DNA of 64,000 nucleotides from the NCBI RefSeq assembly GCF_009674605.1, contig NZ_WKJO01000002.1, positions 62,001 through 126,000 of the forward strand, given 5' to 3'. Shown piece by piece: positions 1 through 64,000 of this stretch. Within the stretch, counting starts at the first letter, position 1; each line of letters begins with the position of its first letter. The notes beneath the pieces are model-generated. The model saw only the letters and a program-made list of their open reading frames with translations. It was not told the DNA's origin and ran no database searches. The position numbers were made by a program, and so were the translations under genes. Source of the DNA: Haloferax litoreum. GTDB taxonomy: Archaea; Halobacteriota; Halobacteria; Halobacteriales; Haloferacaceae.

Positions 1-1457
1 GTAGCTTCTAACGCATCGCGCTCATCAAGCTTTGCTTCGATAGACGCAATCTCGTCTTCGACGTCTTCGAGGTCGGAACGAAGTCGCTCGAGGTCGTACT
101 CGATTTGGTTGGCTTCGCGGTGGAGGTCGAGCAATTCGCCGTGTTCTTCGCTCTCCAACTCGTCGACAGTCTGTTCGAGCGAGTCGATTTCACTTTCGAG
201 GTCGCTCCGGCGTGCTCTCAGTTCCTCGATGCGTTCTTTACGGGTCTCTCGTTCACTTTCGATATCGGAGAGTCGGCGCTCGATACGATCGCGTTCACGC
301 TGTTGCTGTGCGTACGTCGATTTCTCGTCTTGAAGCGCCGAAAGCTCCTCCTTGAACGACCGGCTCTCGTCGAGTTTCTCCTCTCGGAGGCTTCGAAGTC
401 GGTCAATCGTCGATTCGATGTCGTCTTGGTCGACTTCTGACCCGCAGGTCCAACAGACGACCTGCTCGTCGGCAAGGAGTTGGTCGGTGACGCTTCCTCC
501 ACTCTCGCTCGGTTCTGACCCACGGAGTGCCTCGACAACGTCAGAAGACGTCCCTGAGAGCATCTCTTCATTGAATTGAATGACACTCTGCAGTTCGTTG
601 ATGGTCGACTGAACCTCTTGTTGCCGCGTGCGGAGTCGGTTAATCTCAGATTCGATTTCACTCACCTGTCCACCAGCGACGTCCGGAAGCTCTTCAGCGT
701 CCCCCTGCAACTCCTCCTCTTCGGACTTCAGTGCGGCGAGACTCTGCTTTTCAGTCTGGAGACGACGGTCAACGTCGTCAGTCTCACGACGCTTGTCACG
801 AAGGTCACCGAGTTTCGACTCGAGTTCGCTTTCGGCTTCTTGCTGCTCACTGATTGTTGCATCGTACTCCTCTACCTCACGTTCTTTCTCGGCGAGTTCT
901 GTCTCTTTGTCTCTGATTTGGTCTTGGAGCTTCGTCCGACGCCGTTCGAGAGTCGGAAGTTTCTCCGAGAGGTTGCTAAGGGTAGAAAGTTCGTTTGATA
1001 TCTCTCTCTTCCGCTGTTGGAGCGAGTTGATTTCTTCGTTGATCGACTCGACGTCGACAGGTCGCATAATGAGGTCTCGGAGATCATCCTCGTTTGCGAC
1101 GGCTCGGCGAGCATCATTCGATTCGAGCAAGAACGCAAAGAGATCAGCGAGTTCTGTGTCGTTGAGAACCGGTTCTCCATCAGTAACTACCGAGTTCCCC
1201 TGGCGTTCGAACGTTCGCGTATACGATTCGTCACCGAAAGTGAGTTCGACATATCCCTCCTCTGCGTCGCCTTTCAACGCGACGTCGTCGCTTCCGTGAG
1301 CAGCCATGATCGATCGAAGCAGCGAGGTTCTGTTCGTTGCATTGCGCCCGGCGAGGAGCGTTACACCCGGCTCAAACGATGTCGAGAGTTCGTCGATGCC
1401 ACCGATATTCTCGACTGAAAGGTGGACTTTCGATTCCGTCGTCTGTTCTGCGTTCAT
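1..1457 (-). CDS. Archaea-specific SMC-related protein (Rad50-like), 3' end cut by window edge
   Basis: Likely a chromosome-associated or DNA-repair coiled-coil ATPase. The reading frame is open from the ATG at 1457 to the left edge, so about 485 residues are visible and the C-terminal ATPase half is missing. Residues 37-44 read GRNATNRT, a divergent Walker A in which the usual GK[ST] is replaced by NRT. Residues from about 130 onward are Glu/Gln/Arg-rich coiled coil. A CWTC motif at Cys335 and Cys338 sits between two coils, as in the Rad50 zinc hook. The RdfA-like gene lies just upstream on the same strand. A TATA-like box 27 bases before the ATG and a palindrome at 1512-1533 suggest its own promoter. 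Family recalled from haloarchaeal annotation. Confidence 0.8.
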   Translation of the reverse strand, partial: MNAEQTTESKVHLSVENIGGIDELSTSFEPGVTLLAGRNATNRTSLLRSIMAAHGSDDVALKGDAEEGYVELTFGDESYTRTFERQGNSVVTDGEPVLNDTELADLFAFLLESNDARRAVANEDDLRDLIMRPVDVESINEEINSLQQRKREISNELSTLSNLSEKLPTLERRRTKLQDQIRDKETELAEKEREVEEYDATISEQQEAESELESKLGDLRDKRRETDDVDRRLQTEKQSLAALKSEEEELQGDAEELPDVAGGQVSEIESEINRLRTRQQEVQSTINELQSVIQFNEEMLSGTSSDVVEALRGSEPSESGGSVTDQLLADEQVVCWTCGSEVDQDDIESTIDRLRSLREEKLDESRSFKEELSALQDEKSTYAQQQRERDRIERRLSDIESERETRKERIEELRARRSDLESEIDSLEQTVDELESEEHGELLDLHREANQIEYDLERLRSDLEDVEDEIASIEAKLDERDALEA

Positions 1458-1480
1458 GTAGTGTTGCTCCCGTCACATGC

Positions 1481-1488
1481 GTATAAAA
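1481..1488 (-). promoter_or_regulatory. TATA-like box of the SMC-related gene
   Basis: On the minus strand this reads GGTTTTATAC, centred 27 bases before the ATG at 1457. This is the spacing expected for a leaderless or near-leaderless archaeal transcript. No Shine-Dalgarno sequence is evident. Confidence 0.5.
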
Positions 1489-1511
1489 CCAATTGATGAG
1501 TGAGTGACTAT

Positions 1512-1533
1512 ATTACAAGTCTAGTATTGTAAT
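1512..1533. promoter_or_regulatory. 22-bp palindrome, copy 1 (candidate operator)
   Basis: ATTACAA, an 8-base spacer (GTCTAGTA), then TTGTAAT. It ends at the first base of the RdfA stop codon and lies about 25 bases upstream of the SMC TATA box. A second copy with identical 7-base arms and a similar spacer is at 3168-3189, before the IclR gene. The shared shape suggests one dimeric DNA-binding protein; which one is not known. Confidence 0.5.
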
Positions 1534-2165
1534 TATTGACGGCCGGATTCGGAATTGGTACCACACTCACAACCCCCTCTCGTGAGTAGTTGGATGACCT
1601 CGTATTGGGTACCGCAATCTCGGCAGTATACTTGGGTGTCGATGAGCACGTCGAAGTCGCCGAGTCGAAGTTGGTTCGTGTCTCGGAGCGATTCGAGACT
1701 TCGTTCGGTAACAGCAAGTAATCTCCCCCGAAGCTTCTGGACCGAATCGACGACGCTCTGTATGCGATTTTTCGATTCAGAGTCTTTCGAGACACCACGG
1801 ATTTCAGTGAGATATGTGTACACTGCTTGGTGCGATACAAAGTCTGAGGAGAGTTGGTCGACATCGACTCCCCTGGACTCGAGTGAATTTTTCGCTTGGA
1901 CACGCATCCCCTCAGTAGTGTCGTCGTCCGAGAGAAGTGAATACAGGTTCTCTGCTTCCCCTTTGAGGACTTCACTATCGGTCTCACGTAGTGCCGATTG
2001 GATCATTTTTTCGTTCAGCAACGTTGCGAGGTCTCTGAGACTATCGCTGTCTTCCGGTGCGGTCCACCGTTCGGCTAATGTTTCGCCAAACCCTGTTAAC
2101 CCATACGAGTCGATCACCCGCTCGACCTTGCTTTTTCGTCGACCTTCGTCCGAGTTAGCTCCCAT
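1533..2165 (-). CDS. RdfA-like protein (rod-determining factor A family)
   Basis: A 210-residue soluble protein. I chose the ATG at 2165 (MGANSDEG) because the reading upstream to 2309 looks non-coding. The pattern is that of haloarchaeal RdfA-like proteins: a basic start, then a 'GLTGFGETLAERW' block, a 'FVSHQAVYTYLTEIRGV' block near residue 120, and a C-terminal CRDC...CEC cluster that could bind zinc. In Haloferax, RdfA influences rod shape. RdfA-like genes are often annotated next to SMC-related genes, as here, where the SMC start lies 75 bases downstream on the same strand. Assignment is from remembered family features, and a role in shape for this copy is not implied. Confidence 0.72.
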   Translation of the reverse strand: MGANSDEGRRKSKVERVIDSYGLTGFGETLAERWTAPEDSDSLRDLATLLNEKMIQSALRETDSEVLKGEAENLYSLLSDDDTTEGMRVQAKNSLESRGVDVDQLSSDFVSHQAVYTYLTEIRGVSKDSESKNRIQSVVDSVQKLRGRLLAVTERSLESLRDTNQLRLGDFDVLIDTQVYCRDCGTQYEVIQLLTRGGCECGTNSESGRQ

Positions 2166-2226
2166 TAGTCTATCTAAATTCACCGACCTGAAATATGTTC
2201 GTGCTCGTGTGCTTATCGTCCAGAGT

Positions 2227-3078
2227 TCACCCTCGGTGTTCTGGCAACTCGTCTTCTTCTGAAGTGGTGGTCGGCACGTCGAGCTCTGTGGTCGTGATAG
2301 AGGGCACATTAGAGAATTGTATCTTGAGTTGGAGCTCTTTTACTGTCCCGATGAGACGGTCCGGTATGTCGTGTTCGAGGTTCTCTTGGGTAAACCGACT
2401 TTGCGGGCCGGACACGGTGAGTGCACCGAGAACCTCATCACGCTTTCCGAAGACCGGTGCTGCAACAGCGTGCAGTCCGCTGATACTTTCTCCACGATTG
2501 AACGCAACTCCTTGCTCTTTGATCTCTTCTAGTTGTTCGTACAACGTCTCTCGGTCTGTAATCGAGTCCTCTGTCTGTTGGGGCAAACCCCACCTGTCGA
2601 TGATCTCGTCGACTCGTTCACGGGGGTAGTGAGCGAGTATTGCTTTCCCGCCAGCGATTAAGTGCATGTGTCGGCGACTCCCGACGACGGTGTGCGTCTC
2701 CACTGCGTGTGACCCCGCCCCACGGAAGAGGTAGACGGCCAGACCGTGTTCTTCGACCATGAACACGGAACGGCAATCTATCTCTTCAGCAATCTCTTTG
2801 ACGAACGGTTTGACGATTGTGTACTCTGGCCTTTGATTACGTGCGTACCCACCGACTGTGAGAAACCGTAGACCGATTTTATACGTATCTCCCTCTTTGG
2901 CCACGAAGTCGTGCTCTTCGAGTGATGTGAGATGTCTGTGAACTGTACTTGGTGCCATCTCTAGGTGGTCTGCAACTTCCGTTACTCGGCCGCCGTTTAG
3001 TGTCATCAACGCTTCTATCACTCGGACGACGGTATCCGTCGTCTTCACACCGTTTCTCTCGCCCCGGTCTTTCACCAT
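2227..3078 (-). CDS. IclR family transcriptional regulator
   Basis: A 283-residue regulator with an N-terminal winged helix at about residues 12-70 (TTDTVVRVIEALMTLNGG, then a recognition helix in MAPSTVHRHLTSL). The C-terminal IclR effector-binding domain spans about 85-255 and includes 'GGKAILAHYP' and 'GLHAVAAPVFG'. The last 25 residues are Thr/Glu-rich and variable. IclR proteins bind DNA as dimers and sense small metabolites, often aromatic or organic acids. It stands at the edge of the catabolic island next to the cupin gene, whose start is preceded by a 15-base palindrome. I infer that it regulates at least part of the island. Promoter: TATA at 3101-3108, with a palindrome at 3168-3189 further upstream. 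Confidence 0.9.
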   Translation of the reverse strand: MVKDRGERNGVKTTDTVVRVIEALMTLNGGRVTEVADHLEMAPSTVHRHLTSLEEHDFVAKEGDTYKIGLRFLTVGGYARNQRPEYTIVKPFVKEIAEEIDCRSVFMVEEHGLAVYLFRGAGSHAVETHTVVGSRRHMHLIAGGKAILAHYPRERVDEIIDRWGLPQQTEDSITDRETLYEQLEEIKEQGVAFNRGESISGLHAVAAPVFGKRDEVLGALTVSGPQSRFTQENLEHDIPDRLIGTVKELQLKIQFSNVPSITTTELDVPTTTSEEDELPEHRG

Positions 3079-3100
3079 GTGTATCGTTACCCACCAACAC

Positions 3101-3108
3101 TATATAAA
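3101..3108 (-). promoter_or_regulatory. TATA-like box of the IclR gene
   Basis: Minus-strand ATTTTATATA centred about 26 bases before the ATG at 3078, fitting a leaderless transcript. Confidence 0.55.
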
Positions 3109-3167
3109 ATTCTGTATTACGGATTATTGCGTGGTTGTCAGTTGGGCTCTACCTTCGTCCGATCAGC

Positions 3168-3189
3168 ATTACAACTATAGTATTGTAAT
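3168..3189. promoter_or_regulatory. 22-bp palindrome, copy 2 (candidate operator)
   Basis: ATTACAA, spacer CTATAGTA, TTGTAAT. The arms are identical to the copy at 1512-1533. It lies about 60 bases upstream of the IclR TATA box, in a 339-base gene-free stretch (3079-3417). That stretch otherwise shows only the two promoters and AT-rich DNA near 3340-3390. Confidence 0.5.
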
Positions 3190-3388
3190 AATAGGCGGTC
3201 GACTCTCCCTCGGGCTCAGACTGAAGTCTATCGGCGTTCGGTGTGACATCACATACCGCTCTTCGGTGGATTCACCACTCATCTTTGTCGATGTTGCACT
3301 CTTCATTCCGTAATATCGAATCACTCAGCTAATACTGTCTCCATTCGTATTAATTTAAACTATTGAATCAAGAATAATATTTTTCAAC

Positions 3389-3395
3389 ATATAAA
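3389..3395 (+). promoter_or_regulatory. TATA-like box of the cupin gene
   Basis: ATATAAA, centred 26 bases before the ATG at 3418. It is directly followed by the palindrome at 3397-3411, so a repressor bound there would cover the transcription start. Confidence 0.55.
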
Positions 3396-3396
3396 G

Positions 3397-3411
3397 TTCC
3401 GCTCTGCGGAA
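3397..3411. promoter_or_regulatory. 15-bp palindromic operator candidate
   Basis: TTCCGC-TCT-GCGGAA is a perfect 6+3+6 palindrome between the TATA box and the start codon of the cupin gene. Several IclR-family operators share this TTCCGC/GCGGAA character, and an IclR gene is the neighbour, so it is the best candidate site. I did not see a second copy before other genes of the island. Confidence 0.5.
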
Positions 3412-3417
3412 TCAACT

Positions 3418-3789
3418 ATGTATAAGTCGTCTCGAGATAAAGGGAGTTCTGTGCCAACAATTGACAGAGAGCTGTTTGACCCATTCGGCGAGGATAGTGG
3501 ATTGAATTGGGAAGAAGAGCGTCCTGGGGTATACGAACGAGTTGTATACGAGGACGAGGACGGTCAATGCACCCGATTCGTCCGAATGGAACCCGGTGCA
3601 GAGATTCCCGACCGCATCACCCACGATTTTTACGAGGAGGTGTTCATCATCGAGGGCGGGTTAATCGATACACACCTCGACGAGGTGTTCACACGTGGGA
3701 TGTACTGCTGTCGAACTCCAGGTATGGAGCACGGCCCATACGTCGCACCGATTGGGTGCCTCACCATCGGTCACCGCTACTACGATTGA
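3418..3789 (+). CDS. Small cupin-fold protein
   Basis: A 123-residue single-domain cupin resembling the ChrR-like or acetylacetone-dioxygenase-like group. The core at residues 50-115 contains 'ITHDFYEEVFIIEGG', with an acidic and His-containing metal-site pattern, and 'TPGMEHGPY'. It may be a metal-dependent dioxygenase or a small-molecule binding protein; the substrate is not evident. It is the first gene beside the IclR regulator, with a strong TATA box and a palindrome over the start region, so it is probably tightly controlled. Its 3' end overlaps the convergent flavin reductase by 10 bases. Confidence 0.75.
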   Translation: MYKSSRDKGSSVPTIDRELFDPFGEDSGLNWEEERPGVYERVVYEDEDGQCTRFVRMEPGAEIPDRITHDFYEEVFIIEGGLIDTHLDEVFTRGMYCCRTPGMEHGPYVAPIGCLTIGHRYYD

Positions 3790-4370
3790 TCTTTGGCGAC
3801 CCGTACCGGCGACATCTTCGTATAGTATGTCCCGGTCAGTCGACCGACAGCATCGATTTTTCGCACATCGACCTTTCCATCTGTGACCACTGAATCGTCT
3901 ACGTGTACGTATGTGACCTGACCAAACACCACGACGTGGTCACCGACTGGAACCGTCTCGTAGAGACGACATTCGACGTTCATCTTCGCTTCACCGACGC
4001 GAGGCGCATCGACAGTCGTGCTCGGGGTCGGCTCTAGCCCAACGTGCGTGAACTCGTCTTCGTCTGGTGGAAGTTCGTCGCTCGTCTTGTCCATCGCTTC
4101 GAGAAGGTCTTCTGTCACGAGATTGTAGACGAACTCTCCCGTCTCTAAGACGTTCGTTACCGTGTCCTTGTGTGACCCGTCAGTGGATTGCTTTCCCGAA
4201 AACATCAACACGGGTGGGTTGTTCGAGTTGACTCCGTTAAAGAAACTATACGGTGCTAGATTTGGAACTCCCTCGTCACTACACGTGCTAATCCAGCCAA
4301 TTGGCCGCGGAATTATCGCACTCGTCAGCGTCCGATATAACGCGTCGGTCTCCGTAGGCTCAATCTCCAT
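3780..4370 (-). CDS. Flavin reductase family protein (FMN-binding split barrel)
   Basis: A 196-residue protein with the flavin-reductase-like N-terminal pattern: 'SAIIPRPIGWISTCSDEG', 'NLAPYSFFNGVNSNNPPVLMFS', then 'DTVTNVLETGEFVYNL'. These split-barrel proteins bind FMN or F420-type cofactors. Some supply reduced flavin to a partner monooxygenase, and others act as stand-alone oxidoreductases. The LLM-type oxidoreductase at 5599-6471 is a possible partner, which is inference. Length is normal for the family. It is convergent with the cupin gene and divergent from the SnoaL-like gene at 4463. Confidence 0.88.
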   Translation of the reverse strand: MEIEPTETDALYRTLTSAIIPRPIGWISTCSDEGVPNLAPYSFFNGVNSNNPPVLMFSGKQSTDGSHKDTVTNVLETGEFVYNLVTEDLLEAMDKTSDELPPDEDEFTHVGLEPTPSTTVDAPRVGEAKMNVECRLYETVPVGDHVVVFGQVTYVHVDDSVVTDGKVDVRKIDAVGRLTGTYYTKMSPVRVAKDQS

Positions 4371-4433
4371 ACCCCCCCGTCACACCCGAACACTATAGCG
4401 ATATTGTTGAATTCTCCCTCACCGACAGATAGC

Positions 4434-4440
4434 GTTAATA
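4434..4440 (+). promoter_or_regulatory. TATA-like box of the first SnoaL-like gene
   Basis: GTTAATA centred 27 bases before the ATG at 4463. The spacing supports that ATG rather than the upstream GTG at 4448. Confidence 0.45.
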
Positions 4441-4462
4441 GTGTATCGTGCCATCACGGTGC

Positions 4463-4861
4463 ATGGAGTCGGAAGAACCACTCCCAGTAACTGCCATGAA
4501 ACGCTACTGGTACCATCTCGAACGCGACGAATTTCGGGAGGCTGCCGACCAATTCACTGAGGACACGATGTACCTCCACCCACCGATGCACAAGGGCATT
4601 TCAGAGGTCTATGGGAGAGAAGAACTCTACGACTATTTCGTCAACGCGAGAGGGCCTCGAGAGTCTTCACACGAGGTGACACACTACGTCTCAGACGGTA
4701 CTTCAGCCGTCATCCAAGGACGGGTGTTCGGTCCTGACGTTGACGTTCCCCACGTATTCATGGTCTATACCGAGGTCCGAGATGGAAAAATCGCGTACTA
4801 CAGTGCAGTCAACCGAGACGAAACGGAGTCAGAACGCGTCGTCGAGGACTCCCTCGGGTAG
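4463..4861 (+). CDS. SnoaL-like / NTF2-like protein, paralogue 1
   Basis: A 132-residue NTF2-like cone-fold protein. It shares the order 'YW-HLE--EF-EAA-QF--D--Y-HPP', 'GR-EL--YF---RG-R', 'H-----Y-E--DGKI-YYS--NR' with two other genes in this window (15306-15692, 24055-24423). SnoaL-like proteins are isomerases, dehydratases, cyclases or ring-hydroxylating subunits; the reaction here is unknown. The ATG at 4463 is preferred by TATA spacing. Three separate copies under separate promoters in one catabolic island suggest related substrates or successive intermediates. The last 33 bases overlap the convergent MBL-fold gene. Confidence 0.8.
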   Translation: MESEEPLPVTAMKRYWYHLERDEFREAADQFTEDTMYLHPPMHKGISEVYGREELYDYFVNARGPRESSHEVTHYVSDGTSAVIQGRVFGPDVDVPHVFMVYTEVRDGKIAYYSAVNRDETESERVVEDSLG

Positions 4862-5599
4862 CCCTTCTCGTGAGGGTCGATGGAGCGATGGCTCGTCGGA
4901 CGCGTAGTTCGGTTCGAATGAGACGTATCGTTCCAGTTTTTGACTTGCATTCTCGAACACGTTGGAACCGTGGTGGACGAGTGCAATTTCGAAATCGTAG
5001 TCCAGAAGTCTGACGAGATTTTCTTCCGCATCGACGACGTCTGCTGGTGAGACGTACATGTTCGTCGATTGAGGTGGGTGGACGAGATACCCTGCTGGAA
5101 GACCGCGCCGGTCAGAGCCAGAGACAACGTCCCCACACGCTGCGATACCAGCTTTTTCGTCCACGAGCGCCGAACTCCCCGGCGAATGTCCGCCAACGTG
5201 GACTGCTACGAAGCGGCCGATTCTATCTTCGTGTCCGTACAGATTGTCTGCTGGCGTCGTCACGTTGAGGCGGTCTGCGTCGACGAGGGGTTCCTGTTCC
5301 GGTACCCACGTTTCGACGTCGAACCGGTCGACGACCGTGTCGAATGCCCCCGCGTGGTCGAGATGACGGTGAGTGATGATAAGCCGTTGTGGGTCGACAC
5401 CCGTCGACTCTATTCCGTCGATAAGGTGTCGTGCACGGGTTGGCACACACGTATCGACAAGCGTCGGGACGTCGTCTGGAAGGTCGAACAGGTACGACCG
5501 GCGTCGGTCGCCTCTGATGAACGGTGGGCCTTCGTCGCGGTCTTGCCACGTTATCTCGTATACGCCGGGGACGACCTCTGTGTAGTATGGTGCGACCAT
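4829..5599 (-). CDS. MBL-fold metallo-hydrolase
   Basis: A 256-residue metallo-beta-lactamase-fold enzyme. The metal motif HxHxDH is present as 'THRHLDHAG' at about residue 78. Further ligands fit 'HVGGHSPGS' (His) and 'GDVVSG' (Asp), with a late His in 'LVHHGSN'. It is probably a hydrolase for a thioester, lactone or similar ester; the substrate is unknown. It is the last gene of a three-gene unit with the LLM oxidoreductase and M29-like genes. The ATG at 5599 shares one base with the upstream stop (TGATG), implying coupled translation. A GTG two codons earlier is less likely. Confidence 0.88.
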   Translation of the reverse strand: MVAPYYTEVVPGVYEITWQDRDEGPPFIRGDRRRSYLFDLPDDVPTLVDTCVPTRARHLIDGIESTGVDPQRLIITHRHLDHAGAFDTVVDRFDVETWVPEQEPLVDADRLNVTTPADNLYGHEDRIGRFVAVHVGGHSPGSSALVDEKAGIAACGDVVSGSDRRGLPAGYLVHPPQSTNMYVSPADVVDAEENLVRLLDYDFEIALVHHGSNVFENASQKLERYVSFEPNYASDEPSLHRPSREGLPEGVLDDAF

Positions 5600-6471
5600 C
5601 AGCACTGCTCCTTGGCTTCGATCAATTGGGTCAACGTTTCGGTTGCGTACGCACGATCCATCGGACGGACGACGACCTCGTCGACCCCAGAATCTACGAG
5701 GTCACCGAGATACTCTGCGAGGTGAGTTGCGTCTCCGGCGAGATAGTTTGCATCGGAACTCCATCCACGGTACCCGTCTTTGATGAGGTCCTGTGCATGC
5801 TCCTTGGCATCCGCGTCGTTCGGGAGTCCGACGGCATCCAGCCTGACGATGACTGCACCACCCCCTGCCTCCTCGAACCACTGAATCTTCTCTTCGAGCG
5901 TATCGTGGTCTGCAGAAGAACTCACCCATGCGTCGCCAAGCCTACCGGCTCGGCGCACTGCCGGTTCTGCGCTCCCCCCGATACAAATTCGTGCATCTGC
6001 TTTCGGATTCACCGAGACGTCTTCGACTTGATAGTACTTCCCTTCGAACGTCACTTCGTCTTCAGACCATAGACGACGGATGAGTGCTAGCTGTTCTTCG
6101 AATCGCGGTGCACGCTGACGCTTCGGAACCCCGAACGCCCTAAATGCATCGTCGTTGTACCCCAGTGCGCACCAGAAGTCAAATTGTTCGACCATCGCGC
6201 TGAGTGTTCCCGCCTGTTCGGCAACGAGGACTGGGTCGTACATCGGTAAGAGAAACATCGTTGCGACGTGGTCGAACAAGGCGGCGAGACGACCGGACGT
6301 CGGCACATTTTGAAGGTACTGTCCCAAATCGACGACGTGGTGGTCCCCTTTTTCTATGTAGTCGTACCCAAGTTCGTGTGCTGTCTCGGCGAGTTCGAGG
6401 AGTTTCGCCGTGGCATCTCTCGCTGGGAGTTCCCGAGGATAGAAACCAGACGGAGAGTATCCAATCTTCAT
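5599..6471 (-). CDS. LLM-class (luciferase-like) flavin/F420-dependent oxidoreductase
   Basis: A 290-residue TIM-barrel protein of the bacterial luciferase-like family. Typical blocks are 'LLELAETAHELGYDYIEKGDHH' near the start, 'FDFWCALGYNDDAFRAFGV', 'RFEEQLALIRRLWSEDEVTFEGKYY' split by short linkers, and 'CIGGSAEPAVRRAGRLGDAWV'. Haloarchaea make F420, so it may be either an F420-dependent dehydrogenase/reductase or an FMN monooxygenase. The sequence alone does not decide. It overlaps the upstream M29-like gene by 4 bases (ATGA) and the downstream MBL gene by one base, so all three are likely co-translated. Confidence 0.88.
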   Translation of the reverse strand: MKIGYSPSGFYPRELPARDATAKLLELAETAHELGYDYIEKGDHHVVDLGQYLQNVPTSGRLAALFDHVATMFLLPMYDPVLVAEQAGTLSAMVEQFDFWCALGYNDDAFRAFGVPKRQRAPRFEEQLALIRRLWSEDEVTFEGKYYQVEDVSVNPKADARICIGGSAEPAVRRAGRLGDAWVSSSADHDTLEEKIQWFEEAGGGAVIVRLDAVGLPNDADAKEHAQDLIKDGYRGWSSDANYLAGDATHLAEYLGDLVDSGVDEVVVRPMDRAYATETLTQLIEAKEQC

Positions 6472-7469
6472 GCTTCGACCTCGTCGTCGACGAACGAACC
6501 GCTGTCGATGAGTTGTGTTCCGTCGAGGGTGACCGACGCGTCGTTCATGACGAAATCGATGTGTACCGGTGAATCGACGTCTTGTCCATAGATGAGGCCA
6601 TTTCCGATTCCGATGTGGGTTCGCCCTCGCCCTTTCTTCCAGATAGACGTCGACCGTCGGTTTGCGTACGGGTTGATTCCGAACGCAACTTCCGCGAGGT
6701 TTCGAGCATTTTCGTTTTCGTCGAGTGTCGTTTCGAGAGCCGTGACGATTTGTGGGTCGCCGTCGAGGGCTCTGACTTCACCGGATTCGATGACAATCTC
6801 GACTTCGCCGTTAGGCCACCCGTATCCGAGAATCGGTCCGTCAATTACGACAGTTCCCTCTGCTGTCCCGACGACGGGCCCTTGATACACCTCTCCCCAC
6901 CCAATAACAGTGATATCGCCTGGGGTATGTGCCACCGCTGTGCTCATCGAGGGCATTCCGTCGATGTTCGCCACGAGGTCTGTTCCACGCTCGCTCGTCA
7001 CACGAATCTCGGAGGCCGCAGCAACTTGGTCTCTGACCCTCGCACCGAACCGTGTGAGCGCGCCAAAATCGACGTCTAAGACAGTGGGACTCGTGAGGTC
7101 AGAGAACGACCGCTTCGTCATCCCAAGCGCACGTAACTCCTCATCTGCCCGAAGGCCGAGTGGAACGTCGTGGTGCGTGAACGACGCTGATGTCGTCTGA
7201 GTCAGTCCGACTAAAACCGACGCTTCGTGCATCGCCTGAATCACCCCTGGAGGAATCGTTTCGCTATCTCCCGCCGTGTCGTTCATGGTGCAGACGACCA
7301 CTGAATTGGCAAGTTCGGTGCTAAGTCCAGCGAGAGCGTCGATAATCTCTTGACAGTCCTCCGTTGCCGATTCGTCGGCAACGATGAGGACGTCATCTTC
7401 GGCACCGATAGCTAGAAGCTCGACTGCTGCGCGATAGGCGACTCTCGTCGCTTTTCGTGTGCGACCCAT
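6468..7469 (-). CDS. M29-like metalloenzyme (NicX / aminopeptidase superfamily), paralogue 1
   Basis: A 333-residue protein of the M29-type fold, which includes thermophilic aminopeptidases and 2,5-dihydroxypyridine 5,6-dioxygenase (NicX). The C-terminal half has 'LAEVAFGINPYAN', 'RTHIGIGNG' and 'VHIDFVM'. The last contains the HxD pair used as metal ligands in this superfamily. It is shorter than M29 peptidases and close in size to NicX. Given the nitrogen-compound enzymes around it, a ring-opening dioxygenase is possible but unproven. It leads the three-gene minus-strand operon (this gene, LLM, MBL), divergent from the MaoC operon with only 47 bases between starts. A related copy is at 22931-23935. 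Confidence 0.75.
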   Translation of the reverse strand: MGRTRKATRVAYRAAVELLAIGAEDDVLIVADESATEDCQEIIDALAGLSTELANSVVVCTMNDTAGDSETIPPGVIQAMHEASVLVGLTQTTSASFTHHDVPLGLRADEELRALGMTKRSFSDLTSPTVLDVDFGALTRFGARVRDQVAAASEIRVTSERGTDLVANIDGMPSMSTAVAHTPGDITVIGWGEVYQGPVVGTAEGTVVIDGPILGYGWPNGEVEIVIESGEVRALDGDPQIVTALETTLDENENARNLAEVAFGINPYANRRSTSIWKKGRGRTHIGIGNGLIYGQDVDSPVHIDFVMNDASVTLDGTQLIDSGSFVDDEVEA

Positions 7470-7516
7470 ACACCGGTAGACGCAACTCTTCTACAAGTGG
7501 TTTGCTACCGTTGACC

Positions 7517-8077
7517 ATGACAACCACCGACAAGTATTTGCGGATACCACGATTCGAGTACGACAGCATGCCGAGTTATCGCTCTTTGGAGAGTCTTCGA
7601 GACGCTATTGGAACCACGGTTCGAACGGTGGAAGGCCTCTCGATAGATGCGGGGAAAGTAGCGGAGTACGCCGCGGCGACGAGAGACGAAACACCCCTCT
7701 TCGTCGACGAGGACGCCGCGACGACGATGGGTTTCGATGGAATTCCGGCATCACTCATCCACACGATGACTGCGCTCTACGACCACTACCACGTCAATGG
7801 GGGTCCACTCCACGCCATCGACCTCGGTATGGACCGTCGATATTGGGTTCTCGGTGAGCAAGAGTACGAATACCATCGTCATCCGATAGTCGGCGACGTT
7901 CTCACTGGGGAGACGACGCTCGCAGATGTGTACTCCAAACGAGACGGCGAAATGACGTTTGCGGTCCTCGAGACAAACTACGTCGACGAGACGGGTGCGC
8001 TTCTCGTGACAGAACGAAGAACGATGATAGAGACACGCCGCGCAGCAGACGAGAATCGAGGTAAGACCGATGAGTGA
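7517..8077 (+). CDS. MaoC-like N-terminal (FAS1-like) dehydratase domain protein
   Basis: A 186-residue hot-dog-fold protein of the FAS1-like dehydratase type, with blocks 'LSIDAGKVAEYAAATRDETPLFVDEDAA', in short pieces, and 'GFDGIPASLIHTM'. It probably pairs with the MaoC protein encoded next (8-base overlap) to form an enoyl-CoA hydratase, since this half usually lacks the catalytic Asp/His. I start at the ATG at 7517; the ATG at 7568 is an alternative. It is the first gene of a tightly overlapping operon (7517-10100) with MaoC, a thiolase-like protein and a DUF35 protein. That set resembles ChsH2/ChsH1/Ltp2 of steroid side-chain degradation. Confidence 0.78.
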   Translation: MTTTDKYLRIPRFEYDSMPSYRSLESLRDAIGTTVRTVEGLSIDAGKVAEYAAATRDETPLFVDEDAATTMGFDGIPASLIHTMTALYDHYHVNGGPLHAIDLGMDRRYWVLGEQEYEYHRHPIVGDVLTGETTLADVYSKRDGEMTFAVLETNYVDETGALLVTERRTMIETRRAADENRGKTDE

Positions 8078-8513
8078 GACGTGGCCAATCTCGGGTGACG
8101 AGGGAATCGATGTTGGTGATTCAGGGCCAACCATCGTCGTCGAAAATCTGAGACACGAAGATTTCGTTCGCTTCGCCGGGGCGACTGGTGATTTCAACCC
8201 GATGCACTACGACGATACGTATGCACGGGACGCAGGGTTCCGGTCTGCGTTCGGCCCCGGAATGCTCACCGCTTCGTACGGTGCACGCATGGTCTCGAAG
8301 TGGTTCGGCCTCGGGTCCATCGACCGAATCAAATTCCGCTTCACGGATAAAGTGTGTCCGGGAGACACGCTCACAGTCGAGGGCACTGTAGACGAGGTCG
8401 ATGATACACCTGACGGGATGACTGTCCGCGTTTCGTTCGACGTACGAAACCGGCGTGACGTCGTGGTACTCGAGGGCGAATGCGACGCGATAGTCGGAGG
8501 GTCACATGAGTAA
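8070..8513 (+). CDS. MaoC family (R)-specific enoyl-CoA hydratase subunit
   Basis: A 147-residue hot-dog protein. The hydratase signature 'FAGATGDFNPMHYDD' at about residues 35-50 carries the Asp and His used to add water across an enoyl-CoA double bond. It is followed by 'FGPGMLTASYGARM'. It overlaps the preceding MaoC-N gene by 8 bases and the following thiolase-like gene by 8 bases, indicating a co-translated complex. By analogy with ChsH1-ChsH2, it is likely the catalytic half of a hetero-oligomeric hydratase that feeds the beta-hydroxyacyl-CoA product to the next enzyme. Confidence 0.88.
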   Translation: MSETWPISGDEGIDVGDSGPTIVVENLRHEDFVRFAGATGDFNPMHYDDTYARDAGFRSAFGPGMLTASYGARMVSKWFGLGSIDRIKFRFTDKVCPGDTLTVEGTVDEVDDTPDGMTVRVSFDVRNRRDVVVLEGECDAIVGGSHE

Positions 8514-9681
8514 CTCCGTCTACATCGCCGGGGCGTTCGAACATCCAACCCGCGAGGCACCGGACAAGTCGGCGATGCAACTACACGCAGAAGTTGCCCG
8601 TGGTGCACTTGCCGATGCAGGGCTTCCAAAGTCACGAGTAAACGGGTTTGCGACGGCCGGAATCCCCGAGTACAAACATACGTTCAAAGGGCCGATGATG
8701 ATGGCTGATTACCTCGGCCTACGTGGTGTGTCGTGGGCAGAAAACACCGACGACGGGGGTGGTGCACAGTTGACGCACATGGCCCACGCCGTGAGTGCAA
8801 TTCGAGACGGTAAATGCGACGTCGTCTTGATAACTCTCGGTGGGAGGCCACGCTCACGCGCCCAGAACACGGGAACTGGGGGGACTGCTGGGACGACGAT
8901 GCAGGATAATTTCGAACACATCCATGGCAACACTGTCATCACCCGGTATGCGATGGTTGCGAAACGGCACATGCACGAGTACGGGACGACACCACTCCAG
9001 TTTGGAGCGATCCGTGAGGCGGTCTCGTATCACGCCCAGTTCAACGACGACGCACTCTACCCGGACCCCGTGACGGCACAAGACGTCGTGAACTCTCGGA
9101 CGATTAGCGACCCCATTCACCTGCTCGACTGTTGTGTCATCTCAGACGGCGGCGCTGCTGTGGTGTTGGTCTCATCGGACGTCGCAGACGAATTGGCCCG
9201 CGAGTGTGTCGAGATAATCGGGTGTGGTGAGTCGATAACGCATCACGACGCCGGTCGAATGAATATCCTCGAAACCGGTGCCCGTGAGTCAGGAGATAGT
9301 GCATTCGACGAGGCTGGAATCAGCCGTAGTGACGTCGACTACGCTTCGTTGTACGACTCGTTCACTGTCACGGTTCTCTTGGAGTTAGAGGACCTCGGCT
9401 TTTGTGAGAAAGGCGCTGGTGGCGAATTCGCTGAATCCGGTGCGTTGAAAGCACCCGATGGTGAGTTACCCGTCAACACCGATGGTGGCGGGCTCTGTTC
9501 GAACCAACCAGCAAATAAGGGTGGATTGACCAAAGTCGTCGAGGCAGTTCGGCAACTTCGTGGCGAAACAGCACCCGAAGTCCAGATTCCCAACGCGCGA
9601 TACGCCATCGCACATGGGATGGGTGGCGACTTCGTCACTCGTGAGAAGCACACGACGCTTCTGCTGGAGGCCCCCAGATGA
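8506..9681 (+). CDS. Thiolase-superfamily protein lacking thiolase catalytic residues (Ltp2/SCP2-like aldolase candidate)
   Basis: A 391-residue SCP2-type thiolase-fold protein. At the place of the thiolase nucleophile Cys the sequence is NTDDGGGAQ (residues 80-88), with no Cys. The 'GHPxGATG' motif is replaced by 'CSNQPANKGG' (331-340), so the catalytic His is lost. The C-terminal Cys-x-Gly position reads 'HGMGGD'. 'YDSFTVTV' (283-290) matches the conserved Tyr region of Ltp2-type retro-aldolases. The MaoC pair upstream and DUF35 downstream strengthen the aldolase reading: cleavage of a beta-hydroxyacyl-CoA to a carbonyl compound and a short acyl-CoA. Alternatives are a structural or acyl-transfer role. 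Confidence 0.85.
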   Translation: MSNSVYIAGAFEHPTREAPDKSAMQLHAEVARGALADAGLPKSRVNGFATAGIPEYKHTFKGPMMMADYLGLRGVSWAENTDDGGGAQLTHMAHAVSAIRDGKCDVVLITLGGRPRSRAQNTGTGGTAGTTMQDNFEHIHGNTVITRYAMVAKRHMHEYGTTPLQFGAIREAVSYHAQFNDDALYPDPVTAQDVVNSRTISDPIHLLDCCVISDGGAAVVLVSSDVADELARECVEIIGCGESITHHDAGRMNILETGARESGDSAFDEAGISRSDVDYASLYDSFTVTVLLELEDLGFCEKGAGGEFAESGALKAPDGELPVNTDGGGLCSNQPANKGGLTKVVEAVRQLRGETAPEVQIPNARYAIAHGMGGDFVTREKHTTLLLEAPR

Positions 9682-10100
9682 CTGTTCCCGAACAGTGGGA
9701 GCCGCGAGAGACGCCGGAGGTCGACCCGGAGACGGCCCCGTTTTGGCGAGCAGCGGCCGACGGAACGCTTCTCTTGTACGAGTGTGACGACTGTGGGTTA
9801 GTGTTCTACTACCCGAGGGCGTTCTGTCCGGACGATTTCTCGCCGAACGTCTCGCCGAAACCGGCGACTGGAACCGGTCGAGTGTACACGTACGCGACAA
9901 CCGATGTCGTCAGTGAGTGGCCGAGCGACGACCTCCCGATGGTCTCTGCTATCGTCGAACTCGACGAGGGCCCGCGGATGCTAACGACGCTGGTCGACTG
10001 TGACGCAGATTCCATCGCTATCGACGACCGGGTGGAAGTTGTCTTCGTTCCCACTGACGACGAGGACGTTGCAATCCCGGTGTTCAGACCGACTGATTGA
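9678..10100 (+). CDS. DUF35 (Zn-ribbon / OB-fold) protein
   Basis: A 140-residue protein with 'PFWRAAADGTLLLYECDDCG' at the N-terminus (rubredoxin-like CxxC), then a single Cys in 'AFCPDD' and an OB-fold tail. The usual fourth zinc ligand of the ribbon is absent (CPDD instead of CPxC), so zinc may be bound incompletely or lost. DUF35 proteins are obligate partners of SCP2-type thiolases and Ltp2-type aldolases. The ATGA overlap with the thiolase-like gene at 9678 fits a 1:1 complex. It is the last gene of the operon; the amidase at 10186 has its own weak promoter signal. Confidence 0.88.
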   Translation: MTVPEQWEPRETPEVDPETAPFWRAAADGTLLLYECDDCGLVFYYPRAFCPDDFSPNVSPKPATGTGRVYTYATTDVVSEWPSDDLPMVSAIVELDEGPRMLTTLVDCDADSIAIDDRVEVVFVPTDDEDVAIPVFRPTD

Positions 10101-10185
10101 ACTCGTCACAGTCTCTTTTCATCGTTCTATCTGCCAGCCACGAGTGGGGCGAATCTATTTGCGGCCGAGAGGCGTGGATAGAGCT

Positions 10186-11757
10186 ATGCCTCAAGATGAG
10201 CCGTACCTCGGTCATTTTCTGGAGAGCGAACACGCGCGAACGATTGGAAGCCAACTCAGGCGTGTCTCACGTGACGACGTTCGAACGCTCGGGGACGCCT
10301 ACGACGTGTCCGTCGACGACGACGAACTCGACGAGATTCGTGACGCGATAAATGCGATGGTCGACGGTCTCGGTGTTATCACCGGTCTCCCACTGACGTC
10401 TGTGGACGACCTTGGAGAGCGGTCGTGGTCTGAACCGGCGGACAACCCGTTCAATGCAATCGCGACGAGGTGCGACGTCCCTCCGGCAGATACCTCGGGT
10501 GAACTGTCGGGTCTCTCGATTGGCGTGAAAGACAACGTCCCCGTCGCGGGTGTCCCTATGCACAGTGGTTCCGACGTGTTGTTCGGCTACATACCACCGC
10601 GAGACGCCCCAGTGGTGTCCCGTCTCAGAGAGTCAGGGGCTCGAATCGTCGCCAAGACAACGATGGACGAATTCGCTGGCGGCGGGGGAGGGACGAGAAA
10701 CCCACAGGGTGCAGTCCAGAACCCGCACGACCCGTCACGAGCGGCTGGTGGGTCGTCCAGTGGGAGCGCTGTCGCAGTCGCGGCGTCTCTCGTCGATGCC
10801 GCGCTTGGGACAGATACGGGTGGGTCGGTTCGAATCCCCGCATCGTTCTGTGGCGTCGTCGGATTCCTTCCGTCGTACGGCGTCGTACCTCGGACCGGCG
10901 TGGTGGAACAAACGTACACACAGGACGTCGTCGGTCCGATAGCTAATTCAACCCACGATGCAGCACGGATATATGACGCGATAGCTGGCCCACACGACGG
11001 CGATTCGTCGTCACTCGCAGCAGCAGGGGAAGACGGATACGGAGCAGGCGGTGGTCGAAAGGCAGTCGAAAACGCACCTGACCTCTCAGAGCTCAGGTTT
11101 GGTCGGGTGAGTGGTGGCTTCGGCGATGGCGTCGACGGTGCCGTTGCAAGCCAAGTCTCGGCGTCTCTCGACCGATTGGAAGACGCCGGTGCGACTATCG
11201 AAGAGGTATCGGTCCCGTGGGTATTCGAGTACGATTACGAAGTCAAGAGCATCATCTCGTATGCAGAACTAGCGACCCACTGGCGAAATGGGGGTGCAGC
11301 GTTCGGACGCGACGGACACGTCGACGAGAGATACCAGGCGTCGTTTTCCCGCAACCGCCGGGCCGCGAGTGGGTCACTCGGTCGATTCTTCAAGACGAAA
11401 TTACTCGCTGGTGCCTTCCTCACAGACGCCTACGACGGTCGACTCTACACGAGAGCGCGTATCGCACGCGAACGAATTGCGGAATCGGTTCGTGCGGCGG
11501 CGTCGTCAGTCGATGCACTTGTCATGCCGACGATGCCGGGTGTTGCTCCCAAACTCGAGGATGCGACTGACCCCGGATACGATTACGCTCGTAACACTCG
11601 TCCCGCGACGCTCGCTCGGACTCCTGCGATAACCATCCCCACGGAACCAGTCGATGGGCTTCCCGTCGGTGTCCAATTTATTGGTGAACGGTTCGACGAT
11701 GCCGCCCTTCTCGGTATCGCTGCGGCAGCGGAGTCAGTCGTCACTCCGCGAGAATAG
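10186..11757 (+). CDS. Amidase-signature family amidase, paralogue 1
   Basis: A 523-residue amidase. The Ser-cisSer-Lys triad is visible: Lys in 'SIGVKDNVPVAG', cis-Ser in 'RAAGGSSSGSAVAVAA' and the nucleophile Ser in 'GTDTGGSVRIPASFCG'. I start at the ATG at 10186, since the upstream frame to 10000 overlaps the DUF35 gene and is not coding. An AT-rich element near 10155 is about 30 bases upstream. The enzyme hydrolyses an amide to acid plus ammonia and is well placed to act after the nitrile hydratase at 25.7-27.5 kb. A second amidase is at 29031-30548, and the long N-terminal helical segment (about 80 residues) is shared by both. Confidence 0.92.
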   Translation: MPQDEPYLGHFLESEHARTIGSQLRRVSRDDVRTLGDAYDVSVDDDELDEIRDAINAMVDGLGVITGLPLTSVDDLGERSWSEPADNPFNAIATRCDVPPADTSGELSGLSIGVKDNVPVAGVPMHSGSDVLFGYIPPRDAPVVSRLRESGARIVAKTTMDEFAGGGGGTRNPQGAVQNPHDPSRAAGGSSSGSAVAVAASLVDAALGTDTGGSVRIPASFCGVVGFLPSYGVVPRTGVVEQTYTQDVVGPIANSTHDAARIYDAIAGPHDGDSSSLAAAGEDGYGAGGGRKAVENAPDLSELRFGRVSGGFGDGVDGAVASQVSASLDRLEDAGATIEEVSVPWVFEYDYEVKSIISYAELATHWRNGGAAFGRDGHVDERYQASFSRNRRAASGSLGRFFKTKLLAGAFLTDAYDGRLYTRARIARERIAESVRAAASSVDALVMPTMPGVAPKLEDATDPGYDYARNTRPATLARTPAITIPTEPVDGLPVGVQFIGERFDDAALLGIAAAAESVVTPRE

Positions 11758-11820
11758 TCCTCGTTCGTCTCTTCAACCTCAAATAAGAAGAAAAGTTACG
11801 AGACAAAAAACGGAAATAGA

Positions 11821-13665
11821 TTATCCGGAGACGTACTCGCCGTCTGCCGAGATGCACGCGAAGTCGTCGGCGCTTGGAACCTCACCAGCGGGGTACGTTG
11901 GCGTCGTGTCGGTCCCTGCGGGGTATCTGAGATTGCCGCTGTCGTCCCATCCCCACCCCGCATCCATGAGTGCCTGACGTGCTGCTTCGGCATCGCCGGA
12001 GACCGAATCAGTGAATTTGTGGAGACTGTCTTCCGGTGGGAACGATGGGTGTTGCGGAGTGAAGAAGAGACTGTGGAGTAGTTCCGTCTCGTACCCAGCG
12101 AACACGACCTGGTTGATCTCTTGACGGTTGATGCACTTTCCGATTGCGTCACCGAACTCCGAGTATCGCCCGGGCGCTTGTGGGTACGACGCGTAGAGTT
12201 GCCACGCACCGACACCTGCGAAGCGGGTCTGGCCGAACTGGGCATCATCGAGTTGGTTTTCGAGGTTGATGAGGTCGCTCCCCGAGAGTTCGTCAGCGAC
12301 CTGGATTTCACCCTGTCTGAAGGCGCGGAGCTTGGTAGACTTGTCGTTAAACAGTTGGAAGACGATGGTGCTCTGCGGACTGTAGGTCGGGTGACCGTCG
12401 TACGGCTCCAGAACCATCGTTTGGTCTTTGTTGAACGACGAGAGTTGGTACGGCCCGGACCCGACGTAGGGGTCCGGCTCGAACGTCGCCGGGTCGTCCA
12501 TCCCTTCCCACGTCGGCGGGTGGAGGATACCCCACAGCGGGAGGTGCGTGGTGAGGAACCCGGGGTTCGGCTCGTCGAATTCGAAGACGACTGTCTTGTC
12601 GTCGACCACCTCGATGTTGCTGTAGTTCTGTTTCGCCGCGAGCGCGACGTCGTTCTCTTCCAGCAGTTCGAACGTGAACTTCACGGCTTCGGCGTCTACC
12701 GGATCCCCGTTGTGGAACGTCGCGTCGCCGAGTTCGAAGACGTACCGCCGGCTGTCGTCTTGGACCTCGTAGTTCGTGGCGAGTTGGGTGTTGAACTCAA
12801 GATTCTCGTCGTAGTAGACGAGCTGTGAGTTCAGCATCTGGGCGTATGGTGTGTGGTCGCGGATTCCCGTTAGCAGCAGGTGATTCAACGATTCCACGAA
12901 GTCGACCTGCATAGCGAACACCCAGCGGTCACCGTTTGTCGGAGTTGTCTCAGCCAGCGCAGCGACGTTCCAGAGGTCGAGCCCCATCTCGCCCAGTTTG
13001 TCGTCGGGGACGTTCAGCAGGTCGTTGCGGTACGCGACGAACGCCGACCGAGGAATCATCGGAATCGTGACGACGTCGTTGCTGAACTTCACCATCGCGT
13101 CCTCGTACAGTTGTGCCCGCTCTTCTGGGTCTCCGGTCTCGACGCCCGTCATCACGAGGTCTGAGTACTCACAGTCCGTGTAACTCGCGTAGTTCTTTTG
13201 GCCGTTGTTGCCCGCGTAGTCGATAACCATCGAGCGCAGGTACTCGGTGGGGTCGAGTCGCGGTGGTGCCGAGGAGTTCCCCCACGTGGAGTAGTGGTAG
13301 GTCCGCTTGTCGTTGTAGACGTCGTCGAGGAACGCCGAAATCCCGACGGGTTTCGCTTCGACTGTGATATCGAGTGCGTCCTCGATGTTGTTCTTCACGA
13401 TTGGCACGAGGTCGTCCCACGGTCCGTAACCGGTGATAAATTCGATGACGAGGGTCGGAACACGCTCGCCGAGTTCGTTTCCACCGTCACCTCCCCCTCC
13501 TCCGCCACCGTTTGAGCCGCCATTGTTCCCGCCACTGTCCCCGCCTGTGTCTCCGCCGCCATTTGTTTGACCTCCACAGCCGGCGAGTCCACCGATTACA
13601 CCGGTAGCACCCACTGCTTGTAGTAGTCGTCTTCGTGATACTGACGGAGTGTCTTCTCCCTTCAT
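11821..13665 (-). CDS. ABC transporter substrate-binding lipoprotein, family 5 (dipeptide/oligopeptide type)
   Basis: A 614-residue extracellular binding protein. I start at the ATG at 13665. It gives a twin-arginine-type signal, 'SVSRRRLLQAVGA', and a lipobox 'LAGC' at about residue 30, followed by a Gly/Asn/Asp-rich linker, as in haloarchaeal lipoproteins. SBP_bac_5 features include 'ATNYEVQDDSRRYVFEL', 'FHNGDPVDAEAVKFTFE' and 'YVGSGPYQL'. The permease and ATPase genes lie 3.3 kb away on the other strand (16972-21065), so this is the likely partner although unlinked in transcription. Substrates of this class include peptides, nickel, opines and other small organic compounds. TATA-like sequence at 13693-13700. 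Confidence 0.92.
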   Translation of the reverse strand: MKGEDTPSVSRRRLLQAVGATGVIGGLAGCGGQTNGGGDTGGDSGGNNGGSNGGGGGGGDGGNELGERVPTLVIEFITGYGPWDDLVPIVKNNIEDALDITVEAKPVGISAFLDDVYNDKRTYHYSTWGNSSAPPRLDPTEYLRSMVIDYAGNNGQKNYASYTDCEYSDLVMTGVETGDPEERAQLYEDAMVKFSNDVVTIPMIPRSAFVAYRNDLLNVPDDKLGEMGLDLWNVAALAETTPTNGDRWVFAMQVDFVESLNHLLLTGIRDHTPYAQMLNSQLVYYDENLEFNTQLATNYEVQDDSRRYVFELGDATFHNGDPVDAEAVKFTFELLEENDVALAAKQNYSNIEVVDDKTVVFEFDEPNPGFLTTHLPLWGILHPPTWEGMDDPATFEPDPYVGSGPYQLSSFNKDQTMVLEPYDGHPTYSPQSTIVFQLFNDKSTKLRAFRQGEIQVADELSGSDLINLENQLDDAQFGQTRFAGVGAWQLYASYPQAPGRYSEFGDAIGKCINRQEINQVVFAGYETELLHSLFFTPQHPSFPPEDSLHKFTDSVSGDAEAARQALMDAGWGWDDSGNLRYPAGTDTTPTYPAGEVPSADDFACISADGEYVSG

Positions 13666-13692
13666 CACACCCCTAGCACGTTTTCTCAAGAC

Positions 13693-13700
13693 GATATAAT
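13693..13700 (-). promoter_or_regulatory. TATA-like box of the substrate-binding protein gene
   Basis: Minus-strand ATTATATCGT about 29 bases before the ATG at 13665. It supports that start over the longer frame reaching 13848. Confidence 0.5.
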
Positions 13701-13740
13701 TTGTGGTAGGTAATGTCACGCATATGTACCTAACTGACAC

Positions 13741-13750
13741 ATATTTAGTG
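13741..13750 (+). promoter_or_regulatory. TATA-like box of the amidohydrolase gene
   Basis: ATATTTAGTG, about 27 bases before the ATG at 13771. The spacing favours 13771 over the ATG at 13762. Confidence 0.45.
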
Positions 13751-13770
13751 CGGGACGACAGATGGTAGCC

Positions 13771-14889
13771 ATGCCGTCGAAGGCGTCCGCTGAGAATTCG
13801 ATAGTATCGATAGAGGACCTCGACCACGTTGTCGACTGTGACTTCCACCTAACTGAACGCCCCTCAGACTTCCTTCCGTACGTCGATTCCCCGTGGGACG
13901 AGATACTCGCCCGACCGCTCGAAGACATCCACAAGGGACGGTTTCTCTCCCCGCTGTACCCGAAGTCTGGCATCCTCAACGTCGGGCGGACGACCGGACG
14001 CATCCCTCCGACGAAAGTCACGACGCCAGAAGACGTTCGGGAGGGGATGGAAGAACTGGGGGTGACGGAACCAATTTTGAACGCCGGCACCAATCTCTCA
14101 CTCGGCGTCGTTCACCACGACGAACTCGCAGTCGCACTCGCGAACGCGTACAACCGCTGGGTGACCGAGACGTTCTTCGACGAGGGATTTCGGGGTGCTG
14201 CTGTTATTGCACCGCACCGTCCGAACGACGCCGCTGAAGAGATAGACCGTGTCTCCAAAGAGAAAGGGGTTATCGGGATTCTTTTGCCGAGTGGCGGCGT
14301 CACACCACCATTGGGCCACGAAATGTACCGTCCTATCTTCGAGGCATGTGAGAGCGCAGGCCTCCCATTACTTCTCCATGGAACGGCCAATGGCGCCTGG
14401 CAAAGCCAACCACTCCAACACCGGTGGTTGAACCGGCACATGTCGATTCACGCCGTGTCCCATCCGTTCGACCACATGACGCACTTAACGAGCATGCTCA
14501 CTGCAGGGGTTCCCGCGCTGTACCCGGACCTCGACTTTGTCGTTCAGGAAGCAGGTATCGGTTGGGTACCGTACTTGATGCGCCGACTCGACCACGAACT
14601 GCCAGCGAACGTCGAAGATGCGCCGCTCCTCGAAATGGCACCGAGTAAGTACATCCGACGTCAGTTTTACTTCACCACCCAACCGGTAGAGGGCACTCAC
14701 GACCACGAGTACGTTCGAGCGATGATTCGGTTGATGAGTGGTGGGACGAACCTGATGTTCTCATCGGATTACCCACACTACGATTTCGACAACACCGACC
14801 ACCTACTCAACGTCCTTCGCCCGGCGTTTTCTGACGAGGAGATCGCGAACATCTACGGGGAGACTGCACGAAAGGTGTACGACCTATGA
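13771..14889 (+). CDS. Amidohydrolase_2 family (ACMSD-like) metal-dependent hydrolase or decarboxylase
   Basis: A 372-residue TIM-barrel amidohydrolase. Metal-ligand patterns are 'VDCDFHL' (DxH) near residue 25, 'LLLHGTANG' (His), 'MSIHAVSHPFDHM' and 'FSSDYPHYD' (Asp) near the C-terminus. The ACMSD-like group includes decarboxylases of aromatic or muconate-type acids and hydrolases of ring-cleavage products. The Rieske ferredoxin follows with an ATGA overlap at 14886-14889, which is unusual for a hydrolase. It suggests the pair works next to an oxygenase or that the ferredoxin serves another island enzyme. Confidence 0.85.
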   Translation: MPSKASAENSIVSIEDLDHVVDCDFHLTERPSDFLPYVDSPWDEILARPLEDIHKGRFLSPLYPKSGILNVGRTTGRIPPTKVTTPEDVREGMEELGVTEPILNAGTNLSLGVVHHDELAVALANAYNRWVTETFFDEGFRGAAVIAPHRPNDAAEEIDRVSKEKGVIGILLPSGGVTPPLGHEMYRPIFEACESAGLPLLLHGTANGAWQSQPLQHRWLNRHMSIHAVSHPFDHMTHLTSMLTAGVPALYPDLDFVVQEAGIGWVPYLMRRLDHELPANVEDAPLLEMAPSKYIRRQFYFTTQPVEGTHDHEYVRAMIRLMSGGTNLMFSSDYPHYDFDNTDHLLNVLRPAFSDEEIANIYGETARKVYDL

Positions 14890-15260
14890 GTGACGATTCG
14901 AGGCTCCACTTCGTCGACTCGGCAGCCGACTTTGGAGAAGGCGAGCGACGAATCGTGAGCCTTCCACATGGGGATGTCGCGGTTATTCACACAGACAAGG
15001 GGTACCGAGCGCTGTCAAATCGGTGTCCACATCAAGATGGCCCTGTCGGAGAGGGGTTAGTGAGTAAGTCGCTTCGTCTGTGCCCCGGAGGAACAGGTGT
15101 CTCAGACCTCGGTGTCGACCCGGACCGACCTGTTGTTTCGTGCCCGTGGCACGGATGGCAATTCTTTCTCGAAGATGGTCGCCACGTCAGCGACCCACAG
15201 TACCGAATCCCGACGTTCGACGTGGTCGTGCGTGACGGCGACGTGTTCGTCGTCGGTTGA
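14886..15260 (+). CDS. Rieske [2Fe-2S] ferredoxin
   Basis: A 124-residue single-domain Rieske protein. Both cluster motifs are present: 'CPHQDGPVGEG' (CxH) at about residue 47 and 'SCPWHGWQF' (CxxH) at about residue 86. Between them is a 20-residue insertion ('CPGGTGVSDLGVDPDRP') with an extra Cys. It resembles nitrite-reductase-small-subunit and dioxygenase ferredoxins, so it probably carries electrons to a mono- or dioxygenase. No Rieske oxygenase alpha subunit is in the window. It overlaps the amidohydrolase by 4 bases. Confidence 0.9.
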   Translation: MSDDSRLHFVDSAADFGEGERRIVSLPHGDVAVIHTDKGYRALSNRCPHQDGPVGEGLVSKSLRLCPGGTGVSDLGVDPDRPVVSCPWHGWQFFLEDGRHVSDPQYRIPTFDVVVRDGDVFVVG

Positions 15261-15305
15261 CCAGGGGGATAACACTAAATACTTTGCTAACTCCTCACAT
15301 GGTGT

Positions 15306-15692
15306 ATGGCATCAGCAAGTGTCGACCCCGTCGAGGTCGTCCAACGGTATTGGACTCACCTCGAGGCCGGAGAGTTCGAAGAGGCCGCTGCACAGTTCAC
15401 AGACGACGTGACGTATATCCATATGCCAATCTTCGAGACGCGAACGATTGTCAATGGAAGAGACGAACTGTTGCACTATTTCCGGGATATCCGTGGGAAG
15501 CGTGATTTAGACCACATCCTCGAGAAATCAGTCGCAAACGAGGGGGAGTGCTTCGTGTATGGGACCGGAAAGGGTGATGCTATCGACACTGAGCACGTGT
15601 TCGGCGCCTACGCGGAACTCGACGACGGTAAGATTTCGCACTACTCGATCACCAACCGGGAGAAAGGAGAGGGAGACCGACGGTACGGATAA
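15306..15692 (+). CDS. SnoaL-like / NTF2-like protein, paralogue 2
   Basis: A 128-residue protein of the same small family as those at 4463 and 24055: 'VVQRYWTHLEAGEFEEAAAQF', 'YIHMPIFE', 'GRDELLHYFRDIRGKRD', 'DDGKISHYSITNRE'. It differs in having 'HMPIFE' where the others have HPP. A TATA-like ACTAAATA at 15274-15281, 28 bases before the ATG, indicates an independent leaderless transcript. The function is unknown; an isomerase, hydratase or small oxygenase-type role is possible. Confidence 0.8.
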   Translation: MASASVDPVEVVQRYWTHLEAGEFEEAAAQFTDDVTYIHMPIFETRTIVNGRDELLHYFRDIRGKRDLDHILEKSVANEGECFVYGTGKGDAIDTEHVFGAYAELDDGKISHYSITNREKGEGDRRYG

Positions 15693-15735
15693 TCTCAGCG
15701 GCATCTTTATTTTTTAGCGTGTGGGTGGTAGTAAC

Positions 15736-16905
15736 ATGGAGTTCTCCCTGTCGGAAGAGCAACGGCTCATCAGAAAAGAGATTCGGCGACTCTGCGCCGA
15801 CTTTGGTGACGAGTATTGGCGTGAGAAAGATGCGGCCAAAGAGTACCCCGAGGAGTTTCACCAGACGTTTGCAGACCAAGATTGGTACGGTCTCACGATT
15901 CCCGAGGAGTACGGTGGGCACGGGTACGGGATTCAAGAAGGAATCATCGTCCAACAGGAGATTGCCCGGTCAGGTGCGGCGCACGCCGGCGTTGGTCTCA
16001 CGGGAACACAGATATTCAACTCTGCGCCGCTCATCGAGTATGGAACTACTGCCCAAAAGGAGGCGTACCTCCCCGGGATATCGACAGGCGAGAGCAGACT
16101 CTCCGTCGCTGTCACTGAACCGAACGCCGGATTAGATACGTCTCGGCTCGAAACGTTTGCCCGTCGAGACGGTGACGAGTACGTCGTCAATGGTCAGAAA
16201 GTATGGATTGGTGGTGCACAGCGAGCAGACTTGATGCTCCTCCTCGCACGAACGGAACCGCGTGACCCTGAACATCGATTCCGCGGACTCACGCTCTTCT
16301 TGGCCGAGTTCGACAAAGATCTCGATACGGTCGACGTCGTCGAGATGGACAAAGCCGGAAGAGTTGCGCTCGACTCGAACGAAGTCTGGTTCGAAGATTT
16401 CCGTATCCCAGTGGAAAACCGTATCGGTGAGGAAGGAAAGGGGTTCAAGTATCTGCTGACGTTTGCGAACTCCGAGCGAATTCTCGTCGCGGCGACTGCG
16501 ATTGGAATCGGTCTTGCAGCACTCGATAAAGCCAGTTCGTATGCATCAGAACGTGTCGTCTTCGACAACCCGATTGGGTCGTATCAGGGTATCCAGCATC
16601 CACTGGCAGACTCGTGGAGTAAACTCTCGCTCGCAGAAGCGATGACACAAAAGGCCGCCTGGCTCTACGACAACGGCGAGGAGTGCGGTCCGGAATCGAA
16701 CGCAGTAAAGATGCGTGCGAGTGAAGCATCTGTCGAGGCGTGCGAACGAGCGGTCCGGACGCTTGGTGGTATGGGTTATTCTGAAGAGTACGACGTCGCA
16801 CGGTATTGGCGTGAATCCATCATCACCGTCATCGCCCCCGTGTCGAACGAACTCATCAAGAACTACATCGCACAGAAGGTCCTCGGACTGCCGAGGTCGT
16901 ACTGA
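15736..16905 (+). CDS. Acyl-CoA dehydrogenase
   Basis: A 389-residue flavoprotein, normal for the family. Motifs are 'LSVAVTEPNAGLDTSRLET' (signature 1), 'VNGQKVWIGGA', 'RTLGGMGYSEEYDVARYWRE' (signature 2 region) and a C-terminal 'RSY'. The usual catalytic Glu position should be checked by alignment; 'GGMGYSEEYDVARYWRE' is the C-terminal binding region. It makes an alpha,beta-unsaturated acyl-CoA, feeding the MaoC or crotonase hydratases of this island. I start at the ATG at 15736, with a TATTTTT box about 26 bases upstream; an in-frame GTG at 15721 is less likely. Confidence 0.93.
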   Translation: MEFSLSEEQRLIRKEIRRLCADFGDEYWREKDAAKEYPEEFHQTFADQDWYGLTIPEEYGGHGYGIQEGIIVQQEIARSGAAHAGVGLTGTQIFNSAPLIEYGTTAQKEAYLPGISTGESRLSVAVTEPNAGLDTSRLETFARRDGDEYVVNGQKVWIGGAQRADLMLLLARTEPRDPEHRFRGLTLFLAEFDKDLDTVDVVEMDKAGRVALDSNEVWFEDFRIPVENRIGEEGKGFKYLLTFANSERILVAATAIGIGLAALDKASSYASERVVFDNPIGSYQGIQHPLADSWSKLSLAEAMTQKAAWLYDNGEECGPESNAVKMRASEASVEACERAVRTLGGMGYSEEYDVARYWRESIITVIAPVSNELIKNYIAQKVLGLPRSY

Positions 16906-16971
16906 GCGATGTGTGTTGGCATGTGACACGTTAGCGAAAGCATTTTACTGTACTGCCGCAACTGACAACCT

Positions 16972-17904
16972 ATGTCATCGGCACTCCGAGACAATCTCCC
17001 AAAGTTGTGGAAACGGATTCCAAACTTTGGAAAAAACCGAGTAGTTCGGACGGTCCTCTCTGACCGCGAACTCATGGTGTATGGTGGATTCTTGTTGCTC
17101 ATCGTCTTTCTGGGGATCTTCGGTGAAGCGATCGCCCCCTACGACTACGAAGCGACACAGTACGCTGCTGATGGAACTCTCCTCCGGGCTGCACCACCTT
17201 CGATTGCGCATCCACTTGGAACAACCGACACTGGCCAAGACGTCCTCTCGCGCATCATCATCGGTGCGCGCCCGACAGTCGTCACAGGAATCGTCGGGGG
17301 CACACTCATCATCACCTTGGGAACCCTTATCGGAGTGTCAGCAGGGTTCTTTGGAGGATGGGTCGGTAACATCCTCATGCGTCTTACTGACTTTGTCTAC
17401 GGGGTGCCACTCATCCCCTTCGCAATCGTACTGCTGGCGATGCTCGGATTCGGTCTCTACACGTCGATTCTCGCGATCGGGTTTATCCTCTGGCGTGGGT
17501 CTGCTCGCGTGCTTCGATCCCAAGTTCTCCAAATCAAGCAGCGGCCATTCATCACTGCAGCGAGGGCGACAGGTATGAGTTCGACGATGATTATCCGTCG
17601 ACACATCCTCCCCAACATCGCTCCGATGATACTCCTCTTCTTCTCGCTTGGAATCGGGTACTCGATAGTGACGCAGGCTGGACTCGCGTTCATCGGCGTC
17701 TCGAACCCGTTCCTTCCATCGTGGGGAGTAATGATTCGCAACGCCTACACGTCGGGATACGCCGACGTGGCGTGGTGGTGGTCTGTGCCACCAGGTGTAC
17801 TTATCTCACTGACCGTCCTATCGGCGTTCATGTTCGGACGGAAGTACGAGGAGATATCTGGTGGCTCTGACCCCGGAGAGGACGTATTCGTCCAGGGTGG
17901 GTAA
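16972..17904 (+). CDS. ABC transporter permease, DppC/OppC type
   Basis: A 310-residue membrane protein with an N-terminal OppC-type segment ('LMVYGGFLLLIVFLGIFGEAIAPYD'), 'HPLGTTDTGQDVLSRI' and the BPD_transp_1 domain. The EAA-loop equivalent is 'AARATGMSSTMIIRRHILPN'. About six membrane helices are visible. It is the first gene of the import operon C-D-F-micro-B, led by a TTTTACTG TATA-like box 26 bases upstream. It forms the transmembrane channel with the DppB-type protein at 20079. Confidence 0.93.
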   Translation: MSSALRDNLPKLWKRIPNFGKNRVVRTVLSDRELMVYGGFLLLIVFLGIFGEAIAPYDYEATQYAADGTLLRAAPPSIAHPLGTTDTGQDVLSRIIIGARPTVVTGIVGGTLIITLGTLIGVSAGFFGGWVGNILMRLTDFVYGVPLIPFAIVLLAMLGFGLYTSILAIGFILWRGSARVLRSQVLQIKQRPFITAARATGMSSTMIIRRHILPNIAPMILLFFSLGIGYSIVTQAGLAFIGVSNPFLPSWGVMIRNAYTSGYADVAWWWSVPPGVLISLTVLSAFMFGRKYEEISGGSDPGEDVFVQGG

Positions 17905-17906
17905 CG

Positions 17907-18956
17907 ATGGGTGCACCACTCTTGGAAGTCGAAGACCTCACCATCCAGTATAAGACGTCGTCCGGTCCGGTTACGGCAGTCTCTGGTGTGACCTTCACCG
18001 TCGAGGAAGCCGAGTATTTCGGGCTCGTCGGCGAATCAGGATGCGGGAAGAGCACCATCGCCAAATCCCTCATCGGCGGGCTCGACGAGAATGGCTCTAT
18101 CGTCGGAGGGACGATCAAATACCGAGGTGAAGAGATTCAAGACTTCTCGGACGCTCAGCTCAGCGAGCGGATTCGGTGGAAAGAAATCTCACTCATCCCC
18201 CAGAGTTCGATGAACAACCTCGACCCCTTACAGCGCGTGAGTGAGCAAGCGGTCGAAATTGCGCGAACACACAGCGACATGTCGAAAGCGGAGGCTCTCG
18301 AGCGGTTCGGTGAGCTGTTCGAGACAGTCGGATTACAACCGTCCCGGATTCACGACTACCCACACCAGTTTTCGGGTGGGATGCAACAGCGTGCGGTCAT
18401 CGCGCTTGCGTTGTTCATGGAGCCATCTCTCATCATCGCAGACGAACCGACGACAGCGCTCGACGTCATCATGCAAGACCAGATATTCAAGTACCTCGAT
18501 GCGATGAAAGACGAGTTCGAGACGAGCATGCTTCTCATCACGCACGACATCAGTCTCGTCTTCGAGTCGTGCCAGAGCATGGCGGTCATGCACGGTGGTC
18601 AACTCGCCGAGACTGGCACAGTCGTCGACCTCTACGACACACCGCGCCACCCCTACTCGATTCTGCTCCAAGAGGCGTTCCCAGACATCGAAGACCCGAA
18701 CCGTGAACTCGGGACTATCGATGGAACACCGCCGAGAATCATTGGGGATGTGAACGTCTGTACCTTCGTAGACCGTTGTCCGTGGGCAATCGAGGACTGT
18801 CACACTGCAGCACCTCCACTCGAGCAAGTCGAAGGGGACAGCAGACACGGAGTCTCGTGCTTCAGGATGGACGAAGTACACGAAGAATATGCTACCGAAA
18901 AACGGCCGGACATCGGAACGACAGTCGAAGAAACGAAAGCCGATGGAGACGCGTGA
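17907..18956 (+). CDS. ABC transporter ATP-binding protein, DppD/OppD type
   Basis: A 349-residue ATPase. Walker A is 'GESGCGKST', the signature 'FSGGMQQR', and Walker B 'LIIADEPTTALD'. The C-terminal oligopeptide-transporter domain has the Cys pattern 'CTFVDRCPWAIEDC' typical of the family's iron-sulfur or zinc-like motif. The start is two bases after the DppC stop. It energises uptake together with the DppF-type protein that follows. Confidence 0.94.
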   Translation: MGAPLLEVEDLTIQYKTSSGPVTAVSGVTFTVEEAEYFGLVGESGCGKSTIAKSLIGGLDENGSIVGGTIKYRGEEIQDFSDAQLSERIRWKEISLIPQSSMNNLDPLQRVSEQAVEIARTHSDMSKAEALERFGELFETVGLQPSRIHDYPHQFSGGMQQRAVIALALFMEPSLIIADEPTTALDVIMQDQIFKYLDAMKDEFETSMLLITHDISLVFESCQSMAVMHGGQLAETGTVVDLYDTPRHPYSILLQEAFPDIEDPNRELGTIDGTPPRIIGDVNVCTFVDRCPWAIEDCHTAAPPLEQVEGDSRHGVSCFRMDEVHEEYATEKRPDIGTTVEETKADGDA

Positions 18957-18958
18957 AG

Positions 18959-20011
18959 ATGACAGATGAACCTATCCTCGAGGTGAGAGACCTCAGAAAG
19001 TACTTCGCACAGAACCGTTCGCTCGGAGACATGGCACTCGGGCGAAAAAAAGACAAAATCCAAGCGGTCGACGACGTCTCGTTCGACTTACGTCGCAACG
19101 AAGTCAAAGGGATCATCGGCGAATCCGGATGTGGAAAGACGACGCTTTTGATGACACTCCTCGGCCTCCACGAAAAGTCCGGTGGTGAGATTCTGTTCAA
19201 CGGTCGAGATTACAGCGAGTTCGACAAGGAAGACTGGAAGCGGTTCCGTCGGAGTGTCCAGGTAATCTTCCAGGACCCGTTCGACTCGCTCGACCCGAAA
19301 ATGACTGTCAAGCAGACGCTCGAAATCCCGCTGGAAGTCCACGGAATCGGCGACCGAGAAGAACGAATCCGGGACACGCTCGATATGGTCGAACTGAGAC
19401 CAGCAGACAGGTACATCGACCGCTATCCGAACCAGCTCAGTGGGGGGGAGAAACAGCGTGTGTCTATCGCTCGGGCGCTCATCCTCGAACCGGATATCAT
19501 CCTCGCAGACGAACCAGTCTCGATGCTGGACGTATCGACACAGGCAGTCATCCTGAAACTCCTCTCTAAGCTCACGGAAGAACAAGACGTGTCGATGATA
19601 TACATCTCGCACGACCTCTCGACGGTCAGTTACGTTTGTGACGAAATCAACGTCATGTACCTCGGTCGTATCGTCGAGACGGCGCCGACGATGGACCTGC
19701 TTCGGTCACCGAAGCACCCCTACGCCGAAGCACTGATCAACGCGATTCCAGTCCCGAACCCACACAAAAAGCGTGAGCGAACGGATTTAGAGGGGTCGAC
19801 GCCCGACCCGATCGGACTCGGTGAAGGGTGTCGGTTCCGTGACCGGTGTCCAGAACGGATGCCAATCTGCGATACGACCCCCAAGTATCTCGAAGTAGAG
19901 AGTGGTAGACGTGTCGCATGTCACCTCCATTACGACCACGAGTCGCTGCCGCGAGACACGAATGGAGATGCTGTCGTATCGAAATCGACCCAGGCCTCAC
20001 CGCAAACATGA
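18959..20011 (+). CDS. ABC transporter ATP-binding protein, DppF/OppF type
   Basis: A 350-residue ATPase, with Walker A 'GESGCGKTT', signature 'LSGGEKQRV', Walker B 'IILADEPVSMLD', and the C-terminal 'CRFRDRCPERMPIC' cysteine motif. I start at the ATG at 18959, two bases after the DppD stop. A longer frame back to 18776 lies inside DppD and is rejected. Its stop codon overlaps the start of a 24-codon open frame (ATGA) that runs to the DppB start. Confidence 0.93.
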   Translation: MTDEPILEVRDLRKYFAQNRSLGDMALGRKKDKIQAVDDVSFDLRRNEVKGIIGESGCGKTTLLMTLLGLHEKSGGEILFNGRDYSEFDKEDWKRFRRSVQVIFQDPFDSLDPKMTVKQTLEIPLEVHGIGDREERIRDTLDMVELRPADRYIDRYPNQLSGGEKQRVSIARALILEPDIILADEPVSMLDVSTQAVILKLLSKLTEEQDVSMIYISHDLSTVSYVCDEINVMYLGRIVETAPTMDLLRSPKHPYAEALINAIPVPNPHKKRERTDLEGSTPDPIGLGEGCRFRDRCPERMPICDTTPKYLEVESGRRVACHLHYDHESLPRDTNGDAVVSKSTQASPQT

Positions 20012-20082
20012 ACGAAAACGCACTACACAACACCACCGGAACCGCTCGGAATAGCGCTGAGAACACAGGAGCACGCCGATGA
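20008..20082 (+). CDS. 24-codon linker open reading frame inside the Dpp operon
   Basis: An ATG at 20008 overlaps the DppF stop (ATGA), and its TGA at 20080-20082 overlaps the DppB ATG at 20079 (ATGA again). The predicted peptide has 24 polar residues rich in Asn, Thr, Ala and Arg, with no membrane segment. It may be a translated relay that passes ribosomes from DppF to DppB, a remnant of an eroded gene end, or chance. Both overlaps are exact in the sequence. Confidence 0.4.
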   Translation: MNENALHNTTGTARNSAENTGARR

Positions 20083-21065
20083 GTAAATCGAAGTTCATCG
20101 TCGTTCGGTCACTGCAGGTCGTCGTGATGATGTGGCTCATCCTCTCGTTCCTGTTTTTCTTCTTCCGGCTCATGCCGGGGAGCTTCGAGGACATCATGAT
20201 GTTCCAAGGCGTCAGGCCGGAACAGATCGAAGTCTTCCGGCAGAAATGGGGGCTGAACGACCCCTTGTACGTCCAGTACTACCGCTACATCGTCAACTTC
20301 GCCACGGGCGACGTTGGGATGTCACTCCGGGTCCGTCAGCCAGTCTGGGAGGTCGTCAAGATGCGTATCTTCAATTCGTTCATCCTCATCGCCCCCGGTA
20401 TCACGCTCGGATACATCATTGGTTCCATCGTGGGAACGCTCATCGGCACGAACCGTGGAAGCCGGTTCGAGCGCTTCGGCGTCATGGCGACGATCTTCAT
20501 CGGGACGCTCCCCGTGTTCTTCCTCGGAATTCTGATGATCATCGTCTTCTCGGGATGGTTAGGTTGGTTCCCGTCGTCGGGGATGCTGTCGCAACTCAAC
20601 GCCGGCCAATTCGACGGCCAAGAGTGGTGGCGTCCGTACACCTCACGGGACTTCATGATGCACTACATCCTGCCGTTCTCGGTCATCGCGATTCGGTACA
20701 CGAACCTGCCGTCTCTCATCATGCGGACGAGCGTCGTCGAAGTCTCCGGTCAGGACTTCATCTACTACCACCGCGTGACAGGGCTCTCGAAGCTCGCACA
20801 ACTTCGCCACATCGCAAAGCACGCGAGCCTGCCGGTCATCACAGTCTACCCGATTTCGATGACGCGCGCGCTCGGCGGCTTGGTACTTCTCGAAGTCGTC
20901 TTCAACTGGCCGGGAATCGGCTTCACTCTCGTCCAGTCGGTGTTGATGCGGGACTTCCCGGTCGTTCAGTTCGTCTTCTTCATCGTCGCAGCGTTCGTTC
21001 TCCTTGGGAACTTCGGCATCGACATCATCTACGGTATCATCGATCCCCGAGTCAGCGTCGACTAA
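20079..21065 (+). CDS. ABC transporter permease, DppB/OppB type
   Basis: A 328-residue membrane protein with the DppB N-terminus ('FFFFRLMPGSFEDIMM', 'WGLNDPLYVQYYRYIVNFATGDVGMS'), about six helices and the EAA-type loop 'HRVTGLSKLAQLRHIAKHAS'. It pairs with the DppC-type protein at 16972. Gene order C-D-F-B is unusual, since B normally comes first. It ends 11 bases before the convergent MmgE/PrpD gene. Confidence 0.93.
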   Translation: MSKSKFIVVRSLQVVVMMWLILSFLFFFFRLMPGSFEDIMMFQGVRPEQIEVFRQKWGLNDPLYVQYYRYIVNFATGDVGMSLRVRQPVWEVVKMRIFNSFILIAPGITLGYIIGSIVGTLIGTNRGSRFERFGVMATIFIGTLPVFFLGILMIIVFSGWLGWFPSSGMLSQLNAGQFDGQEWWRPYTSRDFMMHYILPFSVIAIRYTNLPSLIMRTSVVEVSGQDFIYYHRVTGLSKLAQLRHIAKHASLPVITVYPISMTRALGGLVLLEVVFNWPGIGFTLVQSVLMRDFPVVQFVFFIVAAFVLLGNFGIDIIYGIIDPRVSVD

Positions 21066-21076
21066 CCGGGGACTCG

Positions 21077-22453
21077 TTATGGTGTTTGTGTTGATAGGAG
21101 TGGGTCGACAACGTCGCTCACGTCCGCCGCATCTTCGATGGTCAAAACCGAGTCGAACGCCGACGGTGCTCGGTCTCCGAGTGTCTCTGCGGTACACTCG
21201 ATGAACTTTTGTCGCAGTTCAGAGACCGATATCGGGTCTACAGGTGACCCGGGTCGTGCAGACTGAGACGCTGTCACTGACTCTCCACTGGATAGTTCGA
21301 CGTGAACAGTCACTCCTGAGTCGTGATATGGTCGGGTCTCGTCGACTTCGAACCGGACCTTGTGACAAAGGTCCAGTACCAGTTCGTCATCGAGTGCGTC
21401 TCGCGTATACCCGGACAGCCCTCCAGACTCTCCGGCGAGCGCTCTCGCAACGGGATACCGAGTGGAGAACTTGGCCTCCTCAGGGGTCGATGGCACGTCG
21501 TACCGGAGGATGTCTTCGAGACGTTTCGGGCCAGAGAGCGTCGCGCGAGCGACGTCAGAAGCGACGAGTCCGTCTTCGACGAGCGCCTCCGCCGCTGCGA
21601 CGCTCGTGTGGGCTGCCCCACAACACGCATACTTCTTGAAAATCACTCCATCGTCCACCAGTGCGAACGGCGAGCCGAGTTCGGGAAGCGAATCGATGTC
21701 TGGCGTGGTCGTCCCTGCGTAGAGGTCGAAGAATCCGTATTCGCCCGAGAGTGCATCAGATGCTGCTGTGACACCGGCCGCAGCAGAGAGGGCCGCCGAG
21801 AGTCCACCTCTCGCAGCAGTCCCTGCGTGTATCGGTTTCGTCCCGGACCCGAAGTTACGACGGACCCCTGCCGCCGCTGATGCGGCAGCACAGAGTGCGT
21901 GCTGTGTCTGTTCTGTGCCGAGTCTGAGGGCGCTCGCACCCGCTGCCGCCGCTCCGAAAACACCCAACGTCGACGTTGCATGCCATCCAGCATCGTAATG
22001 GGAGGGACGAATTGCTGCGCCAACGAAATTCATCGTCTCGAACCCCGCCACGTACGCACAGAGCGCTTCTTTCCCTGATACAGACCGGCCGAGTGCCTTC
22101 TCAGAAGAACACAGCGCGAGGAGTGCTGGGACGAGTACTGCACTCGTGTGTCCCGGAACGGCGACAGTGTAATCGTCGAAGTCGAGACTATGTGCCGCTG
22201 TCGCGTTGGCAAATGCGGCGTCTGTCGGCGAGGCGTACGCGTCGGTCCCCGCTAGTGGAGATGGACCACCACCACTTCGCTTTCGGACAGACCGAATCGT
22301 GAGCGGGCCGGCCCCTTCTTTCGTCCCTGCGAGCAGTACACCTAGTGTGTCGACGAAACACCGTGCAGCAGTCTGCATCGCGGTATCTGGAACAGCGGTG
22401 GGTTCGAGTTCAGAGACGAAGTGAGCGAGCCGCTCGGCTGGTGTCTCAGGCAT
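21077..22453 (-). CDS. MmgE/PrpD family protein
   Basis: A 458-residue protein. The pattern 'RCFVDTLGVLLAGTKEGAGPL', 'ATAAHSLDFDDYTV' and 'GWHATSTLGVFGAAAAGASAL' is that of the family. Members include 2-methylcitrate dehydratase, cis-aconitate decarboxylase and epimerases of dicarboxylic acids. In this island it could handle propionyl-CoA carbon (2-methylcitrate cycle) or a dicarboxylate product; no methylcitrate synthase is in the window. Its promoter has CTTTTTACT about 27 bases before the ATG. The UspA gene behind it has a separate upstream partner. Confidence 0.9.
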   Translation of the reverse strand: MPETPAERLAHFVSELEPTAVPDTAMQTAARCFVDTLGVLLAGTKEGAGPLTIRSVRKRSGGGPSPLAGTDAYASPTDAAFANATAAHSLDFDDYTVAVPGHTSAVLVPALLALCSSEKALGRSVSGKEALCAYVAGFETMNFVGAAIRPSHYDAGWHATSTLGVFGAAAAGASALRLGTEQTQHALCAAASAAAGVRRNFGSGTKPIHAGTAARGGLSAALSAAAGVTAASDALSGEYGFFDLYAGTTTPDIDSLPELGSPFALVDDGVIFKKYACCGAAHTSVAAAEALVEDGLVASDVARATLSGPKRLEDILRYDVPSTPEEAKFSTRYPVARALAGESGGLSGYTRDALDDELVLDLCHKVRFEVDETRPYHDSGVTVHVELSSGESVTASQSARPGSPVDPISVSELRQKFIECTAETLGDRAPSAFDSVLTIEDAADVSDVVDPLLSTQTP

Positions 22454-22490
22454 ACTCGGTAGACGTCAGAGGGAGTAAAAAGTCAGTATG

Positions 22491-22934
22491 TCAGTCGCGA
22501 AGAACGGTCACGACTGGACGGGTCGAGTTGAGGAGTACCGACTGGGTTGTGCTTCCGAAAAATGCCTTCCCTGTTGGTGAGCGTCTTCTGGCTCCGATGA
22601 CGACGTAACGGGCGTCGACCGAATCGGCAGCACGGATGATTCTGTCTGCTGGGTCTCCGACGCGGCCCATTCCCGAGACACCGTCGAACGGCTCGTCGAG
22701 GGACTCTTTAGCAACTTGCTCGGCAAAGTCCGCTATCGAGTCCTCTTCTTGGATCACAGAGTAATCTTTGAACTCGTCGATAGTCTGGAGTTCTGCTTGG
22801 TGTTTTTCGAACTCCGATTCTGGTGCCACGTGAAGGACGACGAGTTCGTCGCCGTACGCAGACGCGAGGTCGTACCCCTGTCGGACGACTTCACTCGGGA
22901 TGTTTTTTCCTGTCGTCGCTGCCAGAACCGTCAT
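22491..22934 (-). CDS. Universal stress protein (UspA family)
   Basis: A 147-residue single UspA domain. It has 'MTVLAATTGKNIPSE' at the N-terminus and an ATP-type loop near residue 115, 'VIGARRRSPTGKAFFGSTTQS', which fits G-2x-G-9x-G[ST]. Its ATG overlaps the stop of the M29-like gene upstream (ATGA), so the two are coupled. The role in the island is unknown; Usp proteins often act as stress or nucleotide sensors. Confidence 0.9.
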   Translation of the reverse strand: MTVLAATTGKNIPSEVVRQGYDLASAYGDELVVLHVAPESEFEKHQAELQTIDEFKDYSVIQEEDSIADFAEQVAKESLDEPFDGVSGMGRVGDPADRIIRAADSVDARYVVIGARRRSPTGKAFFGSTTQSVLLNSTRPVVTVLRD

Positions 22935-23935
22935 CGTTCTTCGACCTCCGAAGCACGTTCGAATACTAATTCGGTGTCGAGAGCGCCATCGCGCACGATG
23001 GTGACCCCGTCGACCTCGACTGTGGGATGGGCGAGGACGCCGTCGAGGTGGATAGAACTTCGAACAGTTCCTCCAATTCCCCGGTTATCTCCAACAGCGA
23101 AGTGGACGGACCCTTGGACCTTCTTGTCCTCAGCGAGGTTTCCGATGAACCTCGCATCCGGGTTCGTCCCGATGGCGAACTCGGCGATATTGCCCGCGTT
23201 CTCGTCTGCATTTTCGAGGATGTGCCTGAGTTCGTCGGCCTCGGCCCCCCCCGAGACGTCGGTGACGACTCCGTCAGTGACTGTGAGGGTAATCGGTGTC
23301 TCGAGTTGTCCGATGTTGTCCATCGACGCGTCGATGACGATTGTCCCGTTTGTCGTCCCCTCGGCAGGTGATGTCGGCGCTTCACCTGTTGGAATCGCCG
23401 CTGCTGCTCGCCCATCGTCGTAGAAACGGCCATCGAGTACATAGGACCCTCGACCGGTGAGGTCCATCGTGACGTCGGTCCCCGCTTTTGATGTCACACG
23501 CGCCGTGTTCGCCTCGCGGAGGACCGTGCTGACTGCGGTGGTGACCCGGGTCAACTCCTCGTAATCGGTGTTGATGCCTCCTTCGAGCATCATCTCGGTC
23601 GTCACACCACGGAGAATGTAGGTCCGGGTGCCGACTGTTGCGGACGCTTGTCGAGCATCTGAGTGGGTCAGTGCTTTGGTCGTCACCGCGAAGACGATGT
23701 CGGCCGCTTTCATCGCCTCTGCGATGGTTGCCGGTGGTTCGTTGCCGTGTGCTTCTGCACGAGGCATCACGGAAAGCACTGTCTGTCCACCTGCTGCCCG
23801 AGCAGCGACTGCAAGCGGCGTCGCGACGTCCATCATCTCTGCATCAGTCACGACCAACACTTCTTCGTCAGGCTCTACTTCGGCCATATCTTCGACGATT
23901 GTCCGCGAGATGGCACTCAGTTCGAATGCTAACAT
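22931..23935 (-). CDS. M29-like metalloenzyme (NicX / aminopeptidase superfamily), paralogue 2
   Basis: A 334-residue relative of the protein at 6468-7469, with the same length. Conserved blocks are 'IAEFAIGTNPDARF', 'SVHFAVGDNRGIGG' and 'SIHLDGVL' (HxD metal pair). NicX-type enzymes of similar size open 2,5-dihydroxypyridine, while M29 peptidases are longer. The substrate is not known. A clear TATA box (23960-23967) and the ATGA-coupled UspA gene form a two-gene unit. Two divergent copies in one island suggest two related substrates or a hetero-oligomer. Confidence 0.75.
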   Translation of the reverse strand: MLAFELSAISRTIVEDMAEVEPDEEVLVVTDAEMMDVATPLAVAARAAGGQTVLSVMPRAEAHGNEPPATIAEAMKAADIVFAVTTKALTHSDARQASATVGTRTYILRGVTTEMMLEGGINTDYEELTRVTTAVSTVLREANTARVTSKAGTDVTMDLTGRGSYVLDGRFYDDGRAAAAIPTGEAPTSPAEGTTNGTIVIDASMDNIGQLETPITLTVTDGVVTDVSGGAEADELRHILENADENAGNIAEFAIGTNPDARFIGNLAEDKKVQGSVHFAVGDNRGIGGTVRSSIHLDGVLAHPTVEVDGVTIVRDGALDTELVFERASEVEER

Positions 23936-23959
23936 ACGATAGTGACCGATTGCTGGGGG

Positions 23960-23967
23960 TTATATTA
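23960..23967 (-). promoter_or_regulatory. TATA-like box of the second M29-like gene
   Basis: Minus-strand GTTAATATAA, centred 27 bases before the ATG at 23935. It is among the clearest TATA signals in the window. Confidence 0.55.
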
Positions 23968-24054
23968 ACTCTGCCTCCGGAACGCGGTTTGTAGGCCCCA
24001 TGTATCAACTGTCAGACGATATGCTTAAGCCGAAATACGGGGTGTGTTAACACG

Positions 24055-24423
24055 ATGTCATCGAGCAATCGAGACCCAGTAGAGATACTGCGAACGTACT
24101 GGCGCCACCTCGAGAACGACGAATTCGAAGAAGCAGCAAATCAGTTCTCAGAAGACGTCGTGTATCTCCATCCACCAGTAATCGAAGGCGTAACCGAAGC
24201 GATTGGTCGCGACGACCTCTTGGTGTTCTTTAGGGACACACGTGGACCACGAGACATATTCCACACAGTCGAACGGAAGGTTGTCGACGGTAACAAAGCC
24301 GGCGTGCTCGGTGTCTCTTCGGGAGACGACATCGATGGCGTCCACGCGTACGTCTGCTACCTCGAAGTCGAAGATGACAAAATCAAGTACTACTCGACCT
24401 GCAACCGGCAGGTCATCGTCTGA
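24055..24423 (+). CDS. SnoaL-like / NTF2-like protein, paralogue 3
   Basis: A 122-residue protein, closest to the one at 4463: 'ILRTYWRHLENDEFEEAANQF', 'YLHPPVIEG', 'GRDDLLVFFRDTRGPRD', 'DDKIKYYSTCNR'. A TATA-like GCTTAAG (24023-24029) lies 29 bases before the ATG. It overlaps the convergent MFS gene by 11 bases. As for the other two copies, the reaction is unknown. Confidence 0.8.
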   Translation: MSSSNRDPVEILRTYWRHLENDEFEEAANQFSEDVVYLHPPVIEGVTEAIGRDDLLVFFRDTRGPRDIFHTVERKVVDGNKAGVLGVSSGDDIDGVHAYVCYLEVEDDKIKYYSTCNRQVIV

Positions 24424-25600
24424 CACCACGCCGTCGGAGGACCATAAACGTAGAGACGAGAAGGCTCCCCACCAAACAGAGGAGTAGTCCAGTGAAGGCT
24501 ACGGTATAGTCGAACCGTTCTGCCACGATTCCGACGTAGGCCGGACCAAGACTCCCGACTCCGATGTACAGCATCCTCACCGCACCGTAGTCCCCCGCCC
24601 GCGTCTCTTCTGGGAGGACTGATAGTATCTGCGCACCGATGACTGGCCAGAACGACGCGAGCCCTGCGGCGAAGAGCGCGACTCCACCGAGCGTGGTCCA
24701 CGGATGATTTGTGACGATGACGACGACGAGGCCGAGAGTGCAGACGAAGGCGGCACCTGCCGCGACAGTCCAATAGGTCAATCTGTCTCCGAGTCCACCA
24801 GCGACGGGATTGATGAGCATCCCCACTGCGAACAGCGTCGCAAATGCGTTCGTCGCACTGCTCGGTGAGAACCCCTTTTCGACGATGAGGTACGTTGGGA
24901 GGAACCCAGTCGTTGCCTGCCAGGTGAACGCGAAGAGCATCGAGGCGAGGAGGACCCATCTGATTTGTGTAATCGAAACGAGTCGACGCGCTGTGGTCCG
25001 AAGTTCAGGCGCGAGTAAACCGTATTGATAGGGGTCACCATGCCAACGATGAAGAAACGTGGCGACGACCAAGAGGGCTATTCCTGGGCCAACGAATGCA
25101 GAGCGCCACCCCCAATTCGCGACTGCGTACACACCTAACCCTGCAGCGACGACGCCTCCGAGGTTGAGAAACCCAGTATTGAGTCCGATTGCTCGCCCTC
25201 GGTGATTCTTGTAGAGGTCAGATATCTGTACGACTGCGGTGGGGAGATACAGTCCCGTCGCAGACCCCACGAGTGCGGTTCCGAGAACGAAGAACGCATA
25301 GGAAGGCGAGAGAGCCAACAAAACCGCCCCTCCGACAAGAAAGAGTGGACTTGCGACCAGCACTGTTTTTCGCGAAAACGTGTCGGCGAAGCGCCCGCCC
25401 GGAAACTGCAGCAGCGCACCCAACCCCCACATCACGGACAATGCGAGGCCGGCCTGTGCCGGCGAAATAGACAAGTCTTCGATAATGCTGGGGAGCATCG
25501 GCGCGAGGACGAGTCGGATGACCATACTCGCCATCGACCCGAAGACGATGACACCGAGAAGTCGGCGTCGATTGCTCTGAGAGGGGGTCACGGCATTCAC
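24413..25600 (-). CDS. MFS transporter
   Basis: A 395-residue, 12-helix major facilitator protein. The loop 2-3 motif 'GRFADTFSRKTVL' (G-R-x-D-x-x-R) and a repeat 'GGLGDRLTYW' in the second half are visible. The start codon is GTG at 25600; no better ATG is in frame upstream. It is divergent from the nitrile hydratase operon and may import a nitrile, amide or carboxylate substrate or export a product. The exact substrate cannot be read. Confidence 0.88.
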   Translation of the reverse strand: MNAVTPSQSNRRRLLGVIVFGSMASMVIRLVLAPMLPSIIEDLSISPAQAGLALSVMWGLGALLQFPGGRFADTFSRKTVLVASPLFLVGGAVLLALSPSYAFFVLGTALVGSATGLYLPTAVVQISDLYKNHRGRAIGLNTGFLNLGGVVAAGLGVYAVANWGWRSAFVGPGIALLVVATFLHRWHGDPYQYGLLAPELRTTARRLVSITQIRWVLLASMLFAFTWQATTGFLPTYLIVEKGFSPSSATNAFATLFAVGMLINPVAGGLGDRLTYWTVAAGAAFVCTLGLVVVIVTNHPWTTLGGVALFAAGLASFWPVIGAQILSVLPEETRAGDYGAVRMLYIGVGSLGPAYVGIVAERFDYTVAFTGLLLCLVGSLLVSTFMVLRRRGVRR

Positions 25601-25686
25601 ACGAGAACCTCACCACGGCAGTACTTGATTGTGTGTATTGGTACGACAACCCGTACAGATATGCTGACAGCGTCCGCTAGTCGAGT

Positions 25687-26361
25687 ATGGACGGCATTCA
25701 CGACATGGGTGGGATGCACGGTTTCGGGGCTGTCCCAACGTCGGACGACGTGCAATTCCACGCGCAATGGGAGCGGGAAACCTACGCGATGATGAAACTA
25801 CTCGGTATGCAAGGGCAATTCAATACCCATCAGATGCGTGCGACTGTTGAACGGATGGCCCCCAAAGTCTACCTCGAATCGACGTACTTCGAACGATGGC
25901 TCACTGGAATCGAGGACCGACTCCTCGAAGACGGTGTTCTCTCACAGGAAGAGCTTCGAGAGGCACACTCGACTGTGTCAGATGGCACGAAGACCCAGCG
26001 CAGTGACGACGACCTCGTCAGCCTCGTCCGAGAACGATTCTCCGCGGACGCGTTCTCGAACCAAACTGAAATCGACCCGCGCTTCGAGGAGGGTGACTCA
26101 GTCGTCGCGAAAAATTCCCACCCCTTCGGTCACACCCGTCTTCCCGGCTACGTTCGCCGCGCTCGGGGGTCCATCCGGAAGTATCTCGGCACCTTCCACC
26201 TGCCGGACGCTGCAGCAAGGGGTGACACGTCCGTCACAGAACCGATGTACTCGGTAGGGTTCGATGCGGCGGAGTTGTGGGGCGACGATGCCGAGGGGAA
26301 CGGAACTATCTACATAGACCTGTTCGAGAGCTACCTCGAATCTCCTGAGAGCAACGATTAA
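25687..26361 (+). CDS. nthB: Nitrile hydratase beta subunit
   Basis: A 224-residue protein opening with the hallmark 'MDGIHDMGGMHGFGAVP'. It contains 'FHAQWERETYAMMKLLG', 'YLESTYFERWLTGIEDRL', 'FEEGDSVVAKNSHPFGHTRLPGYVRR' in pieces, and the C-terminal 'FDAAELWGDDAEG'. Nitrile hydratase adds water to a nitrile to give an amide. The order beta, alpha, accessory is that of cobalt-type enzymes. The alpha gene starts 30 bases downstream. Nitrile hydratases are uncommon in archaea, so this operon is likely acquired from bacteria, though its codon use now matches the host. Confidence 0.95.
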   Translation: MDGIHDMGGMHGFGAVPTSDDVQFHAQWERETYAMMKLLGMQGQFNTHQMRATVERMAPKVYLESTYFERWLTGIEDRLLEDGVLSQEELREAHSTVSDGTKTQRSDDDLVSLVRERFSADAFSNQTEIDPRFEEGDSVVAKNSHPFGHTRLPGYVRRARGSIRKYLGTFHLPDAAARGDTSVTEPMYSVGFDAAELWGDDAEGNGTIYIDLFESYLESPESND

Positions 26362-26391
26362 CCCCTGTGTCTCCGTATCTCTGTGCGTTCC

Positions 26392-27129
26392 ATGACGAAC
26401 GAAGGACCCAACGGCGAGAGTGACGTACCTCTTGGAGAGGAGTCAGGTGAGGAATCCCATTCACACTCCCCCGACCAGCGTGACGAACCTCACGACTCCC
26501 ACGACCATTCTCACGACCACCACCACACACATCACCACTCGGCCGAAGGTGACCCGAACGACCCCAAAGAGCGAGCACGGGCGCTCCAGTCGTTACTCGT
26601 CGAGAAAGGCCTCGTCTCGACCGCAGCAGTCGACGAGGTCATCGCGAAGTACGAACACGACATCGGGCCGATGAACGGCGCACGGGTCGTCGCGAAGGCG
26701 TGGGTGGACCCGGAGTTCAAAGAGAGATTGCTGGCCGACGCGACCACCGCCATCGCGGACGAGTTCGACTTCGAATTAGGCGACCACCACACCGAAGTCG
26801 TCGAGAACACGAGTGAGGTCCACAACGTCATCGTCTGTACCCTCTGCTCGTGTTATCCGTGGTTCCTCCTCGGACTCCCCCCGTCGTGGTACAAGTCACC
26901 CGAGTATCGGTCTCGACTCGTCCGCGAACCACGTGCAGTCCTCTCTGAGTTCGGGCTAGACCTCTCCAAGTCGGTCGAAGTCGCCGTCTGGGACTCGACG
27001 TCTGACTTTCGGTACATGGTCTTGCCGGAACGCCCGGTGGGTACCGAGGACCTGAACGAGACGGAACTCGCCGAACTCGTCACTCGAGATTCGATGGTCG
27101 GTGTCGAAACCTTGGAGGCGCAGTCGTGA
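26392..27129 (+). CDS. nthA: Nitrile hydratase alpha subunit with His-rich N-terminal leader
   Basis: A 245-residue subunit. The metal-binding claw is C149-T-L-C152-S-C154. Thr at the second position is typical of cobalt-type enzymes (iron-type have Ser). Downstream '[21 protein letters not shown]' and '[12 protein letters not shown]' are conserved. Residues 20-50 form an extra acidic leader with 12 histidines, absent from ordinary bacterial alpha subunits. I start at the ATG at 26392; a GTG at 26383 is also in frame. The accessory gene overlaps its stop by 4 bases. Together with nthB it converts a nitrile to the amide, which the two amidases could hydrolyse. Confidence 0.95.
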
Positions 27130-27503
27130 GTGAGACCTCGAAGCGAATCGAAGACCTCGTTTCGTCCGGAGCGATTCCCCGTCGGGGGGACGAACCGGTA
27201 TTCGAAGAACCGTGGCAGGCACGAGCCTTTGGGCTCGTCCTTTCACTGTGTGACGACGGTGTCATCTCGTGGGACGCGTTCCAGCGTCAGTTGGTCGAGG
27301 AGATCGGTACCGCACCCAGTGATTCGAACGGCGAAGGTCCGAACCACGTCTACTACGAACATTGGCTGCGAGCGTTCGAGAAGTTGCTCGTCGATACCGA
27401 TGTGTTGTCGGGTGTCGAACTCCGCGGACGTGCTGGTGAGTTTGCATCCGGTGACCGAGACGCATCAGAGTTCACACTCGACGAAGCGGGGAACGAACAG
27501 TGA
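27126..27503 (+). CDS. Nitrile hydratase accessory (activator-type) protein
   Basis: A 125-residue protein resembling the N-terminal half of nitrile hydratase beta subunits: '[21 protein letters not shown]', '[19 protein letters not shown]'. Such proteins (P14K, NhlE, NthE-like) deliver or insert the metal into the alpha subunit by subunit exchange. The ATGA overlap with nthA at 27126-27129 fits co-translation. Its own His content is low, so the His-rich leader of the alpha subunit may provide the metal store instead. Confidence 0.88.
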
Positions 27504-27528
27504 TATACTCGGTCTGTGTAGTGGTGAC

Positions 27529-28323
27529 ATGGACCTCGGAATTGCAGGTAACACAGCGGTAATTGCCGCTTCGTCCAGCGGACTTGGGAAGGCAACGGCT
27601 ATTGTACTCGCACGTGAGGGAGCGAACGTCGTCGTCAACGGGCGAGACGAAGACCGACTCGACGATGCCGTGGAAGAAATCGAAGCAGTGGCACGAGGGT
27701 CGGTACTCGGTGTGGTGGGTGACCTGACCGAACGAACGGATATCCGAAACCTCGTCGACCGCACCGTCGAAGAGTTTGGCAGCATCGATCACCTCGTGAC
27801 AAATACCGGTGGTCCCCGAGCGTGCCAGTTCTTCGACCTCACCGACGACGAATGGTACGATGGGTACGACCTGTTGACGATGAGTATGGTCTGGTTGGTC
27901 GAAGATTCGGTCGAGCACTTACGCGCTGATGGTGGCGGAACGATTGTCGCGATTACGTCGCGCTCTGCCAAAGAAGCGGCGACCAACAATGTCCTCTCGA
28001 GTGCAGTTCGGATGAGTGTTATCGGCCTCGCGAAGGTCCTCTCTCGCGAACTGGCACCCGCTGTTCGGGTCAACTCTGTCCTCCCCGGTGCACACGAGAC
28101 GCCCCGCAACCGCGACCACATGAAACCGTATCTCGAAGCGGGTGTGTACGACTCGTTCGAGGAGGGGAAACAGGCATACATCGATTCGACGATTCCGATG
28201 GGGCGATACGGGCGGCCAGAAGAGGTTGGTGAGTTGGTCGCATTCTTGAGTTCGAAGCGAGCCGAATTCATCACTGGGACAGCAATTCAAATCGACGGCG
28301 GAGTGACCCACGCTACGTTTTAG
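27529..28323 (+). CDS. SDR family oxidoreductase with altered active site
   Basis: A 264-residue Rossmann-fold protein. The cofactor motif is 'AASSSGLGKATA' and NNAG is replaced by 'TNTGG'. 'ITSRSA' holds the catalytic Ser position, but the expected YxxxK reads 'NVLSSAVRMS', so the catalytic Tyr and Lys appear missing. This is known for one SDR subgroup. The C-terminal 'TGTAIQIDGGVTHATF' is normal. It may still bind NAD(P) but act by a different mechanism. It follows the nitrile hydratase operon by 25 bases and could be co-transcribed. I start at the ATG at 27529; the frame extending upstream is inside other genes. Confidence 0.88.
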   Translation: MDLGIAGNTAVIAASSSGLGKATAIVLAREGANVVVNGRDEDRLDDAVEEIEAVARGSVLGVVGDLTERTDIRNLVDRTVEEFGSIDHLVTNTGGPRACQFFDLTDDEWYDGYDLLTMSMVWLVEDSVEHLRADGGGTIVAITSRSAKEAATNNVLSSAVRMSVIGLAKVLSRELAPAVRVNSVLPGAHETPRNRDHMKPYLEAGVYDSFEEGKQAYIDSTIPMGRYGRPEEVGELVAFLSSKRAEFITGTAIQIDGGVTHATF

Positions 28324-28362
28324 GCGACAACCTGATAGGAGTCCCCTCCGTGTCGTACCTTG

Positions 28363-29034
28363 ATGGACGTGACAGAGGTACTTATCAGACGAAACGTCAT
28401 CGTCGACGGTGACGGCGCGGAGTTCGGTCTAAGCGATGAGTTCTCGGCTGCTGTCGACGCCGAAACGGAGCACTTGGCTTCTAACACTGAGACTGAGCGG
28501 GCCGACCTCGTCCGCGCTCGATGTGGTGTCGAGGAGTCGAGTATCGTTCTCGACCGCTGTGGCGACGACACGGAGCGGCTCGGACGATACCTCGCACTCT
28601 ACGAACAGACTGCGGACATTCCGCTCGAAGACCGGCTAGGGCTGTTCGTGGGACTCGAGGCGGTCGCACGAGACCCGGCACCCGACTCGGGCGCACCCGA
28701 GTTGTTCCTCCCCGTTCACGCCGACCAACTCGCGTTCTACCTCTCGTCTGTTCGAAAAGCGGTCGTCTACGTCTGGCGTGACGACTGCCCGCCCTGCGAG
28801 ACGGTTCGTTCGGACCTCGACACGCTCGTCACGGACCCGATCGCGTCGGTTGGGTTATTCGCTGTCTATGGGCCGGGCGACCCCGAAACACTGGCTGACC
28901 AGTACGACGTCCGCGGTGGGCCGACGCTCTTGTTCGTCGTCGATGGGAAGGTGGACATTCGGCTCCAAGGTGCGCAATACACGGATATCGTCGAAAAAGA
29001 ACTCTCACATCTCGCAGACACCGAACTCGCTTAA
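28363..29034 (+). CDS. Thioredoxin-family protein with a long N-terminal extension
   Basis: A 223-residue protein. The C-terminal 100 residues form a thioredoxin fold with the redox motif 'DDCPPCETVRSDL' (CPPC) and 'YDVRGGPTLLFVVDGK'. The N-terminal 120 residues are acidic, without a known motif. CPPC motifs suggest a reductase or isomerase role. In a nitrile hydratase neighbourhood it might keep the claw cysteines reduced or process their oxidation state, which is inference. It starts 39 bases after the SDR and ends in a 4-base convergent overlap with the amidase. Confidence 0.85.
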   Translation: MDVTEVLIRRNVIVDGDGAEFGLSDEFSAAVDAETEHLASNTETERADLVRARCGVEESSIVLDRCGDDTERLGRYLALYEQTADIPLEDRLGLFVGLEAVARDPAPDSGAPELFLPVHADQLAFYLSSVRKAVVYVWRDDCPPCETVRSDLDTLVTDPIASVGLFAVYGPGDPETLADQYDVRGGPTLLFVVDGKVDIRLQGAQYTDIVEKELSHLADTELA

Positions 29035-30548
29035 CTCCCGTTTGCGACGAGCGGCTCGACAGTCGCAGCGACTCCGAGGAGGTGTGCATCCTCGAACCGA
29101 CGCCCGAATAGTTGGACACCAGTCGGCACACCTTCGATCGTTCCTGCGGGGAGCGACAACGCAGGTTGGCCCGAGACGTTCGCTGGAATCGTATTTCGTG
29201 CGAACGAGGTCACCGGTGACTCGACCGCCTCTCGCGTCGGTGCACGTCCGGGAGACGTCGGGAGAATGAGCGCATCGTACTCGTCTAACGGTGCTTCCAT
29301 CGACGCTGTAATCGTCTTCGCGGCAGCGAGTGCTCGGACGTAGTGCCGCCCCCCGTGCGCGTCGAGGAGACGTGCTCCAGCGAGGAGGCGTGCACGGAGA
29401 TGTGCGTTCACTTCGGCACTCATCGCCTCTCGTCTGCTCGTGAACGAGACGACGTAGTCGTGGTCGACATCTCCTCCACGTCGAAGCGGCGCGCCTCCCG
29501 CACGCCAGTGCGCAGCGAGTTCGACGAGGCTGTGGGCGAACTTCACGGGTTGGGCCTGTTCGAATCGGTCGATAGACACCGGTTCGACGGCGACTCCAGC
29601 ATCTTCGAGTGCATCTGTCACGACGTCGAATCGGTCCTTGATCGGCGATTCGACAGACTGCGTCGCCGTCCCGTCTCCGACCCCTTCGACGACGAGTCCG
29701 AGTGAGACCTCTTCTGGACTTGGAGGTGATTCGACTGCAGTTGTACTTCCCCCGACTGCGTACTCGTCTCGTCCAGCGGCTTCCATGCTCGCGGGGTCGC
29801 GTGCTGACGGACCGGATATTGTATCCAGCAATTGTGCTGCTGTCGTCACTGTCTTCGTCATCGGACCGACGGTGTCGAGCGTGTACGTGTTCTCGACGAC
29901 ACCGTGGAGCGGCACGACACCGTAGGTTGGCTTTACCCCGACGACGCCACAGTACGATGCAGGTAATCGAATAGACCCCCCAGTGTCGGTTCCGAGTGCA
30001 GCATCGACGAGACCCGTCGCGACGGCGACAGCGCTCCCTCCCGACGACCCACCGGCAGACCGAGACGTATCGTACGGGTTCGTAATTTGCCCGAAGAACG
30101 AGACCCCACGACCGCTTCCGGCGAATTCGTCGAGGTTCGTCTTCGCCGTTATCGTCGCGCCGGCACGTCGCAACCGGTCGACGACTTCCGCGTCGAATCC
30201 GGGGATGTACCCCTGCATCGTCGCTGAACCGGACGTGAGCGGAACGCCGGCAACCGCGACGATATCTTTCACACCGACGGACATGCCACTGAGCACCCCG
30301 GAGTTCTCAGTAGTTGGCGGGACACGACACGTCGTCACCAGCGCATTGTGAGGGTCGTCCGTAGGTTCGTCCCACGAGCGGTCACCACTGTCCGCTTGCT
30401 TCGAAGGGACGGGAACCTCGTACACCTCCCTCAGCCCCCCAAGCTTTTCGTTCGTCATCGAGAGAATCTCATCGACTTCCGGGCCATCTACGTGAATGTG
30501 GTATCGGTCGGCAAGCTCGCGGAGCTCACTCTCGTCGAGTGTTCGCAT
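29031..30548 (-). CDS. Amidase-signature family amidase, paralogue 2
   Basis: A 505-residue amidase. Triad regions: Lys in 'MSVGVKDIVAVAG', cis-Ser in 'RSAGGSSGGSAVAVA', nucleophile Ser in 'GTDTGGSIRLPASYCG'. It aligns throughout with the amidase at 10186-11757, including the N-terminal helical part ('DDPHNALVTTCRVPP' versus 'DNPFNAIATRCDVPP'), so the two arose by duplication. It lies beside the nitrile hydratase operon, the natural position for the second step of nitrile use (amide to acid plus ammonia). Confidence 0.93.
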   Translation of the reverse strand: MRTLDESELRELADRYHIHVDGPEVDEILSMTNEKLGGLREVYEVPVPSKQADSGDRSWDEPTDDPHNALVTTCRVPPTTENSGVLSGMSVGVKDIVAVAGVPLTSGSATMQGYIPGFDAEVVDRLRRAGATITAKTNLDEFAGSGRGVSFFGQITNPYDTSRSAGGSSGGSAVAVATGLVDAALGTDTGGSIRLPASYCGVVGVKPTYGVVPLHGVVENTYTLDTVGPMTKTVTTAAQLLDTISGPSARDPASMEAAGRDEYAVGGSTTAVESPPSPEEVSLGLVVEGVGDGTATQSVESPIKDRFDVVTDALEDAGVAVEPVSIDRFEQAQPVKFAHSLVELAAHWRAGGAPLRRGGDVDHDYVVSFTSRREAMSAEVNAHLRARLLAGARLLDAHGGRHYVRALAAAKTITASMEAPLDEYDALILPTSPGRAPTREAVESPVTSFARNTIPANVSGQPALSLPAGTIEGVPTGVQLFGRRFEDAHLLGVAATVEPLVANGS

Positions 30549-30598
30549 GCGACAAGGTCAACTGCGGAGAGAATAGCTGTTTCGGCGGGGGACCGCCG

Positions 30599-32149
30599 TT
30601 AGGCTGTCTGGTAGGTTGCCCTCAACTTTTTGCCCGTCTCGTTGTGGTCCAACTCCTCGACGAGTTCGTACTCACGGGGGCGCTTGTACCGAGCGAGTGA
30701 CGGGTGGTCGCGGCAGTAGGCTTCGAGTTCGTCTTCGATGGCTTCGGTTTCGACGCCGTTTCGGGGTGCGATTACTGCTTTGACGACCTGTCCCCACTCG
30801 TCGTCAGGTCGGCCAACGACAATCGCTTCAGAGACTTTCTCGTGGGACTCGAGGACTTCTTCGACTTCGACAGCCGAGACGAGTTCTCCACCACTGAGGA
30901 TCATGTCGTCAGTCCTGCCTTTGATGATGAGGTACCTGTCTTCGTCGATGACGCCGATGTCGTGAGTGTAGTACCATCCATCGCGCACCCGTTCGTTGGT
31001 TGCCTCGGCGTTGCCAAAGTAACCGTGGTACAGTTGCGGACTCCGAATGATGACTTCTCCTTCTTCGCCAACTGGGACTTCTTCGCTTGGGGGGACGTCT
31101 CGCCCCGGTTCGTACGCGATTACGCGGACCTCGTTTCCGAGTGCGGCCTTCCCGACAGTCCCTGCTTTTCCAGGGAGGTCCTCGGGACGAAGAACGACGT
31201 TCGTCCCACCTTCGGACGACCCGTAGGCGTTGTACAGATTGGGAGTCACGTTCTCGATGACGTCTTTCGCGAGGGACTCGGTGAGGACGGCACCCGTCGC
31301 ACGCCAACACTCGATTGTCGAGAAATCTCGGTCGGCACAGCCCGGGTCGTCCAGCACTCGCTTAAGCGTGGTCGGGACGCTCCGGACGTCGGTCACTCCG
31401 AACTCTTCGATGAGGTCAGGGATTCCCTCGGACGTGGGTTTTCGAACCAGAAGTAACTCTGCGCCGACGCTGACGACCGCTCTGAGAGTGCTGTCCATCC
31501 CTCCTCCGTGGAAGAATGGCAACAGTAAGAGGCAGACCGACTGGGGACTAAGTGAGTTGGCGATGATGCTCGTCACTGTTCGTTCTCGGCCACTTCGGAC
31601 GGAGTGAGCGACTGCTTTTGGATTCCCAGTTGTCCCGCTGGTAAAGAACATGTAGGAGATATCTTCATCGTCGCGGAAGAACTCTGGTGGCGTCGTGCTG
31701 GGTGCAGAATCGAGCAGTTCGTCGAACCGAACGGCATCGTCGTCATCGCCGCCAACGGTCACGAGACGCATTCCACCACGTAACTCGTCGATAGCCGGCC
31801 GGAGGGCCTCTCTCGTGGCTGTGTCGTATACCACGGCCGACGGATTTACCGTCGAAATGGCGTGAGTAAAATCCTCGGTTGCGAATCGGTAGTTCAGCGC
31901 GACCGGAACGAAGCCACCTTTGTGACACCCGTACATCGCGATAGGGAATTCGAACGTGTTGTAGAGCGCGAGCGCAACTCGGTCGCCTTGGCGGATGCCT
32001 AACGACGAGAGCGCATTTGCAAACTGGTTCGCTCGCTCGTCGAGGGCTTCGTACGAGAGGGTCTCACCGGTATCGACTGCTCGGAGTGCGATCGAATCGG
32101 GCCGCCATTTTGCACTCTGCTCGAGGTAGCTCCGCTGAAGTGGTAGCAT
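30599..32149 (-). CDS. Acyl-CoA synthetase (AMP-binding, ANL superfamily)
   Basis: A 516-residue enzyme. The P-loop-like motif is 'MFFTSGTTGNPKAVAHS', then 'YNAYGSSEGGT' and 'YYTHDIGVIDEDRYLIIKGR', with the hinge Asp and the C-terminal Lys region 'RYKRPREYELVEELDHNETGK'. It would activate a carboxylate, for example the acid released by the amidases, to its CoA thioester for the dehydrogenase and hydratases of the island. The promoter shows a TATTATG box about 27 bases upstream of the ATG at 32149. Confidence 0.92.
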   Translation of the reverse strand: MLPLQRSYLEQSAKWRPDSIALRAVDTGETLSYEALDERANQFANALSSLGIRQGDRVALALYNTFEFPIAMYGCHKGGFVPVALNYRFATEDFTHAISTVNPSAVVYDTATREALRPAIDELRGGMRLVTVGGDDDDAVRFDELLDSAPSTTPPEFFRDDEDISYMFFTSGTTGNPKAVAHSVRSGRERTVTSIIANSLSPQSVCLLLLPFFHGGGMDSTLRAVVSVGAELLLVRKPTSEGIPDLIEEFGVTDVRSVPTTLKRVLDDPGCADRDFSTIECWRATGAVLTESLAKDVIENVTPNLYNAYGSSEGGTNVVLRPEDLPGKAGTVGKAALGNEVRVIAYEPGRDVPPSEEVPVGEEGEVIIRSPQLYHGYFGNAEATNERVRDGWYYTHDIGVIDEDRYLIIKGRTDDMILSGGELVSAVEVEEVLESHEKVSEAIVVGRPDDEWGQVVKAVIAPRNGVETEAIEDELEAYCRDHPSLARYKRPREYELVEELDHNETGKKLRATYQTA

Positions 32150-32229
32150 ACATCATATCGAGGTATAGCAAACAGCATAATACTTGCGTCAGGACAGCGG
32201 AAAGTCCACCCCGACGGTTCACTGTCGAT

Positions 32230-33951
32230 TCATAGCTCCGCAACGTTGACGTCGACGACGGTCGGCCCGTCGGTTTGGACTGCTTCTGCAAGTGTATCGC
32301 GGAGACTGTCTCTATCGTCGATACGGAATCCCGCAACCCCAAAGCTCTCCGCGTTCGAGACGTAGTCTACCGACGGTGTCAGGCCTGCCCATTCGAAGTC
32401 GAAATCAGCCTCGTCGCCACCGAGCATGTTCATCGAGTTCTTCTTCAAGATTCGATAGCTTCCGTTGTTGAAAACCACGATGGTCACGTTGAGGTCGTAC
32501 CGTGCGGCTGAGAAGAGTGCGTGTGGATAGTAGAGGAACGACCCGTCACCGATTAGTCCAACGACAGGTCGGTGGTCATCGTCAGCAGCCGCGACTGCGA
32601 GTGCAGCGCCGAGTGCCGCGGGGAGACCATACCCTAAGCCCCCGCCCTTATTCGACACTCGTTGGTTTGGTTGGAGTGGCCACCGCGAGAGAAGTGGACC
32701 TTTTGCTGTCACACTCTCGTCGACGAGATACGCGTCGGGGGCAAGTTCACGGAGTACTTCGACGACTGCCCCTACACGGACGTTGGTGTGTGCACTGGTA
32801 TCTAACGTCACCTGTGTGTCCGGTATCTCTTCCGGCGGACTGACGTCTCGTTTCATCGCTGTTGCGTCTGCCTTGGCACGCGCCGTCCGCGCTTCGTGGA
32901 CTGACTCTTCGAGTTCCGACTCGACGCGTTCGGAGAGTTCACTGAGGACGAGTTTCGGGTCACCGAGTATCGAGGCGTCGGCAGGTTCGTTCTTCCCGAG
33001 TTGCCACGCATCTTCGCTCACGTGGACGAATTTGGTCTCTGGGGATACGAGCGGGGCCTCGTGCCGGACTGCAGTCGTATTCGTCGAGCAGCCGACGAGC
33101 ACGACCGTGTCGGTGTCGAGAGCCGCTGCAACCTCCGCTTCGTTAGTGGAGAGGTACCCTGCCCATGCCGGATGGTCGGCCGGAAAGTTGACTTCACACG
33201 ACAGAATCTCTCCGTGGACGCGTGCTCCCGACGCCTCGGCGAATGCAATCGCTTCTTCGCTGGCGGCGGCCTGACTGACACCGTCTCCAAAGACCACAAC
33301 CGGGTCCGTCGCTTCGACGAGAATCTGTGTTGCCCGGTCGACGTCAGCAGGCGAGCCTGTTCCCGGGGTTGGAACCGACCCAAGCCGTTCGACAGTCGCG
33401 TCTGTCGATGCGAGCATCACGTCGAGGGGAAGAGAGAGGAAGACCGGTCCTGTAGGTGGGGTGAGTGCGACACGGAATGCACGTCTGAGCATCGTCGGCA
33501 TCGAGTCCACGTGTCGCACCTCTGCGGACCACTTGACGACCGACTCTGCGAGTGGTGGCAGTTCTCCGTGAAGGATTGGCTCTTCGTGACGGAAATCGGT
33601 ACTGTGTGCCCCTGCAGTCACCACGAGTGGGACGTTGCCCGCCTTTGCGGCGTACACGTTTCCCAGTCCGTGCAGCAGGCCCGGTGCCAAGTGGAGGTTC
33701 ACTACCCCAATCGGTAGCTCTCCCCCGTCCTCTCGGAACGAATGGTACCGAGATTTCGCGTATCCTGCGGCCATTCCGACTGCGACGTCTTCGTGAAGTG
33801 CCAACACGTACTCCACGTTGCTATTGGTCACAGAGTTCATCAGTGGGAGTTCTGTCGTTCCCGGGTTCCCGAAGAGAGCCGACACCCCGTAGGAGTCTAG
33901 TATCTCCACGAATAGGTCTGCACCACTTCGACGGTGAGTAGCACTGCTCAT
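32230..33951 (-). CDS. ThDP-dependent enzyme, benzoylformate-decarboxylase-like
   Basis: A 573-residue thiamine-diphosphate enzyme with three domains. The N-terminal 'LFGNPGTTELPLM' resembles the benzoylformate decarboxylase motif NPGSNELPF, with Thr in place of the BFD active-site Ser. 'LHEDVAVGMAAGYAK' carries the catalytic Glu. The C-terminal ThDP motif starts 'GDGSFLYYPHALFSAARYD' and ends 'NNGSYRILK'. It probably decarboxylates a 2-oxo acid or ligates aldehydes; acetolactate-synthase-type roles are less likely given the motif. Substrate unknown. TATA-like GTTAAATAC at 33977-33985. Confidence 0.88.
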   Translation of the reverse strand: MSSATHRRSGADLFVEILDSYGVSALFGNPGTTELPLMNSVTNSNVEYVLALHEDVAVGMAAGYAKSRYHSFREDGGELPIGVVNLHLAPGLLHGLGNVYAAKAGNVPLVVTAGAHSTDFRHEEPILHGELPPLAESVVKWSAEVRHVDSMPTMLRRAFRVALTPPTGPVFLSLPLDVMLASTDATVERLGSVPTPGTGSPADVDRATQILVEATDPVVVFGDGVSQAAASEEAIAFAEASGARVHGEILSCEVNFPADHPAWAGYLSTNEAEVAAALDTDTVVLVGCSTNTTAVRHEAPLVSPETKFVHVSEDAWQLGKNEPADASILGDPKLVLSELSERVESELEESVHEARTARAKADATAMKRDVSPPEEIPDTQVTLDTSAHTNVRVGAVVEVLRELAPDAYLVDESVTAKGPLLSRWPLQPNQRVSNKGGGLGYGLPAALGAALAVAAADDDHRPVVGLIGDGSFLYYPHALFSAARYDLNVTIVVFNNGSYRILKKNSMNMLGGDEADFDFEWAGLTPSVDYVSNAESFGVAGFRIDDRDSLRDTLAEAVQTDGPTVVDVNVAEL

Positions 33952-33976
33952 TGTCTATGTGATACTCTGTCAGGGT

Positions 33977-33985
33977 AGTATTTAA
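33977..33985 (-). promoter_or_regulatory. TATA-like box of the ThDP enzyme gene
   Basis: Minus-strand GTTAAATAC about 30 bases before the ATG at 33951. Confidence 0.5.
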
Positions 33986-34068
33986 CATGAGTCGGTGGGT
34001 CGCGAGGGTATCGGTCCTCACACTTGGATGACAAAAGCGAGATTACACCGTAGGTTGTAGCCATCCCT

Positions 34069-35346
34069 GTGACTTCCCGTGACAGTCCTCCACCACCAGA
34101 ACATAACCCTGATAGAGCATCACCACCGAATAACGGTCCACGCTACGTCGTCGGAAGTATCGCTCTCGGTGTGTTCTTTGGTGGGCTCGGTGGTGGAGTC
34201 GCGTTCCCGACGCTCCCGAAACTGGGCCTGATTCTCGGAATCTCACCGTTCGTCGTGAGCGTTATCCTCTCGACGAACCGGTTTACGCGTCTCGTGATGA
34301 ACGCTCCTGCCGGACAACTCCTCGATAGAATCGGAGCGAGACGCCCGATGGTTGCTGGATTTTTTATTCAAGGGTTGGCCCCGTTTGGGTACATTCTCGG
34401 ACTACACACCGACTCGCTCCCACTGGTGGTGTCGCCAACTACCGTGTTCATCGTCTCGAGGATGCTGTGGGGAATTGGATCGGCGTTCGTTCTAGTCGGG
34501 GCGTTTTCGATGGTGACGCACATTACGACGACGGCTAACCGTGGTCGGTGGACTGGCGTGATGCGGGGCGCACAGACCTTGGGATTCCCTGCGGGTCTCG
34601 CTACTGGTGGTGTGTTGACGGACCTTTATGGGTACGATGCTGCGTTTTTTCTCGCTGGTTGTGCGGGAATGCTCTCTGGTATCGTTGCGCTGTTCGCAGT
34701 TCCGAACGTCGACGCGTCGGTCAAATCTCGTGGGGGTGTTCGGACTGCGATTCGACTCGCAACGGGCGATAGGCGAATCTTGACCGTCGGGAGTGTGAAC
34801 TTCGTCGTCAGGTTTCTCTACGCTGGGGTTCTCCTCTCGACTATCGTTCTCGCCACGGCTGAACGGGGGTTAACGTTCGGTGCACTCAGTGAGGCTGGTG
34901 TCAGCGGTGTCGTGATGGCTATCAGTGTCTTGTTCGCCAGTACGTCTACCCTTCTCGCGGGAGAATACTCCGACGGTGTGTCCAATCGGGCATTGGTCAC
35001 TCTCCCGTCTCTCGTTCTCTTTGGTGTGGGATTTGTCATCCTTGCCCTATTCCCCACTGTCTCCGGCACTGTTGTCGGTGTTGCACTCATCGGATTCGGA
35101 GTCGGTGGAACGAACCCGCCGTTACTCGCATATCTTGGTGATATCAGTCCGGAAGGCGACATCGGGAAGATGACGGGTATGTACAACGTCTTCGGTGATT
35201 TGGGGTCGACGTTAGGGCCTCTCGTTGCACTTCCACTCGCGGCTGTAATCGGGTACGATATCACCTATCTCGGGTGTGTGCTGCTCGTGGCTGTCATCGG
35301 TATCCTAGTCGGGTATGGTCTCCTCTCTGGGCCATCTACCATGTGA
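34069..35346 (+). CDS. MFS transporter
   Basis: A 425-residue, 12-helix protein with 'GQLLDRIGARRPMV' (the DxxGxR loop motif) and 'GEYSDGVSNRALV' in the second half. The GTG at 34069 is used as start; the first 25 residues are Pro/Ser-rich and cytoplasmic. It is not close to the MFS protein at 24413. It may import the island's substrate or export a metabolite. Its position between the ThDP enzyme and the isochorismatase gives no substrate. Confidence 0.88.
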   Translation: MTSRDSPPPPEHNPDRASPPNNGPRYVVGSIALGVFFGGLGGGVAFPTLPKLGLILGISPFVVSVILSTNRFTRLVMNAPAGQLLDRIGARRPMVAGFFIQGLAPFGYILGLHTDSLPLVVSPTTVFIVSRMLWGIGSAFVLVGAFSMVTHITTTANRGRWTGVMRGAQTLGFPAGLATGGVLTDLYGYDAAFFLAGCAGMLSGIVALFAVPNVDASVKSRGGVRTAIRLATGDRRILTVGSVNFVVRFLYAGVLLSTIVLATAERGLTFGALSEAGVSGVVMAISVLFASTSTLLAGEYSDGVSNRALVTLPSLVLFGVGFVILALFPTVSGTVVGVALIGFGVGGTNPPLLAYLGDISPEGDIGKMTGMYNVFGDLGSTLGPLVALPLAAVIGYDITYLGCVLLVAVIGILVGYGLLSGPSTM

Positions 35347-35391
35347 GTTGTGGTAACAGAGAACATAATAGGACTGCGCGTAGGTGTGTAG

Positions 35392-36045
35392 ATGGGTATG
35401 TCTACAATATCAAAGTACGACCTCGACAAATTCGACCCCGAGACGACGGGACTCGTCGTCGTCGACCTGCAAAATGCGTTCGTCGCTCCTGATGGCTCGA
35501 TGGCTCGACGGGGATTCGACGTGACTCGAACAGCCGAAATCGTCCCGAGGTGTGTCGAACTTGCCGATTTCGTGCGGGAGCGCGGATGTCCCGTGTTCTT
35601 CACACGGCTACTTCGACGCCCAGATGGGAGAGACGCCCCGCGAAACATCTTTCGCATCTACCCCTCGTCGTACGACGACTACGGTGATACACTGTGTTTA
35701 GACGGGTCGTCTGGCGCGGAGTACGCTGACGAAGTTACGATTCACCCCGCGGATTACGAGGTCACGAAACGCAACCAAGACGCATTTCACGGTACGTCAC
35801 TCGATTATTACCTTCGTGGAGAGGGCATCGAAACTGTGCTCGTGTGTGGGGTGACGACGAACGTCTGTGTCGAATCGACTATTCGAGGTGCCCACGAACG
35901 AGGATTCGACGTCGTAATGGTCGAAGATTGCTGTGGTACTGACGACGAGACTGCACACGAATCTACCGTCCGAAACGTCGAGTACATCTTCGGTGCGACG
36001 GCGACGGCAGCAGAGATTCGGGCGTTACTACCGGAGTCATCGTGA
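35392..36045 (+). CDS. Isochorismatase-family cysteine hydrolase
   Basis: A 217-residue protein. The catalytic Asp lies in 'TGLVVVDLQNAFVAPDGS', the Lys in 'EVTKRNQDAFHGTSLDYYLR', and the nucleophile Cys in 'VLVCGVTTNVCVESTIR'. These Asp-Lys-Cys hydrolases cleave C-N bonds in amides and carbamoyl compounds (maleamate, N-carbamoylsarcosine, nicotinamide, ureidoacrylate). With two NicX-like genes present, maleamate-type hydrolysis (NicF role) is an attractive guess. A TATA-like CATAATA lies at 35364-35370; an ATG two codons later at 35398 is also possible. Confidence 0.92.
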   Translation: MGMSTISKYDLDKFDPETTGLVVVDLQNAFVAPDGSMARRGFDVTRTAEIVPRCVELADFVRERGCPVFFTRLLRRPDGRDAPRNIFRIYPSSYDDYGDTLCLDGSSGAEYADEVTIHPADYEVTKRNQDAFHGTSLDYYLRGEGIETVLVCGVTTNVCVESTIRGAHERGFDVVMVEDCCGTDDETAHESTVRNVEYIFGATATAAEIRALLPESS

Positions 36046-36114
36046 ACCCATCCAGCAACCAACTGAGTAAATATTCGACAGATAGACTCTGAAACAGCCA
36101 ATTCCGAACATACT

Positions 36115-36123
36115 GTTAAGTAA
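36115..36123 (+). promoter_or_regulatory. TATA-like box of the enoyl-CoA hydratase gene
   Basis: GTTAAGTAA, centred about 27 bases before the ATG at 36145. A small palindrome CGAATATTCG (36131-36140) sits just before the start codon and could be a control site. Confidence 0.45.
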
Positions 36124-36144
36124 TGGCACACGAATATTCGAACG

Positions 36145-36960
36145 ATGGCCAGGTACAACACCATCGAGCTAGCGGTAGATGACCGTGACGTTGCGACGTT
36201 GACATTCGACCGACCCGAGAAGCGGAACGCGATGAGCCCCGAGTTGCTCGAAGAAGTCGGTGATGCACTCGAAACCATTCGTGGCGACGTTCGAGCGCTC
36301 GTCATCGAAGGGAACGGCCCTTCGTTTAACGCAGGGATGGATTTCGAGAAGTACTTCACTGAACTTCGAAAGAAAGACCCACTACTCGTAAAAGAGGCCA
36401 ACTTCATCCATGGCCGTGCTCTCAACCGAATCAAGGACTTCCCCGCACCCACGATTGCGAAAGTTCATGGTTGGGCACTTGGTGGCGGCTACATGGTGAT
36501 GGCGGTCTGTGATATCGCGTTCGCCGCGACAGATGCCAAATTCGGGTTCTCAGAGATAAACTTCGGCATCGCTGCTGGAGGTGGAACTATGTGGGCAGCC
36601 GCTCACACGCTCTCCAGACGTGATGCAATGTACTACACGATGACAGGGGAGCCGTTCGATGGGGTCGAAGCCGAGCGGATGGGTGCTGTGAACAAATCTG
36701 TGCCCCCCGAGGAGTTGGACGACGAAGTCGACCGATTCGTCGAGAAATTACTCGAGAAAAATGCGCTCGCGTTAGAGTATTCAAAGGATTACTACGACCA
36801 CGCCCGCCGGATGACGTACCGAGAGTCTCACGACTACGAGTTAGCAAAGGGCGAGGAGATGAAGTACTTCCAACGACAGGAGTTCTTCACCGAAGGAGTC
36901 GGTCAGTTCATGGAAGACAAGTACAAGCCGGGCACCGGAGAAGCCTACGAAAAAGAGTAA
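36145..36960 (+). CDS. Enoyl-CoA hydratase/isomerase family protein (crotonase)
   Basis: A 271-residue crotonase-fold enzyme with 'TFDRPEKRNAMSPELLEEV', oxyanion-hole regions 'GPSFNAGMDF' and 'KVHGWALGGGYMV', and 'FGFSEINFGIAAGGGTMWA'. The last region replaces the usual catalytic Glu block and reads Gly-rich. It resembles feruloyl-CoA hydratase/lyase and related aromatic side-chain enzymes in the 'GWALGGGYMVMAVCDIAFA' and 'SEINFGI' blocks, where a retro-aldol step releases an aldehyde. A plain enoyl-CoA hydratase cannot be excluded. It is the last gene of the catabolic island. Confidence 0.9.
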   Translation: MARYNTIELAVDDRDVATLTFDRPEKRNAMSPELLEEVGDALETIRGDVRALVIEGNGPSFNAGMDFEKYFTELRKKDPLLVKEANFIHGRALNRIKDFPAPTIAKVHGWALGGGYMVMAVCDIAFAATDAKFGFSEINFGIAAGGGTMWAAAHTLSRRDAMYYTMTGEPFDGVEAERMGAVNKSVPPEELDDEVDRFVEKLLEKNALALEYSKDYYDHARRMTYRESHDYELAKGEEMKYFQRQEFFTEGVGQFMEDKYKPGTGEAYEKE

Positions 36961-37916
36961 GCTGACGCAGCGCAGCAGAACAGTGGTCTGTTCAAACCGA
37001 GGTGTGATAGACCGGGGTCGGACAATTTTGTGTGGACGATGGTAACATTTTCACGCCCCGACACACGAACGTAATTCTGTTTTTCGAACTCGTTGATGTG
37101 TGTCGATGCCACGGCGAACGAACAGGCAGAAATGGAGAGACGGGATAAGGCTCTCCAAACGCGTACGGCGATTTGCTGACAACAGTTGGATGTTGTTCGG
37201 GCAGATTCCATAGGTATCGCTGAATGCGAGAGGCCTTGGTTGATGCTTAACAGGCCTTCTGCGATTGTACAGGCTAACGCATTTACACGTACACGGTCGT
37301 ACCTTTGCAGGCGCTTTTCTAGTCACGCCTCACAGCTAGTGCGAGGCATGCTACCATGCAACCCCCACCATAATAAGACTATCTGCCGAAATCAGTACAA
37401 TCCGACTTAGAAATTGAACTGGGATGGGCGAAGTAACTCGTTCCCACTACTGGGCCAACACGTCACCGCCGTCGAGGACGTATCGGCCTTCTTGAGAGCA
37501 TCGCGACGGTCCGGCCCGGGCGGCGTGAACACAGCCACGGGAACGCGATCGACGCGCTGGCCGCGACTGACACATGAATTCGACGTGTCCCGTACGTCGT
37601 CGCGCTCGGTTTCGTCGACGGCGAATGACCACAACCGTCAGAAGGGATGTTCCCGAAGCCGTTTCGTGATGCCGCCGTTGAGGGTGAGACTCTGTTGGCG
37701 CGCTCGCTAGGGATACAAGAGTCGTGGACGGCCGAACGAGAGCGTGACCACTTCGCCGATGCAGTGAGTACTGCGACAGAGCATTTCGTCTGCTCGTTGT
37801 TCCAACCCGACACCTCTTCAAATTTGATCTCTCCGGAAACGGTGGGGTCTCAAGTCAGAATAGCAGCGGTTATTGAGAAATGTGATGGTAGTCTATTTTC
37901 GGACAGAGGCCCCAAC
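36961..37916. other. Gene-free, degraded stretch
   Basis: No intact gene is supported. On the plus strand, 37500-37800 gives protein-like stretches interrupted by stops (for example 'YVVALGFVDGE', stop, then 'FRDAAVEGETLLARSLGIQESW' in the following frame segment). This suggests an eroded gene that I cannot name. A repeat shared with 62045-62100 lies at 37821-37876. The stretch marks the border between the catabolic island and the AT-richer insert. Confidence 0.5.
37821..37876 (+). repeat. Dispersed repeat, copy 1
   Basis: A 56-base segment, about four fifths identical to 62045-62100. The best-conserved core contains TCTCCGGAAAC followed by GTGGGGTCTCA. In both places it lies in non-coding DNA near broken genes. 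It may be an end of a degraded mobile element. Confidence 0.5.
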
Positions 37917-38390
37917 CTAACTCTCAGAACTCAGCGTTTCGATTTCCAGTAAGTCAACGCGATATGCTACGACTTGGAGATAATCACCAATCGTGACATC
38001 ACCGTCATCTAGCTGACGACCAAGCTCTGGTATCGTGGTGACAAGAACCTCACCAGCCCCAACATCGAGAGCTAACAATGGACGGTCTGGTTCCGGATGC
38101 CAGATGTCCCGAACAGCAGTATCTATGACACGGCCGGTGAGAATTATGTCATCCTGGGATTCAATGTCGATTCCCAAGGGGGGTTCTGCTTTCTGCTCAA
38201 TCTTCGATGGTTGAGCGAGCAATGTTAGTTCACACTCTCTGCCAACGTGAACGTCAGAAGCAACGAGAACCGTGTTATCGAAGACCTTCAGTTCAGTGTT
38301 GTTGCTACTCTGTACGACTACCCATTGATCGTATACGACGCCTTGGTATCCAGCGCCCGGTACAATGTCAATTACGTGTCCTCGTAGCAT
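37917..38390 (-). CDS. Unknown protein downstream of the toxin/propeller pair
   Basis: A 157-residue protein with no signal peptide or membrane segment. I start at the ATG at 38390 (MLRGHVIDIVPG), since the 16 residues upstream look non-coding. It is beta-rich by composition, with repeated Val/Asp strands and 'GRECELTLLAQP' in the middle. I do not recognise a family; an OB-like or small beta-barrel domain is conceivable. It lies 75 bases after the propeller gene on the same strand, so it may be the third gene of the toxin operon and a second immunity candidate. Confidence 0.55.
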   Translation of the reverse strand: MLRGHVIDIVPGAGYQGVVYDQWVVVQSSNNTELKVFDNTVLVASDVHVGRECELTLLAQPSKIEQKAEPPLGIDIESQDDIILTGRVIDTAVRDIWHPEPDRPLLALDVGAGEVLVTTIPELGRQLDDGDVTIGDYLQVVAYRVDLLEIETLSSES

Positions 38391-38465
38391 ATCAGATACC
38401 CATATTTTGGAAAACCTGTGGTAGCTTGCGACATACACAATGACCGAAAAAAACGTGTCTGTATC

Positions 38466-39533
38466 TTATTTGTCTTCTAAAGCGTATATCCGCCCTTCAT
38501 TATTCCCAATATATAGGGTCCCATTAGCGATTGCTGGTGATGATCGAACTGCATAACTTGTTTCGAACTGCCAAAGTTCGTTCCCATTGTCTGCATCAAG
38601 AGCATATACGTGCTGGTCATCGCTCCCAATATAGAGTATTCTATCAGCTATAGCTGGAGAGGATTTTACTTTATCTTTGGTCTTGAATCGCCAAATCTCT
38701 TGACCAGTCTCAACATCTAACGCATAGACGTAGTGGTTAGCACACCCGAAATAGACGACCCCGTTTGATACCGCCAGTGACGAGCAAGGATAATGGCCGA
38801 CTGAGAATGTCCACTGCTTTTGTCCGGAGACTGGATCAATTGCAACTACCTGGCCTAATCTGGATGCTACGAAGACAAATTCAGGAGTGACTGCGATTGT
38901 TGATGTTATTGGTTGGTCAATATTACAATTCCAAAGTAGGTCTCCGTTAGTTGAATTAAGCGCGTATACGGACCCATCTACATTACCAATGTATACTACA
39001 TTTTTTCTAACTGCTGGCGAGGATTCAATTTCAGCTTTTGTTTCGTACTTCCATCGGATACTCCCAGTCTTTTCATCAATAGCGAGGAGCGACCCTTCCC
39101 ACGACCCCACGTAGACTGTTCCGTCGTAGATTGTAGGTGAGGAATCCATTGGTGAATCCACATCAACACTCCATTTCAGAGACCCTGATGCCAGAGAAAC
39201 CGCATATAGGGAGGGGTACAAGCTACTCGCAAAGAGTGTTCCCTTACCAACTGCTGGAGATGTTCGAACTTCGTCACGGCAGTTGAAACTCCATCGTTTT
39301 GACCCATCCACTGACGAAAGAGCAAACAAATTAGCTTCTGGTCCACTGTTTTGATTTCCGAAATAGACCATATCATTATCTACAACTGGTGATGAAGGAA
39401 TTGCAGAGCCACTATCGAAACTCCACCGCTCGCGAACAGATTCCTTTGGACCAACTGAACTCAAGCTGTTTCCAGTATGAGCCGCGTTGCATTGGAACAT
39501 CCTCCAATTTCCATCTCTGAGTATCTTATTCAT
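38466..39533 (-). CDS. PQQ-like beta-propeller repeat protein (cytoplasmic)
   Basis: A 355-residue protein made of about eight repeats of about 40 residues of the form 'SSPAV--GTVYIGS-DG-LYALD---G---W-F', typical of BamB/PQQ-type propellers. It has no signal peptide or lipobox, so it should stay in the cytoplasm, unlike most haloarchaeal propellers of this type. Its ATG overlaps the end of the 1475-residue secreted protein by 8 bases, so the two are translated together. Immunity genes of polymorphic toxins usually follow the toxin in this way. Base composition is AT-richer than the island to the left. Confidence 0.85.
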   Translation of the reverse strand: MNKILRDGNWRMFQCNAAHTGNSLSSVGPKESVRERWSFDSGSAIPSSPVVDNDMVYFGNQNSGPEANLFALSSVDGSKRWSFNCRDEVRTSPAVGKGTLFASSLYPSLYAVSLASGSLKWSVDVDSPMDSSPTIYDGTVYVGSWEGSLLAIDEKTGSIRWKYETKAEIESSPAVRKNVVYIGNVDGSVYALNSTNGDLLWNCNIDQPITSTIAVTPEFVFVASRLGQVVAIDPVSGQKQWTFSVGHYPCSSLAVSNGVVYFGCANHYVYALDVETGQEIWRFKTKDKVKSSPAIADRILYIGSDDQHVYALDADNGNELWQFETSYAVRSSPAIANGTLYIGNNEGRIYALEDK

Positions 39534-42500
39534 CTAAGGGGACCTCGTACATATGGTTGCTATTAACCCACTCTTGGACATATTCTATTGGGTTTTCATG
39601 TCGTTCATATGCAGTTCCTATTTCGAGGTGGTCACCTCTATCATAAGCGCGAACTATTTTCACAACGCCATTTTCGATGATTATCCACATGTATAATCCT
39701 CGATCGTTTTTATAGACTTTATCTGCCTTTTCAATGACACGGCGAATTTCTTCTTTAGATAGATGTCCATCACGTCCCTCAATATGGTCTTCCCACTTCC
39801 TTTTTGGAAGCTTGACTTCTTTGTCCACCCCTTTTGGATTCTCGATATCAAGCTCCGCGAGATTTAGGAGAGGAAGTTCCCTCGTCAACTTGACCTGTTC
39901 TTTCTGGAAGGTCGTTGATTGATAATCCAGGTAGGCAACTCCCCCAACAACGAGAATTCCCACACCAGCAGTCATTGCTGTCGAACCCCCGATGAGGGCA
40001 ACACCTCCGCCAGCAGCTACCTCCGACCCAGCTGCCCCGGATACTACAACCACACTTGCAACAGTAAAGCCTCCATCTTGAACGGGGGTCACATGGAAAG
40101 CCACCTTATTTCCGTGTACGTCTGTGGCATTCACATAGTACTCTTCGGGATGTTCGTCAAGTCCGTGTTGACGAATGGGAATATGATACTTCGAAGTTCC
40201 ATCAATAGATGTGGTAACTTCACTTGGGTATGATTTATCCCAATATGGCTCACGGCAACACCACGGATTGTAACGACCATTCACATCCACCGATTTAATC
40301 GGTGAATCGTCTGAGACGAACACATCAATCTTCTCTTTTAGATTGTTTGACTCAATCTCAATCGTTGGCTGGTTGTCTTCAATAGTGGGCCGCGGATCAA
40401 TGATATCGATATATCCGTCGCCGTCTGTATCTGGTTCTAGGGGATTGGAATCCAATATATCTCTCTCAACTGGATCATCAATACCATCCCCGTCTGTATC
40501 TGCCCGTGTTGGGTCGCTCAATAGGTAGTGGTAGCCACCAGACGAATATCTTGGCTCGAACTTTCCAACTTCCCTACCATCAGACCAACCATCTCCATCG
40601 GTATCTTCATCGAATGGGTCGGTCGTAACCGTCTCACCCTTGTAGTTCCGAATCCCGCTCCGCTCCATTTCATTGGGCAGGCCGTCACCATCTGAATCTC
40701 TGGTCTGCCAGACATCAATGGAATCGATTTCGATGTTAGACCCTTCAGTCGTCTTGATTCTGAGAGTGATTTCTTCGCCAGCAAACTGGGTAAGACTCGA
40801 CTTCAGTTTCGTCCACGAACGCGTCTCTCCATTCTCGAGCGTGAGCGGGCAGATCGTATCACTCTCTCCGACGATGCAGACAGTCGCTTCACCGTCACTA
40901 GATGCCTCAGCCCGGGTGTTGAGAACGATGCCGGCCCGAATGGTGTCGTCGTGGAGCGTGATTCCCCGGGTGAATTTTGATGGTGGAATTGGTTCGGGTG
41001 TATTCCAACCATCGTTATCTCCGTCACCGTTATCGTCATTACCGTCACTTCCACCATCATCCTCCGGTGGGTCAGATGTATCTTCGTCGTCATCGCCATT
41101 TGGGACACAGGTTTCGTACGTTTGATCCCAAACTTCGTCTGCTGCACAGTCGTCTGGTTCCTCCACTGGTTCGTCAATACAGCCAGGCTCGTCAGAGATA
41201 TCACACCGAGGTGGCCCACTGAGGATACCAATCGATAGCTCACTAGTTTTTAGTGACTGGCTCGATATGCCGCTACCACTACCAATCTCGACGTGTCCAT
41301 CACTCACCCGACATTCGCCCTCACAGTCCCAGTCACCGATATCCTTGAACTCGTCGCTGAATGTCGTCGAGCGTGCGTCGTCCCTGGTCGGCAGTTTCTT
41401 CGCAAATGATTTCTGCCACTTGGCCGAGTCCATGACAAGATAGACCGAGAAGTGCGGAGTTTCGGCAGTTACCGTGTCATTCTTTGCATTCACCGTCGAA
41501 TCGAGCTTGACGAATCGTTGATTTTCAGTCTCGAATCGGTAAACAGCAAGGTCCCTCTCGGACTTTGTCTTCTTTTCGTCGTACGAAAGCGTGAGCTTCG
41601 CAGACTCGAATCCAGAGTTAGCGTGAATATCGACTACCTCAGAGACTGTTGAATCTTCGGCTGCAGTCCCTTCAAACGGTTCTTTCGACGCTTTTGAGAC
41701 GGTTACGCCCCCAGCAATATCTCCATTGCCCGTGATGTCGATTTCAATTCCAACCGACTCGTTGGCAGTGGAAGTGGTGAACGTCTCTTCACCGTCAAGA
41801 ACTCCATCACCATCTGTGTCCGCGAGAAGTGGGTCAGTTCCTAACTCCAATTCCTCAGCGTCGCCGAGTCCATCTTTATCAGTGTCTTGGTCGAGAGGAT
41901 TCGTTCCGTACTTATCAACCTCCGCTCCATCGAGAAGGCCATCATGGTCCGTGTCGGATAGAACTGCGTTCGTGGATGCATTTTGCTCATGAAGATTTGA
42001 GAGGCCGTCACCGTCTGGATCTTCTCTTCCGTCTGGCACTCCGTTGTTGTCGCTATCGACTGAGAGCGGATCAAGTGACGGATATTGCAATTCAAACCCA
42101 TCGTTCAATTGATCACCGTCTGAATCTGCGTCGAATGGGTCGAGGCCTCTCACGTATTCTTGGAAGGTCAGGACGGAATCTTGGTCAAAGTCTTCAGCAC
42201 CGTCGACTATCCCATTCCCACTCTCGTTCTTAGTGGTCTGTGTCGAATTACTGTCCGGGTTAAGCGGGAGGGTCCCTGTTACGGACTGTTCGTATGTGTC
42301 TGGGAGGCCATCGCCATCGAGTTTGAGTTGGTCACGGCCTGTTGCTGGTGGAGGTGTTTCATCAGTATCCGTGCCCAGTGCTATGTTTGGATCTGTTGCC
42401 TGGACAGTAATTTCGTTAACTCGGTGTCTAAGAGTGACCGTCGTATTGAACGTCTCAATGCTTGCTGGAGTGGTACTCGTTGTGACCCGAACGGTCCTGG

Positions 42501-43953
42501 CCGTTCCATTTGACTCCACCGTGAGCGTTGGCGTCTCGTACGTGCGGACGTCGAAGACCGTTCCATTGAGATGATAGGTAATCGCACCGTCGTGTCGGAA
42601 GTCTTCCCGTGTGTCGATTGTAACGACTGGGGTAACTGCCCAGTCCATGATATCGAGAGCACGCTGTGCGCGGTCCCAGGCCTGTCGATACTTTGGAATC
42701 GTCCCCATTGCGTTCTTCGACCGGTGGCGATCACCGCGTTCGAGTGCTGCCTCTGCAGCAGCAATTTCAGCGGAGACATTCGCCTCATCGTACGAGGTGT
42801 TACGCTCCTCGAGGATTCGACGAGTACGCTTCGCATCTTCGATTGCCTGCCGAGCAAGGCGGGAATCAGACGCAACGAGATGGGCAGTTACATTTGGCGC
42901 ACGCTTGTGCATCGACGCCACAACGCGCTTGTCTTCTTTGAAGACGGAGACATTATTCACCCGGTCCGCATCGAGAATGTAGGAAAATGTCCCATCAACT
43001 GTCTGGTAGTGCAACTGTGCTTTCCGACTGTTTTCGGTCTCTGCTTGGGCCTCAAGGAGGTCGAGTGCGGCATGCCGGTGTGCCAAAGCACTCGCATTTG
43101 GTCCCAGTTCAACAGTGACTAATGTCTCATTCTGGATGGTTGAGTTTTCGAGGGTGGAATTTTCCAGACCATTGCCCAAGTCCTGTGGTGTACCACCTAG
43201 CTTCTCAATCCACTCAGAAACAGTTCGCTTTCCGTAACTCGAAGCTTCACTCTTCGAGTTCTGGTTATGTCCTTCTGCCCCTTTTTTCTTCCCTGGGTTC
43301 GAAGGCCGCTTGTCGTTTGAATTTCCTCTACTCTCTGTTGCTTCCCTCCTGTTCGATTGTCGTTGTTCGCTTCGGTCCCGATTTTCCTTTCTTTGCGTAT
43401 TCTTTTCGGGAACGTTGTTGCTCTTGTTTGAATTGCCAGATTTCTTCTCTTCGGCTCTATTCCCATTCACCATCCCGTTCGGAGACTTCTCGCCTTTCTT
43501 CGAATTCGAATTCTGACTCTGTCCCTGATTCGGGTCCGGCTTGTGCTTTTCTCCAGTCTTGTTACTGTTCTTGGACCTTTTGGATGCTTTCTCGTCTTTT
43601 TTAGAACTCGAATTTGTTCTCTCGGTCCCATCGGGTGCTTGTGTTGTGGTTGTTTTTCCTTGAGCCCCGTTATCTGGTTGGTTTCCGCCCTTTTGTGTCT
43701 TGTTTTGCCCCTTCTTTTGGCTCTTTCCTTGCCCTTGTCTTGTTGCTTTCCCCGTAGCATTTTCATCGTTGTTCGCTCTTTGCTCTCCATTCAAAATCGA
43801 AAGGTCGGGCTTGGGAATGTCTATTTGCTCTAGAAAGGATTCCTGAGAGGAGTCCGTGTACGGTGCTGGCCTTGCTGCGACAGTAGTGATCGGCGAAGTA
43901 AGAAGAAGAAATACGAAAATGAGCGCAAAAATCTTCTGCTGGGAAATGTTCAT
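39526..43953 (-). CDS. Large secreted protein with TSP3 calcium repeats and toxin-like C-terminal domain
   Basis: A 1475-residue protein. In order: a Sec-type signal (residues 1-27, 'FALIFVFLLLTSPITTVAA'); a Lys/Asn/Gln-rich low-complexity stretch (about 45-235); an alpha-helical and Ig-like part with many N-glycosylation sequons (about 240-540); thrombospondin-type-3 Asp-rich repeats (about 545-735, 'DTDGDGVLDGEE', 'DSDNNGVPDGRED'); a Cys-containing and Asp/Gly linker; more TSP3 repeats (about 1090-1200); a Gly-rich hydrophobic hairpin (1294-1346); and a 90-residue C-terminal domain (1386-1475) with His1390, His1397 and 'GTAYERHENP'. This resembles polymorphic toxin architecture with a small ribonuclease-like tip. 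The tip fold is inferred, not proven. Confidence 0.85.
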   Translation of the reverse strand: MNISQQKIFALIFVFLLLTSPITTVAARPAPYTDSSQESFLEQIDIPKPDLSILNGEQRANNDENATGKATRQGQGKSQKKGQNKTQKGGNQPDNGAQGKTTTTQAPDGTERTNSSSKKDEKASKRSKNSNKTGEKHKPDPNQGQSQNSNSKKGEKSPNGMVNGNRAEEKKSGNSNKSNNVPEKNTQRKENRDRSEQRQSNRREATESRGNSNDKRPSNPGKKKGAEGHNQNSKSEASSYGKRTVSEWIEKLGGTPQDLGNGLENSTLENSTIQNETLVTVELGPNASALAHRHAALDLLEAQAETENSRKAQLHYQTVDGTFSYILDADRVNNVSVFKEDKRVVASMHKRAPNVTAHLVASDSRLARQAIEDAKRTRRILEERNTSYDEANVSAEIAAAEAALERGDRHRSKNAMGTIPKYRQAWDRAQRALDIMDWAVTPVVTIDTREDFRHDGAITYHLNGTVFDVRTYETPTLTVESNGTARTVRVTTSTTPASIETFNTTVTLRHRVNEITVQATDPNIALGTDTDETPPPATGRDQLKLDGDGLPDTYEQSVTGTLPLNPDSNSTQTTKNESGNGIVDGAEDFDQDSVLTFQEYVRGLDPFDADSDGDQLNDGFELQYPSLDPLSVDSDNNGVPDGREDPDGDGLSNLHEQNASTNAVLSDTDHDGLLDGAEVDKYGTNPLDQDTDKDGLGDAEELELGTDPLLADTDGDGVLDGEETFTTSTANESVGIEIDITGNGDIAGGVTVSKASKEPFEGTAAEDSTVSEVVDIHANSGFESAKLTLSYDEKKTKSERDLAVYRFETENQRFVKLDSTVNAKNDTVTAETPHFSVYLVMDSAKWQKSFAKKLPTRDDARSTTFSDEFKDIGDWDCEGECRVSDGHVEIGSGSGISSQSLKTSELSIGILSGPPRCDISDEPGCIDEPVEEPDDCAADEVWDQTYETCVPNGDDDEDTSDPPEDDGGSDGNDDNGDGDNDGWNTPEPIPPSKFTRGITLHDDTIRAGIVLNTRAEASSDGEATVCIVGESDTICPLTLENGETRSWTKLKSSLTQFAGEEITLRIKTTEGSNIEIDSIDVWQTRDSDGDGLPNEMERSGIRNYKGETVTTDPFDEDTDGDGWSDGREVGKFEPRYSSGGYHYLLSDPTRADTDGDGIDDPVERDILDSNPLEPDTDGDGYIDIIDPRPTIEDNQPTIEIESNNLKEKIDVFVSDDSPIKSVDVNGRYNPWCCREPYWDKSYPSEVTTSIDGTSKYHIPIRQHGLDEHPEEYYVNATDVHGNKVAFHVTPVQDGGFTVASVVVVSGAAGSEVAAGGGVALIGGSTAMTAGVGILVVGGVAYLDYQSTTFQKEQVKLTRELPLLNLAELDIENPKGVDKEVKLPKRKWEDHIEGRDGHLSKEEIRRVIEKADKVYKNDRGLYMWIIIENGVVKIVRAYDRGDHLEIGTAYERHENPIEYVQEWVNSNHMYEVPLDE

Positions 43954-43977
43954 AAAATCGAATTATGATAATGTCAT

Positions 43978-43985
43978 GTATAATT
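43978..43985 (-). promoter_or_regulatory. TATA-like box of the large secreted protein gene
   Basis: Minus-strand AATTATACAT about 29 bases before the ATG at 43953. The intergenic DNA upstream (43954-45198) has no intact gene. It holds the fold-back repeat and an eroded fragment. Confidence 0.5.
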
Positions 43986-44200
43986 TTCTATCATTTTCTG
44001 GATTGCCAAATAGCCCTGAATTCGCAATACTCCTCTGAGTTATCTCCTGTTGGTGACCAAAAAGAATCACTGAGCTGCCTCCATAGAGATCAACTTTGAT
44101 ATTTGGTTCTCTCAGAATTGCCATTCGTTGGCTGAAGTAATTCAACATGGACCAGTTCGCTCTTACAGACCTCGGTGTGAATACGGTTGGTTAAGTCTGG

Positions 44201-44523
44201 AATAGGAGCAGTCTATCGATTTTTTGATACTTTATCTCTCAAAAAATAAATTTCCGGATTCCCTCACTGTGATGGGCTCGGAAATCACGAGGTGAGAGCT
44301 TAATCAGACTAAATATGCGCGAAAATAAGGCACACAGCACTTCCATCCGAGGTTGTGTGACTTCACAGTTTCGGAGTTTGGGTTCTGTTGCGTGTCTTAT
44401 TTTCACATGGCTTGTGTTTGATTAGGCCCTCGTCTCGTGATTTCCGAGTTCGTCACGGTGAGATAGTGTGGAAAGGTTTTCTGAGTGATATGAAATCAAA
44501 ACCGATAGACTGCGCCTATTTCT
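44201..44523. repeat. Fold-back (long imperfect inverted) repeat
   Basis: The left arm begins AATAGGAGCAGTCTATCG. The reverse complement of the right end begins AATAGGCGCAGTCTATCG. The arms continue to match imperfectly for about 150 bases, with blocks CTCGGAAATCACGAG and TAATCA and with GAAAATAAG shared nearer the centre, so the whole 323 bases can fold on itself. No transposase lies inside. It looks like a miniature inverted-repeat element or a foldback transposon remnant. Confidence 0.65.
44327..44365 (+). repeat. Direct repeat, copy 1
   Basis: AAGGCACACAGCACTTCCAT, then CCGAGGTTGTGTGACTTCA. Nearly identical to 44544-44585, the second copy having a three-base insertion and minor changes. 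It sits inside the fold-back element. Confidence 0.6.
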
Positions 44524-44543
44524 CCGTTGTTGTGCTTGAATAG

Positions 44544-44585
44544 AAGGCACGCAACACTTCCATCCTCCGAGGTTGTGTGACTTCA
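44544..44585 (+). repeat. Direct repeat, copy 2
   Basis: Repeats the core of 44327-44365 just outside the right arm of the fold-back element. This suggests a second, truncated insertion of the same element or slippage at its centre. Confidence 0.6.
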
Positions 44586-44819
44586 GTCCCCTCCATTTTG
44601 TATAGCGATATATTATTTATCTTCTAATCGTGAGTTCACGACCCAGTTTTACTAATTGCAGTTGTGTATGGTCCACTCCCGCATAAGCCAAAGTATTAAC
44701 TAGGTGTGATAAAGTCACTGAGTAATGAAAATTCACGATTCAGAATCACCCAAACATGCAGCGATAGGGTTAGTCACCGGAGGTAAGGCGTGAATCAGCA
44801 CTTTGAATCCAAGGATTAG

Positions 44820-45008
44820 AGGCCGAAGAGGAGGCTTCAGAGAACGAGACGAGAGAGCGCCGCTACAACTGGCCCCGCATGGTTCTCGACGAACTCGTCG
44901 ATGTCTACTGGTAAGATATCGCACCGAAGCGATATCGCGACGGGTTCGACGAGGACAGCGGTGTCCCGACCTGCGAACCGTACCGAGCATGGATACTGGT
45001 GTGAGAGG
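44820..45008 (+). pseudogene. Eroded gene fragment of unknown family
   Basis: One plus-strand frame gives protein-like sequence across two stops: 'RRYNWPRMVLDELVDVYW', stop, 'DIAPKRYRDGFDEDSGVPT', then a stop near 45008. The acidic, haloarchaeal-like composition suggests a real ancestral gene. The family is not recognised. Confidence 0.4.
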
Positions 45009-45198
45009 GTACATGCTCCACACGAGCATCAGGTTCTCGCACCTGAATTGAGATTTACGTCTTTAAAACGCCTTGTTGGGTGCAGAACTATAGGTACCAT
45101 TGCCAGTCTATTGGATGCGTAATAGTTCCAGAGATGCTGTTTCTCATTGACCGAGACCCAGTGAAGTGTGATATGGTATTAGAAAACACACATAGTAC

Positions 45199-46074
45199 AT
45201 GAATTCTGGAACTGGTTTCGGAACCGATGGTGTCGTCACTACGGAGATAGACAGCGAATCACCAGAATCGAGACACTGGTACACCTTCGGCATCTTCGTC
45301 GCAAGCACGCTCACGTATTCGTGGGGGTTGTGGGCCCTCCTCGTGTTCGGAATCGTTCCTGCGTCGGCAACCACACCCCTCATCCTACTCGGTGGATTTG
45401 GTCCGTTCGTCGGTGCGCTGGTCACGCTCCGGCTTACGGGATTGAGTGTCCGCACGTGGCTTCGGTCGAACCTCCGCTATCGTCTCTCGCTTCGATGGTA
45501 CGCGCTCGCTGTCGTCTTGCCGCCGATCCTCATCGTCGCCTCCAGTATCATCTACGTGACCGTCTTCGATGCGTCGTACGCGTTCGACGAACTCGCTGCG
45601 CTCTGGATGTTCCCTCTCGGCCTTGCGTTGACGTTTGCCGTCGGTGGCGGGAACGAAGAACTCGGGTGGCGTGGGTTTGCTCAGCCGGCACTCCAAGAAG
45701 GACTTTCTGCGTTCACGGCAAGTGTCCTAATCGGGTTCGTCTGGTTCGTCTGGCACATTCCACTGTTCTTCGTTCCAGGGAGCTCGCAGGCCGGCGTCCC
45801 GATGGTCCCCTACGCGGTTGGCGTCCTCGCCACAGCCGTCGTGCTCACATGGCTCTACAACGCTACTGGGAGCCTCCTCATCCCGTGGCTATATCACGCC
45901 AGTATCAACCCCGCCGGCGGGTATTTCTTAGCGGGTGTGGACAGCCTAAAGACCACTCCTGGATACGGCACGTACGCGCTGGTCGTCGCAATCGTTGCCG
46001 TCGCCTTGCTTGTCCGCTACGGTCCGACAGACCTCGCGGCTCGTGCTCGAGTTCGACTTTCGGACTTGACGTGA
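45199..46074 (+). CDS. CPBP-family intramembrane metalloprotease, copy 1
   Basis: A 291-residue protein with about eight membrane helices. Motif 1 is 'GGNEELGWRGFAQP' (EExxxR) and motif 2 'FVWFVWHIPLFF' (FxxxH), with a late His in 'WLYHASINP', the expected active-site set of Abi/CPBP proteases (Rce1-like). In bacteria these proteins are often found with bacteriocin or exporter genes. This one has no close partner on its strand. Two further copies lie at 46205 and 51637. Confidence 0.9.
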   Translation: MNSGTGFGTDGVVTTEIDSESPESRHWYTFGIFVASTLTYSWGLWALLVFGIVPASATTPLILLGGFGPFVGALVTLRLTGLSVRTWLRSNLRYRLSLRWYALAVVLPPILIVASSIIYVTVFDASYAFDELAALWMFPLGLALTFAVGGGNEELGWRGFAQPALQEGLSAFTASVLIGFVWFVWHIPLFFVPGSSQAGVPMVPYAVGVLATAVVLTWLYNATGSLLIPWLYHASINPAGGYFLAGVDSLKTTPGYGTYALVVAIVAVALLVRYGPTDLAARARVRLSDLT

Positions 46075-46204
46075 GTCTCCCACATCGAGTACGCACAGAT
46101 TGCAGTGGTGGGCGACGAAACCGCTCGTGGTCGACACGCGATACCCCGTGAGCGACGTCGCGTCCATCGTCGTTACTGGTGGGCGGTTCGTACTGCCTAT
46201 CATT

Positions 46205-47041
46205 TCAATCACTAGAGTGAGAAGAAACCGCCATGTACTCACCAGACGGGGCGAGGTGTCGCGGCCCGTAGTGTATCACCAAAGCGAGCGCGACCACCGT
46301 TAGCGCCGTGGCAAGTAGGCCCAACCCCAGCGGAGAAATTGCACCGGCGACGCCGCCAATCGGGTAGTAGTTCAGGATGGCGTTTCCACCGGCATGGAGG
46401 ACGATGGCGGGAACGACACTCCCTCCTGTAGCGTTGGTCAGCCACGTCAGCACGACGGACAATGCAATAAGTTGGGCGACGTACAACCACGGCGACATCC
46501 CATTCTGCACTGTCCCCGAGAGGAAGAACAGTGGCAGGTGCCAGCCAGCCCAGACGAGGCCGACAAGGAGAGCGGCAACGAGTGCAGTGTATTTGTCCTG
46601 CAGATGAGGGAGGAGATATCCACGCCACCCCGGTTCTTCTAACCCACCACCGAATAGAGCGATAAACCCCAAGAAGAGCGGGTACTCGACCGCCGCAGGG
46701 AGTGCATTGAGAGACGATTCGCCACCAAAGACAAGCGCGTGAACGACTCCAGCAGCGAGGACGACGACGGCCGGCAGGACGAACGCGACGACGTAGTACC
46801 GACCGGCAACCCGAGTGCTGAAGATGTTCGCAAGCCACGACTGCACGCTTCGTCCTGCAGCGTACGTCAGGAGGATGCCCACGAAGAACGGGCCGAGACC
46901 GCCGAGAACGAACAGAACCGATCCAGTGACCGCGTCGGAGTTGGGGATCACAGCCCGAAGCCCCCAGCACGCCCACGAGAACGCGTACGTCGCGAGCGTG
47001 TAGACGAGCAATGTGCGTTCTGGCCGCTCGTCAAACGTCAT
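46205..47041 (-). CDS. CPBP-family intramembrane metalloprotease, copy 2
   Basis: A 278-residue polytopic protein with 'GGLEEPGWRGYLLP' (EExxxR), 'GLVWAGWHLPLFF' and 'AIVLHAGGNAILN'. It is convergent with the first copy, whose stop is 131 bases away. The local pair is not recently duplicated; identity is mostly confined to motifs. Substrate unknown. The start ATG at 47041 leaves a short N-terminus before helix one. Confidence 0.9.
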   Translation of the reverse strand: MTFDERPERTLLVYTLATYAFSWACWGLRAVIPNSDAVTGSVLFVLGGLGPFFVGILLTYAAGRSVQSWLANIFSTRVAGRYYVVAFVLPAVVVLAAGVVHALVFGGESSLNALPAAVEYPLFLGFIALFGGGLEEPGWRGYLLPHLQDKYTALVAALLVGLVWAGWHLPLFFLSGTVQNGMSPWLYVAQLIALSVVLTWLTNATGGSVVPAIVLHAGGNAILNYYPIGGVAGAISPLGLGLLATALTVVALALVIHYGPRHLAPSGEYMAVSSHSSD

Positions 47042-47219
47042 ACGCAGTAGTACAGATTCGGGCCCCTCAATCGTTCCGGTGATACAATCTCTCTACTCGT
47101 TGCCTCGAAACCCGCAGCGTGATGAACGACCCCTCCGAAACCGACAGCAGACGTGAGTAGGTCTCAGTTCGTGAGAAGTATCTCTCGCGTATTTCCTCTT
47201 GGTCGGCAAATTCACTCAT

Positions 47220-47630
47220 ATGAGCGACACAAATACCCTCCGCAACGCAGTCATCGGTGCAGTCGTCACAATCGTTCTCGCGTTCACTGCAATCTCGCCT
47301 GTGGTCGGTGGGGCGGTGGCTGGTTACCTCCAACAGGAACGTCCCAATCGTGGTGCGAGAGTCGGTGCTATCTCCGGCGTCATCGCGAGCATTCCGTTCC
47401 TCCTCGTACTCGCTCTCGGCGTCGTCGTGTTCTTCGGGACGTCCACGACGGGTGGATTCGGTGCCCCGGGGGGCGTCGAACTAGCCATCATCTTGCTGCT
47501 CATCGTTCCTCTCGGGGTACTTTGGAATGCCGGCCTGAGCGCCGCGGGTGGTTACGTCGGTGCATATCTCCGTATGAAATCTGGCCCCGCGGAGTCAACC
47601 ACACCCGAATTCGGGCAGGATGCGAGGTAG
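47220..47630 (+). CDS. DUF5518 family membrane protein
   Basis: A 136-residue protein with an N-terminal helix pair ('AVIGAVVTIVLAFTAISPVVGGAVAGYLQQ' shown here in part, a Gly-zipper-like segment) and two further helices. It matches haloarchaeal DUF5518 proteins as I remember them: 'GGAVAGYLQ' followed by 'GARVGAISGVIASIPF'. The function is unknown. I start at the ATG at 47220; the longer frame from 47199 is less likely. Confidence 0.75.
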   Translation: MSDTNTLRNAVIGAVVTIVLAFTAISPVVGGAVAGYLQQERPNRGARVGAISGVIASIPFLLVLALGVVVFFGTSTTGGFGAPGGVELAIILLLIVPLGVLWNAGLSAAGGYVGAYLRMKSGPAESTTPEFGQDAR

Positions 47631-47806
47631 CACAATCACTCGTCGCGGGAGATAGAACAGCGACCCAATCGGTGGTCAACACTGGCTGCCGTTCGCCCTT
47701 TTCGCACCGCCGTCGTTTCCCCTCAATGACTAAATAGAAAAATTTGGGAAGGTAACGTTCGCCCGGTAGCGGTTGCACTCAGAATGTCGACAGGATAATT
47801 TCAGTT

Positions 47807-48592
47807 TCAGAGTCGGTCAGGAATCGACTCTGCCTCGTCTCGACACAGTGACATGGCGAACTCACGGACGATACCCGTGTACGCCTCGGGCCGTTCGAGA
47901 TTCACGGTGTGGCCCGCATCGCGAATGACGACAGGGGTAGCGTTCGACAGTTCGGAACACCGTTCGACTGCTGCCGGTCGATTAATCTTGTCGTCTTCGC
48001 AATTGATGAACAGAACCGGTCCAGCGAATCTCGACAGGAGTGCAGGGAAATCGACTCCGACGAGCGCCAGGCCGGACTGCCCCCACGCATCCAGCGACAG
48101 TCCCGCCTCGAGTATTTCTTCGATTGCCGCATCGGAGAGCGGGAGCGAACGCAACCGCTCGCCCATCGTTCGTTCGAACCGGGGTTCGACGCCGGGAACC
48201 CTAGCGCCGAGTCGAAACAGGTAGCTACTGACGGTCGTCCGGGCACCCAACTGACCGCGATAGTCGGCACTGCTCCCAGAGAGGACCACCCCCGACACAC
48301 GGTCGGGGTTGCGGGCCGCCACGCTGGTCACTACGTAGCCACCGAGCGACTGACCGACCAAGACGACGCAGTCAGATTCCACATCGGCTAGGAGTGCTGC
48401 CACGGTCTCCACGGCGTCATCGAATCGGAACGGTTCGTCGGCGCGGTCACCGTGTCCGGGGAGGTCCGGCGCGAGGGTCCGAAAGGAGTCTGCGAGCGAA
48501 TCCATCTGTGGGACCCAGAGCTTTCGTGAGATACCGGCCCCGTGGACGAAGATGAGAGCGGGCGCGTCGATTGGACCACGGATATCGACCAT
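47807..48592 (-). CDS. Alpha/beta-fold hydrolase
   Basis: A 261-residue hydrolase. Nucleophile elbow 'GQSLGGY' (Ser about 99), oxyanion motif 'FVHGAG', Asp in 'NCEDDKIN' and His in 'AGHTVNLE'. The cap domain and length fit esterases or carboxyl-ester lactonases of the 3-oxoadipate-lactonase-like class. Its ATG directly abuts the stop of the hydrolase gene upstream (0-base gap at 48592/48593), so the two hydrolases form one unit. Confidence 0.9.
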   Translation of the reverse strand: MVDIRGPIDAPALIFVHGAGISRKLWVPQMDSLADSFRTLAPDLPGHGDRADEPFRFDDAVETVAALLADVESDCVVLVGQSLGGYVVTSVAARNPDRVSGVVLSGSSADYRGQLGARTTVSSYLFRLGARVPGVEPRFERTMGERLRSLPLSDAAIEEILEAGLSLDAWGQSGLALVGVDFPALLSRFAGPVLFINCEDDKINRPAAVERCSELSNATPVVIRDAGHTVNLERPEAYTGIVREFAMSLCRDEAESIPDRL

Positions 48593-49495
48593 TTACGGCC
48601 TCGAGAGTTGCGTGAGCACACCGAGCAAGTGCTCTCGGAGTGGCGTCGGGTTCAGTGTCGCCGTGATGTGTCCACGGTCGACGACCAAGAGATTGGACTC
48701 GTCGTAAGCGCGTCGCTGGCGTTCGTACTCGATATACTGGTCGTGCCTCGCCAGCAGCGGATAGACCGTCCCTGTACCGTTGTCACGAAGGTCCTCCCCG
48801 AAATCCAACGTCTGCTCGACTGCAGTCGGGTTCTCCCGCCCTGCCCGCCCGAGCAGGCGACGGTAGGTCGACCGGGTGAACAGCTTACCGAGTTCGGCGC
48901 CAGCGAGCATCGGGATGTACACGTCCGCAGTCCCTTCGTAGGCACGATGCAGGTTCGTTACCCACCCACCGAGACTCACGCCCGCGACGGCCACTGGAAC
49001 GCTGTCCTCCTGTTGGTCGACGATTCCATCGATGGCTGCCACAGACGTTGCGAGCATTGCGACGAAGTTGGACAGGTCACCCATCTTTCGTGCATAATCC
49101 CGGGTCGTCCCGTCGTGAAACGGGGCTCTGAGTCCGATGACGTTCATTTCGAGGTGGTCCGCATGGTCGACAAGAAGGTCCCGAAACGTGTTCGGTGAAA
49201 AGCGACTCGACGAAAACGGTCGCTCGTCGTTCCCGTGGTGGTAGACGATTGTTGGATAGTCTGGCCCGCACCACTGTACAACCTTGATGCCGACACCCAG
49301 AGTTCCGACAGGGGTCTCTGCAGAGATTTCGTGGATTCCCTCACCGGCCAGTGTCGGAACCGAGACACTGACTGAAGGGAGCATCTCCTCGACACGAGGG
49401 GCGTCAACGCTCCGGGCGAAAAAGCGGTTCCCTCCGACAAAGAGCGAGCCCAAACGAACGGTCGCTCGGTCGATGAGCGCGTGGTGGGATACCAT
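48593..49495 (-). CDS. Alpha/beta-hydrolase-like protein
   Basis: A 300-residue protein with a hydrolase core: 'PTIVYHHGNDERPF' (oxyanion region), 'VAGVSLGGWVTNLHRAY' (GxSxGG nucleophile), and possible acid and base in 'LLARHDQYIEY' and 'DRGHITATL'. The family is less clear than for the neighbour. It is conserved in haloarchaea as far as I can judge by style. It leads the two-hydrolase unit. Confidence 0.75.
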   Translation of the reverse strand: MVSHHALIDRATVRLGSLFVGGNRFFARSVDAPRVEEMLPSVSVSVPTLAGEGIHEISAETPVGTLGVGIKVVQWCGPDYPTIVYHHGNDERPFSSSRFSPNTFRDLLVDHADHLEMNVIGLRAPFHDGTTRDYARKMGDLSNFVAMLATSVAAIDGIVDQQEDSVPVAVAGVSLGGWVTNLHRAYEGTADVYIPMLAGAELGKLFTRSTYRRLLGRAGRENPTAVEQTLDFGEDLRDNGTGTVYPLLARHDQYIEYERQRRAYDESNLLVVDRGHITATLNPTPLREHLLGVLTQLSRP

Positions 49496-49557
49496 GTCCC
49501 TTCAGTCGTCCGAAGAGGGTTAGTTCCCCCTGTTTCGGTGTCCCCACCGACTGTATG

Positions 49558-49773
49558 TCAGCCGATTTTTGCGCCGACAGCTGTGAACTGAACACAAACC
49601 GTGGATTCGTTTTCTGTCCAGTCATCGGTGGGCCACTCGTTGAATCTGCCGAACTGCACGATGCCAGTGACGCTCGCGTTCGTCGGGTCGTCGTAGGCGG
49701 GATACACTGCTGAAAGTCGTACAGAAGGCAACATCTTCCGTGCTGACGAGGCGACGTCGGCATCCTCGAACAA
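49558..49773 (-). CDS. Possible small protein downstream of the ABC permease
   Basis: A 71-residue open frame starting at a TTG, 17 bases after the permease stop. The composition is plausible (acidic, with 'VRLSAVYPAYDDPTNASVTGIVQFG'), but no start codon better than TTG is present. It may be a fragment of a longer protein. The surrounding 49496-49789 holds nothing else. Confidence 0.3.
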   Translation of the reverse strand: MFEDADVASSARKMLPSVRLSAVYPAYDDPTNASVTGIVQFGRFNEWPTDDWTENESTVCVQFTAVGAKIG

Positions 49774-49789
49774 CCTGGTCCAGAGCGGT

Positions 49790-50593
49790 TCATAGGAGCG
49801 TCTTCACGTCTAGCCACCGACTGACGGTGACCCATCCAACGCCGACGGCACCCAGTGAGACGATGGTGCCACCAACCGAGAGAAGAATCGGGTCTATGGA
49901 TGGGACGGCCGTGGGCAGGACAACGAGTGAGACGGCTGGGAGGATTCCGACCATGATGAGAATGTTTCCGGGTTCTGTCCCGTTGACAGGCGTCTCGGGG
50001 AACCGGAGATAGACCACGACGGCGACGAACGTCGCCCACAGTGTCAATGGAACTGGGGTCAGTAGCCCAGTCACCATGAGTCGGAGCGCACCTGCGGTCA
50101 ACGAGACCTCGGCCCACGCAAGGACGAATGCGGACCCAGCTATCGCAATCGACATCAACACCGCGGTCATCAGGAGTGCGAGGGCGAACGAACCGACGAC
50201 GAGGGCGACGAACACTTCGCGCTCTCGGTAGGGGCCGCTCAAGAGCAATTCCAACTCGCCGGCGGCCAGTCGCTGGCCGACACCGGTCTGTGTGACGAGG
50301 ACCGAGAGGACTGCACTGATCATTGCGATGAAGAACGGCCCCTGGATGACCAACATCGCGAGTAGGAGTGCTGTGTCGTCCTCGGTGCCGGTGAAGAACT
50401 GGCCTGCTTGCGTGGCGAGTGCCTCTCGTGTCGTGCCCGTGAGCACGTCGGGAGAAACCGCAGTCACGCCGAGCAAGCCCAAAAAGAGCAGGCCAGCACC
50501 GACCGGAAACGCGAACAACCGCCAGCTTCGGCCACGGAGTTCGCTCCAGATGATCGCCTTCGCGAGTGTCTGCCAACCCGGCGTCGAACTCAT
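49790..50593 (-). CDS. ABC-2 type transporter permease
   Basis: A 267-residue protein with six membrane helices and no binding-protein features: 'LFAFPVGAGLLFLGLLGV', 'FFIAMISAVLSVLVTQ', 'FALALLMTAVLMSIAIAG', 'GALRLMVTGLLTPVPLTLW'. The start overlaps the ATPase gene end by 4 bases. It probably exports a lipid, peptide or drug, or is an ABC-2 system for stress resistance. A frame-shifted 390-residue reading on the same strand over this gene is a shadow. Confidence 0.85.
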   Translation of the reverse strand: MSSTPGWQTLAKAIIWSELRGRSWRLFAFPVGAGLLFLGLLGVTAVSPDVLTGTTREALATQAGQFFTGTEDDTALLLAMLVIQGPFFIAMISAVLSVLVTQTGVGQRLAAGELELLLSGPYREREVFVALVVGSFALALLMTAVLMSIAIAGSAFVLAWAEVSLTAGALRLMVTGLLTPVPLTLWATFVAVVVYLRFPETPVNGTEPGNILIMVGILPAVSLVVLPTAVPSIDPILLSVGGTIVSLGAVGVGWVTVSRWLDVKTLL

Positions 50594-51513
50594 CGGGATG
50601 ACACCTCCTCCTCGCCAGTCAGACGACCGTATAGTTCCTCAAGCGAGGTCTCTTCTTCTTGGACGCGCTCGATGGTGAAGCCGCGCTCTATCAGGACCGT
50701 GATTAGGTCGTTAACTGACTGGTCTTCAGGGAGCGTGACGACCCAGCCGTCCCGTGATTCACGAGCTTCGATGCCGAGTGCCGCGAACGTACCGTTGTCT
50801 GCGTCGGACTCAAGGTATACCTCGCGGGCACCCTCACCTCTGAGTCGCCCGATAAGCTCGTCTTTCGGGCCCTGTGCGGCGACCGTACCGTCTTTGATGA
50901 CCGTGAGCTCGTCCGCAAGCTGTTCGGCTTCGTAGAGGTTGTGAGTCGAATAACACAGGGTTCGACCCTCCGCTGCGAGGGCGTCAAGCTGGTCACGAAG
51001 GGACCGAGCCGCACCGGGGTCGAGTCCCGTTGTCGGTTCGTCGAGAAACAACACGGCGGGGTCGCCGAGCAACACCCGGGCAATCGTCACGCGCTGACGC
51101 TGTCCACGGCTCAGGTCCGTCGCTGGACGGTCCAAGAGGTCGTCGACAGCCATGGTCTTGGCCGTCTGTTCGATGCGCGCGTCGCGGGTTCGAGTGTCGA
51201 GACCGAGCACGCGTCCCCAGTAATCGAGGTTCTCGCTCACCGTCAGCTGGCCGTTCAGGGGCGTCCCGTGGGGGAGATAGCCGACGCGGGTTTTCACCGA
51301 CTGGTCCGCGAATGGGTCTATCCCAGCAACCGTTACGCCGCCGGCGTCGGGCGGGAGGATTCCAGCTCCGATGCGAAACAGCGTCGTTTTACCTGCACCG
51401 TTCGGCCCCAAGACGACATTGAATCCGGGGTCGAACGCGACAGAGATGTCGTCGAGGGCGGTCACGTCTCCGTAGGTGGGCCGAACGCTGTCGAACACTA
51501 CAGTAGAAGACAT
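50590..51513 (-). CDS. ABC transporter ATP-binding protein
   Basis: A 307-residue CcmA-type ATPase. Walker A 'GPNGAGKTT', signature 'LSRGQRQRV', Walker B 'AVLFLDEPTTGLDP', switch His in 'CYSTHNLYEAEQL'. It forms an exporter with the permease at 49790 (4-base overlap). A short open frame (51581-51640) and the CPBP protease gene precede it, so all may be transcribed from the promoter near 52540. Confidence 0.93.
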   Translation of the reverse strand: MSSTVVFDSVRPTYGDVTALDDISVAFDPGFNVVLGPNGAGKTTLFRIGAGILPPDAGGVTVAGIDPFADQSVKTRVGYLPHGTPLNGQLTVSENLDYWGRVLGLDTRTRDARIEQTAKTMAVDDLLDRPATDLSRGQRQRVTIARVLLGDPAVLFLDEPTTGLDPGAARSLRDQLDALAAEGRTLCYSTHNLYEAEQLADELTVIKDGTVAAQGPKDELIGRLRGEGAREVYLESDADNGTFAALGIEARESRDGWVVTLPEDQSVNDLITVLIERGFTIERVQEEETSLEELYGRLTGEEEVSSR

Positions 51514-51580
51514 GACAAGATTGTAATTTGACCGATGAGTAGTCGTTTCTGAAAACCGCAGGCTCCGATTGTAGCCACGA

Positions 51581-51640
51581 TTAGAGACCCTCAGCTTGTC
51601 GCTTCCGGTCGTACTCCCTCCTGGTTGTGTCCACGGTCAT
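51581..51640 (-). CDS. 19-codon open frame overlapping the CPBP stop
   Basis: The ATG at 51640 overlaps the CPBP stop codon (ATGA), and a TAA follows after 19 codons. The peptide is rich in Arg, Lys, Thr, Asp and Glu. The ATPase gene starts 67 bases later. It could be a translated relay or chance; the first possibility is like the DppF-DppB relay at 20008-20082. Confidence 0.25.
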   Translation of the reverse strand: MTVDTTRREYDRKRQAEGL

Positions 51641-52512
51641 CGGTTACCTCCTCTGATATAGGCCGACCCCGGTATCTCCACACGGGCGAGTGACTCTCGG
51701 CCGAAGTACGCGATGATACCGAGAGCGACGAGTAAGGTGACAGCCACCTGTGTAATCGTGACCGTCGCAATAGCGGTTTCCTGAATGACATCATCAATGA
51801 CGATTTGGTCTGGTGCCAGTGGGAGGAGTATGTCTGCGGTGTTCACCATCGCGTGGAGGACCATCGCGATTAGCACACTTCCCGTGCTGTTGTAGGCCCA
51901 CCCGAGAATGACCGACAACAAGATGATACTGATGAACCAGCCGATTTGATTAACGACTGTGAACCCGGAGTGAGGGGCTATCGGGATGAGGAAATACGGG
52001 AGGTGCCAGAGCGCCCAGACGACGCCGATGATGAGGCTCGCCGTGAGTGCATCGTACCGGTCGTTCAGATAGGGTTGTGCGAATCCACGCCAGCCCGGCT
52101 CTTCGTTCAATCCACCGCTAACCGTGAGGCCGAACAAAAACACGACGGCAACTAGTGCGGGAGATTGGAGGGGCCGACCGATATCGACCGGACCGCCGAT
52201 GGCCCACAGAATCACCGTCGTTACTCCCACAATACCGACAGGTATTCCGAAGGCTGCGAGCCACCAGATTCCACCGACTCGCCACCGAACGATCTGACTG
52301 GCCCAGGCTCTGACATCGTCACCGCGTAGCCACGTTACTGCGGCAGCGCTCACTGGCGGTCCGAAACTACCGATGTAGATGAGAATCCATGGAGTCCAGC
52401 TTTCTTCCATGAACGCTGCTGGGGCCGAGATAACCCACGTGAAGGCAAATGCGCCCACGAAGAATGCAGCAACTGGGTGGTCGTCGATAAAGGGGACTCG
52501 AGTGCTCGTCAT
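51637..52512 (-). CDS. CPBP-family intramembrane metalloprotease, copy 3
   Basis: A 291-residue polytopic protein with 'GGLNEEPGWRGFAQP', 'GVVWALWHLPYFL' and 'AMVLHAMVNTADI'. It is upstream of the ABC-2 exporter genes on the same strand, an arrangement also used by bacteriocin processing, export and immunity clusters, though no peptide precursor is visible. The TATA-like CTTTTATCG lies about 28 bases before the ATG at 52512. Confidence 0.9.
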   Translation of the reverse strand: MTSTRVPFIDDHPVAAFFVGAFAFTWVISAPAAFMEESWTPWILIYIGSFGPPVSAAAVTWLRGDDVRAWASQIVRWRVGGIWWLAAFGIPVGIVGVTTVILWAIGGPVDIGRPLQSPALVAVVFLFGLTVSGGLNEEPGWRGFAQPYLNDRYDALTASLIIGVVWALWHLPYFLIPIAPHSGFTVVNQIGWFISIILLSVILGWAYNSTGSVLIAMVLHAMVNTADILLPLAPDQIVIDDVIQETAIATVTITQVAVTLLVALGIIAYFGRESLARVEIPGSAYIRGGNR

Positions 52513-52713
52513 CGTAGAGACTATTTCTCACCACCACGATAAAAGTGTTGGATATTTTATATAATATCATATAAATAACGCCTCTGTGTTTTAGTTAATG
52601 TGTTGATAGGTATTGCACGAGATGATTGGGAAATATTGATTAGTCAGTTTTCTCTGCCCTATGAGTGACACGTAAGGCGGCATCTGTTTCAGGCGTCGTC
52701 CCCACCAGTACCC

Positions 52714-53547
52714 ATGACTCGTGATGATGCGGAATCTGCCTTCGCTCTATTGGCGAGTGATATCCGGCTTCGAATATTGGAAACGCTGGTCGACGTGCCC
52801 CAACAAGAACCGCTCTCGTTCACCGAACTGTACGACGCGGTTGACGCCGCGAACACGTCACAGTTCTCCTACCACCTGAAGGAACTCACCGAACAGTACG
52901 TCCAGCACCAGGAAACGGGATACGTCGTCACCGACGCAGGACGACGAATCGTTCAGTCGATCAAAGCCGACGAATACACGCTACAGCCGAAATTCGATCC
53001 GGTGGCGATCGAGACGCACTGTCCGTACTGTGGTGCCACGGCAGCAGAAGCGACTTACGATGGCCGACTCGCTACGATAGATTGTCTCTCGTGTGCGAAC
53101 ACCGTACTGCGATACGAATTGCGGCCGGGTCACGTAGCAAAACGGAGTTCCTTACGAGCACTGGAAGCAGCGGATCGGCAGATGCGTGGGGAATTATGTT
53201 CCGCTGTCGACGGTGTCTGTCAACGTTGTGGAGGGTCGATGAAGTTGGAGTTCATCACAGGGAAAGAGGTCGACCCAGCAACGGTACTCGTCGTCTGTGA
53301 GTGCCAACACTGTATGACGACGCTTTCAGTTCCCATAGAGGTTGCACTCTTACACCATCCTGAAGTGATTGCAAAGTTCTGGGATGACAACCTGAACGTA
53401 ACTACGACGCCCACGTGGGAACTGCTTTCAGAAATTTCTGATTGGGATGTCGAGTTAGACGCATCGGACGGGATTATGGTAGAGTTTTCGGGGAACAAAC
53501 ACCTCCGATTCGAGCTCGAACGCGAAGAGGAAACTCAGCTCTGGTGA
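52714..53547 (+). CDS. Winged-helix regulator with zinc-ribbon domains (ArsR-like HTH)
   Basis: A 277-residue regulator. The HTH at residues 5-80 ('FALLASDIRLRILETL', 'FSYHLKELTEQYV') is ArsR-like. Then come two Cys pairs forming a zinc ribbon ('HCPYCGA', 'CLSCANT') and a second ribbon ('VCQRCGG', 'VCECQHC'). The C-terminal 80 residues are probably ligand-sensing. It is divergent from the CPBP/ABC operon, with 201 AT-rich bases between (ATATTTTATATAATATCATA), so it could control that operon. Confidence 0.85.
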   Translation: MTRDDAESAFALLASDIRLRILETLVDVPQQEPLSFTELYDAVDAANTSQFSYHLKELTEQYVQHQETGYVVTDAGRRIVQSIKADEYTLQPKFDPVAIETHCPYCGATAAEATYDGRLATIDCLSCANTVLRYELRPGHVAKRSSLRALEAADRQMRGELCSAVDGVCQRCGGSMKLEFITGKEVDPATVLVVCECQHCMTTLSVPIEVALLHHPEVIAKFWDDNLNVTTTPTWELLSEISDWDVELDASDGIMVEFSGNKHLRFELEREEETQLW

Positions 53548-53554
53548 AGTTTGA

Positions 53555-54091
53555 CGGCACACGTGGTGTGTAGACGGTAACATTACTGCAGTTGTCAATG
53601 AGTACGACGCCGTCGGCCTCGAAAACGAGGAACCAGAGGAGTGGGAGTGGAACGTCGACCAAGAGTATATTGTCAATCCCCCAGAATTGTATCTTAACTC
53701 GATACAAACTCGCGATGGACGGGCAGAGAATACCGTCGAGTCCCATCGGACGAGGTTAGCGAAGTGGGTGCGGACATACCTGGAGTTGCACGGGACAGAT
53801 GCGTTGCTCGAGCCACTGTCGGAGTTAGACCGGCAGCCGAGAGAGATAGAGCGCTGTCTCGCCGTTCTCGACGTCTTCGATGAGGAGCTCTCGACGGACC
53901 GGTCGAAGCTCGATTATCTACACGTCGGAAGAGCGTGGTACGCCTTCGTGATACGCCGGAAGTACGCGAAGTACAATCCACTCGCCGAGGCTGGGGAGGA
54001 GTTCGGCTGGGAAGCCAGTGAACCAAACCCACAGGCATTGTCGGCGTCACAGGTTCGCCGAATCGGCCTTGTTGAAACCCTCAATCAGTGA
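53555..54091 (+). pseudogene. Truncated site-specific integrase (tyrosine recombinase, N-terminal part only)
   Basis: An open frame after a TGA at 53552. The translation 'ENTVESHRTRLAKWVRTYL', 'RAWYAFVIRRKYAKYNPLAEAG' and 'PQALSASQVRRI' matches the SAM-like core-binding domain of XerC/D-type integrases. The first codons of the catalytic domain follow, then a switch at 54065 to unrelated residues where the 17-base inverted repeat begins. No good start codon is in frame apart from a TTG at 53687. I read this as an integrase cut by insertion. Confidence 0.55.
54065..54081 (+). repeat. 17-bp inverted repeat, left copy (IS end)
   Basis: GGCCTTGTTGAAACCCT. The exact reverse complement is at 56275-56291. 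It begins where the integrase reading frame loses homology, supporting an insertion edge. Confidence 0.6.
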
Positions 54092-54104
54092 TAGGTTTCA
54101 GGCC

Positions 54105-54137
54105 GCGTGCTGCATACAACGCGCGTATTCAGCACGC
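54105..54137 (+). repeat. Hairpin, left of the DUF6326 gene
   Basis: 13-base arms, GCGTGCTGCATAC (54105-54117) and GTATTCAGCACGC (54125-54137), with one mismatch and a 7-base loop. It could be a transposon-end hairpin (IS200/IS605-like) or a terminator. Confidence 0.4.
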
Positions 54138-54247
54138 TTCCCGTCTATGTAGTTGGGTGTCACTCAGTTGCCCGTGACACCATCGCAGCGTGAAAATGGT
54201 ACCACTTCACATGGCTGGAGGTTCATGTGTGTATGGAGAGAAAGCAC

Positions 54248-54730
54248 ATGAGCGAAGCACGTACCGAAGTAAACGAGACAAATGGGTTGGAAGACGTCGA
54301 GATGAATGTAAAACTGAAGCTTGCGGGGTTGTGGACATCATTTATGTTTTTATATGTATATGTAGATATTTTTGGATTTTACAAGCCAGGGACTATTGAG
54401 GATATACTAATAGGAGAAGTATTCACGTTCCAAATCACGCCAACATTTGTGTTGGTTGCACTAGTATTTGTGACAATTCCGGGTTTGATGATTTTCCTGT
54501 CTCTGGCATTGCCGGCAAGAGTGAATCGATGGACGAATATTGTCGTGGCAATACTCTATGTACCTTTTACTTTATACAATTTAGTGGGCGAATCTTGGTC
54601 ATATATGTATTTTGGGGCAGGCATAGAAACTGTTCTTCTTGCAATAGTTATCTGGTATGCCTGGAAATGGCCTCGGACTACAGGGAGTAGTTCAGATTCT
54701 GAGACTGGCTCAACCACTGCACTCACATAG
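54248..54730 (+). CDS. DUF6326-like membrane protein, AT-rich
   Basis: A 160-residue protein with four membrane helices: 'LAGLWTSFMFLYVYVDIFGFY', 'FVLVALVFVTIPGLMIFLSLA', 'IVVAILYVPFTLYNLVGES' and 'ETVLLAIVIWYAWKWP', each given in part. The order and the 'W-YAW-WP' end match bacterial DUF6326 proteins as remembered. The codons are strikingly AT-rich (ATA, TTT, TTA) compared with neighbouring genes, indicating recent transfer. Start at the ATG at 54248, with the ATG at 54302 as an alternative. It lies inside the putative mobile element. Confidence 0.7.
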   Translation: MSEARTEVNETNGLEDVEMNVKLKLAGLWTSFMFLYVYVDIFGFYKPGTIEDILIGEVFTFQITPTFVLVALVFVTIPGLMIFLSLALPARVNRWTNIVVAILYVPFTLYNLVGESWSYMYFGAGIETVLLAIVIWYAWKWPRTTGSSSDSETGSTTALT

Positions 54731-54826
54731 ATCGAAGGTGTGACACCGTCTAGTGGTTCGTCAAGCGTGGAGTTGCGGGCTCGCGCCCCGCTAACTCACC
54801 AGTCCCTATTGAATAGTTCTCGTGGC

Positions 54827-54859
54827 GCGTGCAAGATACAGCCTCTGTATCGGTCACGC
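54827..54859 (+). repeat. Hairpin, right of the DUF6326 gene
   Basis: Perfect inner arms GATACAG and CTGTATC around CCT, extended by GCGTG and CACGC. With the hairpin at 54105-54137 it frames the AT-rich gene. Either could be a mobile-element end or a terminator. Confidence 0.4.
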
Positions 54860-54955
54860 TGCTACTGACAGCCAATGGGTAGTTCGTCGAATCTCTGCTG
54901 AATACAGGGCGCAAGTCTTGCAGGTCGAAAAAGCAGGTATCTCGGCGGTCTGAAT

Positions 54956-55204
54956 TTATTCGCCCTGTTTGACTTCATAGATCTCGTCAGCGGTGAGGCC
55001 GTGGGCTTCTTCGTGGACCTTCTCACCCGCTTCCTTGCTCGGACCCTCAAAGAGACAGAAGACAGCGCCCTCGTCTTCGTCTACCCAGTAATTCAGGTAT
55101 TTCACACCGTGCTTCTCCTGGGTTTCAAGATCCTTTTTGTGAGCCTCTACGACGTCCTCAACGCTCGCGTCCACATTCCGGTGGACGTCCATATACAATG
55201 ACAT
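54956..55204 (-). CDS. DUF4242 family protein
   Basis: An 82-residue protein of the DUF4242 (SCO4226-like, nickel-binding) group. It has 'MDVHRNVDASVEDVVEAHKKD', 'YLNYWVDEDEGAVFCLFEGPS' and 'VHEEAHGLTADEIYEVKQGE', each in short form here. Two His and several acidic residues could bind a metal. Codon use is GC-rich, unlike the DUF6326 neighbour. The function is unknown. Confidence 0.8.
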   Translation of the reverse strand: MSLYMDVHRNVDASVEDVVEAHKKDLETQEKHGVKYLNYWVDEDEGAVFCLFEGPSKEAGEKVHEEAHGLTADEIYEVKQGE

Positions 55205-55385
55205 GGTTCAGATATTGTTACGCCTCCACAAGGCATTAATAGAGGACATTTTCACGCCAACTTGATTATTGAGTAACAGGGTGGAAACACCGTCGAGAGG
55301 TGCGTTCTTCACATGGCACGTGGAGAAGTTTGGGAACGATGTGATGAATGGATCCTCGATATTCAGCAGTCCATTCCTCTCAGCA

Positions 55386-56237
55386 TTAGGGACAATCGCT
55401 CCCTTCACGCGAAATAGCGAGGTCTCGTTCCACGTTGTGAACGACGCACTTGATGACGAGTTCGCGGAACTGCTTCCACCAGCGGCGTGACCGCACGAAG
55501 GCACCGAATTTCTGTTTGATTGCCGCGTTGACCGTCTCGTTCATGTTACGCTGATGGTAGAGATCGCCGTCCAGCCGTGCATTCCATGCTTTGTGGAGTG
55601 AGGTGAACTCACGATGCTTGATGAGCGGTCGAATATCGTTGTCACGGGCGAGCCGCCGGAGTTTTTGATCGTCGTAGCCCTTGTCACCGGTCAAGACTTC
55701 GATGGACTGTGCGTTCCGTTTCACTACCTGTGGCGCAATTTGCGTATCGTGCTTCCGCGTTGTCGTCACGTGAATATCGAGAACCGCATTGGTCGCCGTA
55801 TCGACCAACAGCGTCGTCTTCAACTGTTGGATGGTGAGGTTCGTTCGCTTCGTGTAGTGAGTTGATGCATGAGCCCGCTCGAATCCGGACGCATCGATGC
55901 CGATGACACCGTTCAGCGGCAAGTTCGAAAGTGAAACGTTCAGCAGAATCCGCCAGACGGCCATTTCCAAGCGGTCGAACGGCTTTCAGAGTGTCGAGGG
56001 TGCTGGAATCGAATCGAGATCGAGGGCGTCACGAATGCGAGGCATCTCGATGAGTTCATCAACGAGGTCGCGGTACGTGGTCGTCTTTTTCACCTTGAGA
56101 CAGAGAAGCACGACGTGCTGGCGGAGCGTGAACCGCTTCCGTGAATATCGAGTCGAAAACCGTGCAACAGCACGGCGAGCCAGCACCAGAGCCCGTTCAA
56201 CGAAACGGAGAATGCGTGACTTCGGCAGGGAATCCAT
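55386..56237 (-). pseudogene. IS5-family transposase, interrupted by one in-frame TGA
   Basis: The DDE transposase reads in a single frame from ATG 56237 to 55386 (283 codons) except for a TGA at 55986-55988. 'IGIDASGFERAHASTHYTKR', 'LTGDKGYDDQKLRR' and 'MNETVNAAIKQKFG' (here in parts) supply the D, D and E regions. No frameshift is present, so one base change would restore the protein. The last residues (AISREGSDCP) look unlike family C-termini, so the 3' end may be altered. The right inverted repeat lies 38 bases upstream of its start. Confidence 0.8.
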
Positions 56238-56274
56238 CCTATCTCAGACTACTCGTCCATCATGTTTGCCAGCA

Positions 56275-56291
56275 AGGGTTTCAACAAGGCC
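56275..56291 (-). repeat. 17-bp inverted repeat, right copy (IS end)
   Basis: AGGGTTTCAACAAGGCC, the exact reverse complement of 54065-54081. It lies just upstream of the IS5-type transposase start, the normal place for the right terminus of such an element. Confidence 0.6.
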
Positions 56292-56352
56292 AACTCAACA
56301 CATTCGCCAGTCGTTATGATCGGTGCGTAGTCCATCTCATCAGTACCAGCTT

Positions 56353-57404
56353 TCAACAGAAGTCAGTGAGCCGCCAGATATTGTATAAGAGGACAGCAAT
56401 CACGAAGTAGAACAACCGAACTCGATAATCCTTCGACGAGGTCTTCGCGAGGAAATCATGCTTGATGCTCTTGTATTCGTTTTCAATCTGCCAGCGACTG
56501 CTGTAGCGCCGACAGAACGATTCGGCTTCCTCTGGTGTAACACGAGCATTCGTCGCAAAGACAGTTGTCCCATCTGTTTTCGTCGAGGGAACGTACAGAA
56601 ACTGCATCGCGTGCGAGCCCTGCTCGACGTGGACAGACGGTGACTCGACGGCGGCCTCTTGGCCGTCCTGCTCCATCTGCTCAATCGCTTTGCGCTCTGA
56701 GCTCGTGGTCCGTTTAGGAATCAGGTAGTTCACGCCAAGGTTCGAGAGCGTCTGAAACACCCGCATCGAGTCGAACTCTCGGTCGCACAGCACCATCTCG
56801 ATAGGGACGTGTTCCTTCGCTTGATGAACTAATCGCCGGACAACACGGTGAATCCGATTCGGTGGGTTGTTGTCCCACGCTGAACTTTCACGAACTGGTT
56901 CGACAGCCAAAACGAGAGGAATACTCTGGCCGACAATCGAGAGGGTAGCAAACTTAAACGCACGCCCGTCGCCGTCTTTTGTCCCGCTGACCATCGACAT
57001 TCCTTCGACATTACCGAAGTAGGGAACAGTCGTAATGTCGAGCGCGACGGTCACTGGCCGCCGAAATGAGACTTCAGACTCGATTACTGAGAGGAGTCGG
57101 TCGGTAGCAGTCTGGAAGCCATCAAAGAATGATTCGCCATCGAACTGTTTGACTGCCCGGAGGTGCGTATCACCGTGCGGGCCGTATTCTTTGCCACGTC
57201 AGTACTGAAAGCGTGATGCGCCTTGGGCAGTCCCGCAGCCAACCATGCCCATGAACGTCTGTAACTCGAAGAATCGAGAATCATCATACGACGAGTTGTC
57301 TGCTCTGCCAGACTCAAATGGGCTGAAGCAATATTCTCGTGCTAATCGAGTTTCTGTCCCGAGTGCGGCTCAGAGCTCAAGTCAACCAGAAATGTAGATT
57401 GCAT
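56353..57404 (-). pseudogene. IS4-type transposase, broken by a stop and a frameshift
   Basis: The C-terminal 233 residues are intact: 'VALDITTVPYFGNVEGM', 'MVLCDREFDSMRVFQTL', 'RYSSRWQIENEYKSIK' and 'RLFYFVIAVLLYNIWRLTDF', the DDE and Y-R-W-x-IE blocks of IS4/ISH-type enzymes. Upstream in the same frame follows 'EYGPHGDTHLRAVKQFDGE', then a TGA near 57200, then 'FFELQTFMGMVG' and 'TRLAREYCFSPFESGR'. Near 57345-57365 the frame shifts to reach an ATG at 57404 ('MQSTFLVDLSSE'). So at least two lesions inactivate it. Confidence 0.75.
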
Positions 57405-57438
57405 ACGTCCAGTTCTCCACCACTCTCTGAATTCTGTT

Positions 57439-57798
57439 TTGATAAAACGGGTGAAAAACTTCAGAGGTTTTGGTGGTCCGGTACCACCTAGTATTGTGGA
57501 GTATGAAATCGGTGCCGACGAATTGGTCAGCACGGCCGTTGTACGCGCGGTGAGCGCAGTCGACGGTCGTGAACCCAGTTCGCTCCGACCGCTGGGGAAC
57601 GTCATTGATCCAACCGCGTTAGATACGTTGTTCGACCCGCAGTACGACGGAACACCTCGGACAGGTGGGCGCCTCTCGTTCGTCTACAACGGTTGTCACA
57701 TCACGGTTGACAATGGTGAGTATCTCACTCTTCAGTTGCTCGAAGACCGTTTCCGCCACGAACGAGATCCAGAACCCACCGACAGTTGCTTCCGCTGA
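57439..57798 (+). CDS. HalOD1 output-domain protein, copy 1
   Basis: A 119-residue frame whose residues 20-110 match HalOD1: 'EIGADELVSTAVVRAVSAV', 'PLGNVIDPTALDTLFD', 'GRLSFVYNGCHITVDN'. The start is uncertain: a TTG at 57439 or the GTG at 57496, which begins close to the domain. It lies next to the broken IS4 gene, so an original N-terminus may be lost. It is convergent with a TrmB gene, repeating the TrmB-HalOD1 pairing at 59022-60272. Confidence 0.75.
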   Translation: MIKRVKNFRGFGGPVPPSIVEYEIGADELVSTAVVRAVSAVDGREPSSLRPLGNVIDPTALDTLFDPQYDGTPRTGGRLSFVYNGCHITVDNGEYLTLQLLEDRFRHERDPEPTDSCFR

Positions 57799-57831
57799 AG
57801 GATTGGTCAGTAGCCGCTCGTCGCTAGACCA

Positions 57832-58632
57832 CTACTTTGGGTCACGAGCGGTCAACAACCCTTGAGACATGAGCCGTCGGGAGATTACGACGAGACCATT
57901 CCCGAACCCTCCGCCGAAGATTGCTTGTTCCTCTTTGCTGCCGGGCATGATAGAACTCACGAGGATCGTCGAGCGGTCAGTCAGGAGGAGTCGGCCGATT
58001 GCCGTCTCGTCTTCGGAAGTGTTCTCGCCGTGGAGCCACTCGAGACCAGAGATGAACGTCGTGGCGTCCGGCACCGCCGTTTGGATCTGGTCTTGAAGCG
58101 ACTCCGTCAGCGCGCCGATGAGAAGATCGACCCCGTCATCGACATCGTTGAGTCTGGCAACGAGATCCTCGGTCAGCAGTGACTCATCGCCCAGTACCAG
58201 CACAATCTCCTCGGACGCTTTCTCGATGAGCTGGTCCGTCCGATTTTCAATCGCGGTGCGCCCGGACATCGCCCACACCTGCTGGACGGGTCTCTCGTCG
58301 TCTCCGTCGATGATTTCGACCGTGTCCAGCGCATTGTGGAGTCGATCGACTCGGTCTTCGTACTGGTCGCGTAAGGTCTCGGTCGCCTCGTCGAGCGGAA
58401 CCGCCCGGAACTGCTGGGGGCTCGAGTGCTGGATTTCGACCAGGCCTTGCGCTTCCAGCACTCGAATCGCATCGTACACCCGCGTTCGGGGAACCTCCGT
58501 CATCTCACTCAATTGCTTTGCTGTTCCCGTGTGGAGACGGGACAGGCCGACGAAACATCGCGCCTCGTATTCTTTCAAGCCAAGTTGCTGGAGGACTTCG
58601 ATTGCGTCCTCCAAACTGTCAGTAGTAGTCAT
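57832..58632 (-). CDS. TrmB family transcriptional regulator, copy 1
   Basis: A 266-residue regulator. The N-terminal TrmB winged helix is 'LQQLGLKEYEARCFVGLSRL' through 'MTEVPRTRVYDAIRVLEAQGLVEI' (in parts). The C-terminal part (about 115-260) is the short TrmB_C-like sensor, resembling a phospholipase-D-like fold ('RLLLTDRSTILVSS'). It lacks the long sugar-binding domain. I start at the ATG at 58632. It is divergent from the second TrmB gene, with 389 bases between. Confidence 0.88.
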   Translation of the reverse strand: MTTTDSLEDAIEVLQQLGLKEYEARCFVGLSRLHTGTAKQLSEMTEVPRTRVYDAIRVLEAQGLVEIQHSSPQQFRAVPLDEATETLRDQYEDRVDRLHNALDTVEIIDGDDERPVQQVWAMSGRTAIENRTDQLIEKASEEIVLVLGDESLLTEDLVARLNDVDDGVDLLIGALTESLQDQIQTAVPDATTFISGLEWLHGENTSEDETAIGRLLLTDRSTILVSSIMPGSKEEQAIFGGGFGNGLVVISRRLMSQGLLTARDPK

Positions 58633-59021
58633 GTGTCCCAACCTCACGGGGTGTTCCCCAGTGATTCTCTAATTAGTTTGCTCCCGACACGGATAGGTAT
58701 TGTCACTCAGTTTATGACGGTGAATGTGGATGAGTCGTGAGATGGGAAGTATAACCGTCTGAACCCACCCCAGAGACGGGTTGGATAAAATTATTGTGAG
58801 TATTATAGTGACAACTGGGGAATCTGGACATCACACCATAGAAGTACAGATAATCGAGATATAAGATTGTCACCCGTTTAATCACAAAAGGTATATGGCG
58901 TGTGAAGCCCGACCACTTCATCGGCACGCGGGCCAATTCTGTGTCCCACCCACCGCACTGCTTCGTTCCGCTCGGACGCTCTCCGTGGCTGGGCTCACAA
59001 TGACCCACATCCGCCTGACCG
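58633..59021. other. Intergenic region between divergent TrmB genes
   Basis: 389 bases with no gene. It is AT-rich at 58780-58900 (ATAAAATTATTGTGAGTATTA and GGTATATGG). This is enough for two divergent promoters and operator sites for the TrmB proteins. I see no clear palindrome. Confidence 0.5.
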
Positions 59022-59819
59022 ATGAGTAACAATCCAGACGAGGACCCACAGTCCGTCGCAATCGAGCAACTCGAACGGTTCGGGTTGAGTGCTTACGCCG
59101 CGCGGACATTTGTCGCGCTTGCGAGCCTCGGCACGGGGACAGCCAGAGATGTCAGCCAAGTGTCTGAGGTACCACGCACTCGAGTATACGACGCGATCGA
59201 CGAGTTACACGATTGGGGACTCGTCGATATCCTCCAATCGTCGCCCAAGCAGTTCTGGGCAATCTCCGCCGAAACTGCGAGTCGGACGTTCGTCCACGAG
59301 CTAGAACACCGCACGGAACTCCTCCAGACGGCGCTCAGTGAACTCGAACCCATCGAACGACGGGCCGAACAACGCGGCGTCTGGACGGTAGACGGGCAGA
59401 CGGCGGTCACGGAGCGAGCTCTGGAGTACATCGCGAGCGCGGAAGAGGAAATCGTCTACATGACCGTCGAGGACCTCCTCACGGACGAGTTAATCGACGG
59501 GTTGGGCGAGGCCGCAGAGCGGGGTGTTTCGATTCATCTCGCCGGGGTGTCGACGGAGGTCCAAGAACACATTCAAGAGGAAATCCCCGGCGCGACGATG
59601 TTCGAATCGCTGTGGGTCTGGTCGGACACGTCGGCGGGACGACTCATGATGGTCGACGGGCGAAAAACTCTCGTGAGCGCGCTCGTCAACGGTGAGGACG
59701 CGAGTCCGTCTGACCCGCGGTCGGAGACCGCCATGTGGGGCGAGGGTGACACGAACAGTCTGGTCGTGGTTCTGAAGGCTATCTTCACCTGGCGACTCGA
59801 CACGGAGAATCCAAATTGA
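59022..59819 (+). CDS. TrmB family transcriptional regulator, copy 2
   Basis: A 265-residue relative of copy 1: 'LERFGLSAYAARTFVALASL', 'SEVPRTRVYDAIDELHDWGLVDI', 'GRLMMVDGRKTLVSAL' and 'GDTNSLVVVLKAIFTWRL'. Same domain order and length. The HTH recognition segments 'VPRTRVYDAI' are identical, so the two may bind similar operators. The HalOD1 gene at 59919 follows on the same strand. Confidence 0.88.
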   Translation: MSNNPDEDPQSVAIEQLERFGLSAYAARTFVALASLGTGTARDVSQVSEVPRTRVYDAIDELHDWGLVDILQSSPKQFWAISAETASRTFVHELEHRTELLQTALSELEPIERRAEQRGVWTVDGQTAVTERALEYIASAEEEIVYMTVEDLLTDELIDGLGEAAERGVSIHLAGVSTEVQEHIQEEIPGATMFESLWVWSDTSAGRLMMVDGRKTLVSALVNGEDASPSDPRSETAMWGEGDTNSLVVVLKAIFTWRLDTENPN

Positions 59820-59918
59820 CTGCATTCACTAGAACAACTCGACCACCGACAGCATGAACCTGTACTACCGTAATCTGCATGGCCAGACGCCTGCACCGAC
59901 GTACTGGCGGTATCACTC

Positions 59919-60272
59919 ATGACTGGCTTCGATAGGAGAGACGACTACAGCCCGGGTACCGATGCGGACGGTGTCATTCGAGCCGAGTACGACTGGTCGT
60001 CACTGCCCCCGAGCACAGCGGTTATCGAGACTGTCGCAATCGCGGCAAATCGTGAGCCCACGGCACTCGAACCGCTATACAATACGGTCGACCCAGACGC
60101 CCTCGATGCGCTCTTTGATTCCAGTGGGTGTCACTCGACTGACGGAGTCACTACCGTCTCGTTCGAGTTCGCTGGCCATGGTGTACTGTTCAGGGCAATG
60201 GGGTTGTCGTCGTTCACCCGGCCGACTAGCGACACGAATCGAAGTGACACCAGGGCGAATCTGGCATCATAG
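59919..60272 (+). CDS. HalOD1 output-domain protein, copy 2
   Basis: A 117-residue protein with 'SSLPPSTAVIETVAIAANREP' and 'PLYNTVDPDALDALFDSS', then 'VSFEFAGHGVLFRAM', the HalOD1 pattern. HalOD1 is a haloarchaeal output domain of unknown mechanism, usually attached to or beside signalling proteins. It lies 99 bases after the TrmB gene and is probably in the same unit. Confidence 0.8.
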   Translation: MTGFDRRDDYSPGTDADGVIRAEYDWSSLPPSTAVIETVAIAANREPTALEPLYNTVDPDALDALFDSSGCHSTDGVTTVSFEFAGHGVLFRAMGLSSFTRPTSDTNRSDTRANLAS

Positions 60273-60320
60273 AACTACCACTCCGGAAGACTCGTCGTCT
60301 CCCGATGAGCGACATTGGCG

Positions 60321-60656
60321 TCAGGGATTCGGCAGCGACACTGCCGCAGAGAGCGAGTCGAGCACTGTCTCGACCTGTTCGTTGGGGTGGTACCGGACGG
60401 CTCCGCTTCTGTGTTCGAACTCGACGACGCCGTACTCTGCTAACTTCGGCAGGTGGACGTGGTGTAGTTGAATGAAGAGATTTTTCCGGTCCTGCAGTGG
60501 GTCGTTCTTGGAGTCAGAACCACTACTGTGGAACTGGTCGACGATCTCGTCAACCGTCGTGGTCTCGTCAGCCTCGTGGCGCAAGTGGTGGATGATTCGT
60601 CGTCGGTGCTGGTCGGCGACAAGGTGGAGACACGCGTCGAGACTGTCGTTCGCCAT
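60321..60656 (-). CDS. Winged-helix regulator (DUF7344-like)
   Basis: A 111-residue HTH protein: 'CLHLVADQHRRRIIHHLR', 'TTVDEIVDQFHS', 'LFIQLHHVHLPKLAEYGVVEFEHRSGAVRY' (in parts). This is the ArsR-like haloarchaeal DUF7344 pattern. I start at the ATG at 60656; an upstream ATG at 60686 would add 10 residues. It is convergent with the HalOD1 gene at 59919. The target genes are unknown. Confidence 0.8.
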   Translation of the reverse strand: MANDSLDACLHLVADQHRRRIIHHLRHEADETTTVDEIVDQFHSSGSDSKNDPLQDRKNLFIQLHHVHLPKLAEYGVVEFEHRSGAVRYHPNEQVETVLDSLSAAVSLPNP

Positions 60657-61096
60657 ACTACGTCCCTCTCTCCAGAGGTGCATCAATTGCAGCGAATTTC
60701 ACACGTGAGAAGATTTTGATTATGTGAGTGACACTCGAAGCCTGCTCATCTCTGCGTCGATAGTCACTTTTTATCATACGAGTGAATGTAGACGAACCGC
60801 CTCCCCTGATGGCCGATGTCAGCCAAGTACTCAAGAACTCGTCTCTGCATAAAATTGTCCCGGCCCCACTCGTCCGTTTGTGGGAAACTACGTGTGGCCT
60901 TCCACGCTTCCTGTGTGCATGGCCTGTGGAATTTCCGTGGAGCACCGTTCAATTTTGAACATAACCGGAAGCTCGATAGAATCGGTCGATAACGGAGATT
61001 TCACCGATCAATAGCACTGCCGAGAATCTCAATCACCGGAGAATGTTCGTCACACCAGTTACGGCACTTATGTCCTTTCCGGACGTAGCTGCGAGT
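60657..61096. other. Intergenic region without a supported gene
   Basis: 440 bases. Several short open frames exist on both strands, but none has a coherent composition or a recognised motif. No hairpin or repeat stands out. Confidence 0.4.
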
Positions 61097-61354
61097 ATGG
61101 CTCGCGAAATTAAGTTCAGTGACATTTCGACTGTGCTCGATGAAATCGAGTATCCCATCGGACGGTCTACAGCAGCGGAAGAACTCTCCGATGTCAGGTT
61201 GATATTGGCCGACGGTGATACAAACCTGGGCAAATTGGTTTCTGAGACGTCACTTGAGTCGTTCGAATCGGCTGCTGATATTGAGTCCGCACTCCACAAC
61301 GTACTTCCACGGAAAGCGGTCGGGGAACCGTATCAGTCTGAGGGAGACGCGTAA
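61097..61354 (+). CDS. DUF5789 family protein
   Basis: An 85-residue acidic protein. 'MAREIKFSDISTVLDEIEYPIG' at the start, 'LILADGDTNLGKLVSETS' in the middle and 'LPRKAVGEPYQSEGDA' at the end match the small haloarchaeal DUF5789 family. I start at the ATG at 61097; the longer frame from 61043 adds residues unlike the family. The function is unknown. Confidence 0.8.
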   Translation: MAREIKFSDISTVLDEIEYPIGRSTAAEELSDVRLILADGDTNLGKLVSETSLESFESAADIESALHNVLPRKAVGEPYQSEGDA

Positions 61355-61464
61355 CCCATCGGACACTTGCTGTCTTCGATGGAACGGAGATGGTGAGATT
61401 CCGACGGAGATGTACGAGGCGTTCACGGTGGAGTACGAACGTGAGAAAGAGCGGCTTCGAACAG

Positions 61465-61737
61465 TCATTCCAAGACTTCTCGCTGCGACCCCACGAGAAA
61501 CGCGTAGAAGAACTGGGACTTCCCGTGCCCAAAGGGGTGGGACCTTGTCGCATACTCTTTACTCGCTCTGATCCCGACCAAAAGCAGCACCTGATTGCCC
61601 GTATCGGAGATGGAGTGGTAGGTTTCGGCAAGCATCGCTGGACTCCCAGTCAACAAAAACCCGCCAAATTTCAGTATCGTAATACCGGCGTTCGCGATTA
61701 ATGCGGCGATAACGACGCCGGTGCTTCCAGCAGCCAT
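61465..61737 (-). pseudogene. Truncated cation diffusion facilitator (CDF) transporter
   Basis: The first 80 residues match CDF transporters: 'VIAALIANAGITILKFGGFLLTGSPAMLAETYHSISDTGNQ' (in parts), with the metal-site motif HSISD, and 'SHPFGHGKSQFFYAFLVG'. The frame then runs into 'SQREVLE' and stops, whereas real CDF proteins have about 300 residues. The gene is cut after the second helix. Confidence 0.75.
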
Positions 61738-62196
61738 CTTGTGAAAGATAACGCCAACGGTTCAAGTCGTCGCATTTCACCGTGGATTGGGTTGTAATTA
61801 TTTGAGAGACGAATCGGCAAATTGTCCGGTGATGTTGGGCGACCGGAAATCGGATGTGAGTCGTTTCCCCCCACCGCAGGACACGTTCGACCCGTTCGAG
61901 ACGGGGAGGCCCCCGTTTTCTCTCAGTGAAGACAACAGACTGCAGTACCTACTAGTCACAACCTCGGAGGATGGACGTGTTGCGTGCCTTTTCAACGATG
62001 ATTTCGATCTCGAATCTAACTTGGTGGCGAGTCATCTGCATTCTGATTTGATTTCTCCGGAAACAGTGGGGTCTCAGGTTCGAACCGCAGCGGGTATTCT
62101 GATTCTGTCACAGTGTGGCAAACGACCAACGTCGGTGGGTGAGAAGATACCACAACCACGGTTACGCAAGGATCTATGCCGGAAACGGTTCCTCTC
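61738..62196. other. Intergenic stretch with a dispersed repeat
   Basis: A 441-base open frame (61787-62227) exists but lacks family features and runs across the repeat. I treat it as chance. The 56 bases at 62045-62100 match 37821-37876. Confidence 0.4.
62045..62100 (+). repeat. Dispersed repeat, copy 2
   Basis: The second copy of the 37821-37876 repeat, sharing TCTCCGGAAAC and GTGGGGTCTCA. It lies between the broken CDF gene and the AI-2E gene. Confidence 0.5.
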
Positions 62197-63234
62197 TCAG
62201 CCGACGGTGGAGTCCGCTCGTTCCTGAACAAACAGGTCAAGGACGACCTTCGACCCGCCGAGTATGACGGGGCCGACGAACAAGCCGATTGCCCCAAACA
62301 GAACGATTCCCCCGAAGATACCCACGACGATGGTCGCGACGTTGATCGCTCCGCTCCGGTTGATAATCGCCGGGCGAAGATAGAGGTCCGAGGAGCTGAC
62401 CACTGACCCGTAGGCAATAAACAGTATCGCTGTAGTGGGGCGACCGATTGCGAACAGGTAACCCGAAACCGGAAGCCAAACACCGAATGCCCCAACGAGC
62501 GGGAGCAACGTCAGAACAAATGTCGCCACAGTCAAGAACACAACCCCTGGCATGCCAACGAGCGCTAACCCGATTCCGAGTAGTACCGCTTGGACTCCCG
62601 CGACAGCGACGTTCCCGATAACGGACGCCCACATGAGGACGTCAAGTTCTCTGATAAGTTCCCGCTCCACACGATCAGAAAGCGGGACAATCGACTTTAG
62701 CCATGTGACGAACTGTTCACCGTCTCGCAATAACGCAAAGAGTACGAAGAGTGTCACGGTGAGGCCGATCAGCACACCAGGGAGACCGCCGACGACGGTC
62801 ACCGCGCCGGTTGCAAGACGCTGCAACCCGCTCGCGATTGGCTCTTGATACGTCGCATACAACAGATCGAAATCGATCACATAGCCAATGGCTTCGAGTT
62901 GATCCTGAACGATGTCAGGACTGAGCCCCCCTTCTTGGAGGGCGGTTAGCAACCCCAGTCCCTGCTGAATTGCGACTGTAAGAAGATACGCGATCGGGAT
63001 GAAGAGGACAACTACCGAAAGCGAGATGAGGATGAGGGCGGCTGTAGCTGAGCTCGTGTGACGCTCGAGCGTCCGTTGTGCGGGTGCGAGGACGTATGCG
63101 AGGACGATTGCGAGCAGAATATACTGAAGCTGTGTGAACACGAAAAGTAAACCGAGAACGCCGCTCACTACCGCCAAAATCGACAGTACAACATGGTCCG
63201 AAAACCAATGTTGATGGTCTCCCTGTTCAGTCAT
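62197..63234 (-). CDS. AI-2E family transporter
   Basis: A 345-residue permease with about eight helices: 'LQYILLAIVLAYVLAP', 'LILISLSVVVLFIPIAYLL', 'LPLVGAFGVWLPVSGYLFA' (in parts), and the C-terminal 'FGAIGLFVGPVILG'. Members export small molecules or cations (AI-2, Na+/H+); the role here is unknown. I start at the ATG at 63234; an upstream frame to 63258 adds 8 residues. Confidence 0.88.
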   Translation of the reverse strand: MTEQGDHQHWFSDHVVLSILAVVSGVLGLLFVFTQLQYILLAIVLAYVLAPAQRTLERHTSSATAALILISLSVVVLFIPIAYLLTVAIQQGLGLLTALQEGGLSPDIVQDQLEAIGYVIDFDLLYATYQEPIASGLQRLATGAVTVVGGLPGVLIGLTVTLFVLFALLRDGEQFVTWLKSIVPLSDRVERELIRELDVLMWASVIGNVAVAGVQAVLLGIGLALVGMPGVVFLTVATFVLTLLPLVGAFGVWLPVSGYLFAIGRPTTAILFIAYGSVVSSSDLYLRPAIINRSGAINVATIVVGIFGGIVLFGAIGLFVGPVILGGSKVVLDLFVQERADSTVG

Positions 63235-63265
63235 ATTCAGTATAGAGATTCCCCTCATCCTTGAC

Positions 63266-63622
63266 TTGTGTGTACAGAATTGGGCTACCTGTCAGTGGCC
63301 GTCACTTGATCCGAGTACTGCCAGGGTCGAAACCGGTGCAATCACGTCAGATAGCGAACTGGAGCGGCAGGGCGGCGATGGTGTCTGGGGGACCGATCAG
63401 TATGGAACCCACACAGTGGGGATCTCAAGCTCAGATGCCTCACTCGGCGTCGTCTGTGTGTACCACCCACAGATTACCAAAGATTCCGTCCTCCGTGGCG
63501 GAGACGGTCTCGACGACGAGACCGAAGAGCGACTCAATGCAGCGCTCTGGCGATATAGCGAACGGGTTTCGACGCTCATTGAAGCAGAACTCGACGAGTT
63601 CGTCCGTCAGACCCAGGGGTAA
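63266..63622 (+). CDS. DUF7539-like haloarchaeal protein, N-terminus uncertain
   Basis: A 118-residue frame from a TTG. Residues 35-118 match a haloarchaeal family: 'RQGGDGVWGTDQYGTHTVGI', 'LGVVCVYHPQITKDSVLRGG' and 'TEERLNAALWRYSERVSTLI' (in parts). The first 30 residues look out of frame, so the gene may be 5'-truncated or frameshifted. It is divergent from the AI-2E gene. Confidence 0.6.
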   Translation: MCVQNWATCQWPSLDPSTARVETGAITSDSELERQGGDGVWGTDQYGTHTVGISSSDASLGVVCVYHPQITKDSVLRGGDGLDDETEERLNAALWRYSERVSTLIEAELDEFVRQTQG

Positions 63623-63706
63623 GCCCCGATCAGATCCACGTTCGGGTGATCGTACGCATCTATTGTATCCGGCGAGGGGACCCCGTCGTCGACGGTGCGT
63701 CGGATA

Positions 63707-63982
63707 TCACACGCTGGCGCTGGAGTCGTTCATGAACGCGAACGCGATTTGCTTCGCCGTTTCCAGGTCTGCGGCGGTTCCAAGGTCACCGTCCCTCCCC
63801 GAGTGATGCACGTTGTATTCCCAAACGTTCCTGCCGTCGATGACCTCGTTGATGTATACCGCGCTTCTGGTGTGTTCCTGGCGATAGAGCACTGTGGTAT
63901 AATTGCGGCCCATGAATTCGTTGTGTGTCGTCTGCTCGGTCTCTAGCACCCAGTCTGCCGGAAGGTTCTCTTCAGAAGTCAT
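63707..63982 (-). CDS. Small haloarchaeal hypothetical protein
   Basis: A 91-residue soluble protein with 'ADWVLETEQTTHNEFMGRNY' and 'GTAADLETAKQIAFAFMNDS'. It is acidic with mixed beta and alpha composition. No recognised family or motif. The start ATG at 63982 is 18 bases inside the window edge, so the promoter is only partly visible. Confidence 0.65.
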   Translation of the reverse strand: MTSEENLPADWVLETEQTTHNEFMGRNYTTVLYRQEHTRSAVYINEVIDGRNVWEYNVHHSGRDGDLGTAADLETAKQIAFAFMNDSSASV

Positions 63983-64000
63983 GCTCCGTCACCGGCGTGG

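Follow-up and report, generated by a model that had tools for sequence, protein, structure and literature searches.

The bacterial steroid aldolase Ltp2 and the bile-acid aldolase Sal of Comamonas testosteroni (CtSal) are the described thiolase-fold enzymes with which the archaeal locus considered here is best compared. Ltp2 of Thermomonospora curvata (TcLtp2) works through the Tyr of its YDHF motif, Tyr294, and a second Tyr, Tyr344; CtSal has a YDCY motif in which Tyr302 is, like Tyr294, the catalytic base and in which Cys304 is essential (PMC12329534). CtSal also has Gly at the position of the thiolase nucleophilic Cys, with the consequence that no thiolysis is possible (PMC12329534). ChsH2, which acts with ChsH1 and Ltp2, is a MaoC protein without the catalytic His (PMC11321319). 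For a CoA ester that is not a steroid, retro-aldol removal of propionyl-CoA has been assigned to IpfD and IpfE of ibuprofen degradation (PMC9195938).

The window, which is the whole stretch of 64,000 nucleotides of Haloferax litoreum DNA that was analysed, is part of a 322 kb contig in a haloarchaeal genome of 3.56 Mb. At 7517-10100 it has four plus-strand genes with successive overlaps of 8, 8 and 4 bp and all frames open. A preliminary description had recognized them as overlapping MaoC, MaoC, thiolase-like and DUF35 genes; the coordinates proved correct, and Pfam and NCBIfam verified the families:

7517..8077, plus strand: MaoC1 (Pfam FAS1_DH_region, 2e-19)
8070..8513, plus strand: MaoC2 (Pfam MaoC_dehydratas, 1.8e-19)
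8506..9681, plus strand: THL, a thiolase-fold protein (Thiolase_C_1; NCBIfam NF006010/PRK08142)
9678..10100, plus strand: DUF35, a Zn-ribbon/OB-fold protein (Pfam zf-ChsH2, 9.6e-11; OB_ChsH2_C, 1.2e-17)

The operon probably encodes a hydratase coupled to a thiolase-fold retro-aldolase of CoA-thioester catabolism, a function for which we infer both the reaction and its direction.

Residues 80-88 of THL, NTDDGGGAQ, are Cys-free, as had been noticed from the sequence, and the alignment agrees: Gly85 is at the site of the thiolase nucleophilic Cys, a Cys that is present in the paralogues L002-L004 of the same genome. Gly occupies this position throughout two overlapping sets of relatives, one of 95 bacterial and haloarchaeal sequences and one of 59 sequences that are all haloarchaeal. 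The YDSF motif (Tyr283-Asp-Ser285-Phe in THL) is present in all 95 and in 58 of the 59, the sole exception being a YDCF paralogue in locus L174. The Tyr region of Ltp2 is kept in so far as the Tyr itself is; the Ltp2 motif, though, is YDHF and not the YDSF first ascribed to it, and the third residue here is Ser. Similarly the reported absence of HPxGATG is true of the window THL, which has Gln334 there, but not of its family, as relatives keep the His in the form NHPxNRGG (94/95 and 58/59). The final Cys-x-Gly is absent as claimed, but Cys-bearing thiolase paralogues and 7yvy are also without it, and since it is not diagnostic it was dropped as evidence. With Gly85 for the nucleophilic Cys and Gln334 for the HPxGATG His, membership of the thiolases proper was rejected. 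The protein scores 490 bits against NF006010/PRK08142 and so passes the curated cut-off of 462; this subfamily has no named function.

Could a different Cys serve as nucleophile of a thiolase? THL has several, of which C300 is invariant and C210 nearly invariant among relatives, and the relatives are labelled thiolase in databases. This possibility, raised already in the preliminary description, was checked by alignment, and neither THL nor any YDSF relative has a Cys at the nucleophile site. Equivalents of C210 and C300 are present in TcLtp2, which uses two Tyr, 24 of the 59 haloarchaeal sequences have Ser for C331, and the Gly at the Cys site excludes thiolysis in CtSal (PMC12329534). On the alignment we reject a thiolase with an alternative Cys, and give it very little credence.

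Among solved structures the best phmmer matches of THL are 4u4e, 9myr (CtSal) and 6ok1 (TcLtp2), and Foldseek with its AlphaFold model puts 4u4e (4e-36) ahead of CtSal (5e-34) and TcLtp2 (2e-31), with true thiolases following; the model, from a 33-sequence alignment, has a pLDDT of 85.9 with low confidence around residues 331-340. The segment that aligns with the Tyr344 region of Ltp2 is QPANKGG, which is Tyr-free. In a maximum-likelihood tree the YDSF clade (100/96) excludes both TcLtp2 and CtSal, and the sister of the window THL is a Natrarchaeobius protein (98/98), though because of long branches the deeper order is unsure. Motif, second acid residue and tree rule out membership of either Ltp2 or Sal. 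The clade is largely bacterial. Alphaproteobacteria supply most of the bacterial matches in the loci listed. Of the 393 genomes sampled from the phylum, 5 have PRK08142-type genes over the cut-off, and of the 392 genomes from the order, 41 have a THL relative at E <= 1e-60.

The two MaoC proteins differ in just the way that subunits of heterodimeric MaoC hydratases do, one with the dyad and its partner His-less. MaoC1 has the motif TRDETPLF, with Phe where the catalytic His is expected, and is presumed to be a HadA/ChsH2-like hot-dog subunit serving as substrate-binding partner; the top match of its AlphaFold model (pLDDT 74) is HadA (1.9e-11), with ChsH1-ChsH2 (4w78) at rank 19. MaoC2 has the Asp/His dyad of the catalytic hot-dog hydratase type (TGDFNPMH), and HadB catalytic subunits are among its best PDB relatives. 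The pattern extends beyond the window: in MaoC1 relatives the His position is F, Y or L in every readable case, and in MaoC2 relatives the acidic residue and His are kept in all paired cases. At 14 other haloarchaeal loci (L122-L135), 12 of which have both domains in one open frame, the first domain is His-less wherever its motif is readable and the second has the acidic residue together with its His.

DUF35, whose phmmer match to 6ok1_B is 1.4e-13, lies next to THL with both its zf-ChsH2 and OB_ChsH2_C domains, as expected of the partner of a DUF35-bound thiolase-fold enzyme, and the same adjacency is found in nearly all THL relatives. Haloarchaea have a second clade, THLb (PRK06158), with about 40-43% identity to the window THL; in 18 of 20 haloarchaeal loci the THLb-DUF35b pair adjoins a MaoC1-MaoC2 unit, which is a single open frame in the loci checked and is on the strand opposite to THL-DUF35. 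MaoC, THL and DUF35 are contiguous on one strand in L180 and L190, the junctions in L180 overlapping or abutting according to the start codon. In the sister locus, L022, both MaoC genes are about 4 kb from THL, and the same 21 kb encodes a nitrilase, an ADP-forming acyl-CoA ligase and an aldehyde dehydrogenase. In place of the MaoC pair, many THL relatives have a neighbouring crotonase or lack any detected hydratase, and no second case of the exact four-gene order of the window was found among the loci examined. For bacteria, neighbourhood clustering was used loosely, as antisense ORFs blurred the clusters.

The window copy has its oddities. THL deviates at 11 of 101 near-invariant columns where the median is 1 (comparison with 143 other sequences), Tajima relative-rate counts of 64:32 against its sister amount to about twice the change in the window copy, and none of the YDSF relatives sampled shares its H334Q change; a search of plasmids and of 392 genomes from the order gave no closer orthologue with Gln334 above 64% identity. 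The DUF35 protein has C36, C39 and C50 as zinc ligands and Asp53 for the fourth Cys, in a column that is Cys in 74 of 96 cases, and MaoC1 is without a near-invariant His. Each of these features would suit a decaying or inactive member of the retro-aldolase family, its THL drifting with the acid residue lost. Though the chief rival, decay seems rather unlikely to us, keeping in mind that the four frames are open with their overlaps retained, that nothing has changed at Tyr283, Gly84-85 or the MaoC2 dyad, and that CtSal naturally has Gln at the position of Gln334. Furthermore, THL has changed at 13% of columns conserved at >=95% and at 78% of variable columns, and therefore constraint on it persists. 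With Gln334 where the family has His, the active site would have been remodelled, and we read the window THL as a remodelled enzyme. As it has neither the Cys of Sal nor Tyr344 of Ltp2 nor the family His, and breaks so many conserved columns, its activity might be impaired.

The genes around the operon bear on its substrate. The window also encodes an IclR regulator, a flavin reductase, an LLM-type oxidoreductase, two amidases, a nitrile hydratase, an acyl-CoA dehydrogenase, an acyl-CoA ligase, a benzoylformate-decarboxylase-like TPP enzyme and a hydroxycinnamoyl-CoA hydratase/lyase-like protein. Relatives of the IclR regulator and acyl-CoA dehydrogenase, and of MmgE, recur next to THL in other haloarchaea; L138 and L207 also have the TPP enzyme. 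M29-like neighbours are candidates for NicX-type dioxygenases, the first copy being below the Pfam M29 cut-off, with no PDB match, and the second above it. The genome has six aldehyde dehydrogenases, none of them in the window and the nearest about 3 kb past its end. In L180 the DUF35 gene is followed by a weak methylmalonyl-CoA epimerase match (64.9 bits against a cut-off of 115), which hints at propionyl-CoA there. The best reading is that the substrate is a non-steroid acyl-CoA within a nitrile, amide and aromatic catabolic cluster; a guess at the route would be from nitrile through amide, acid, acyl-CoA, enoyl-CoA and hydroxyacyl-CoA, with an aldehyde or ketone and either acetyl-CoA or propionyl-CoA as the end products.

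That the operon encodes a genuine archaeal aldolase complex for steroid side chains would account for the fold and component logic shared with ChsH1-ChsH2-Ltp2 and Shy-Sal, but is exceedingly unlikely: THL belongs to a separate clade, and no steroid-ring catabolic gene was recognized among the annotated genes around the operon, on which ground a steroid pathway was rejected. Another Cys-free reaction at a C-C bond of an acyl-CoA, be it the decarboxylation of malonyl-type CoA or a forward aldol condensation, is also unlikely, if less so. A slow decarboxylation of malonyl-CoA is on record for the SCP2-thiolase-like TbSLP (cited in PMC12329534), and the HadAB relatives of the MaoC pair are biosynthetic; against this, CtSal does not decarboxylate malonyl-CoA (PMC12329534) and the neighbourhood is catabolic.

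On the preferred reading of a coupled hydratase and retro-aldolase, MaoC1 as non-catalytic, acyl-binding subunit and MaoC2 with its Asp/His dyad would form a heterodimer of the HadAB/ChsH1-ChsH2 type that hydrates an alpha,beta-enoyl-CoA. DUF35 would hold THL, as happens in Ltp2-ChsH2 and Sal-Shy, and THL would split the beta-hydroxyacyl-CoA, with Tyr283 accepting the proton of the beta-hydroxyl and backbone groups near Gly84-Gly85 holding the beta-oxygen. Cleavage between Calpha and Cbeta would give an aldehyde or ketone and acetyl- or propionyl-CoA. The C304S variant of CtSal, which has the YDS motif, is inactive (PMC12329534), and YDSF enzymes must therefore rely on another acid. In most YDSF relatives the proton donor to the enolate may be the His of the HP motif, the position of Gln334 in the window copy.

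Beyond this locus, the YDSF proteins (PRK08142/PRK06158 and 4u4e) possibly constitute a mechanistic class of their own among thiolase-fold CoA aldolases, the third after Ltp2 with YDHF and Tyr and Sal with YDCY and Cys; the proposal is a tentative one. Its members, in bacteria and haloarchaea, would have the HP-motif His as proton donor and act on non-steroid substrates, and the window copy would be a further variant with that His changed to Gln. A search for reported activity measurements on YDSF proteins, from whatever organism, found none. In many genomes THL-DUF35 pairs are annotated as thiolase or acetyltransferase, and for them thiolysis by the known mechanism is impossible. Should these proteins be aldolases, a large number of the beta-oxidation steps predicted for bacteria and haloarchaea would be mis-assigned, and archaea would have a non-steroid, CoA-dependent route of side-chain cleavage. 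The natural His-to-Gln variant offers a direct test of the residue that protonates the enolate.

Each known system shares some features with the locus. Ltp2 (6ok1 for T. curvata; also known from M. tuberculosis) has in common with THL a Cys-less thiolase fold, the Tyr of YDxF and a DUF35 partner, and, with ChsH1-ChsH2, a hydratase in which an inert MaoC domain is paired with a catalytic one. Ltp2 differs in having YDHF where THL has YDSF, in its second catalytic residue, Tyr344, with no counterpart in THL, and in its separate branch. The DUF35 of the Ltp2 system is fused to ChsH2, whereas in the window it is a free protein, and the context is steroidal for the one with nothing of the kind recognized near the other. 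Sal/Shy (9myr) shares Gly at the Cys position, the catalytic Tyr and a three-Cys DUF35 zinc site, and Gln352, at the HP-His position of Sal, aligns with Gln334. Sal has YDCY, its Cys304 is Ser285 in THL, its Gln347 is Gly, and the position of its Gln161 is not Gln in THL; Shy is a homodimeric MaoC protein fused to DUF35, and its changed zinc ligand is not the one changed in the window DUF35. The closest solved structure, 4u4e, is a putative thiolase of Sphaerobacter thermophilus with no known function, which belongs to the YDSF clade and has Gly at the Cys position; it and the PRK08142/PRK06158 proteins have the HP His, which is missing from the window THL.

No solved structures are nearer to MaoC1 than those of HadAB and HadBC, dehydratases of mycolic acid synthesis, which also rank with the nearest to MaoC2. 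They too are heterodimers of an inert and a catalytic subunit, but act on ACP-bound chains, in contrast to the catabolic CoA cluster of the window. IpfD and IpfE, likened here by description, pair a thiolase-like protein with a partner gene, whose product IpfE we take to be a DUF35 protein; the step before theirs is by a ring dioxygenase and not by a MaoC hydratase. The Rhizorhabdus plasmid pUPO218, met in a plasmid-collection search for IpfD, carries another THL-DUF35 pair and not ipf genes. The archaeal acetoacetyl-CoA thiolase/DUF35/HMG-CoA synthase complex (6esq) also has a thiolase-fold protein held by DUF35, though a true thiolase, of the mevalonate pathway. The ChsH2-ChsH1-Ltp2 logic initially proposed for the operon is borne out by the loss of Cys, the Foldseek position next to CtSal and TcLtp2, the Tyr, the DUF35 and the inert and catalytic MaoC proteins. 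Close kinship is not, because THL is outside the Ltp2 and Sal branches and has neither Tyr344 nor the His of YDHF, and because HadA/HadB are nearer to the MaoC pair than ChsH1/ChsH2 are. In its proposed working THL resembles ChsH1-ChsH2-Ltp2 or Shy-Sal; it is a member of neither family.

The thiolase-fold protein of the second haloarchaeal clade (THLb) and its DUF35 partner adjoin a HadA/HadB-like MaoC unit as a conserved haloarchaeal module (L125, L129-L131 and L193-L206), and close by in every one of these loci is an MFS transporter with 43-45% identity to that of the window. Other parts of the surrounding catabolic cluster, and what lies downstream of it, are as follows.

Window 6468-7469 and 22931-23935: one divergent M29-like protein each, both inside the cluster
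Window 25687-27129: genes for the beta and alpha subunits of a haloarchaeal nitrile hydratase
Window 32230-33951: benzoylformate-decarboxylase-like TPP enzyme (also L138 14367-16046 and L207 15550-16992)
Window 34069-35346: MFS transporter
Window 36145-36960: crotonase resembling p-hydroxycinnamoyl-CoA hydratase/lyase, with a score of 274.8 bits, just short of the cut-off of 276
Window 55386-57054: ORFs that resemble transposases, lying downstream of the catabolic cluster, judged from reading of the translations only

The TPP enzyme (49% identity) recurs about 7 kb or less from THL-DUF35 in the two further haloarchaea, L138 and L207, and the crotonase is a possible second retro-aldol enzyme of the cluster. 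The nitrile hydratase, whose alpha family was detected in 32 of 293 genomes of the order, has the metal motif VCTLCSC, which is of the cobalt type. A search for a solved relative of the first M29-like protein (6468-7469) found none.

In part of the DUF35 proteins from bacterial relatives the zinc cysteines are substituted (pattern C..T..S..T), and because of this zinc may, as judged from sequence, be dispensable in the DUF35 partner. A DUF35 gene also adjoins a haloarchaeal THL paralogue (L174 1118-2227) that, with a YDCF motif and no histidine corresponding to that of the thiolase HPxGATG motif, resembles the type of the bile-acid aldolase Sal and the SCP2-thiolase-like protein SLP.

Follow-up and report, generated by a model that had tools for sequence, protein, structure and literature searches.

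A broken IS5-type transposon of Haloferax litoreum appears to belong to an integron-like system of haloarchaeal gene cassettes

The element and its surroundings

The window (the whole stretch of DNA analysed here, 64 kb within a 322-kb contig of a 3.56-Mb genome) contains an element bounded by a 17-bp repeat (GGCCTTGTTGAAACCCT) and its exact inverted copy. Between these follow an END unit, a cassette with a DUF6326 gene, a conserved unit, a cassette with an SCO4226-like (DUF4242) gene and an IS5-type transposase, in this order (Table 1). Allowing up to three mismatches, the 17-bp end was matched twice in the window against 0.09 matches expected, two matches were reached in 0 of 100 shuffles, and exact copies in the genome are limited to these two. 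A first-pass annotation had given the positions of both repeats exactly, had placed the right copy next to the start of the transposase and had named the two enclosed genes; the right copy does lie 37 bases upstream of the start of the transposase reading frame (56237, minus strand), and both genes were recovered with Pfam. The SCO4226-like protein scored 73 bits against NCBIfam NF033706, under the cut-off of 125. In a genome search with the HMM used for the units, the internal unit of the window was recovered as G000:C2:116828-116924.

Table 1. Coordinates of the features of the element, with the evidence for each
Feature	Positions	Strand	Evidence or remark
Whole IS5-type transposon, oriented by its transposase	54065..56291	-	2,227 bp; inverted 17-bp ends; layout as in relatives with target duplications
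Left terminal inverted repeat (transposase-distal END)	54065..54081	+	17-bp match
END unit, the right half of the separator model	54090..54135	+	HMM positions 51-96, E 4.7e-7 in the 64-kb window
Dyad site R of the END unit, GTGCTGCATA-CAACGCGCG-TATTCAGCAC	54107-54135	+	Site sequence read directly
Cassette 1, contains the DUF6326 gene	54136..54828	+	Flanked by two units; homologous cassette of another genus (L137) lies behind an internal unit
DUF6326 gene, 167 aa	54227..54730	+	PF19851, E 2e-12
Internal separator unit (L site, middle, R site)	54829..54922	+	HMM positions 2-95, E 1.3e-20, 68.5 bits; one of the 26 units in the model's starting alignment
Cassette 2, contains the SCO4226-like gene	54923..55340	-	Between the internal unit and the transposase-side half unit
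SCO4226-like (DUF4242) gene, 82 aa	54956..55204	-	PF14026, E 4e-22
Degenerate left-half unit (L site) at the transposase 3' end	55341..55410	+	HMM positions 2-71, E 2.5e-4, weak
IS5-type transposase pseudogene	55386..56237	-	One in-frame TGA; DDE_Tnp_1, E 2e-16 for the C-terminal piece
Right terminal inverted repeat (transposase-proximal end)	56275..56291	-	17-bp match

The transposase reading frame is broken by a single in-frame TGA at 55986-55988. Its C-terminal piece matches PF01609 and its N-terminal piece matches nothing; together, both pieces are 90% identical to an intact Halorubrum protein (P0001), which belongs to NF033579 (IS5; 214 bits, above the cut-off). The enzyme is thus an IS5-type DDE transposase, as in members of the IS5 family. 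The terminal inverted repeats and short target duplication (TSD) of that family are present in relatives of the element, and the window copy has the ends and no TSD. Together, the paired 17-bp repeats mark out a single IS5-type transposon whose transposase is broken. The element is an inactivated member of its group and has probably lost transposition by its own transposase.

On the left, the element abuts an integrase fragment. Its homology to two intact Haloferax integrases stops at base 54064, one before the left repeat (both alignments end at query position 664 of 53401-54140), and to this extent the first-pass description of an integrase cut exactly at the repeat was accurate. Simple disruption by insertion was rejected, since there is no TSD (the flanks GTTGAGTT and GATTCGGC agree at 3 of 8 positions) and the C-terminal part is gone: no credible match to integrase residues 214-399 was found anywhere in the window, including behind the right repeat, and hence the insertion site is not a clean one. 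The sole match to this part in the genome is an intact paralogue on contig 3 (a 416-aa frame, 63% identical). Residues 1-31 of the integrase were located at 44879-44971, and therefore the gene is broken in two places. On the right, a degraded IS4-type element adjoins; among the megablast matches listed, those to haloarchaeal transposases outside the element mostly start at 56283-56291, and one starts at 56325. The absence of a TSD is likely due to later rearrangement of the flanks.

Relatives of the element and arrays of cassettes

Distinct transposase-bearing elements in which both ends were found numbered 46 (a total of 47 contains one element with two transposases twice). An exact 8-bp TSD was present in 21 of them, 1,211-5,124 bp in length, and a 7/8 TSD in another two. 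Counting pairs of facing ends across the loci examined, at least 7/8 positions agreed in 35, with 8/8 in 29 of these. Some elements without a transposase likewise have inverted repeats of ~17 bp and 8-bp TSDs. In the relatives the proximal end lies ~50 bp upstream of the transposase and the distal end at a varying distance behind it; in many, the distal end is conserved over ~60 bp. This conserved end corresponds to 54065 to ~54125 in the window, so that the left repeat does not stem from another element family.

Elements with close transposases carry genes for a P450, type IV pilin-like proteins, secreted proteins, a lipoprotein and others (cargo names of relatives were assigned by eye, those of the window genes by Pfam). 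The variety of these genes suggests that the passengers are dispensable for transposition, as in transporter IS. Since relatives with like ends and a transposase bear other genes between exact TSDs, the proposal of the first-pass annotation that the two genes are passengers of the IS is borne out, and its other reading, nested insertions, is not needed. The passenger organisation is richer than it had described: a conserved unit (54829-54922) stands between the two passengers, and such units occur in series in other genomes.

Three related elements were compared along their length: L061 (Halorubrum), L062 (Halosegnis) and L064 (Halobaculum). Their last 60 bp are identical. Counted in steps of 50 bases along the transposase side, L061 agrees with L062 at 42-50 positions and with L064 at 39-50. 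The similarity of L061 to the other two ends at approximately position 950, and its cargo resembles that of neither. The cargo of L062 and that of L064 include pilin-like genes in opposite orientation, 39% identical at the protein level, so unrelated cargo is not universal among such backbone pairs. The pair L061 and L062, in which both elements have an 8/8 TSD, is a clean case of cargo swapped between two fixed borders.

In a subgroup that includes the window element, the cargo lies beside 29-bp dyad sites. Two sites, R (GTGCTGAATA-CAGGGCGCG-..TCGGTCAC) and L (GTGCTGAATA-CACCCTCTG-TAT..TGCAC), each have a 7-9-bp spacer between two arms of ~10 bp, according to a consensus of 184 R and 166 L sites. 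As in dif modules, the genes lie between inverted dyad sites, the inverted relation being read from the consensus. With two mismatches at most among 16 bases, 18 of 35 elements have the motif GTGCTGAATASAGRGCGCG at a distance of 59 bp from the distal end, and nine have it inverted directly behind the transposase stop (near position 924); at this stringency the distal motif is absent from the other 17, and there is an ISHla2-like subgroup without it. With up to one mismatch, 123 of 167 genomes of the family contain the motif, against 0 for the reversed control among the rows listed.

The units fall into two classes: END units adjoin a terminal repeat, and the internal units, ~95 bp long, have none. 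Several LEND units are joined to the terminal repeat of the opposite end. Internal units resemble an L end and an END fused, with the terminal repeats missing, and their middle segment is conserved in 148 full units even so. The HMM, built from 26 internal units, gave 33-124 matches per genome in seven genomes picked as motif-rich or as examples of the window's own genome and genus. The window's genome has 46; the richest, G042 with 124 units, is rated 11% contaminated, and the next has 81. When 196 genomes sampled from the phylum were searched more strictly, 23 proved to contain units; all 23 belong to the order of the window's genome, and several have partial units only.

Longer elements, with or without a transposase, hold series of cassettes in the layout repeat-R, cassette, (L-unit-R, cassette)n, L-repeat. 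Among the best 150 unit matches, 65 neighbour pairs lie within 2.5 kb, 64 of them on the same strand and one on opposite strands. In 38 regions with 221 units, neighbours within 3 kb were on the same strand in 162 cases and on opposite strands in ten; since these regions were chosen around matches, their orientation counts are biased towards arrays, and the figure for the best 150 is the less selected one. The order END/INT then INT/LEND is kept in 146 of the 162 same-strand pairs and broken in 16. The longest run (gaps up to 3 kb) has 16 units, followed by runs of 11, 10 and 10. One Haloprofundus array consists of END, five internal units and LEND, with decayed terminal repeats; public examples of arrays are found in Haloprofundus salinisoli (NZ_CP083664.1) and Haloprofundus sp. 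MHR1 (NZ_MN918442.1).

Complete END-to-LEND arrays showed a TSD of at least 7/8 in four of 14 cases and of 6/8 (L150) in one more, and 0 of 182 mismatched flank pairs reached seven. An array without a transposase (L159) has three cassettes and an 8/8 TSD, and the window's own genome has two arrays with 7/8 TSDs, L148 (three cassettes) and L143.

Contents and borders of the cassettes

The 146 cassettes have a median length of 596 bp, and a single ORF covers more than half of the cassette in 125 of them, against 29 of 146 after block shuffling. In a Pfam scan (94 of the 115 listed cassette proteins) 73 families were matched, each by at most three proteins. A few cassette proteins match defence-gene models. 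The main ORFs face both ways, 72 along the array and 53 against it, and a promoter or terminator role of motif M was accordingly set aside.

Nine homologous cassette pairs were found. None of them is in reverse orientation at the DNA level (matches of at least 60 bp); distant protein relatives do face either way. Breakpoints were examined in eight pairs, the one with a 103-bp match being left out. Upstream, homology breaks inside the R site in five of the eight. The exceptions are pair 2, unplaceable because the flanking units are too alike, pair 4, with a 17-bp gap directly behind R, and pair 5, in which the break lies ~70 bp inside the cassette. Downstream, the break is inside the L site in seven of the eight, and pair 6 breaks elsewhere. 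Since homology ends in L, the putative recombination site does not move with the cassette as it does in integrons, and copies of one cassette have differing units behind them.

The DUF6326 protein of the window is 85% identical to that of L137, from another genus. There the cassette sits behind an internal unit and not behind END, and the sequence changes inside R; downstream, similarity stops within the L site, and L137 has no recognisable unit at that place. Two Haloprofundus plasmids share a cassette with a putative phosphothreonine lyase (~95-96% identity), and the genes annotated next to it differ between them. In the window's genome a YdeI-like gene forms an internal cassette, and such a gene makes up the only cassette of a Halopiger element, which has an 8-bp TSD (CGATCACC) provided that the terminal repeat ends two bases past the best match; in Haladaptatus, a YdeI-like gene has borders without a unit, and a partial unit lies 1.7 kb off. 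No before-and-after pair of one array was found among the loci. Homologous cassettes thus recur in other genomes beside other neighbours, and the breaks are usually inside R and L.

Proposed mechanism and comparison with known systems

Two arms around a short spacer are the form of a tyrosine-recombinase core site. We propose that a site-specific recombinase, most simply a tyrosine recombinase (a host Xer protein or an integrase acting in trans), would recognise the ~10-bp arms, with strand exchange in the 7-9-bp spacer. Cassettes would be swapped, added or lost through exchange between sites, and the IS5-type transposase would carry entire arrays to new replicons. In the window, the flanks of the element would have been rearranged after insertion. 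Outside the arrays, the window's genome encodes XerA (239.7 bits, above the cut-off) and 13 weaker tyrosine-recombinase matches. Beside the arrays, a crude motif scan of the array loci, which had no positive control, found neither a recombinase nor intI. An attC-like folded hairpin was attractive from single folds; it was rejected, since RNAalifold on the units gave five weak consensus pairs with 0 two-sided changes, and complementarity of the arms inside units was no higher than in shuffles. In a comparison of four loci with Rfam, no unit was matched at the gathering threshold, and the sole match was a tRNA in L150.

The reading that we favour, with some confidence, is that the window element is an inactivated member of a haloarchaeal IS5-type transposon family, and that its cargo slot is a small cassette array which would be subject to site-specific exchange. 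Arrays could also form without a dedicated recombinase, if adjacent or nested transposon insertions lost their inner ends and homologous recombination between the ~95-bp units shuffled the genes. Internal units look as such a fusion would, units are alike enough to allow some homologous exchange, and the crude scan found no recombinase in the array loci. Nevertheless, the breaks lie mostly in the 7-9-bp spacers, the unit stays behind when a cassette moves, and the middle segment is conserved despite the missing terminal repeat, while random insertion would not predict an orientation bias of 64:1 among the best 150 matches; we thus consider an origin of this kind unlikely.

Less probable still is that the window element is a plain transporter IS which acquired its two genes once, its internal unit being an unrelated dispersed repeat. 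It does have one transposase, two end repeats and two genes, and relatives with a single cargo and TSDs exist, some of them without dyad sites. Against this, the internal unit scores E 1.3e-20 under a model dominated by arrays, the DUF6326 cassette recurs behind an internal unit with an identical upstream border, and the near-identical backbones of L061 and L062 bear different cargo. An origin of the two repeats from two separate insertions around host genes, which the lack of a TSD and the missing C-terminal part of the integrase might suggest, was rejected as very improbable: left and right repeats are distinct ends of one element type, the relatives carry both ends paired with 8/8 TSDs, and the genome has just one such pair. 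Beyond the window, there is a wider proposal, on which we would lean neither way: that Halobacteria may own a cassette system independent of integrons, in which cassettes bounded by dyad sites would be exchanged by a host tyrosine recombinase, build up in series of at least ten and be exported between replicons and genera by IS5-type transposition acting on the array ends.

The haloarchaeal cassettes share with integron arrays the series of mostly single, unrelated accessory genes, the ~95-bp repeats, the recurrence across genomes and the diversity of the encoded proteins. They differ in that the repeat is not attC-like in fold, that no integrase was found beside the arrays (in the crude scan without positive control) and that IS-type terminal repeats with 8-bp TSDs enclose some of the arrays. 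Moreover, attC travels with its cassette, whereas the haloarchaeal cassette moves without its separator unit. In the pdif modules of Acinetobacter plasmids, on which XerCD acts, genes in series are bounded by ~28-bp dyad sites of two arms and a short spacer. The haloarchaeal cassettes are likewise dyad-bounded genes in series; this system is archaeal, has an additional conserved middle segment and is packaged in IS5-type transposons, and the pdif arm sequence differs from the R and L arms. With transporter IS of the IS5 family (ISHla2 is a relative) the elements share the NF033579 transposase, inverted ends, 8-bp TSD and passengers; an 8-bp target duplication is known from the ISH1-type group of that family. 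Unlike in transporter IS, the passengers can be exchangeable cassettes that lie, several in a row, between conserved sites, and a transposase is missing from some elements.

The words 'Halobact', 'haloarch' and 'Euryarchaeota' are missing from the main text of an article on integrons in Archaea (PMC9668308), 'cassette' is absent from the main text of one on archaeal tyrosine recombinases (PMC8371274), and none of five haloarchaeal words is present in the accessible text of one on archaeal Xer/dif (PMC2958812). A study of integrons from hypersaline sites applied Integron Finder to 47 archaeal halophile genomes, and the arrays described in its accessible text come from metagenomes and a bacterium (PMC7923331). 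In titles and the openings of abstracts, with subscription journals and ISfinder outside the scope, no description of a haloarchaeal cassette system was found, nor does a 15-base piece of the unit occur in the literature searched.

Haloarchaea exchange genes heavily, and the travel of single accessory genes between them is poorly explained. The element of the window appears to be part of a little-noticed integron-like system that shuffles accessory genes among haloarchaeal genomes, and a cassette system with recognisable borders would offer a direct handle on this travel: arrays could be annotated, cassettes traced between genera and the recombinase sought in a genetically tractable host. Among the haloarchaeal genes listed as 'hypothetical' next to IS remnants, some could prove to be identifiable as mobile cassettes. 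If true, the system would be a second natural solution to the task that integrons perform in bacteria.

Sequences flanking the transposon

To the left of the transposon lies one integrase gene in two pieces, 8.6 kb apart in the window, and it is another segment that divides the gene. When both edges of the split were searched for the 17-bp end, allowing up to 4 mismatches, no such end was found. The right end of the transposon is adjoined by a degraded IS4-type (DDE) element, the ORFs of which are broken.

Coordinates of the features described
Feature	Location	Position
Integrase, residues 1-31	window	44879-44971
Integrase, residues 61-213	window	53606-54064
Degraded IS4-type (DDE) element	window	56292 to ~57400
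Element of 3,496 bp	L008 (G000:C1)	1272-4767
Element with two transposases	L065	6264-8644
MITE	L051	4912-5035
MITE	L026	1393-1517
SCO4226-like gene	L053 (G040)	8388-8633

Elements with the same type of ends and the ISHla2-like subgroup

Exact 8-bp target duplications flank several elements of different make-up that have this type of ends. The one at L008, in the window's own genome, lacks a related transposase (duplication, GAAGTTGT) and carries an AAA ATPase-like gene, named by eye, and two more genes, which possibly constitute a defence or maintenance operon. Close to each of its ends, the L065 element has a transposase; the two differ from one another, being 93% and 40% identical to P0001, the intact Halorubrum transposase. 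Two MITEs, of 124-125 bp, were also observed; they have this type of ends and exact 8-bp duplications too.

The ISHla2-like subgroup (L086, L092, L093, L095, and L118) has transposases ~66-71% identical. Its elements also contain small passenger ORFs and are flanked by exact 8-bp duplications; the conserved dyad-site motif that borders cassettes is absent from this subgroup.

Cassette and passenger proteins

In a genome of another genus (G040), an SCO4226-like gene codes for a product 82% identical to that of the window, and related terminal repeats are located 3-4 kb away from it. Single cassette proteins (set A3) matched defence-gene models of the Mrr-type, Csx1-like, and Cas12f-like kinds. 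Because of these sequence matches, the cargo of the arrays may include defence or other mobile genes.
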